37,740 bases of DNA from Acidimicrobiia bacterium (GTDB lineage: Bacteria; Actinomycetota; Acidimicrobiia; Spongiisociales; SHLN01), in assembly GCA_029862065.1 (NCBI GenBank), contig JAOTYB010000005.1, positions 1 through 37,740 on the forward strand. Reading direction: 5' to 3'. The notes beneath the pieces are model-generated. The model did no database searches, was not told where the DNA came from, and saw only the letters and a program-made list of their open reading frames with translations. Position numbers and translations under genes: made by a program. Shown here piece after piece: positions 1-37,740 of the stretch (position 1 is its first letter; each line of letters starts with the position of its first letter).

Positions 1-1
1 T

Positions 2-604
2 GATAGTGCCGGTGAGCGCACGATCATCAACTACACCGAGAGCAGCCTGTTCGCCGGTGGCGACACCTCGATGGCGGCTGAGCTGGGCGGAGTCGACGCG
101 GTGCTGGTGGACGTCCGGTGGCCGTCGGGAGCCTCGGCGGCGGTGGCGGCTGCCTCCGTCGCCGGCCTTCCCTCGGTATTCGATTTCGACCGGCCGATGA
201 TCGACGGGGGGACCGACCTCATCCGGAGTGCCAGTCACGTCGCCTTCTCGCAGGCGGCTCTGGCTGCCACTTCCGGGTCGGATGATCCGGCGGTTGGGCT
301 GCAGACGATGAGCTCGAAAACCGATGCCTGGTTGGCTGTGACCGCCGGTGCCGACGGGGTGTGGTGGCTGGACGGCGGCGACGTTCGCCATCTGGCGGCT
401 TTCGATGTCCCGGTGGTCGATACCGTTGGGGCTGGAGATGTGTTTCATGGTGCCCTCGCCCTCAGCTTGGGGGAGGGTCGGGGAGAGGCCGAGGCCGTAC
501 GGTTTGCGGCTGCGGCCGCGGCTTTGAAGTGCACTAAACCGGGGGGCCGGGCGGGAGCGCCCACCCGGCCCGAAGTGGAAGCATTGCTAGAAGGAGAACA
601 CTGA
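2..604 (+). CDS. PfkB-family sugar kinase, 5' truncated by window edge
   Basis: Frame is open from base 2. C-terminal motif VVDTVGAGDVFHGALALSLGEG is the PfkB/ribokinase signature. ATGA overlap with the next gene. Confidence 0.9.
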   Translation, partial: DSAGERTIINYTESSLFAGGDTSMAAELGGVDAVLVDVRWPSGASAAVAAASVAGLPSVFDFDRPMIDGGTDLIRSASHVAFSQAALAATSGSDDPAVGLQTMSSKTDAWLAVTAGADGVWWLDGGDVRHLAAFDVPVVDTVGAGDVFHGALALSLGEGRGEAEAVRFAAAAAALKCTKPGGRAGAPTRPEVEALLEGEH

Positions 605-1644
605 TGGAAGCCGGCAAGCTGTGGGGCCTCCGCCGATTGGCCGATGCCGATGGTCGCTTCAAGATGCTGGCCGTCGACCAGCGGCCTCCGATCAAGAACC
701 TCATCTGCGAACGGCGCGGCGTGGACGAGGCCTCCTATGAGGATGTCTGTGATTTCAAGGCCCTGCTGGTCGAGGAGTTGGCCCCCCACGCCTCGGCGGT
801 GTTGCTCGACCCGCACTTCGCCTACCCGGCCGCCGGCCACCTCTTATCCCCCACCCAGGGCGTGGTCCTTACCCTCGAGGATTCGATTTTCGACGACGCT
901 CCCGGGGGGCGGCGCTCGGCTGAGATTGACAACTGGAGTGTGGCCAAGATCAAGCGGGCGGGGGGAGACGCCGTCAAGGTGCTGGCCTGGTATCGGCCCG
1001 ATGCCGACCCGGCAGTGAATGAGCACCAGCAGGAGTTCGTGGCCGCCATCGGCGATGCCTGCCGCCGGTACGACATCCCCTTCGTCTTTGAGCTGCTGGT
1101 GTATCCGTTCGCCGGAGCCGCCGGACACCACACCGACTACGTGGAGGACACGGCCAAGCGAGCCGAAGACGTGGTGGCCAGTGTGGAGACCTTCGCGGCT
1201 CCCCGGTTTGGCGTCGACCTGTTCAAGCTCGAGAGCCCGATTCCGGCCGGAGATGTCCCCGCCCAGTCCGACGACGACGGCACCACCCAGGGGTGGTTCG
1301 ATGCGCTCGGCCGGGCCGCCGACCGGCCGTGGGTCATGCTGTCGGCCGGCGCCACCCAGGAGGCCTTCCGCACCGTGTTGGGCTACGCCTATGCCGCCGG
1401 GGCCAACGGGTACCTGGCCGGCCGGGCCATCTGGTGGGATGCCTGCCAGGCCTTCCCCGACCTGGAGGCCATGCGGGGCCAGCTGCAGGTGGGCTCCGTC
1501 CCATACATGGAGAGTCTCAATCGCATGACCGACCAACAGGCGGCGCCCTGGACCGAACACCCCGGGGCCCTCGGGTCCCCGACGCTGGACGGGGCTGGGG
1601 CCGGCTTCCGGGCCACCTACGGCGATTTCGGGGGCGACGCATGA
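604..1644 (+). CDS. LacD/YihT-like class I sugar-phosphate aldolase
   Basis: MEAGKLWGLRRLADADGRFKMLAVDQRPPI start and FGVDLFKLESPI (Schiff-base Lys context) match the tagatose-bisphosphate aldolase (LacD) superfamily. Confidence 0.8.
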   Translation: MEAGKLWGLRRLADADGRFKMLAVDQRPPIKNLICERRGVDEASYEDVCDFKALLVEELAPHASAVLLDPHFAYPAAGHLLSPTQGVVLTLEDSIFDDAPGGRRSAEIDNWSVAKIKRAGGDAVKVLAWYRPDADPAVNEHQQEFVAAIGDACRRYDIPFVFELLVYPFAGAAGHHTDYVEDTAKRAEDVVASVETFAAPRFGVDLFKLESPIPAGDVPAQSDDDGTTQGWFDALGRAADRPWVMLSAGATQEAFRTVLGYAYAAGANGYLAGRAIWWDACQAFPDLEAMRGQLQVGSVPYMESLNRMTDQQAAPWTEHPGALGSPTLDGAGAGFRATYGDFGGDA

Positions 1645-3047
1645 CCATCGGCATCATTGCCCTGGCCCGGCCGACCTTCGACGTCGACTTTGCCGAGGCA
1701 GTCGCCGCCGAGGCGTTCTCCCTCATCGACGGCCTGGGCCTGGACGTCGTCGGAGATCGTGCACTGTTGTTCGATGCGGAGAGCACCGCGGCTGCCATCG
1801 AGGATCTTCGTGCCCATGATCTGGCCGCCCTGGTGGTGCTGCAGGTGACCTTCACCGATGCCACCATGACCAAGGAGTTGGCCGGGGCTATCGATGCCCC
1901 GCTTATCTTCTGGGCCTTCCCTGAAGATCGCACCGGAGGTCGGCTGCGACTCAATGCCCTGTGCGGCATCAACCTGGCAGGCCACGCTCTCCGGCGCCTC
2001 AATCGGTCGTTCTCCTATCTGTACGCCCGCCCGGGCGATCCCACGACCGTGACCGAGTTGACCAGGCTGCTGGCCGGCGGCGCCAATGTCGACACCGCGG
2101 TTCGGCTGGTCCCAGATGCCGGGGAATTATCAGCCAATGCTCTGGCGGCGGCCGATCGGGTTGGGGCGGCGCTCGACGGGCTGCGGACCGGGGTTATCGG
2201 TGACTTCCCGGATGGGTTTGACCCGTGCCGCTATGACCCCGAAGCGGTGCGCCGGCTAACCGGCATCACCGTCGATCGGGTCGAGCTGACCGAGCTGTTC
2301 GCCCGGGCCGATCAGGTTCCTTCGCCGGCGGTGGCCCAAGCGCGGGAGCGGGCAGCCGGTTCGCTGGGGTCACTCGACGATCTCGACCAGGGAGAGCTGG
2401 ACAACAGTCTCCGTTTGTACGGAGGGTTGCAGAGCCTGGTGATCGACAACGAATGGGCCGGACTGGCCACTCGCTGCTGGCCCGAGTGCTTCACCGAGTA
2501 CGGGGGAGCGGCCTGCGCACCGCAGGCCATGCTGTCCGATGACGGCACCCCCTCCATGTGTGAGGCCGATGTCTACGGCACCCTCACCGGTCTCATCCTG
2601 CAAGAACTGTCGGGCGAGGCGCCGTTCGTGGCCGATCTCGTCGACATCGATCCCGACGACAACAGTGCAGCAGTGTGGCATTGTGGCCTGGCTCCCCTCA
2701 GCATGGTCGGCCAGGACGCCGACGCCTCGCCGACCGTGCATTCCAATCGCCGCAAACCGCTGCTGCACGAGTTCGTCCTCAAACCCGGCCGGGTGACCAT
2801 CGCCCGGTTGAGCCAGGCGGCCGACCGACATCAGCTCGTCGTGGGCGGTGGTGAAATGCTGCCTGCTCCCCTGCCCTTCTCGGGCACGGCCGGGGTTGTG
2901 CGGTTCGACAAACCAGCAGCCGATGTGCTGGCCACCATCATGGCCGAGGGTCTCGAGCATCACTACGGCATCGTGTACGGCGAGTACGAGGAGGAGCTCC
3001 TCGCCCTGGCCGCCAAATGGGAGCTGCCGGTGGTAAACCTGACATGA
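1641..3047 (+). CDS. L-fucose/L-arabinose isomerase-like protein
   Basis: Start at MTIGIIALARPTFDVDFAE (ATGA overlap). CWPECFTEYGGAACAPQAMLSDDGTPSMCEADVYG and C-terminal GTAGVVRF...YGEYEEELLALAAKWELPVV fit the fucose-isomerase-like family. Confidence 0.78.
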   Translation: MTIGIIALARPTFDVDFAEAVAAEAFSLIDGLGLDVVGDRALLFDAESTAAAIEDLRAHDLAALVVLQVTFTDATMTKELAGAIDAPLIFWAFPEDRTGGRLRLNALCGINLAGHALRRLNRSFSYLYARPGDPTTVTELTRLLAGGANVDTAVRLVPDAGELSANALAAADRVGAALDGLRTGVIGDFPDGFDPCRYDPEAVRRLTGITVDRVELTELFARADQVPSPAVAQARERAAGSLGSLDDLDQGELDNSLRLYGGLQSLVIDNEWAGLATRCWPECFTEYGGAACAPQAMLSDDGTPSMCEADVYGTLTGLILQELSGEAPFVADLVDIDPDDNSAAVWHCGLAPLSMVGQDADASPTVHSNRRKPLLHEFVLKPGRVTIARLSQAADRHQLVVGGGEMLPAPLPFSGTAGVVRFDKPAADVLATIMAEGLEHHYGIVYGEYEEELLALAAKWELPVVNLT

Positions 3048-4138
3048 CCATCCGCTACGGGATCATCGGCTCGGGAATCATGGGTATCGAGCACATCCAG
3101 AACATCAACCATCTGGATGACGGGGTGGTGGTGGCCGTTGCCGATCCGATCGAGGAAATGCAGGCCTGGGGAGCCGCCGAGGCCAACGGTGAGGTCGAGA
3201 CGTTCGCCGACCACAAGGATCTGCTGGCCGCCGACCTGGTGGATGCCGTGGTGGTTGCGTCGCCCAATATGACTCACGCCGACGTGCTCGATGACGTGCT
3301 GGCCGTTGACGGGCTGCACGTGATGGTCGAGAAGCCGCTGGCCACCACCGTCGCCGACTGCCGGCGCATCATCTCGGCCGCCGAAGGGCGAACCGGCGTG
3401 GTGTGGGTGGGCCTCGAGTACCGGTATATGCCGGCCGCCGCCCGGCTCCTCCGGGAGGTAAAGGGAGGTGCAGTCGGCACGCTTCGCCAGGTGGCCATTC
3501 GCGAGCACCGCTTCCCCTTCCTGCCCAAGATCGGCCATTGGAATCGCTTTAACCGCAACACCGGCGGCACGCTGGTGGAGAAGTGCTGTCACTTCTTCGA
3601 CCTGATGAACCTCATCGTCGAGGCAGAGCCGGTCCGGGTGATGGCCAGTGGGGGACAGGATTTCAACCATCTCGACGAGTCCTACGACGGGGAGGTCCCC
3701 GACATCCTCGATGCAGCGCTGGTGATCTTTGAGTATGAGAACGGCGCCCGGGCGATGCTCGACCTGTGTATGTATGCCGAGGCCACCAAACACCAGGAAG
3801 AGATCGCGGTGGTCGGAGACAGAGGGAAGGTGGAAGCCCTCACTCCCGGCCCGGTCTCTCGTGGCGCCGACCCCCGGCAAGTGGTCCGCATCGGCAATCG
3901 GGCGGCTTCGACCGTGGAGGAACTGATTGTCGACGACGACCGAATTCAATGGCAGGGCGGCCACCACGGCTCCAGCTACATCGAGCACGTCGAGTTTCTC
4001 GAAGCCATCCGGACCGGACAGCCGGCGGCCGTCACGCTGGAGGACGGCTTGATCTCGGTGGCCATGGGTCTGGCCGCCCAGCAGTCGATTGCCGAGGGCC
4101 GGGTGGTCGAAATGGCTGAGGTCCTGGGCGTCTCTTAG
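3044..4138 (+). CDS. Gfo/Idh/MocA-family oxidoreductase or NAD-dependent glycosidase
   Basis: N-terminal Rossmann motif YGIIGSGIMGIEH, then VEKPLATT. Start at MTIRYGIIG, ATGA overlap with the preceding gene. Confidence 0.88.
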   Translation: MTIRYGIIGSGIMGIEHIQNINHLDDGVVVAVADPIEEMQAWGAAEANGEVETFADHKDLLAADLVDAVVVASPNMTHADVLDDVLAVDGLHVMVEKPLATTVADCRRIISAAEGRTGVVWVGLEYRYMPAAARLLREVKGGAVGTLRQVAIREHRFPFLPKIGHWNRFNRNTGGTLVEKCCHFFDLMNLIVEAEPVRVMASGGQDFNHLDESYDGEVPDILDAALVIFEYENGARAMLDLCMYAEATKHQEEIAVVGDRGKVEALTPGPVSRGADPRQVVRIGNRAASTVEELIVDDDRIQWQGGHHGSSYIEHVEFLEAIRTGQPAAVTLEDGLISVAMGLAAQQSIAEGRVVEMAEVLGVS

Positions 4139-4150
4139 GGCGCCCGCGTA

Positions 4151-5110
4151 TCAGCCCTTGGTTGAGCCGGCCAGCAGCCCGCTGACGAAGTATCTCTGCA
4201 GGGAGAAGAACACCGTAAGCGGCAAGACCATGCTCACAAATGCGGCAGCGGTGAGTATGTGCCAGTCCTGGCCGCGGCTGCCCGTCACGTTGGCCAGGAC
4301 GACGGTGACCGGTGCGACGTTTTCTGCACTTCCCACGAACGTCACGGCGATCAGATAGTCGTTCCAGGTCCAGAGGAACTGGAAGATGGCAAAGGCAGCC
4401 AGGGCTGGGACCGAAAGCGGCACGATCAGCTTCCAGAAGATCGTGAAGTGGTCACCGCCGTCAATTCGGGCCGACTCGATGACATCGCGGGGGAGGGTGG
4501 ACATGTAGTTGGTGAGCAGGAAGACGGCTAAGGGCATGCCAAAGCCGGTGTGAGTTGCCCAAACGCTGAAACTTGTCCCTTGCAGATCCAGGTCGGGGAA
4601 GATGGTCATGTCGAGTCCGAATATGCCGAGGTGGGCACCACCCACGTAGAGCTGCAACAGGGGGATCAGAGACATCTGGATGGGAACCGCCAGCAGCGAG
4701 ACCAGCAGGATGAATATCCAATTACGGCCCGGGAAGTCCATCCAGGCAAATGCGTAGGCGGCAAAGGCCGCGATGGCGATGGGGATGATGGTGGCCGGGA
4801 TGACGATGGCCAGCGAGTTGAGGAGCGCGTCGCCCATGCCGGGGGCCGCTGATCCGGTTCCGAACAGGACGAAGTCGTAGTTGTCGAGGGTGACCGATGG
4901 GTCGGAGAACCAGGTCCACCATCCCGTGGTCTTGATGTCGGACTCGCTGCGGAATGAACTGATGAACAAGCCGAGAGTTGGCACCAGCCACACGATGGCG
5001 AGGATCCAGACAATGACCTTGGTTCCGCCCCGGCTGAGTTTGTTGTACAGGCGAGTGCCGAGCGGAGCAGGGCTCTCGGTTTCTTGGCGGGTCTTGGTAT
5101 CGACGGTCAT
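4151..5110 (-). CDS. Sugar ABC transporter permease, MalG type
   Basis: About six TM segments. EAA loop ESARIDGGDHFTIFWKLIVPLSVPALAAF. C-terminus QRYFVSGLLAGSTKG. Confidence 0.92.
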   Translation of the reverse strand: MTVDTKTRQETESPAPLGTRLYNKLSRGGTKVIVWILAIVWLVPTLGLFISSFRSESDIKTTGWWTWFSDPSVTLDNYDFVLFGTGSAAPGMGDALLNSLAIVIPATIIPIAIAAFAAYAFAWMDFPGRNWIFILLVSLLAVPIQMSLIPLLQLYVGGAHLGIFGLDMTIFPDLDLQGTSFSVWATHTGFGMPLAVFLLTNYMSTLPRDVIESARIDGGDHFTIFWKLIVPLSVPALAAFAIFQFLWTWNDYLIAVTFVGSAENVAPVTVVLANVTGSRGQDWHILTAAAFVSMVLPLTVFFSLQRYFVSGLLAGSTKG

Positions 5111-6453
5111 CGGAGAGCTGCTTCTTCCTGCACCCGTCGGATGTTGATGTACATGATCGGGAGGATGAATATGAGCAGGACGGTGGCGAGGGCGGCCCCC
5201 CGACCGGCCTGGGTGAACCGGAACGCCTGATCGAACATTTCGTTGGCGATGACGTTGGTGTCGAACTCGCCGTTGGTCATCACCTTGACGATGTCGTACA
5301 CCTTCATGACAACCACGATTAGCGTCGTCACCACTACCGCGATGGTCGACCGAATATTGGGAATGGTCACCCGCCAGAAGATATCCCGATCGGTTGCCCC
5401 GTCGACCCGGGCGGCCTCGATCTGGTCACCGGGAACGGCCTTGATTGCCGAAGACAGCACGACCATGGCGAAGCCCGCCTGGATCCAGATCATGACGATG
5501 ATCAGGAAGAAGGTGTTCCACGGGAGGCGGATGAGCCAGGGGACCGGTGCCTGCCCGAAGAAATCCATGAGTGCGTTGAGGGCGCCGATCTGGGTCTCGC
5601 CGGGCGGTTGGAAGTTGTAAACGAAGCGCCAGATCACCGAAGCGCCGACCATCGAGATCGCCATTGGCAGAAAGATGATCGCTTTGACGATGGTTTCGCC
5701 CCGCTCCATCCGGTTGCTGACGGCTGCCACGAACAACCCGAGGCCGGTGGCGAAGAGGGTGACGGAAAACACCCACCACAGGTTGTTCCAAATGACTCCG
5801 CTGAGGACGGTGAAGACTGCGAACAGAACGCCGACGACCCCAACGCTGATCCAGCCGACGGTGCTCGGGTTCTCCCAGTCGGCCCGTACCCCGATCTCGC
5901 GGCCCCGGCGGACCGCCAAGAACAGCCCAACTGCCACACCGACCAATCCGGCATAGAACAGCCTGCTCCCGAATATGTCCGTCCAACCAGACACTTTGAA
6001 GAGGTCATCGTTGGTGAAGATCCACTGGAAGTTGTCGAATCCCACCCACGAGCTGCTGTCGCGGTTCTTGAGGGCGAGGATGGCGGTCCTGATGGTGGGA
6101 ATGATCAACGTGATGGACACGGCGAAGAGCGCCGGTCCGACAAACACCCACGGGCGAACCTTGTCGGCAATGGCAGCCCGACGAGGACCCGACAGGTCCT
6201 GGGTCCGTCCGAGACCGGCTCCGAGGACAGCACCGACCACGCCACCGGCGAAGATGGTGAGCAGTCCTCCGCCGACCCAGTTCCCATTGAGGAAAGCCCC
6301 TATGAGCAGGCCGAGGAATAGGCCGACTGCGCCGAGAAAGAGGCTCCAATTGGTGCGGGCCTGGTCGAGGACCAGGTTGATGAGAAAGAAGAGGGCGAAG
6401 AAGGCAACGACGGTGATGATCACCCCGATGAGGGTCGATATCACTGCTCCCAT
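5107..6453 (-). CDS. Sugar ABC transporter permease, MalF type, with long N-terminal and internal membrane extensions
   Basis: EAA loop EAARVDGATDRDIFWRVTIPNIRSTIAVV. 448 aa with extra hydrophobic segments before KVRPWVFVGPALF. 4-bp overlap with the MalG-type gene. Confidence 0.9.
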   Translation of the reverse strand: MGAVISTLIGVIITVVAFFALFFLINLVLDQARTNWSLFLGAVGLFLGLLIGAFLNGNWVGGGLLTIFAGGVVGAVLGAGLGRTQDLSGPRRAAIADKVRPWVFVGPALFAVSITLIIPTIRTAILALKNRDSSSWVGFDNFQWIFTNDDLFKVSGWTDIFGSRLFYAGLVGVAVGLFLAVRRGREIGVRADWENPSTVGWISVGVVGVLFAVFTVLSGVIWNNLWWVFSVTLFATGLGLFVAAVSNRMERGETIVKAIIFLPMAISMVGASVIWRFVYNFQPPGETQIGALNALMDFFGQAPVPWLIRLPWNTFFLIIVMIWIQAGFAMVVLSSAIKAVPGDQIEAARVDGATDRDIFWRVTIPNIRSTIAVVVTTLIVVVMKVYDIVKVMTNGEFDTNVIANEMFDQAFRFTQAGRGAALATVLLIFILPIMYINIRRVQEEAALR

Positions 6454-6525
6454 GCCAGCCTCCCTTCCCGGATCACACTAGCGAGAGGTTTTACTCCTCG
6501 CATCTGAGATCTCGTTCGGGCATAA

Positions 6526-6559
6526 GAAAGGTGGCGGTGCGTGTGCACCGCCACCTTTC
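6526..6559 (-). terminator. Intergenic stem-loop between SBP and permease genes (attenuator or mRNA 3'-end hairpin)
   Basis: GAAAGGTGGCGGTGC-GTGT-GCACCGCCACCTTTC: perfect 15-bp stem, 4-nt loop, no T-run on the minus strand. Confidence 0.75.
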
Positions 6560-6582
6560 AGTATCTGCTAGTTGGGCGAGGA

Positions 6583-7926
6583 CTACTCCTCGATGCCCTT
6601 CCAGACTTCCTCAACCTTGGCGAACGCATCCTCAACGGTCGCGTTGCCGGCTGTTATGTCGGTCGCTGCCGTCCAGAACTCACCGGCGCCAATGTCTCCG
6701 GGCATCAGGTCGGAAGCATCGAACCGGAATGGATCGGCGCTCACCAGAATTGAACCCAAGGCCTGGGCAAACGGGTCATAAAGTGTCAGGTCCTGCTTGG
6801 TGTTGGCACTTAGGAATCCGCCACCCGGTTGGAGGGCCGAGCGAGCCTCGGCGAACTCGGCACTGGACAGGTGACTCATAACTGCGAGGACCTCAGGACG
6901 GTCATCGAACATCACGTTGTGCGTCCCGGCACCCAGAACCACCGTACCGAAATCATCACTGATCGTTGGCAGGTAGAACACGTTGATGTCGCCGTCTGGC
7001 CCGAGCACTACGTCCGGGTTGGATCCGGAACGGCCCGGGTCTCCCCAGAAGTTGCCGTAGAAGTTGGCCTGGCGGTGCATCATGCAGTTGCCGGCGAGCA
7101 GCGGGAGACCGGAGTCCCCGAAGTCGGTGGATGCGATGGTGTCCTTGCCGCCGAACACATTCCCATCAACGGCCCACAAGTCGTTCACGAAGTTGCCGAC
7201 TTCGATGACCCGGGGGTCGTCGAAGGGAATCTCGTGATTGACCCACTGGTCGTAGACCTCGGGACCGTGGAGGCGAAGCATGAAATCTTCCATCCAGTCG
7301 GTGAACGGCCAGCCCGTCGCACCACCGGAACCGATTCCGATGCACCACGGCGTGTTGCCGTCGGCCTTCATTGTTTCCATCAGGGCCAGCATCTCGTCCC
7401 ATGTGGTGGGAATCGAGTAGTTGTTGGCTGCGAAGGCCGACGGGTTGTACCAGACCAGGCTCTTCAGGTCGGCCTTGCTCGGGCCTCCGTACACCTCTCC
7501 GTCCACCGTCACCAGCTCGAGCCAGAACGGGTCGAAGTCAGCTTTCATAGTGTCGGCCATGTCGCTCGGAAGGGCCTTGATCACTCCGCGGCTCGCTAGA
7601 TCCTTGACCTTGCCGGGCTGGGCATATACGCCGATGTCGGGCGGGTTGCCGCCGGCGATGCGCACGTCGTTCAGCTCCTGGAAGCTCCGGTCACCGGTGA
7701 CAATCAGCTCAATGCCGGTTCGCTCGGTGAACGGGACCAGGGCATCCTTGATGGCTTGCAGCTCCGTCGCCGTTTCCGGCGTGAAGATCTCGACAATGCC
7801 GATGTCTCCGCCGCCTCCACCGCCGCCGTCACCAGCGGTGGTGTCAGTGCTGTCGCTGTCGCCGCAGGCGGCAGCTACGAGGGCCAGTGCTGCAAAGAGC
7901 ATCACTAACCGTCTGAAGTTTTTCAC
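6583..7926 (-). CDS. Sugar ABC transporter substrate-binding lipoprotein (alpha-glucoside/AglE-like)
   Basis: MKNFRRLVMLFAALALVAAACGDSDS lipobox. Solute-binding family 1 layout (VEIFTPETATELQAIKDALVPFTERTGIELIV...). Confidence 0.9.
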   Translation of the reverse strand: MKNFRRLVMLFAALALVAAACGDSDSTDTTAGDGGGGGGGDIGIVEIFTPETATELQAIKDALVPFTERTGIELIVTGDRSFQELNDVRIAGGNPPDIGVYAQPGKVKDLASRGVIKALPSDMADTMKADFDPFWLELVTVDGEVYGGPSKADLKSLVWYNPSAFAANNYSIPTTWDEMLALMETMKADGNTPWCIGIGSGGATGWPFTDWMEDFMLRLHGPEVYDQWVNHEIPFDDPRVIEVGNFVNDLWAVDGNVFGGKDTIASTDFGDSGLPLLAGNCMMHRQANFYGNFWGDPGRSGSNPDVVLGPDGDINVFYLPTISDDFGTVVLGAGTHNVMFDDRPEVLAVMSHLSSAEFAEARSALQPGGGFLSANTKQDLTLYDPFAQALGSILVSADPFRFDASDLMPGDIGAGEFWTAATDITAGNATVEDAFAKVEEVWKGIEE

Positions 7927-8070
7927 TTCGTTTCCTCCTATTTTGGATAAGTCCTGTCTCCACCCACGCCCGTGCGCCAGGGGTTATTCAGAACCAGCAT
8001 CAAGGATAGTGCCGCCGCCGTTCAGTAACCACTGAGATCTTCGGAACGGCCGGAGCCCTAGGGTGTTTCC

Positions 8071-8847
8071 ATGCGCAATTGCACTGTGGTTCGGGTGTTT
8101 ACGGTTGGGGACTCCGGGGGGAACCCCCTTGGGGTGGTGACGGACAGCACCGGTCTCGATTCCTCAACGATGCAGCAAATAGCTGCCGATCTGGGCTTTT
8201 CCGAGACCACTTTCACCGAATGGGCAGAGGGGGAGACCCCGTCGCTTCGGATTTTCACCCCCGCCGCCGAGATGCCATTCGCCGGCCACCCGCTGGTTGG
8301 CACAGCCTGGGTGCTCAATCGAATCGCCCCGGTGACGACCCTCCAGATCCAGATCGGAGAGGTTTCGGTTCGCTTCGAGGATGACCTGGTTTGGGTCGGA
8401 CCGCCGCCCATCGACCAGCCGGTGCAGTCCGTACCCGTTACTGAGGCGGAGGCGCTGGGAGTGCCGGCCACCCGGGCGTGGCGGGTCGAAGTCCCGTCCG
8501 ACTACCTGGTGGCCGAGGTGCGGTCCGAGGCCGACTTGCTGGCCGCGCGGCCGGACGCCGATGCCCTTTCCGAAGCCGTCCACGGTCTCTACGTGTTCAC
8601 CGGACGCCGCCTCACCCGCTCACGCTTCTTCGCTCCCCGACTTGGCGTGTACGAGGACCCGGCCACCGGGTCGGCGGCGGTGGCGTTGTGCGCGGTCCTT
8701 CGCACCCTTGGCGTCGAGTCGGGCACCGAGCAGATCGTGCAGGGCCTCCCCGGCGCCTTGTCCGAGATCCGGATGACCTGGGACGGCCTCAAGGTCGAAC
8801 TCGGGGGAACCGTGGTGTTGGACGAGGTCCGAGACCTGCCGCGGTAG
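8071..8847 (+). CDS. PhzF-family isomerase-like protein
   Basis: VVRVFTVGDSGGNPLGVV, FSETTF, EMPFAGHPLVGTAW and YEDPATGSAAVAL are PhzF-family motifs. Confidence 0.92.
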   Translation: MRNCTVVRVFTVGDSGGNPLGVVTDSTGLDSSTMQQIAADLGFSETTFTEWAEGETPSLRIFTPAAEMPFAGHPLVGTAWVLNRIAPVTTLQIQIGEVSVRFEDDLVWVGPPPIDQPVQSVPVTEAEALGVPATRAWRVEVPSDYLVAEVRSEADLLAARPDADALSEAVHGLYVFTGRRLTRSRFFAPRLGVYEDPATGSAAVALCAVLRTLGVESGTEQIVQGLPGALSEIRMTWDGLKVELGGTVVLDEVRDLPR

Positions 8848-8854
8848 AGCGTTT

Positions 8855-9037
8855 CCCCTCCCTCCGGGAGGGGTGCCCCCGCCGGAGGCGGGGTGGGTCT
8901 CTGGTTGGACGAGGTCTGGGACTTGGGTCTCTCCCCCCGGAGGGGGGAGTCCCGGCGTAGCCGGGGAGGGGGGCGTTCACTTACGAATGGGCAGCGCCCC
9001 CTCCGACCCTCCGGGCCACCTCCCCCTCCGGGGGAGG
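8855..9037. repeat. Cluster of short GC-rich triloop palindromes
   Basis: CCCCTCCC-TCC-GGGAGGGG (8855-8873); CCCCGCC-GGA-GGCGGGG (8877-8893); CTCCCCCC-GGA-GGGGGGAG (8931-8949); CCCGGC-GTA-GCCGGG (8951-8965); CCTCCCCC-TCC-GGGGGAGG (9019-9037). Confidence 0.8.
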
Positions 9038-9093
9038 AAACCTCTACTCCAGATCCTCCAGCCCTTTGCTCTTCGGCTCCGCCTCATCGCGGT

Positions 9094-9119
9094 GTTGATG
9101 GGGCCCCACCCCCATCAAC
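9094..9119 (-). terminator. Stem-loop downstream of the fpg-like gene
   Basis: GTTGATGGGG-CCCCAC-CCCCATCAAC: perfect 10-bp stem in the convergent phzF/fpg region. Confidence 0.6.
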
Positions 9120-9134
9120 CGAGGATCTTCCGTT

Positions 9135-10022
9135 TCACTCCAGATCCTCTAACGTCTTTGGCCAATCGTCTTTGAGGATCCGCGACAGGGAGCGGTCGGC
9201 CAGGATTTTGCCGCCGGTTTGGCAGCCGGGGCAGTAGTTGAGGTCGTTTGAGCTGGCGTACACGATCCGCTGCACCGGTGATCCGCACACCGGGCATTGT
9301 TGTTTGAACTTGCCGTGGACGGCCATCTCATCGTGAAAGGCCGTCACCTTGTCGGGGAACCCGTCGCCCAATTCGTCTCGCAGTCGATCCGTCCACTCCG
9401 TGAGCACTTCAACTACGGCGCTCTGCACGGTGAGGGCCTCATCACGGCTCATCTGGCCGGTGAGCTTGAAGGGGGACATCTTGGCCCGGTGGAGGATCTC
9501 GTCGGAGTAGGCGTTGCCGATCCCGCTGAAGAGGCGCTGATCGGTGAGGGCGCGCTTCACGGTGTGGCGAGCCTCCAGCAACTGATCGGCGAACTCGTCC
9601 GGAGGTGCTTCGAGCACTTCCAGCCCTCCCCGGTCGTGGTCGGCCAGGGCCTCCTCTCCTCGAACCAGATGCAGCGTTGCCCGCTTCTTCGTGCTCTGCT
9701 CGGTGAGCAGGATGGATCCCTCTGCGAAGTCGAAGGCGGCCAAGCCCACTTTCTTGGGAATCGTCACACCCTTGGCTTTCCAGCGGATACGGCCGGAAAT
9801 CATGAGGTGCAACACCAGGAAGAGATCGCCCTCGAGCTCGAACACGATCCGCTTCCCAATCCGGCGCAGGCCAAGCACCTTCTTGCCGTTGGCTTCATCG
9901 ATGGGCGGGTCGTAGGAACCGAGCAGGGAAATGCCGGAGATGCGGATCTTCTCGATGGTTTCGCCCACCACGAAGCGATCGAGAGCTTCGATGTAGATCT
10001 GGATGTCGGGAAGCTCAGGCAT
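9135..10022 (-). CDS. Formamidopyrimidine-DNA glycosylase / Nei family
   Basis: Start set at MPELPDI (catalytic Pro2/Glu3) rather than the track's upstream start. RRIGKRIVFEL. C-terminal zinc finger CPVCGSPVQRIVYASSNDLNYCPGCQTGGKIL. Confidence 0.9.
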   Translation of the reverse strand: MPELPDIQIYIEALDRFVVGETIEKIRISGISLLGSYDPPIDEANGKKVLGLRRIGKRIVFELEGDLFLVLHLMISGRIRWKAKGVTIPKKVGLAAFDFAEGSILLTEQSTKKRATLHLVRGEEALADHDRGGLEVLEAPPDEFADQLLEARHTVKRALTDQRLFSGIGNAYSDEILHRAKMSPFKLTGQMSRDEALTVQSAVVEVLTEWTDRLRDELGDGFPDKVTAFHDEMAVHGKFKQQCPVCGSPVQRIVYASSNDLNYCPGCQTGGKILADRSLSRILKDDWPKTLEDLE

Positions 10023-10099
10023 GTTCGTTGCCATTCTGGCCGCCTGCAGCCGATGGCGTTGCCGGGAAGCAGCCGGTTGGGCACGTAGACTCCCGCTCT

Positions 10100-11011
10100 A
10101 TGGCCGGATCCGAATCACGCACCCTTGTCCTCCTGGCGTTGGTCGCCAACATGATCATTGCCGTCATGAAGTTCGTCGCCGCCGCGGTGACCGGATCGGC
10201 TGCGATGCTTGCCGAGGGGTTCCACTCCTCAGCCGACAGCGGCAATCAGCTCTTTCTCCTGCGCGGTGCCGCCGTCTCCCGCTACGGACCGAGCGTGACG
10301 CATCAATTTGGCCGCGGCAAGGAGCTGTATTTCTGGTCGTTGATGGTGGCCGTGTTTCTGTTCGTCGCCGGTGCCGTCGTCTCGTTCAACGAAGGCCTGG
10401 AGCGCTTTCGCCACCCGGAGGAAACGTCCAATTTGGCCTGGAGCGTGGGTGTGCTAGTTGCGGCTGCAGTGTTCGAGATCGTCATTGCCTTTTGGCCCGC
10501 CCTCAAGGAGTTCAACCGTCGTCGCGGAAGCCGCAGCGTCTGGCGATCGCTTCGCGAGTCGAAAGACCCGGCCCTTATCGTGGTGTTGGTTGAGGACAGC
10601 GCTGCCGTCCTGGGCGTTTTTATTGCGCTAAGCGGGATCTTGATCGGCGAGTGGACCGGCAACGGACGCTGGGACGGTGCGGCGTCCATGTCCATCGGCG
10701 TCTTGCTAGCCGTTGTTGCCTTCCTGGTGGCCTACGAAGTCAAGAGCCTCCTGGTGGGCGAGAGCGCCACCCGGCAGGTTCGCTCGGAGATCCGGGCGGC
10801 GGTGCTTGCCCATCCCAACGTCCAGAGCATCGGACGCCTGCTCACGATGCACATGGGCCCGAAGGACGTGGTGGTCAACCTCGACGTCGACTTCCAAGAG
10901 GGCCTCTCCGGATCCGAAATCGAGGCGACCATTGACGATATCGAGGCTTCCGTTCGCCAGGTGGCACCGTCGGCCACTCAGATTTTTGTGGAGCCCGAGT
11001 CGGCCCGATGA
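10100..11011 (+). CDS. Cation diffusion facilitator (CDF) family transporter
   Basis: Start at MAGSESRTLVLLALVANMIIAVMKF. AEGFHSSADSGNQLFLL and HQFGRGKELYFWSL are CDF motifs. Confidence 0.9.
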   Translation: MAGSESRTLVLLALVANMIIAVMKFVAAAVTGSAAMLAEGFHSSADSGNQLFLLRGAAVSRYGPSVTHQFGRGKELYFWSLMVAVFLFVAGAVVSFNEGLERFRHPEETSNLAWSVGVLVAAAVFEIVIAFWPALKEFNRRRGSRSVWRSLRESKDPALIVVLVEDSAAVLGVFIALSGILIGEWTGNGRWDGAASMSIGVLLAVVAFLVAYEVKSLLVGESATRQVRSEIRAAVLAHPNVQSIGRLLTMHMGPKDVVVNLDVDFQEGLSGSEIEATIDDIEASVRQVAPSATQIFVEPESAR

Positions 11012-11817
11012 AAGCATCGGCCCCGGCCTCATCGGCCAACCTCGGCCCCGGATTCGACTGTCTGGCCCTGGCGTTGGATCTGAGGTGCGAGGTCGCCGTG
11101 GAGCCGACCGACGAATGGGAGGTTGCTCCAAGTGATCCGTCGGGTTTCGTTGAATCGGCGGCCCGACAACTCCGTTCTGAGCCCCTTCGCATCTCCATTG
11201 CCAGCGAAATCCCCATCGGGCGCGGTCTCGGATCGAGTGCTGCGGTTCTGTCGGCTCTGGCGACAGCCATTCAGCGGCTGGACGGCGGAGTCGAAGATCG
11301 TGAAGCCACGTTCGAATACGTGGCTGCGGAAGAAGGGCACCCGGACAATGCCGCGGCCGCAGTGTTCGGCGGCCTGGTGCATGCTGGCCCACATGGGGTC
11401 TACCCCCTGGAAATCCACGCATCCTGGCAGCCGGTAATTGCGGTTCCGGACGTAACCCTGACGACCTCGGAAGCTCGAGCTGCACTGCCGCACGACGTTC
11501 CACTGGCGGTCGCAAGTAGGACCGCCTCGCGGATGGCCCGTCTGATTGAGGCTCTTCGAACCGGCGACTCCGACTTGCTGCGGACTCTCGAACCGGACGA
11601 GCTTCACGAACCGTACCGCATCGCTCTGCGGCCGGTGATCGGAGAACTCATGAGAGTCGCCCGGTCCGCCGGAGCCCCATTCGTCGCCATCAGCGGTGCC
11701 GGTCCCTCGGTTATCGCCTTGACAACCGATGTGTCTGCGGAGCGCCTCACTGGGGCGTTCGAAGCCGCCGGTGCCAGCGTCTTGGTGGCCCGTGTAGCTC
11801 TCGAGGGTGTCCGCTGA
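11008..11817 (+). CDS. thrB: Homoserine kinase
   Basis: APASSANLGPGFDCLALAL and GRGLGSSAAVLSAL GHMP motifs. C-terminal GAPFVAISGAGPSVIAL. Confidence 0.9.
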   Translation: MKASAPASSANLGPGFDCLALALDLRCEVAVEPTDEWEVAPSDPSGFVESAARQLRSEPLRISIASEIPIGRGLGSSAAVLSALATAIQRLDGGVEDREATFEYVAAEEGHPDNAAAAVFGGLVHAGPHGVYPLEIHASWQPVIAVPDVTLTTSEARAALPHDVPLAVASRTASRMARLIEALRTGDSDLLRTLEPDELHEPYRIALRPVIGELMRVARSAGAPFVAISGAGPSVIALTTDVSAERLTGAFEAAGASVLVARVALEGVR

Positions 11818-11820
11818 TCC

Positions 11821-13287
11821 TTACGGAACCGGTGGGCCGAACGGATTGCTCATGAGAACCGAGCGACAGCCGTCGATCGTGTCCACAGTGGGAGCGAGGG
11901 CGGCGCTTCCGTAGTGCTCGCCGAGAAGAGCGTCTTCGGCGATGCAGTACCAGCGGCCGCTTGCACTCTGGGTAATGATCAGCAACTCCTGGTCGTTGTC
12001 GACGTAGGCGACCTTCCCGGTTCCCGCCTGGTCGGCGGTGCCAACCCACTCCACGTCATCGGACAGGGCGTTGAGAGTTGCGGTCGGGATGTCATAGTCG
12101 CCGGCTCCAAGATAGAGGCTCCGGGCAAGCGTCAGGGTGTCGTTCATGAGATCGATCACGAACTGGTTGTTGGCCCCGTCGCTCGCTTCCAGGCCTGTCC
12201 ACGTGCATGGGTGCACGGCGGCATACCAGACGTCGCCCCATTCCCAGGCACCGAAATCCGTCACTGTGAGGATCTCGCCGGTGTCGGCGAACCTGATGTC
12301 GAAGGTGGCGAAGGCCTCGTCATCCCCGCCGGTAATCGTGAAGTCTGAGAACGTGACAGTCGTCGGGCTCCAATGAAAGGGACTCAAATCCGCGGCCGTG
12401 TCGACCGGTGTGCAGGTGAACAACGGCGGCACGGAGGCATGAAGCGCCACGTAATCGCGAGCAGCTTCGGCAATCAGGAACTGCTGGACAACACCCTCGA
12501 TAGCCGACTTGTCGGCGGCCGTCAGGGGGACGGGCGGAAGGGTCGTAGTTGTGGTCGTAGCCTCACCCTCGGGGTCGGGGCCCGTGATGTCGGCCGTTGA
12601 GGTGGTGGTGGAGCCACCAGGGGCCAACGTCGTTGTGGTCAGTTCAGGGGGAATGGAGGCATCGGTCGTCGGATTGTCGGCGGCCGTAGCTGCCAGCGTG
12701 GTGGTGGTCAGCACCACCGGGTAGCTGAAGTCTCCGCTGGTCACCCGGGCAGCAACGTCGCACGGATCGATCGCCATTCGCCACCCATCAGCCTCCCAGT
12801 AGGCCAGCAAACCCTCGACCCGCAACGATCCCTCGTCATCGGAGACTTCGAGAGAGCCGGTGGCAAAGTCACCGACGACTTGAATCTCGATGGAACTGAA
12901 GGTGAGCTCGACCGGCTCGTCAACATCCGACGTGAAGGCTGCGTACTCCTCGGGAGTGCAGGTGTTCTGGAACTCGACGGCGGAGGCGTTGTACACAGCT
13001 TCCCATTCACCAGCCGCGGCCGCCTGGAAGTAGGTCGTGGTGAGGTCGGTAATGAAAGCCTCGGTGATGGCCCTTTCCTCTGGGGTGGTCGTTGAGGTGG
13101 TAGGTGGCTTGTCGGACAACATATCGAGGAGCTCGTCGGCGACGGCGTCTGAGATGCCCGTGTCGGGGACACCGGCCGGCGGAGCGGTAATGGGAGCGGT
13201 GACAGCCTCGTCGCCGCCGGAGCAGGCACTGGCGATGAGAGCGAAACCGATGATCAAAACGGCCGCGGGTCGGCGAAATGTGCGCAT
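11821..13287 (-). CDS. Modular secreted lipoprotein: two NTF2-like modules, Thr-rich linker, C-terminal pilin-head-like module
   Basis: MRTFRRPAAVLIIGFALIASAC22 lipobox. Two modules ending GWRMAIDPC and VWYAAVHPC. C-terminal GRWYCIAEDA...C...NPF. Confidence 0.75.
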   Translation of the reverse strand: MRTFRRPAAVLIIGFALIASACSGGDEAVTAPITAPPAGVPDTGISDAVADELLDMLSDKPPTTSTTTPEERAITEAFITDLTTTYFQAAAAGEWEAVYNASAVEFQNTCTPEEYAAFTSDVDEPVELTFSSIEIQVVGDFATGSLEVSDDEGSLRVEGLLAYWEADGWRMAIDPCDVAARVTSGDFSYPVVLTTTTLAATAADNPTTDASIPPELTTTTLAPGGSTTTSTADITGPDPEGEATTTTTTLPPVPLTAADKSAIEGVVQQFLIAEAARDYVALHASVPPLFTCTPVDTAADLSPFHWSPTTVTFSDFTITGGDDEAFATFDIRFADTGEILTVTDFGAWEWGDVWYAAVHPCTWTGLEASDGANNQFVIDLMNDTLTLARSLYLGAGDYDIPTATLNALSDDVEWVGTADQAGTGKVAYVDNDQELLIITQSASGRWYCIAEDALLGEHYGSAALAPTVDTIDGCRSVLMSNPFGPPVP

Positions 13288-13320
13288 AACGAGGAATATC
13301 GACCCTCGATTTGGCCGCCT

Positions 13321-14064
13321 TTAGCGGTTAGTGGCAGGCTGGGAAGCGGCCGAAATCAGCTCGGCGAAAAGGGTGCGAGCGGCCGGCTCGGTGCCGACCA
13401 GGTTCTCAGGATGCCACTGCACCGCCCGGAGCGGCCAGGTCTCGTCCTCGGCTTCCACCGCCTCGATTACACCGTCCTCACTCCAGGCAACAGGACGCAG
13501 GCCGGGAGCGGGAGTGAGCACCGCCTGGTGGTGGAGGGAGTTCACTTTTAGCTCGGTAGTTCCAAACAGCTGCGCCAGGCCGCACCCCTCTGCCAGACCG
13601 ATCGACTGATGGGCCTCGCTCTCGGCCCCATCGCCGGTGACGAAGTGCTCAAAGCCGCCCTCAATCTGGGTGGGGATGTCGGCGATCAGGTCGCCGCCGA
13701 GCGCCACGTTGAGTACCTGGAGGCCCCGACAGATCGCCAACACCGGCAACCGATGCTCGGCGGCGTATCTGGCTACGGCCAGCTCCATCTCATCCCGGGG
13801 CCCATGGACTCCGTACACCGCCGTGTGGGCTTCTCCGTTGTACCGCTCGGGGTCGATGTCGCCACCGCCGGTCATCACCAGACCATCCAAACGGCCGAGG
13901 GCGGCCGGGACCAGATCGGGATGCAGAATCGGCAGCACGAACGGCACGCCGCCGGCCTCGGCAACCGCGCTGGAGTAGTTGAGGGTGACTGTGGTGGCCG
14001 GCTGTGCACCGTAGCTGGTGGTGACATCGCGCTGCTGAGAAGTGATTCCTATGACGGGTGTCAT
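13321..14064 (-). CDS. Class I glutamine amidotransferase-like, peptidase C26 (PuuD-like)
   Basis: MTPVIGITSQQ; GLVMTGGGDIDPERYNGE; LPVLAICRGLQVLNVALGG; VQWHPENL. Confidence 0.9.
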   Translation of the reverse strand: MTPVIGITSQQRDVTTSYGAQPATTVTLNYSSAVAEAGGVPFVLPILHPDLVPAALGRLDGLVMTGGGDIDPERYNGEAHTAVYGVHGPRDEMELAVARYAAEHRLPVLAICRGLQVLNVALGGDLIADIPTQIEGGFEHFVTGDGAESEAHQSIGLAEGCGLAQLFGTTELKVNSLHHQAVLTPAPGLRPVAWSEDGVIEAVEAEDETWPLRAVQWHPENLVGTEPAARTLFAELISAASQPATNR

Positions 14065-14121
14065 GGATGAAAGACTAGATCGTGTTTGCGTAGTGGGTCG
14101 CCACGGGCCAAGCTATACCCA

Positions 14122-14214
14122 ATGGGATCAGTGATCAAAAAGCGGCGCAAGAAGATGTCGAAGCATAAATACCGCAAACGTCTGCGCGCCAACCGCCACA
14201 AGCGCAAGAAGTAG
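14122..14214 (+). CDS. bS22-like (AURKAIP1/COX24 domain) small ribosomal protein, 30 aa
   Basis: Translated by hand: MGSVIKKRRKKMSKHKYRKRLRANRHKRKK. Too short for the ORF track. Matches the actinobacterial MGSVIKKRRKRMxKKKHRK pattern. Confidence 0.88.
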   Translation: MGSVIKKRRKKMSKHKYRKRLRANRHKRKK

Positions 14215-14217
14215 GCG

Positions 14218-14236
14218 GGAACGCCTTCGGCGCTCC
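14218..14236. terminator. Stem-loop between convergent bS22-like and response-regulator genes
   Basis: GGAACGCC-TTC-GGCGCTCC (one wobble pair) between stop codons at 14214 and 14239. Confidence 0.55.
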
Positions 14237-14238
14237 TC

Positions 14239-14913
14239 TCAGCTAATCGCTTCGCTCCACTCTTCGGGTGGGTATTTCTTTGCCCGGTCGGCCTGGAGGC
14301 GGGCCGCGTAGGCGGCGGCTTCGCTCCTGCGACTCATCTCTAGTTTTGACAGGAGGTTCGAGACGTAGTTCTTGACGGTCTTCTCGGCCAGGAAGAGACT
14401 CTCGGCGATCTGCCGGTTGGTCTTGCCTTCCGAGATGAGGTCGAGGATCTTTCGTTCCTGGGGCGAAAGCCGGGCCAGAAGCGGATCGTCTGGTTCGTCA
14501 CCACGAATTCGGGCAAAGAGCCGATCGGTCAGGTTCGGATCCAGCAAAGACTCGCCGTCGCCCACCCGCCGCACTGCGTCCACCAGATCGGCCGAGTCAA
14601 TTCGCTTGAGCACGTAACCGGAAGCGCCCGCCATGATCGAAGACACAAGGGCCTCCTCGTCGGCGTAGGAGGTGAGCATCAGCACGTTTACGTCAGGCCA
14701 GCGGGAGCGAATCTCCCGACAGGCTTCAACTCCGGTGCCATCGGGCAGGCGCACATCCATCACAACAACGTCCGGTGAGTGATATCCGACCTGGCGGATG
14801 GCGTTGTCGACGTCGCCGGCTTCGCCAACCACATCCAGGTCGTCCTGGGCATCGATCAGCGTCTTGAGCCCCTGTCGTACTACTTCGTGGTCGTCGACGA
14901 GCACAACCTTCAT
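14239..14913 (-). CDS. NarL/DevR-type LuxR-family response regulator
   Basis: Start at MKVVLVDDHEVVRQGL. Phospho-acceptor region DVVVMDVRLPDG. LuxR HTH LSPQERKILDLISEGKTNRQIAESLFLAEKTVKNYVSNLLSKL. Confidence 0.92.
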   Translation of the reverse strand: MKVVLVDDHEVVRQGLKTLIDAQDDLDVVGEAGDVDNAIRQVGYHSPDVVVMDVRLPDGTGVEACREIRSRWPDVNVLMLTSYADEEALVSSIMAGASGYVLKRIDSADLVDAVRRVGDGESLLDPNLTDRLFARIRGDEPDDPLLARLSPQERKILDLISEGKTNRQIAESLFLAEKTVKNYVSNLLSKLEMSRRSEAAAYAARLQADRAKKYPPEEWSEAIS

Positions 14914-15025
14914 GCAATGGCTCCTTACGGCTCGTGCCAGCGTATCGCACCCGGGCTGGCATCTGCGAGCGCCGGTTGGCCCTTCCGGACAAGGCAAAAG
15001 ACCCTGCCCCGTTAGCCTCTGGATT

Positions 15026-16141
15026 GTGGATTCTCCTTCGTTTAGCTCAGACGATGTCGCCCGGTTGGTGGAGGCGGCTGCCACCGTAGCCGGGGCGGCT
15101 GAGTTGACGGAAACGCTCGAGGCGATTGTGGAAACCGCCATGGATCTAACGGGAGCGTCCTACGGAGCGCTCGGCGTGCTGGGAGGCCATGGCTTCCTTA
15201 CCGAGTTCATCCACAAGGGGGTGGATCCCGAGACCGCCAAAAGGATCGGGGCGCCACCATCGGGCCATGGCCTGCTGGGGACCATCACTCGGGTTGCTGA
15301 AGGTGTCCGCACCGACGATATCGCCGATCATCCGGACTCGGTCAGCTTCCCCGAGCACCATCCGCCGATGGATTCCTTCCTCGGGGTCCCCATTCGGGTG
15401 GGGGATGAGGTCTTCGGCAACCTCTATCTGACCAACAGCGAGGGTGGCTTCCGGGACGGCGACATGGCCAACGTCGAAGCTCTCGCCATCATCGGCGGCT
15501 CGGCCATCGCCAATGCTCGGACCTCCCGCCGGTTGCGCACCGTGGCTGTCGTGGAGGACCGCGAGCGAATTGCCCGTGACTTGCACGACGCCATCATCCA
15601 GGACATATTCGCCGTCGGCCTGGGTCTTCAGGCATTGGCCGGTCGCTTGGGGGAGAGCGAGGCGGCGGTTGAGATCCGTGATGCCACCAGCAAGCTCGAC
15701 GATGCGATCACGGGACTCCGACGGTTCATCTTCGACCTGCGGCCGCCGGTGTGGGCCCATCGGCGGATCCGGGACGAGCTCGCCGAGCTCGCCGATTCAC
15801 TGGCCGAGCCTCATGATGCCGAGGTCGAGCTCCTGTTCCGGGGCGAGGTCGACAGCCTTCCCGAGCGCGTGACAGACGAGATACTGCCCATCGTGCGTGA
15901 ATCGCTCAGCAACGCCTTGCGCCATTCCGGAGCGACCAACATCACTACTTCGGTCGTCCGACACGCCGATCGGGTGGTGGTTAGGACCATCGACAACGGC
16001 GACGGGTTCGAGGTGGAAGCAGCCAACAATGGGATGGGGCTCAGCAACCTGCGGTCGCGGGCCGTCAACCAGGGCGGGTTCGCCGAAATCAGCTCGAGTT
16101 CGGGTTCGGGCACCACGGTGGAGGTGACCCTTCCCCTGTAG
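15026..16141 (+). CDS. DevS/DosT-like GAF sensor histidine kinase (HisKA_3 + HATPase_c), probable heme-binding GAF
   Basis: GTG start (VDSPSFSSDD). GAF with FPEHHPPMDSFLGVPIRVGDEVFGNLYLTN. ERIARDLHDAIIQDIFAVGLGLQ H-box. NGMGLSNLRSRA. Confidence 0.88.
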   Translation: MDSPSFSSDDVARLVEAAATVAGAAELTETLEAIVETAMDLTGASYGALGVLGGHGFLTEFIHKGVDPETAKRIGAPPSGHGLLGTITRVAEGVRTDDIADHPDSVSFPEHHPPMDSFLGVPIRVGDEVFGNLYLTNSEGGFRDGDMANVEALAIIGGSAIANARTSRRLRTVAVVEDRERIARDLHDAIIQDIFAVGLGLQALAGRLGESEAAVEIRDATSKLDDAITGLRRFIFDLRPPVWAHRRIRDELAELADSLAEPHDAEVELLFRGEVDSLPERVTDEILPIVRESLSNALRHSGATNITTSVVRHADRVVVRTIDNGDGFEVEAANNGMGLSNLRSRAVNQGGFAEISSSSGSGTTVEVTLPL

Positions 16142-16172
16142 GGAGTAAGGAAAGGAAGCGTCGGAGGGCCCC

Positions 16173-18872
16173 ATGACCCACGACACACTTCAGCAAGCGC
16201 CCAATTGGCACGCCATGGATGGCCTGCTGGTGGCGGGCGAGCTGGCTACCGACGTTGCCGCCGGCTTGGCCGCACCCGAGGCCGCCCGACGACTCGACCG
16301 CTATGGGCCAAACGTGCTCGAGGCGGGCGTCCGCACCCCCTGGTACGTGGTGTTTGGCCGCCAGTTCGTCGACGCCCTCATCGTGATCCTGGCGGTGGCC
16401 GCCGCGGTCTCCCTCGCCCTAGACGAGATCACCGATGCCGTGACGATCGTGGTGATCCTCGTGCTCAACGGCGTACTCGGCTTCGTTCAGGAGTGGCGGG
16501 CCGAACGGGCCATCGAGGCTCTCCAGAAGCTGCTGGCCCAGGAGGCCCGGGTAGTTCGGGATGGGCGCGAAGCCGAGATCGACGCGACGCTCCTCGTTCC
16601 CGGCGACGTGGTCCTGGTCGAAACCGGGGCCAGGATGCCGGCCGACATGCGGATCGTCCACGCCGTCGATCTCAAGCTCGATGAGTCAACGCTCACCGGA
16701 GAATCGGAATCGGTCACCAAAGGCGAGGACGAGGTGGAGGCGACGACCCCTCTGGCCGAGCGGACATCGATGAGCTGGATGGGGACGACCGTCACCAACG
16801 GCCGGGCACGCGGGGTGGTGGTCGGCACCGGCATGACGACGGAGTTCGGCCGGATCGCCGAGCTCACCCGCTCGGTTGGGGTTGAGCACACCCCGCTGCA
16901 GAAGAAGTTGGCGAGGCTTGGAACCATCCTCGGGTTGATCGCAGTGGGGATTGCCGTCATCGTCGCCGCCACCGGGGCCTTGCTTGGCCAGGACCTCGAG
17001 GAGATGTTCTTCACCGGGGTCTCCCTGGCGGTGGCCGTCGTCCCCGAGGGCCTGCCGGCTGTGGTCACGATCACTCTGGCACTCGGCATTCGTCGGATGG
17101 TGGCACGCAAAGCGCTGCTTCGCCGTCTGCAAGCGGCCGAAACGCTGGGGGCCGCCACGGTCATCTGCACCGATAAGACCGGGACCCTCACGCAGAACGC
17201 CATGACGGTCAGGCGTCTGTGGGTGCCGTCGGGGCTGGCAGAACTGACGGGTGTCGGTTACTCCCCCGACGACGGAGAGCTGGTGGCGGAGCCCGGCCTG
17301 GACGTCTTGGAGGTGGCGGCCGCTTTCGAGTCGGGATTGTGGTGCAACCACGCTCGCATCGAACGCGATGAAGCCGGCTGGCGCAGCGTGGGCGAACCGA
17401 CGGAAGCCGCCCTCGTTACCGCCGCCCACAAGGCTGAGGTCACAGTCGACGTTGAGCCGGTCGGAGAGTTCAGTTTCAACTCCCGGCGCAAGCGGATGAC
17501 GGTGCTTGAAAGGTCGGACCGGGGGCTCATCGCCCACACCAAGGGCGCCCCGGAGGTGTTGCTCTCCCGCTGCGACATGGTCGGATGGGGGGACTCGGCC
17601 GTTGAGCTTGACGAGGCTGACCGCCGTGCGCTGCAAGAGGTGGCCGACCGATTTGCCGCCGACGGTTTACGGACGCTGGCGCTGGCCCGTCGCCTGTTGC
17701 CGGCTGAGATTGCTCTCGACGAGGACGAGGTGGAAACCGGCCTTTCGTTGCTCGGCATCGTCGGCATTCTCGATCCGCCCCGTCCCGAGGTGCCGGGGGC
17801 GGTGGCCGAGGCTCGGGCGGCAGGGATCCGGGTCGTCATGATCACGGGCGACGCCGCCGCCACTGCCCTGGCGATCGCCTCGGCGGTAGGGCTGGGCACC
17901 GACCGGGCGGTGGTCGGGAACGAGATCACAGGCATGAGCGACGATGAGCTCCGGGCTGCTCTGACGGACGGTGCGGTGTTCGCCAGGACCACGCCTGAGC
18001 ACAAGCTGCGCATTGTCCAGTTGCTGCAACACGACGGCGACGTGGTCGGCATGACTGGCGACGGGGTCAACGACGCTCCGGCCCTCAAGCAGGCCGACAT
18101 CGGCATCTCAATGGGGCTGCGTGGCACCGACGTCGCCAAGGGCGCGAGCGACATGATTCTCACCGACGACAACTTCGCCTCCATTATCGGAGCGATCTCG
18201 GAGGGGCGCCGCCAGTTCGACAACATCCAGAAGTTCATCCGGTACCTGTTGTCTTCCAACGCCGGCGAGGTCATCGCCATCTTCATCAACATCCTCCTGA
18301 ACGCCCCGCTTATCCTCTTGCCCGTTCAGATCTTGTGGATGAATCTCGTGACCGACGGGCTCACCGCTCTGGCGCTGGGGGTAGAGCCCTCCGAGGAGGG
18401 CATCATGGCGCGGCCACCGCGCGACCCGGCGGCGGCCATCCTCTCGCGGCGGGGCCTCCTCCAGATTGTCGGGTTCGGCGCCTACATCGGAGCGGCCACC
18501 CTGTTCCTGTTCCACTTCTATCGGGTGGGGCTCGACCGTGACGTGGCCCTCGCCCAAACCATGGCCTTCACCGGGATGGTCGTGCTCGAGCACATGAATG
18601 TGTTCAACTTCCGGGCGTTGCATGCGCCGATGCGGGTGATTGGATTCTTCTCCAACCCGTGGTTGCTGGGGGCCTGGACGTTCACGATCAGTTTGCAGGT
18701 GGCGGTCGTCTATGTGCCGTTCTTGCAGAACGCCTTCGGGACGGTGGCGCTCGGGCCGGCCGATTGGCTGTGGGTGATCGCCGTGTCGGTGCCCGTGTTC
18801 GTGATCGGCGAGATAGCCAAGACCATCGGCTGGTCAAAGAGCAGACCGCAGCTGCCAGTCTCGCCGGTTTAG
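16173..18872 (+). CDS. P2-type cation-transporting ATPase (CtpF/SERCA-like)
   Basis: [47 protein letters not shown], and N-terminal ATPase domain GLAAPEAARRLDRYGPNVL. Confidence 0.93.
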   Translation: MTHDTLQQAPNWHAMDGLLVAGELATDVAAGLAAPEAARRLDRYGPNVLEAGVRTPWYVVFGRQFVDALIVILAVAAAVSLALDEITDAVTIVVILVLNGVLGFVQEWRAERAIEALQKLLAQEARVVRDGREAEIDATLLVPGDVVLVETGARMPADMRIVHAVDLKLDESTLTGESESVTKGEDEVEATTPLAERTSMSWMGTTVTNGRARGVVVGTGMTTEFGRIAELTRSVGVEHTPLQKKLARLGTILGLIAVGIAVIVAATGALLGQDLEEMFFTGVSLAVAVVPEGLPAVVTITLALGIRRMVARKALLRRLQAAETLGAATVICTDKTGTLTQNAMTVRRLWVPSGLAELTGVGYSPDDGELVAEPGLDVLEVAAAFESGLWCNHARIERDEAGWRSVGEPTEAALVTAAHKAEVTVDVEPVGEFSFNSRRKRMTVLERSDRGLIAHTKGAPEVLLSRCDMVGWGDSAVELDEADRRALQEVADRFAADGLRTLALARRLLPAEIALDEDEVETGLSLLGIVGILDPPRPEVPGAVAEARAAGIRVVMITGDAAATALAIASAVGLGTDRAVVGNEITGMSDDELRAALTDGAVFARTTPEHKLRIVQLLQHDGDVVGMTGDGVNDAPALKQADIGISMGLRGTDVAKGASDMILTDDNFASIIGAISEGRRQFDNIQKFIRYLLSSNAGEVIAIFINILLNAPLILLPVQILWMNLVTDGLTALALGVEPSEEGIMARPPRDPAAAILSRRGLLQIVGFGAYIGAATLFLFHFYRVGLDRDVALAQTMAFTGMVVLEHMNVFNFRALHAPMRVIGFFSNPWLLGAWTFTISLQVAVVYVPFLQNAFGTVALGPADWLWVIAVSVPVFVIGEIAKTIGWSKSRPQLPVSPV

Positions 18873-19330
18873 AGTCGGCCCGGTCGCGTGCGGGGAGCGA
18901 ACCCGGCACCCGACGACCGCCCGCTCATCTCATCGATGGGGATCTTGACCACCACTTCTTTGGGGGCCAGCGGGCTGGGGCGGGAAAAGGCCAGGGCCGA
19001 GCCGAACACGTTGCGGTACTTCACCAGGAGCAGCCCGATGGCGTCGGCTTCTTCACCCGAGTCCTCAACTACCTCGGCCGTTCCCCAGAGCAAGACGCTT
19101 TCCCAGTCCCCTTGCTCGTTGGAATACCGGCTCACTTCTACACAACACCGGCCGCCGGACAGCAACGCCGTCAGCCGTCGACCCGGTCCGGTTCGGAGGT
19201 AGAGGGCATCGTTCAGCTGAACGAACGAGATGGGGGTGACGTAGGGCTCGCCGTCGGTGATGACGGCCAGATGGCCGACTGGCTCCTCGGCGAGTAGTCG
19301 ATGGCACTGAGCCTGCGTTATCGGTTCCAC
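18869..19330 (-). CDS. Pyridoxamine 5'-phosphate oxidase-like flavin-binding protein
   Basis: GTG start. EEPVGHLAVITDGEPYVTPISFVQLNDALYLRTGPG is a typical split-barrel PNPOx-like N-terminus. Confidence 0.85.
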   Translation of the reverse strand: MEPITQAQCHRLLAEEPVGHLAVITDGEPYVTPISFVQLNDALYLRTGPGRRLTALLSGGRCCVEVSRYSNEQGDWESVLLWGTAEVVEDSGEEADAIGLLLVKYRNVFGSALAFSRPSPLAPKEVVVKIPIDEMSGRSSGAGFAPRTRPGRL

Positions 19331-19446
19331 AATCCAAGACTGATAGACGAAGTGGTACCGAGCCTAGAGCATTAGGACCCTGATGAGATCGGCACTCACG
19401 CTCGAGGCCGGGGGCGCTCCACCCCGGGCCTTGGTACGCTCCACAG

Positions 19447-20292
19447 ATGGATTCGATACGCCGCTTGTCCGAGCCCGACCTCCGCAAGCCCGTGGCGATC
19501 GTCGCCTTTGAAGGGTGGAACGATGCCAGCGATGCTGCCAGCGGCACGGTTGCCTACCTCATCGGACAGTTCGACGCCGAGCCGTTTCTCGTTATCGATC
19601 CCGAGCTCTTCATCGACTTTCACGAGACCCGGCCGACCGTGGTTGTGGAAGGGGGCGTCGCCGAGGACCTGGCCTGGCCTGCGACGAAGATGTATGCAGT
19701 GCAGCTCGACGGAGAGCAGCGAGATCTCGTGCTGGTGCTGGGGGATGAGCCCCAGTTACGCTGGCAGACCTATGGCGCACTGCTGCTCGATGAGCTCAGA
19801 CGGGTAGGTGTTGAACAGGTGGTGCTGCTCGGCGCCTTCCTGGGCCCGGTGCCCCACACGGGACCGGTTCCGGTCATAGGGACGGCGGCCTCCACCGACG
19901 AGCTGTCCGGCCTCGGCCTAACCGGAGCCGACTATGAGGGACCGACCGGCATCGTCGGCGTGTTGTCCCACTTGTTCCGGGAGGAGGGGTTCTCCACGCT
20001 CAGTTTGTGGGCGGCCACCTCCCACTACCTCGGCACCAATCCCAACCCCAAGGCCATGCTGGCTCTGCTGGAGAAGGCCGACCGGCTCCTCGACCTACGC
20101 GTTGACGCCACCGAGTTGGCGGAAGTGGCCGGCGAATTCGAAGCGCGGGTTGATGCGGCGATGGCCGCATCGGAGGAATTCACCAGCTACGTACGCCGCC
20201 TCGAGTCGCTGCAGAGTGGCTCACCCGACTTCGACCCCTCAGATGCAGCCGACCTGATCTCCGAGGTCGAGAGCTTCCTCAAGGACAATTAG
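19447..20292 (+). CDS. PAC2 family protein
   Basis: KPVAIVAFEGWNDASDAASGTVAYL; YEGPTGIVGVLSHLFREEGFSTLSLWAATSHYL. Confidence 0.9.
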   Translation: MDSIRRLSEPDLRKPVAIVAFEGWNDASDAASGTVAYLIGQFDAEPFLVIDPELFIDFHETRPTVVVEGGVAEDLAWPATKMYAVQLDGEQRDLVLVLGDEPQLRWQTYGALLLDELRRVGVEQVVLLGAFLGPVPHTGPVPVIGTAASTDELSGLGLTGADYEGPTGIVGVLSHLFREEGFSTLSLWAATSHYLGTNPNPKAMLALLEKADRLLDLRVDATELAEVAGEFEARVDAAMAASEEFTSYVRRLESLQSGSPDFDPSDAADLISEVESFLKDN

Positions 20293-20296
20293 TCAA

Positions 20297-22471
20297 CTAC
20301 CTGGCGAAACGCTTCAACCGAACGCTATTCAGCACGACGCTCACGCTCGAGAAGGCCATGGCGAGAGCGGCTATCGAAGGGTCGAGCTGGCCAAAGGCTG
20401 CGAGCGGTATGGCGGCGGCGTTGTAGAAGAAGGCCCAGAACAGGTTCTGTCCGATGGTGCGGTGGGTGCGGCGGGCCAGTTTGACCGCCGTCACGACCTG
20501 GCGGGGATCGCCCGACAACAGCACGATGTCGCCGGATTCAATGGCGATGTCGGTTCCGGAGCCGACGGCCATGCCCAGATCAGCCTGAGTGAGAGCCGGA
20601 GCGTCGTTCACGCCATCTCCGACAAAGGCGACGATCTCGCCTTCTTGCTGGAGCGCCTCGACTGCGGCTGCCTTCTCGGCCGGAACCACGCTGTCGAGCA
20701 CCCTCCCGATCCCGACGTCCTTCGCCACCGCCTGAGCCGTCACCGGATTGTCGCCGGTCACCATGACGAGGTCGATATCCATTGCCCGGAGGTCGGTCAT
20801 GGCCGCCGACACACCCGGCCGGGGGGCGTCAACCAGCGCCACGTGGCCTCGCACCTCTCCGTTCCAGGCTGCGACGAACACCGTGCGGCCCCCGCTTTCC
20901 AGCCCGGAGATCTGCCGTTTCACTTCCTCGGACACAGGGATGCCGAGGCTCTCTATGAGACGCTCGTTGCCGATCTGAACGGCGGTGGTGTCCACCGTGC
21001 CGCGAATTCCCCCGCCGGGCAGTTCCTCGACGTCGGTCGGTGAAATGAGCGTTAGGTCTCGCTCCTCGGCTTCGAGGGTCACCGCTCGCGCCACCGGATG
21101 GCCGCTGGCAGACTCCAGTGAGCCAACCAGGGTTAAGAAGCGGTCGGGGTCGACGGTTGTCTCGATGTGCTCGACTGTCATGCGGCCGGAGGTAATGGTC
21201 CCGGTCTTGTCGAAGGCGACGGTGTCGATCGTCCGGGCGCGCTCGAACACCTCGGCCGTCTTGAAGAGCACTCCGAGCTCGGCGCCTCGGCCTGATCCGA
21301 CCATGATGGCGGTAGGGGTCGCCAACCCGAGAGCACACGGACACGCGATGATGAGGACGGCAACCGCGTTTCTCCACGACGTCTCCACTTCCCCGCTCAC
21401 CGCCAGCCACACGATGCCGGTGGTTAGGGCCACGAGGATGACAACGGGCACGAAAACCGAAGACACCCGATCGGCCAGGCGTTGGGCGGGCGCCTTTGAG
21501 GCCTGGGCCCGTTCAACCATGTGGGCGATTTGGGCAAGGGCGGTGTCTGAGCCGATGGCCGTGGCTTCCACCACCACCCGCCCCTGGTGGTTGATCGTGG
21601 CGCCATAGACGACATCGCCTGGGCCTTTGTCCACCGGGAGTGCCTCACCGGTGAGCAGGCTCTCGTTGAATGACGAGCGCCCGGCGTTGATGAGGCCGTC
21701 GGTGGGGATCTTCTCGCCGGGGTTGACCACCATGAGATCCCCGGGCCGGACGGTCTCGGCGGACACAAGCGTCTCGACCCCGTTGCGGAGGAGGCGGGCT
21801 TCTTTGGCTCCCAGCTCGAGCAGCCGGCTAATCGCTTGAGAGGCGCTGCCCTTGGCCCGTGCCTCGAAATAGCGGCCGAGGAGAATGAACGTGACGATGA
21901 GAGCGGCCGTCTCGAAGAACACCTCTTCGTCGGCGAAGATCGCCCACACCGAGTAGCCGTAGGCCGCCAGCGTGCCAACCGACACAAGTGTGTCCATGCT
22001 GGTGTCCAGGGCTCGCAGCCGCAGCCAGGCGTTGCGGTGGAACTGCCAGCCAAAGACGAACACCACCGGAGTGGCCAGCGCCCACACGGTGAGCCGGACG
22101 GCGTCGCCCCCATCGGTGAGCAGCATGATCAACATGAGGGGGATCGTGAAGGCCGCCGCCCGGGCGAGGTTTCGCCGCTGGAACTTGACGTCCCGGTCGA
22201 ATCGCTCGGTCGGGACCTCGCGCTCGTCCTCCTCGGTTATCTCGGTGAGGTGGTAGCCGAGCTTGTCAATCGCCGCCGTCAGCTGACCGACATTGGCGCC
22301 GGGATTCAACGTCACGGTCGCACCGGCGCCGGGGTAGTTGACGACCGCCGACTCGACACCGTCCTGCTTGCCGAGCACCCGCTCGATCCGGACCGCACAC
22401 GAGGCACAGGTCATGCCTTGGACGGCGAATTCGACCGATGTTGGGGCCTCGGTCGGGGGAGACTCGATCAT
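20297..22471 (-). CDS. copA: Heavy-metal (copper) translocating P1B-type ATPase
   Basis: HMA domain [63 protein letters not shown]. Confidence 0.92.
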
Positions 22472-22677
22472 TGAGCTACTTCGTAGCCTTGATCCTCAAT
22501 GGCGGAAACGATTTCGTCGAGCCCGACCTGGGCGGTCTCGTACGTAATGGTCACGGTCTTCTCCGGGATGTCGACGACGGAATCGGTCACACCCGATAGC
22601 TCGGACGTAGCTCCTTCGATCGACACCTTGCAGTGGTCGCAGGAGATATCGGGTACAGAGAGTGTTTGGATTTCCAT
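22468..22677 (-). CDS. CopZ-like heavy-metal chaperone (HMA domain), 69 aa
   Basis: Start at [27 protein letters not shown]. 4-bp overlap with copA. The track's longer ORF is an upstream extension. Confidence 0.88.
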
Positions 22678-22685
22678 AGCGCACA

Positions 22686-22724
22686 AGCATATCCCGCAAT
22701 CCGGCTTTGCGTGGTCCGTAAACT
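22686..22724. promoter_or_regulatory. Divergent leaderless-type -10 boxes for copZ-like and cystathionine beta-synthase genes
   Basis: Minus strand TATGCT (22691-22686), 8 nt before ATG at 22677. Plus strand TAAACT (22719-22724), 8 nt before ATG at 22733. Confidence 0.55.
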
Positions 22725-22732
22725 CAACGGCC

Positions 22733-23692
22733 ATGGAGATCCGGCCCAGCATTTTGGAGGCAATTGGCAACACGCCCCTGGTCCGTCTGGCCCGTCTCCA
22801 TCCGCCGGGCAACCTGGTCGCCAAGCTCGAGTACACCAACCCGGGAGGCTCGATCAAGGACCGGATCGGGATAACGATGATTGAGGCGGCCGAGCGTGAT
22901 GGACTGCTCAAACCGGGTGGGACGATCGTCGAGCCGACGAGTGGCAACACGGGGGTTGGTCTGGCCCTGGCAGCTGCGGTCAAGGGCTACCGGCTCGTGT
23001 GCGTGATGCCGGACAAGATGTCGCAGGAGAAGATCGACGGGTTGCGGGCCTACGGCGCCGAGGTGCACGTCGCTCCGACCGATGTGGATCCCGGCGACCC
23101 CCGGTCCTATTACTCGACCGCCGCCCGGCTGGTGGCGGAGATCCCCGGCGCCTTCAGCCCGAATCAGTATGCCAACCCGGCCAACCCGATCTCCCATTAT
23201 GAGACCACCGGGCCGGAGATCTGGACGCAGACCGACGGCTCGATCGATGTCCTGGTGGTGGGGGTGGGCACCGGAGGGACGATCACGGGAACGGCTCGTT
23301 ACCTCAAGGAACAGGCCCCGGACGTTGAAGTGGTCGGCGTGGATCCGGTGGGGTCGATCTACACGGCCACGTCGGACGCTGAGGTCCACACCTACCTGAC
23401 CGAGGGCGTGGGCGAGGACTTCTGGCCCGAGACCTTCGATCCCGATGTCGTTGACCGGTTCGTGCAGGTGAGTGACGCGGCGGCCTACGCCATGGCCCGC
23501 CGGTTGGCCAGTGTCGAGGGTGTGCTGGTCGGGTCCTCCGGAGGATTGGCGGTTGAGGGGGCGCTGGAGGTGGCCACCGACGCCCCCGACAAGCTGGTGG
23601 TGGTGATCATCGCCGACTCAGGCCGCAGCTATGTTTCCAAAGTGTTCAACGATGAATGGATGATCGCCAGCGGGCTCATGGAGGGGCAGTGA
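22733..23692 (+). CDS. Cystathionine beta-synthase / cysteine synthase family, no C-terminal CBS domains
   Basis: IGNTPLVRLARL, YTNPGGSIKDRIG, EPTSGNTGVGLALAAAVKGYR. C-terminal SKVFNDEWM is CBS-like. Confidence 0.88.
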   Translation: MEIRPSILEAIGNTPLVRLARLHPPGNLVAKLEYTNPGGSIKDRIGITMIEAAERDGLLKPGGTIVEPTSGNTGVGLALAAAVKGYRLVCVMPDKMSQEKIDGLRAYGAEVHVAPTDVDPGDPRSYYSTAARLVAEIPGAFSPNQYANPANPISHYETTGPEIWTQTDGSIDVLVVGVGTGGTITGTARYLKEQAPDVEVVGVDPVGSIYTATSDAEVHTYLTEGVGEDFWPETFDPDVVDRFVQVSDAAAYAMARRLASVEGVLVGSSGGLAVEGALEVATDAPDKLVVVIIADSGRSYVSKVFNDEWMIASGLMEGQ

Positions 23693-24834
23693 GGAAGCGC
23701 AAGTACGAGACGATCGCCATCCACGCCGGTCAGGACCCCGATCCGACCACCGGGGCGGTAGTCACCCCCATATACGCAACCTCTACCTATGCCCAGGAGG
23801 CACCGGGCAAGACGGTCTACGAGTACTCGCGCACCGATAACCCCACCCGCACCGCCTTGCAGACTGCGCTCGGCGAACTCGAAGGTGTCGGGGATGGTGG
23901 AGGAGCGGTTGCCACCGCTTCGGGGATGGCGGCTGTGGCTCTGCTGGGGTATCTGCACAAGCCGGGTGACCACGTGGTGATTCCCAACGACGCCTATGGA
24001 GGCACCTACCGGTTCATCGCCCGGGTCCTTGGTGAGCAGGGTGTCGAGTGGACCGTGGTGGACCAGACCGACCTGGTGGCGGTCGAGAAGGCACTCCGCC
24101 CCGAGACCACCTGGGTGCTCGCCGAGACGCCAACCAACCCCCTGTTACGGGTGGTCGACATCGCGGCCATCGCCGGCCTTGCTCATGCCGGCGGAGCCCG
24201 GCTGGTGGTCGACAACACCTTTGCCACGTCCTACCTCCAGCAGCCCCTGGCACTGGGCGCCGACATGTCGTTGTACTCCACCACCAAATACGTGGGGGGC
24301 CACAGCGACGTTGTCGGGGGAGCGCTGGTGACCGACGACGCCGAGCTGCTCGAGCAGCTGCGGTTCTACCAGAACGCGGCCGGACCGGTTCCCGGCCCCT
24401 TTGACGTCTATCTCACCTTGCGTGGCCTGAAGACTCTGGCAGTGCGCATGGATCGCCATTGTGCAAACGCCCGCACGATCGCCGAGTTCTTGACGGGACA
24501 CCAGGCGGTGGGTGAGGTGTTTTTCCCCGGCCTCGAATCACATCCCCAGCACGAGCTGGCCGCCACTCAGATGGCGGATTTCGGCGGCATGATCTCCTTC
24601 CGCACTAAGGCCGGCCCCGATGTTGCGGAGAAGGTGGTGGCTCGTACCGAGCTGTTCTTCCTGGCCGAGAGTCTGGGCGGGGTTGAGTCGCTGATTGAGG
24701 TCCCTGCCCTCATGACACACATGTCGGTGGCCGGCACCGATCTGGAAGTGCCGGCGGATCTGGTCAGATTGTCGGTGGGTATCGAGCATGTCGATGACCT
24801 CATCGAAGACCTCGACCAAGCCCTGTCCGGGTAG
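23689..24834 (+). CDS. Cystathionine gamma-synthase/gamma-lyase (PLP)
   Basis: GTG start overlapping the upstream TGA. KYETIAIHAGQDPDPTTGAVVTPIYATSTYAQ. SLYSTTKYVGGHSDVVGG PLP-Lys motif. Confidence 0.9.
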   Translation: MRKRKYETIAIHAGQDPDPTTGAVVTPIYATSTYAQEAPGKTVYEYSRTDNPTRTALQTALGELEGVGDGGGAVATASGMAAVALLGYLHKPGDHVVIPNDAYGGTYRFIARVLGEQGVEWTVVDQTDLVAVEKALRPETTWVLAETPTNPLLRVVDIAAIAGLAHAGGARLVVDNTFATSYLQQPLALGADMSLYSTTKYVGGHSDVVGGALVTDDAELLEQLRFYQNAAGPVPGPFDVYLTLRGLKTLAVRMDRHCANARTIAEFLTGHQAVGEVFFPGLESHPQHELAATQMADFGGMISFRTKAGPDVAEKVVARTELFFLAESLGGVESLIEVPALMTHMSVAGTDLEVPADLVRLSVGIEHVDDLIEDLDQALSG

Positions 24835-24841
24835 CCGACCA

Positions 24842-25306
24842 GTGAGCGGGTTCGTTGAACGGGGAGGGGTGTGGGTGGCCGTGCAGGTGGCGTTGTTGGC
24901 GGCCATCGTGCTCATCGGGCGCCTCGATCTTGCCTCCTACAGCTTGACGGGAAGCGGCACCATCGCCTGGGTCTTGATCGGCATCGCTCTGGTGGTGGGG
25001 GTGGCGGCCTCGTTGTCGCTCGGCCGCAATCTCACCCCCTACCCGAAACCGGTGCAAGCCGGCACCATGATTGAGCGCGGGCCGTATCGAGTGGTCCGCC
25101 ACCCCATGTACACGGCCGTCATCGTCGGGATGTTCGGCGTGGCAATCAGGGCGGAGGACTGGCTGAGCCTGCTGTTGGCGCTCACGCTCATACCGTTCTT
25201 CTTCGCCAAGAGCAGCTTCGAGGAGCGGCATTTGATCGAGCACTACCCGGACTACCCGGCCTACCGGCAGCGAGTCCCGCGTCGCCTCGTCCCAGGACTG
25301 TTGTAG
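24842..25306 (+). CDS. Isoprenylcysteine carboxyl methyltransferase-like (ICMT/PEMT) membrane protein
   Basis: ERGPYRVVRHPMYTAVIVGMFGVA...EERHLIEHYPDYPAYRQRVPRRLVPGLL. Confidence 0.88.
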   Translation: MSGFVERGGVWVAVQVALLAAIVLIGRLDLASYSLTGSGTIAWVLIGIALVVGVAASLSLGRNLTPYPKPVQAGTMIERGPYRVVRHPMYTAVIVGMFGVAIRAEDWLSLLLALTLIPFFFAKSSFEERHLIEHYPDYPAYRQRVPRRLVPGLL

Positions 25307-25308
25307 GC

Positions 25309-26463
25309 CTAACCGGCGGAATGGGACCGGCAGCCGCCGACGGTCCAGACGTCGCTTGCTCGGGTCCCGGTGCCGTACACGGTTGCGGCCGACAGCGATT
25401 CAACTGCGCAATAGAACGTTCCGGATGGGCCACCGGTTACCAGCAATCCCGACGAGGTGCTGCCCCGGTAATACAGAGTGCCGAACCCCACCTCCTGGCG
25501 CGAGACGAAGATGAGGCCACCGTCGCGATTGGCAAGCTCTTCGTCCCCGAACCCGAAGCCGTCCTTGTCGACGAAGACGCTCCGCACCGTGAAGAGGGCG
25601 GTCTCGAGTAGCTCATTGGCCGCCGCGGTCATGCGGTCATCGATGAGAGCTTCAAATGCCAGGCAGGGATTGCCGACCACCCGCCACACTCCCTGCCCGC
25701 CGACCAACTCCCACTCACTCTGCTCGAGCGAGCCCAACCGGGCCGAGACGGTTGCCCGTTCCCCGGCGATGGCAAGGGAGGTGAGTGCCAGCTCGTTGCT
25801 ATCGGTGAGGACCAGACCCTCCGGCCACTGGGAGGCCAGCTCTTCGGAGCGGCAGGCTGCGTCGGGCTGGAAGGTGTCGGCCGCCGCCACCCCGTCACCG
25901 GTGGCGAGGGCCTCGGCCAGCGACTGCAACGTCGCGGCAACCGCGGCTTCGTCGGGGCCGGACGCTGAGAACGGATTACCCCACCCGCCGGCAGTAGCTC
26001 CGTCGGTGCAGGCCGACAACGCCCCCTCGAAGCTGTCCCCGAAGCCGTAGTCATCGCCCGAGGGGGAGGCCCCGACACAGAACCAGGTTCCGCTTTCGCT
26101 CCTGGCATACAGGGTGGCTCGTTGGTTGGAACCGTCGAACGCCACGCCGGGTTTGAGAGCCGCCTCTTGCAGCGAGATGACGTCGACCGTTGGTACGCGA
26201 CGATCGATGTCGGCTTGAGTGTTCTCGAAGCTGCCGCTTTCGTCCCTGGCCTCGTGGGCCGCCCTCAGTACCTTGCGCAAATCGGCCTGGGCCAACAGGT
26301 CGGCCTCGGTTGGGTTGATCGGTGCTGTTGTCGTGGTGGTAGCAGTCGCCGGAGCCGGCGGGAGGAGGGCGCGGGTGATCTCGGGTGGCTCCGCAGTCTC
26401 AGCACAGGCGGTTGCCAGCACCGCCACCACGATGAGGGCCGCTCGACGAGTAAAGGTTGCCAT
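25309..26463 (-). CDS. Modular secreted lipoprotein: pilin-head-like, NTF2-like, pilin-head-like
   Basis: MATFTRRAALIVVAVLATAC lipobox. GTWFCVGASPSG...C...NPF, VWRVVGNPC and GTFYCAVES...C modules match those of 11821-13287. Confidence 0.75.
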   Translation of the reverse strand: MATFTRRAALIVVAVLATACAETAEPPEITRALLPPAPATATTTTTAPINPTEADLLAQADLRKVLRAAHEARDESGSFENTQADIDRRVPTVDVISLQEAALKPGVAFDGSNQRATLYARSESGTWFCVGASPSGDDYGFGDSFEGALSACTDGATAGGWGNPFSASGPDEAAVAATLQSLAEALATGDGVAAADTFQPDAACRSEELASQWPEGLVLTDSNELALTSLAIAGERATVSARLGSLEQSEWELVGGQGVWRVVGNPCLAFEALIDDRMTAAANELLETALFTVRSVFVDKDGFGFGDEELANRDGGLIFVSRQEVGFGTLYYRGSTSSGLLVTGGPSGTFYCAVESLSAATVYGTGTRASDVWTVGGCRSHSAG

Positions 26464-26496
26464 GGGCCATGCCATCGACTCGGCCCGGGCACGGCT

Positions 26497-27291
26497 TCAG
26501 CGGTTTTCGGGCCATCCCACCGGCAGATGGGCGCCGACCACCGTCCGCAGCTCTGGCTGGAGCGCCGGCCCACCGGCCACATATAGGGAGTCGAGGACCG
26601 TGCTGGGGACTCCGGTGTGGTCGGTGACGACACCTCCCGCTTCCAGGACGACGACCATGGCGGCGGCGATATCCCATGGTGCCAGACCGAACTCCCAGTA
26701 CCCATCAAGTCGACCACACGCCACCCAGACCAGGTCAAGGGCTGCCGAACCCAGCCGGCGTATCCCCCGCACCTCTTCGAGTACCGCACCGACGATGGCG
26801 GCATAGCGGCTCCCTTGCTCCCGCCGGTCATAGGGGAAGCCGGTGGCGATCACCCCTTCGCTCAGCGGCCTCGTGGATACGGCGATCGGCTCGCCGTTCA
26901 GCCAGGCTCCCGATCCCGTTTCGGCCACAAAGGTTTCCTCTCGAAGCGGGTCGACGACGACACCCACCCGCGGCTGCCCGTCCTCGTACAGAGCCACGGC
27001 CACCGCGACCTGCGGTATCCCGTGATGGAAGTTGACGGTGCCATCGAGCGGGTCGACGATCCAATGGCGGCCGCTCAGGTCCCGCGAGCCACCGCGTTCT
27101 TCTGCGAGCACCGCATCATCCGGCCGTTCGGCACGCAGGATGGCGAGGATGGCCTCCTCCGCCCGGTGGTCGATCTCAGTGACCGGGTCGACGGTGCCTT
27201 TGAACTCCACCGTATGTGGCTGTCCGAAGCCCGCCCCCACGATGGCGGCGCCGGCCTGGGCGGCGGCTATGGCGACGGCTGCATCGTTCAC
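26497..27291 (-). CDS. Inositol monophosphatase family protein
   Basis: GTG start. VTEIDHRAEEAIL, AEERGG, HWIVDPLDGTVNFHHGIP and LGSAALDLVWVACGRLDGYWEFGLAPWDIAA. Confidence 0.92.
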   Translation of the reverse strand: MNDAAVAIAAAQAGAAIVGAGFGQPHTVEFKGTVDPVTEIDHRAEEAILAILRAERPDDAVLAEERGGSRDLSGRHWIVDPLDGTVNFHHGIPQVAVAVALYEDGQPRVGVVVDPLREETFVAETGSGAWLNGEPIAVSTRPLSEGVIATGFPYDRREQGSRYAAIVGAVLEEVRGIRRLGSAALDLVWVACGRLDGYWEFGLAPWDIAAAMVVVLEAGGVVTDHTGVPSTVLDSLYVAGGPALQPELRTVVGAHLPVGWPENR

Positions 27292-27297
27292 GAGGAA

Positions 27298-27320
27298 ACC
27301 CTATTACCGGCAACTACTCT
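27298..27320. promoter_or_regulatory. Divergent leaderless-type -10 boxes for IMPase and lnt within a 36-bp intergenic region
   Basis: Minus strand TAGGGT (27303-27298), 6 nt before GTG at 27291. Plus strand TACTCT (27315-27320), 7 nt before ATG at 27328. Confidence 0.55.
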
Positions 27321-27327
27321 CTCGGCC

Positions 27328-28839
27328 ATGCTGATCGAACTGGCGCCCATCCTTTCTGCTCTTCTGATGTGGGCAGCCTTCCCGCCGTTGGGGTGGGGAG
27401 CGCTGGCGATTGTGGCGCCAACCCCCTTGCTGGCCGCGCTTCGCCGCGTCGAAACCCGGCGGGGAGCCGCCCTGATCGGCTTCAGCTACGGGGTGGTGTT
27501 CTATTCGCTGCTCGTGTTCTGGGTCAAGGAAACGGGGTTTCTGTCTCTGACGGCCCTCGTGCTGCTCCTGGCGGGCTACTCGACGGTCTACGCCCTGCTC
27601 GTGTACCGGGCACGCAACTGGGGTAGCACCTCCTGGTGGTTGATGGCGGTCGGTGGATGGGCTCTGATCGAGCTGGTCCGACTCCACCTTCCTTTCGGAG
27701 GATTCTCCTGGGGCCTGCTGGGTTACCCGGCAGGCGAGTATCAGTGGCTGCGGGGGGCCACCCACCTGGTCGGTACTACCGGCTGGTCGGTGATATTCAT
27801 GGCCGTGGCCGCCGGTTTGACGCTGTTCGTCACCGACCGGCGTCGGCCGGCCTCCTGGCTGGCTCCCTCGGTGGTGGTGCTGGTCTTGCTAACGGCGATC
27901 GGTGCCGTCAGCGCCCCCACAGCCGACGGGATAGATCTCAGGGTGGCCATTGTCCAGGGCAACAGTCCCTGTCCGGGCGAGCGGTGCGCTAACGAGAACG
28001 AGCAGATCTTCCAATCACACCTTGCGCTCACCCGGTCGCTTGACCCCCGGCGAGTGGAACTGGTGGTGTGGCCCGAGAGCTCGGCCGGCAGTTCAGTTGA
28101 GCTGTCGACCAATCCCGGCCGGCTGGCTCAGGTGGCATTCGAGGCTCGGCGCCTCGGCTCGTGGTTCCTGATCGGATCCCAGCGGACCATCGACGAGGAT
28201 TCCTTCACCAACCTCAACGTGCTGGTGAACCCCGATGGGGAGCTCGTGGACGAGTACTGGAAGCGGCACCCCGTACCATTCGGCGAGTACGTTCCCTGGC
28301 GCCCGCTCTTCGATTGGATTCCCGCCCTCGATCAGGTGCCCCGCGACCTCGTGCGGGGCACAGAGAACACCGTCTTTGAGCTCCCTTCCGGCTCGGTTGG
28401 GTCGGTCATCTCCTTTGAAGGCGCCTTCCCCCGGTCCACGCGACCCCAGGTGCGGGAGGGAGCGGAGGTGCTGGTGGTGGCCACCAACAAAGCCAGTTTC
28501 GGCGACTCGCCCGTTTCCGATCAGTTCATCGGCATGACCCGGATGCGGGCGGCCGAGCTCGGTACTGCCGTCGTGCATGCCGCCATTACCGGTAAGTCGG
28601 CGTTCATTGACGCCGACGGGACCATCCTGTCCGAGACCGAGGCCTTCCAGTCTGAGGTCCTCATCGGCACGGTCGCTTACCGATCGGCCGGGCTCACGCT
28701 CTACGCCAGGTGGGGCGATTGGGTGCAGTACCTGGCCGTGGCCGCTGCCCTGGCCGTGGGTGCTGCCCGTTGGCTTCGCAAGCAAGAGGGTCGCCGGTCG
28801 CCCGCTGAGATCAGTGGCGAGGTCGACGCCGAGGTCTAG
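27328..28839 (+). CDS. Apolipoprotein N-acyltransferase (Lnt) homologue with Ser at the catalytic Cys position
   Basis: Multi-TM N-terminus plus nitrilase-fold domain LVVWPESSAG, KRHPVPFGEYVPW, VISFEGAFPR (normally ICYE), TNKASFGDS. Confidence 0.88.
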   Translation: MLIELAPILSALLMWAAFPPLGWGALAIVAPTPLLAALRRVETRRGAALIGFSYGVVFYSLLVFWVKETGFLSLTALVLLLAGYSTVYALLVYRARNWGSTSWWLMAVGGWALIELVRLHLPFGGFSWGLLGYPAGEYQWLRGATHLVGTTGWSVIFMAVAAGLTLFVTDRRRPASWLAPSVVVLVLLTAIGAVSAPTADGIDLRVAIVQGNSPCPGERCANENEQIFQSHLALTRSLDPRRVELVVWPESSAGSSVELSTNPGRLAQVAFEARRLGSWFLIGSQRTIDEDSFTNLNVLVNPDGELVDEYWKRHPVPFGEYVPWRPLFDWIPALDQVPRDLVRGTENTVFELPSGSVGSVISFEGAFPRSTRPQVREGAEVLVVATNKASFGDSPVSDQFIGMTRMRAAELGTAVVHAAITGKSAFIDADGTILSETEAFQSEVLIGTVAYRSAGLTLYARWGDWVQYLAVAAALAVGAARWLRKQEGRRSPAEISGEVDAEV

Positions 28840-30107
28840 GCGTTTTCCCAGGCGGTGAGGGCAGCGTCGATGAGCTGGATCCCGTGATCGAGGTCTTCGG
28901 GCGAAATCAGCAGCGGCGGGATGAACCGGATGATGTTGTGGTCGGGCCCGCACGGGTGGAAGATCAGTCCGCTATCGAGCAGGTGCTCGCCGACGAACTC
29001 GAGAGCCCGGGCGTCCGGCTGGCCGTCGCCGTTCACCAGCTCCACGCCGATCATCAACCCGAGGCCGCGGACTTCACCGACCGACGGGTGCTTGGATTGC
29101 ATCGCTCGCAGCCCGGCGAAGGCCTGTTCGGAGAGGGCGGGAACCGATGGCAAGAGGTCTCCGATGACGTTGACGACTTCGACGGCGGCGGCACAGGCCA
29201 CCGCGTTGCCTCCGTAGGTGGTGCCATGTACGCCGGGCGGCCACTTGCCGAACAGGTCCCGGGATGCTCCAACGGCCGAGAGCGGCAGTCCGTTGGCGAT
29301 GGCCTTGCCGATGGAGATGATGTCAGGGGAGATGTCGTAGTTGTCGATGCCCCACCACTTGCCGGTCCGTCCGAAACCGGTCTGCACCTCGTCGGCGATG
29401 ATGAGGATGCTGTGTCGGTCGGCGATGTCCCGCAGCTCTTGGAGGAAGGCGGCCGGTGCCGGGTAGTAGCCGCCCTCGCCCTGGACCGGTTCAATGAGGA
29501 AGCAGGCGATGTCGGCCGGGGCCACTTCGTGGCGCAACATCTCCCGGAGGTCGAAGAGCGCCCGGGCAGTGGATTCCTCCTCGGTCAACCCCTCGCGAAA
29601 GGGATGGGGAAACGGCGCGATATACACCGAGGGCAGAAGCGGGAGGTAACCGGAGCGGTAGCGGACGGCGGAGGTGGTGTAGGACACGGAGCCCATGGTG
29701 CGGCCGTGGAACCCACCCCGGAACGCGACCACGCCTTGACGGCCGGTGGTGTGGCGGGCCAGTTTCACAGCGGCTTCGACTGCCTCGGCCCCCGAATTCA
29801 TGAAGAAGAACTGATCGATTGGCTCAGGGGCCACAGAAATGAGTTGTTCGGCGGCGCTGACATAGGAGTCGTAGCGGAAGGTCCCGCCGCCATGCCACAC
29901 CCGGTCGAGCTGTCGATGGGCAGCTTCGACGATCTGCGGGTGGTTGTGGCCGCAGTTGGTTACCGAAATACCCGTGCCGAAGTCGAGGTAGCGTTTGCCG
30001 GCGGCGTCGGTCAACCAGGCTCCCCGGGCCTCCACCATCTCCACGTTGTTATCGAAGGCTATGACCGGTGCGACTGCGGCGGTGAATCTGTCGATGAACT
30101 CGCTCAC
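28836..30107 (-). CDS. Class III PLP aminotransferase (GABA/acetylornithine-type)
   Basis: [71 protein letters not shown]. Confidence 0.92.
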
Positions 30108-30313
30108 TGTGAGGCTCCGCGCTGGGCTTGCTGCCAGGTCTCCGGGCTCATCTCCTCTGACTCTTCGATCAGCATGACCGGGATCCCATCTCGAATCGGG
30201 TAGCGGCGCCGGGTTTCGGCGTCGGTCGACACCAGCCAGCCGTCAAACTCAACCAGGGGTGCGTGGCTCACCGGACACACCATGATGCTGAGGAGCTGTG
30301 GGTCGATGGCCAT
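30104..30313 (-). CDS. Trm112-family / UPF0434-like protein
   Basis: [55 protein letters not shown]. Confidence 0.9.
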
Positions 30314-30391
30314 GGCGGTGAGGCTAACTGAAATCCTCGCCGGGGCTAGGTCAGCGTCAGGCCTTCGAGCCGGGTGAACCCGGCTCGTCGG

Positions 30392-33630
<3,239 letters not shown>

Positions 33631-33721
33631 CCCGTTTGTCAGGAACCCGATTAGGTTGTCGCAACAGGTCGGGGGGTTCTCCCGGCCGTCACGAGACCAG
33701 AATTACAGCTGGAGGCTATTG

Positions 33722-34870
33722 ATGATTAAAAGACTCGGCTTTCTCCTCGTTGCGCTCGCTCTTGTAGCGGCCGCCTGTGGAGACAGCAGTACCGAAACAA
33801 CCGAGGGCACGACGGCCACCACCACTGGTGGGACCGATACGACCACGGCTACGACAACTCCGACCGACACCGGTCAGGGTGGGGGAACGTTGGCGGCCGT
33901 TAAGGCGCGCGGCGAGCTCAATTGTGGTGTCAGCACTGGTGCTGTCGCCTTCACCGAGTTGCAGCCGGACGGGTCGGCTACGGGTATCGACGCCGATTAC
34001 TGCCGGGCCTTGGCCGCGGCTGTGCTGGGCGACGCCAACGCCGTCGTGTTCTTCCCGACCACCGCTGCTGAGCGTTTCGACGTTCTCAAGGCCGGTGACG
34101 TGGATGTGCTGTTCAGGAACACCACCTGGACTGCCAGCCGTGACACCGACGTAGGCCTGGACTTCGGTCCGACCACCTACTTCGACGGCCAGGGACTCAT
34201 GGGCCCGGCCAACCGTTTCACGGCCACTTCTGGTCCGTCGGACGTTGACGGCGCCATCCTCTGCACCAACGCAGGTACCACCACGGAGAAGAACATCCGT
34301 GAATGGGCCTCACTTGGTGGAGCGAGCATCACGCTCGAGACCGTTGAGAACTTCTCCGAGGCTATGGACGCCTTCATCGCCGGTCGTTGCGACCTGGTGA
34401 CGACGGATGCTTCCGGTCTCGTCGGTGAGAAGATCTCTCGTGAGACGAGTGGCGAGATCGACGTTGACTCGTGGGTCGTGTTCCCGCAAGCTCCCATCTC
34501 CAAGGAGCCCCTCGGTCCTGCCTACCGGCAGAACGACTCTGAGTGGGCCGATGTTGTCGACTGGACCGTCTACTCGACGTTCATCGCTTTCGAGAAGGGC
34601 GTCAACTCGACGAATGTCGATGCAGCACGGGCTGCCGCCGGCACCGACGCTGGTGATCCCGAGCTCGGCCGGATGTTCGGCGACTCAAGCCCGGAGATCA
34701 TGGCCGCCCTCAACCTGGACAGTGATGCGTTCTACAACGTCATCAGCCAGGTCGGCAGCTATGACGAAATCTTCGACCGCAACTTGAACCCGGTCGGCTT
34801 GTTCCGCCAGGGTGGTCTCAATGACCTGTGGACCGAAGGTGGGCTCATTTACGCTCCGCCGTTCCGGTAA
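33722..34870 (+). CDS. Polar amino-acid ABC transporter substrate-binding lipoprotein (family 3, AapJ-like)
   Basis: GGAGG RBS then MIKRLGFLLVALALVAAACGDSSTET lipobox. VKARGELNCGVSTG...GIDADYCRALAAAVLGDANAVVFFPTTAAERFDVLKAGDVDVLFRNTTWT. Confidence 0.92.
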   Translation: MIKRLGFLLVALALVAAACGDSSTETTEGTTATTTGGTDTTTATTTPTDTGQGGGTLAAVKARGELNCGVSTGAVAFTELQPDGSATGIDADYCRALAAAVLGDANAVVFFPTTAAERFDVLKAGDVDVLFRNTTWTASRDTDVGLDFGPTTYFDGQGLMGPANRFTATSGPSDVDGAILCTNAGTTTEKNIREWASLGGASITLETVENFSEAMDAFIAGRCDLVTTDASGLVGEKISRETSGEIDVDSWVVFPQAPISKEPLGPAYRQNDSEWADVVDWTVYSTFIAFEKGVNSTNVDAARAAAGTDAGDPELGRMFGDSSPEIMAALNLDSDAFYNVISQVGSYDEIFDRNLNPVGLFRQGGLNDLWTEGGLIYAPPFR

Positions 34871-34890
34871 ACGACACCGGAAAACGATCG

Positions 34891-34923
34891 AAGAGAGGGG
34901 CGCCGTAGCGGCGCCCCTCTCTT
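34891..34923 (+). terminator. Strong stem-loop between SBP and permease genes
   Basis: AAGAGAGGGGCGCCG-TAG-CGGCGCCCCTCTCTT: perfect 15-bp stem, followed by TCGTTT. Confidence 0.8.
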
Positions 34924-34994
34924 TCGTTTAGAGTCACTTTCCAATGTGGCCCGCGAAACCGGATCATGTTGGCTAGCAGGGAGGAATCTGTCTC

Positions 34995-36869
34995 TTGGCA
35001 GTAACGGTCCAAAAGCAGGAGCGACCGCCGATCTGGCGGAACACCACGATTCTCAAGTGGGTTGCCCAGATCACGTTCCTCTTTGGATTCATCGGGATAG
35101 CCGTGGTCGTCGTCCCCCAGGTGCAAGACAACCTGGCCGGCCGCGACATCACCTTCGGTTGGGATTGGCTGACCAGCCGATTGAGCTTCCTCATCCGCGA
35201 AGGCATCGACACCGACCCGGCCACCGGCTCCCGCACCATGCTGGTAGGGATGGTCAACACGCTGCGGGTAACCATTTCGGGTGTCATCGCCGCCACCTTG
35301 CTCGGCACTCTTATCGGTATCGCTCGACTGTCGAACAACTGGATCGTCAACAAACTCGCCACCGTCTACATCGAGAGCATCCGCAACATCCCGTTGCTGC
35401 TCCAGATGTTCTTCTGGTCGGCCATCAGCGCTACCTTCGGCATCCTCGACCCCTTCGAGGCCGACACGCTGGAGGCGGGCAAGTACTGGATCGCCGCTAC
35501 CCGCAAGGGCATTGGCCTGTCATGGATCAAGCCTTGGGGCGGGTTCTATCAGTGGATGATCTTCATCATCGTTGGCGCCATCGGCGGGTACTACCTGCAT
35601 CGCCACCGGTTCAAGATCAAGGAAGAGACCGGACGCGAGACCTATCCAAACCTGTCGGCCCTGGGGGTGGTGACCGTCTTCGGCATCATCGGGTGGTTCA
35701 TCCATCCGGTGCTGGGCTTCGTCGGGCACATCGCCGAGTTCTTTGGAACTGTGGTGGGCGCCATCCCCACGATTGGCCTCCAGTTAGCCCTGGCAGGTGT
35801 GGCCCTGTTCATAGGTTTCTGGTGGATCAAGGGCTTCCTCGACGAGCGCCGCACCCCGGCCGGCCTGGCCAAGCTCACCGACGACGACTGGTTCCGTATG
35901 ATCTCTGCCGGAGTCGCCGCGGTGTTCTTCGCCGGGCTGTTCATCGTGGTCAGCGGTATTTCCAGCACGACCCTGGACGTTGGTGAGGATTTCTTCAACC
36001 GGTGGCTGGCTCCCAAGTTCGATGCCACCACCAACGTGGTTGAGGTCCCGATAGATGAGATCACCGCTCAGGTTGCCGCCGGCCTGAGTCTCGAAGACAT
36101 TGCCGAGCGACAAGAGCTCCTGGTCAACGCCGACTTGCTGGGCATAACCGCCGCCGACGTCGACGGCATCATCGATCAGGGGCTCACCGCTCCCCAGGTG
36201 TACGCGGCGCTGCCCGACGAGGACAAGACCGACCGCCTCGTGTTCATTCCTCCGCACAAGCTGGTTGACGGCCTCTCAAAGGCCCAGGCCTTCAACCTCA
36301 ACGTCCTGGTAGAGAATGGCGATATCACTATCGCCGAGCTAGAAGCCGAGCTCGAGAAGGATCTGAGCCGGGCCGACCTCCCAATGCGCTGGTCGCGGGC
36401 TGAGGTCCAGTTGCGGGGCAGCAACTTCCTCGATTTGTCACCCACCAGCGGGATCAACATCACTCCCGGGTTCTTCGCGGTGTGGATCGCCGTCACCCTC
36501 TACACCGGTGCCTTCATCGCCGAGATCGTTCGAGCCGGGATCCTCGCTGTTTCTAAGGGTCAGACAGAAGCCTCAGGCGCCCTTGGGCTTTCGCGAGCCC
36601 AGTCGCTCCGATTCATCGTCCTGCCCCAGGCCTTCCGCATCATCTTCCCGCCGCTCGGCAACCAGTACCTGAACCTGTTCAAGAACACCTCACTCGGTAT
36701 CGCCGTGGCCTATCCGGAGATCGTGAGCGTCGGCTTCACCACGTCCAACCAGACTGGACAGACCCTTCCCGTCATTCTGTTCTGGATGGGCTTCTATCTC
36801 ACCGGCAGCCTGGTTCTGTCCTCCATAGTCAACTTCTATAACCGTCGATTGCAGTTGGTGGAACGATGA
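34995..36869 (+). CDS. Polar amino-acid ABC transporter permease (AapQ-like) with a very large internal insertion, 624 aa
   Basis: TTG start. N-terminal NTLRVTISGVIAATLLGTLIGIARLSNNW...ESIRNIPLLLQMFFW. C-terminal YTGAFIAEIVRAGILAVSKGQTEASGALGLSRAQSLRFIVLPQAFRIIFPPLGNQYLNLFKNTSL. Confidence 0.9.
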   Translation: MAVTVQKQERPPIWRNTTILKWVAQITFLFGFIGIAVVVVPQVQDNLAGRDITFGWDWLTSRLSFLIREGIDTDPATGSRTMLVGMVNTLRVTISGVIAATLLGTLIGIARLSNNWIVNKLATVYIESIRNIPLLLQMFFWSAISATFGILDPFEADTLEAGKYWIAATRKGIGLSWIKPWGGFYQWMIFIIVGAIGGYYLHRHRFKIKEETGRETYPNLSALGVVTVFGIIGWFIHPVLGFVGHIAEFFGTVVGAIPTIGLQLALAGVALFIGFWWIKGFLDERRTPAGLAKLTDDDWFRMISAGVAAVFFAGLFIVVSGISSTTLDVGEDFFNRWLAPKFDATTNVVEVPIDEITAQVAAGLSLEDIAERQELLVNADLLGITAADVDGIIDQGLTAPQVYAALPDEDKTDRLVFIPPHKLVDGLSKAQAFNLNVLVENGDITIAELEAELEKDLSRADLPMRWSRAEVQLRGSNFLDLSPTSGINITPGFFAVWIAVTLYTGAFIAEIVRAGILAVSKGQTEASGALGLSRAQSLRFIVLPQAFRIIFPPLGNQYLNLFKNTSLGIAVAYPEIVSVGFTTSNQTGQTLPVILFWMGFYLTGSLVLSSIVNFYNRRLQLVER

Positions 36870-37740
36870 CGAGTCGCGTAGAGCTCCCCGAGATTCCCGA
36901 GTTGGCCCCGGAGCGTCCGCCGCAGGGCCCGATGGTGTGGATGCAGAACAACCTGTTCTCCACCCGCGCCTCTACGGTCCTCACGCTGTTCGGCCTCCTC
37001 ATCGCCTGGGCCTTTATCAAGGGTGCGGCGGGCTTCGTCTTTGACTGGGTACCCCGCCGCTGGGACATGGTTACCCTCAACATGCGGCTGCTGATGGTGC
37101 AGGCCTATCCGGCTGGCGACAACGAGCAGATCGCCGACGCAGCCGGCGTTCCCATCGACCAGTTCCATCGGATCTGGATCAGTCTGGCGATCGTCGTCGC
37201 GTTGTCCATCTTCAGCATCGTGTTTTGGCGGGTGGGCAGCAACCTGTCTCGCCGCAAGATCGCCCGCATCTTCATGGGCATTGGCGGCTTCATACTTTTC
37301 ACGTTCCTGGGCGTTCCCATCCTCGATTACGCATTCCCATTCCTTCTCATCATTGGAGGGTTGGGCCTGTTCTATCTTGGTGTAATTGCCGTACGAGAGG
37401 CACTGGGCACCAGCCGGCTTCTTGGCGACATCGCTCTGGCCGTCTTAGTCAACCTGCCTATTGGTGCGGCGCTCATCGCCATCGGCATCGCCACACTCGA
37501 CTTCGGCGGCTGGTCGTGGCAATTCTCGACCACGGTGCATTTCTGGACGGTTCTGGCCGGTGCTGTGCTCGTCGGGCTCGGGTGGCTGGCGCAGCGTGAT
37601 GACGCTTCCAAGAACGAGAACATCCCCCTGGTGAATGTACTCGGCGTGATCGTTGTGGCCATGGCCGGGCTGCTGTGGGTGATCCAAGTTCCGGTTCCCG
37701 AGGTTCTGGAGCTCGGCGCCCCCAAGACATGGGCCCCGAT
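36866..37740 (+). CDS. Polar amino-acid ABC transporter permease (AapM-like), 3' truncated by window edge
   Basis: Translated by hand from ATG 36866 (ATGA overlap): MTSRVELPEIPELAPERPPQGPMVWMQNNLFSTRASTVLTLFGLLIAW... open to the window end. Not in the ORF track. Confidence 0.85.
   Translation, partial: MTSRVELPEIPELAPERPPQGPMVWMQNNLFSTRASTVLTLFGLLIAWAFIKGAAGFVFDWVPRRWDMVTLNMRLLMVQAYPAGDNEQIADAAGVPIDQFHRIWISLAIVVALSIFSIVFWRVGSNLSRRKIARIFMGIGGFILFTFLGVPILDYAFPFLLIIGGLGLFYLGVIAVREALGTSRLLGDIALAVLVNLPIGAALIAIGIATLDFGGWSWQFSTTVHFWTVLAGAVLVGLGWLAQRDDASKNENIPLVNVLGVIVVAMAGLLWVIQVPVPEVLELGAPKTWAP

Follow-up and report, generated by a model that had tools for sequence, protein, structure and literature searches.

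A predicted DosS/DosT-like heme-GAF histidine kinase without GAF-B, paired with a DosR-like regulator, in an Acidimicrobiia bacterium

Can a histidine kinase with a single GAF domain work like DosS and DosT, the best-studied GAF heme sensors? This question is raised by a gene at positions 15026-16141 (forward strand) of a 37,740-nucleotide stretch of DNA, hereafter the window, from an Acidimicrobiia bacterium (GCA_029862065.1, contig JAOTYB010000005.1, positions 1-37,740 of the forward strand). The gene encodes a protein of 371 amino acids, the translation of which contains SFPEHHPPMDSFLGVPIRVGDEVFGNLYLT. Its GTG start at 15026 aligned with ATG starts in four congeners, and no obvious ribosome-binding site was seen upstream of this codon.

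Pfam analysis of the kinase identified one GAF domain (GAF_2, 3.5e-17; residues 25-161, 15098-15508), followed by a HisKA_3 domain (residues 179-241, 15560-15748) and an HATPase_c domain (residues 286-371, 15881-16138). A family GAF HMM likewise found one GAF in the query kinase and two in DevS-type proteins, in agreement with an earlier sequence-only reading, which had proposed a single GAF directly joined to HisKA_3/HATPase_c and had set this against the two GAFs of DevS/DosT. The catalytic motifs are intact, with the phospho-acceptor His187 (15584-15586), assigned from the HisKA_3 match, and the ATP-site residues E292, N296, D323 and G325 being invariant across 55 kinase sequences. As GAF-B was looked for by both Pfam and the family HMM and was missing, the query kinase lies, by architecture, outside the tandem-GAF DosS/DosT family as defined; judging from its sequence, however, it very probably works like the members of that family.

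Placement and conservation of the GAF domain

By phmmer against the PDB, the best match was to M. tuberculosis DosT (Rv2027c; 2vzw, E=1e-39, approximately 52% identity over GAF-A), followed by DosS/DevS (Rv3132c; 2w3d, 3e-34). In these alignments His112 (15359-15361), the predicted proximal heme ligand, corresponds to DevS His149 and DosT His147, and Tyr134 (15425-15427), the predicted distal ligand-discriminating residue, to DevS Tyr171 and DosT Tyr169. The pair is 22 residues apart in the query as in DevS, and DosT shares this spacing. Both the correspondence with DevS and the spacing had been put forward in the sequence-only reading and were confirmed by the translation and phmmer; the DevS string given there proved to be the exact sequence of 2w3d. 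DosT also has a HisKA_3-type kinase but, unlike the query, carries a GAF-B that separates its heme GAF from the kinase.

A tree of heme-GAF kinases, suggested earlier as a check, was built from 97 GAF domains. GAF-B split from all other GAFs with a support of 100/100, and the single GAFs fell among GAF-A, apart from GAF-B. Several switches between one- and two-GAF forms are apparent in this unrooted tree. The AlphaFold2 models had a mean pLDDT of 86 for the full-length kinase and 93 for the GAF alone. The GAF model matched all 17 DosS/DosT heme-GAF chains listed at E<=3e-16 and 0.9-1.8 A (0.9 A for DosT, 1.0-1.8 A for DosS/DevS), whereas the next-best match, a phosphotransferase GAF, was at 3e-9 and 3.2 A. 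AlphaFold saw DosS/DosT in training, so that this fold match is support and not proof; it is compatible with the binding of heme b via a His.

In order to assess conservation, a first homologue set seeded with FPEHHPPM, which was circular for this motif, was replaced by a motif-free search with the whole kinase protein against 247 genomes of the same class. Matches at E<=1e-30 were present in 103 of these genomes, mostly one per genome. H112 and Y134 were both kept in 87 of the 90 proteins recovered, the three exceptions being distant kinases with poorly aligned GAFs, while the neighbouring His111 was swapped for many other residues in the same set. Because both residues are kept while the adjacent one varies, their conservation is far above chance. 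All 83 single GAFs had His and Tyr at the positions of DevS His149 and Tyr171, neither residue being typical of GAF-B (64 rows). A phylum-wide sample (n=20) had His in all 20 members and Tyr in 17, with Phe in the remaining three, all of one genus. Taken together, sequence, conservation, tree and modelled fold support the assignment of the single GAF to the heme-binding GAF-A type of DosS/DosT rather than to GAF-B.

A natural Tyr-to-Phe replacement at the position of DevS Tyr171 was observed in single-GAF kinases of one large-genome genus (L256, L257, L258); in DevS itself, Y171F abolishes ligand discrimination (PMC4082495). At two other loci (L160, L165), from genomes of about 1 Mb in one genus of the class, a divergent relative of the kinase with His and Tyr retained was, at first look, the only candidate in each very small genome.

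Proposed signalling and alternative readings

Overall, we consider it likely, from sequence, models and analogy, that the product of the gene is a soluble heme-GAF histidine kinase working like DosT/DosS but without GAF-B, together with a DosR-like partner. Heme b would be held in the GAF, ligated proximally by His112, and Tyr134 would sense what is bound on the distal side. If the switch resembles that of DosT/DosS, O2 binding would turn the kinase off, and it would be on in the deoxy state or with NO or CO bound. The signal would pass from the GAF to the DHp domain along one continuous helix, predicted by AlphaFold2 to span residues 144-208 (15455-15649), from the GAF end through the phospho-acceptor His, and would set the phosphorylation of His187. 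The phosphate would then be transferred from His187 to Asp53 of the divergently encoded regulator, which is predicted to act at DosR-type palindromes in its own divergent promoter and before the [NiFe] hydrogenase operon of the genus, as part of a low-oxygen response.

The distal side of the pocket bears on a first alternative, namely that the GAF binds heme but responds mainly to redox state or heme availability (off when ferric, on when ferrous) and not to O2, NO or CO. Gas against redox sensing is disputed even for DosS (PMC4082495). The proposed redox determinant, DevS Glu87, is nevertheless replaced by Gly50 (15173-15175) in the query and by Gly in all 83 single GAFs, and this Gly is shared with DosT (Gly85), which forms a stable oxy complex; we therefore regard a redox sensor as unlikely. 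DevS His89 corresponds to Leu52 in the query and is not His in the single GAFs, so the DevS-type Glu87-His89 distal network was not found in the query kinase. The pocket residue Phe61 (DevS F98) was retained in 82/83 single GAFs.

A structural role is conceivable for the conserved HP..Y motif, and HPxM...Y does occur in distant single-GAF kinases with a different surrounding sequence (L156-L161; L259), as would be expected if it were shared for structural reasons by a broader GAF_2 subfamily with another ligand (e.g., nucleotide or flavin) or none. Against this, the solved structures nearest in both sequence and fold are heme GAFs, any other GAF being far more distant, H111 varies where H112 does not, and the kinase is accompanied by a DosR-like partner and DosR-type boxes (see below), all of which makes a purely structural role quite improbable.

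The proposed coupling of the GAF to its kinase was examined through the length of the stretch between the end of the GAF and the phospho-His, which was 21 in 59 of the 69 single-GAF proteins measured and 21-24 in all but two; the His-finding pattern missed 40 proteins, so that these data cover many of the proteins but not all. In most two-GAF proteins the distance from the GAF-B end to the phospho-His was 21-22, and the predicted heme GAF thus takes the place of GAF-B relative to the phospho-His. A reduced DevS that has lost both GAF-B and gas control, and whose kinase is constitutive, is very improbable given this spacing, the invariant sensor and kinase residues and the usual single copy per genome across the order, even though an M. 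smegmatis DosS construct lacking the heme domain retains activity but does not respond (PMC4082495) and coupling therefore cannot be taken for granted.

As far as sequence goes, the earlier interpretation of a DosS/DosT-like heme-GAF kinase is well supported, with two refinements: the protein is not an unusual one, and its predicted distal pocket is DosT-like, without the Glu87/His89 pair of DevS.

The divergent regulator, DosR-type boxes and neighbouring genes

A NarL-family response regulator with a predicted phospho-Asp53 is encoded divergently from the kinase (14239-14913, reverse strand), an arrangement in which the locus differs from that of DosS/DevS. The regulator comprises a receiver and a LuxR-type HTH, and its best solved relative is M. 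tuberculosis DevR/DosR (Rv3133c; 3c3w, E=2.2e-66). The recognition helix is kept, and the stretch LAEKTVKNYVS in this region is identical between the two proteins. In contrast with DosR/DevR, its DNA binding is a prediction and its putative regulon is in part predicted. Almost every locus from the order has this divergent pair; in other parts of the phylum, kinase and regulator mostly share a strand. Two DosR-like regulator ORFs stood in tandem beside the divergent kinase at two loci (L205, L211).

Between kinase and regulator lies a degenerate DosR-box-like element, AAGGCAAAAGACCCT (14991-15005), which aligns with GGGCAAAGGTCCC of congeners and matches 10/14 consensus positions, a score not significant by itself. 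Among 39 divergent intergenic regions, AA[AG]GTCCC occurred in 12 (0.28 in shuffles) and the 14-base DosR core scored approximately 8 s.d. above shuffles, an enrichment overstated by the fact that these regions are mutually related and not independent. Examples from relatives are GGGACTTTCGACCC and GGGACCTTCGGCCT, and GGGACCTTCGGCCC is the core of the listed OsdR sites of Streptomyces (PMC5069765). The OsdK-OsdR system of Streptomyces coelicolor (SCO0203-0204) resembles the present one in combining a kinase with a DosR-type regulator and in its box type, GGGACCTTCGGCCC, but has been described as a DevS/DosT-type orthologue and is an osdR-osdK operon rather than a divergent pair (PMC5069765). 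The divergent DosR-like regulator and the DosR-type boxes appear to provide a separate line of evidence that gas or redox state is sensed.

Within the window, the DosR core consensus at <=3 mismatches gave nothing above chance. A whole-genome scan with a looser box consensus yielded 23 sites, as against 38 in the reversed control, and no genome-wide regulon was called from it.

A DosR-like site is also present in the intergenic region ahead of a gene that encodes an Fe-S subunit of the hydrogenase beta type. It lies approximately 45-50 bases before the [NiFe] hydrogenase beta-subunit gene (L215:963-2081, reverse strand, and upstream; L219-L221) and was kept in the four congeners examined. Upstream of this gene, consensus scores were 4-7 s.d. 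above shuffles across 22 relatives, the site having been chosen from a genome scan after the gene was seen and then tested in the relatives. In a congener, the beta-subunit gene is the first in a row that also encodes the gamma, delta and alpha subunits of a soluble [NiFe] hydrogenase, and this set of subunits suggests an enzyme of group 3b. We read this enzyme as the counterpart of M. smegmatis Hyd3, whose cluster (MSMEG_3931-3927) shows low-oxygen induction (PMC2799521).

The gene for a CtpF-like P2A-type cation ATPase (16173-18872, forward strand) starts 31 bp past the kinase stop and is probably co-transcribed with the kinase. It resembles ctpF, a gene induced in mycobacterial hypoxia (PMC4082495), and may belong to the regulon. 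As a conserved partner, however, the ATPase was rejected, as it comes directly after the kinase in only some members of the genus, L001 being an exception, and is absent from that position in the rest of the order. It lies between the kinase and a PNPOx gene in the window and in L003; in L001 the PNPOx gene directly follows the kinase, which suggests gain or loss of the ATPase gene within the group. The PNPOx gene of the window, identified by Pfam (Pyridox_ox_2/PNPOx-like; 18869-19330, reverse strand, convergent), has convergent counterparts close to the kinase in numerous genomes of the order, spread over several families, and resembles a PNPOx-family gene of M. avium that is induced in hypoxia (PMC11876180). 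No convincing box was found before it in the window. Further along are a gene for a copper-type P1B ATPase with an HMA domain (20297-22471, reverse strand) and, next to it, a small ORF ending in a heavy-metal chaperone-like sequence (22468-22983, reverse strand).

Distribution and significance

In this order, kinases of this kind usually have a single GAF. Across Actinomycetota the single-GAF form was found in roughly 25-30 of 198 sampled genomes, counted as full-length single-GAF-sized matches, and it is present in Chloroflexota as well. A Tsukamurella plasmid record (NZ_LR134456.1, 295542-296510) gave a single-piece match over 85% of the kinase and is perhaps a single-GAF relative in Mycobacteriales. 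On the sequence evidence, we take the kinase to be a real and widespread GAF-B-less variant of the DosS/DosT-DosR kind. We found no description of single-GAF DosS-like kinases in the accessible literature, a body that leaves most subscription papers outside its scope.

The role of GAF-B in relaying the gas signal is not understood (PMC4082495). Tentatively, single-GAF kinases may constitute a large class of heme sensors, as yet undescribed, in which coupling is direct and the heme GAF is in the position of GAF-B; in that case GAF-B might be a relay that can be dispensed with, and the single-GAF protein perhaps the older or simpler working form. Such a widespread natural form without GAF-B would allow the heme-to-kinase step to be studied in a protein of approximately 370 residues, simpler than the tuberculosis dormancy sensors DosS/DosT for asking how oxygen sensing reaches the kinase. 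The findings also suggest that a DosR-type low-oxygen response would reach environmental actinobacteria known mainly from metagenomes.
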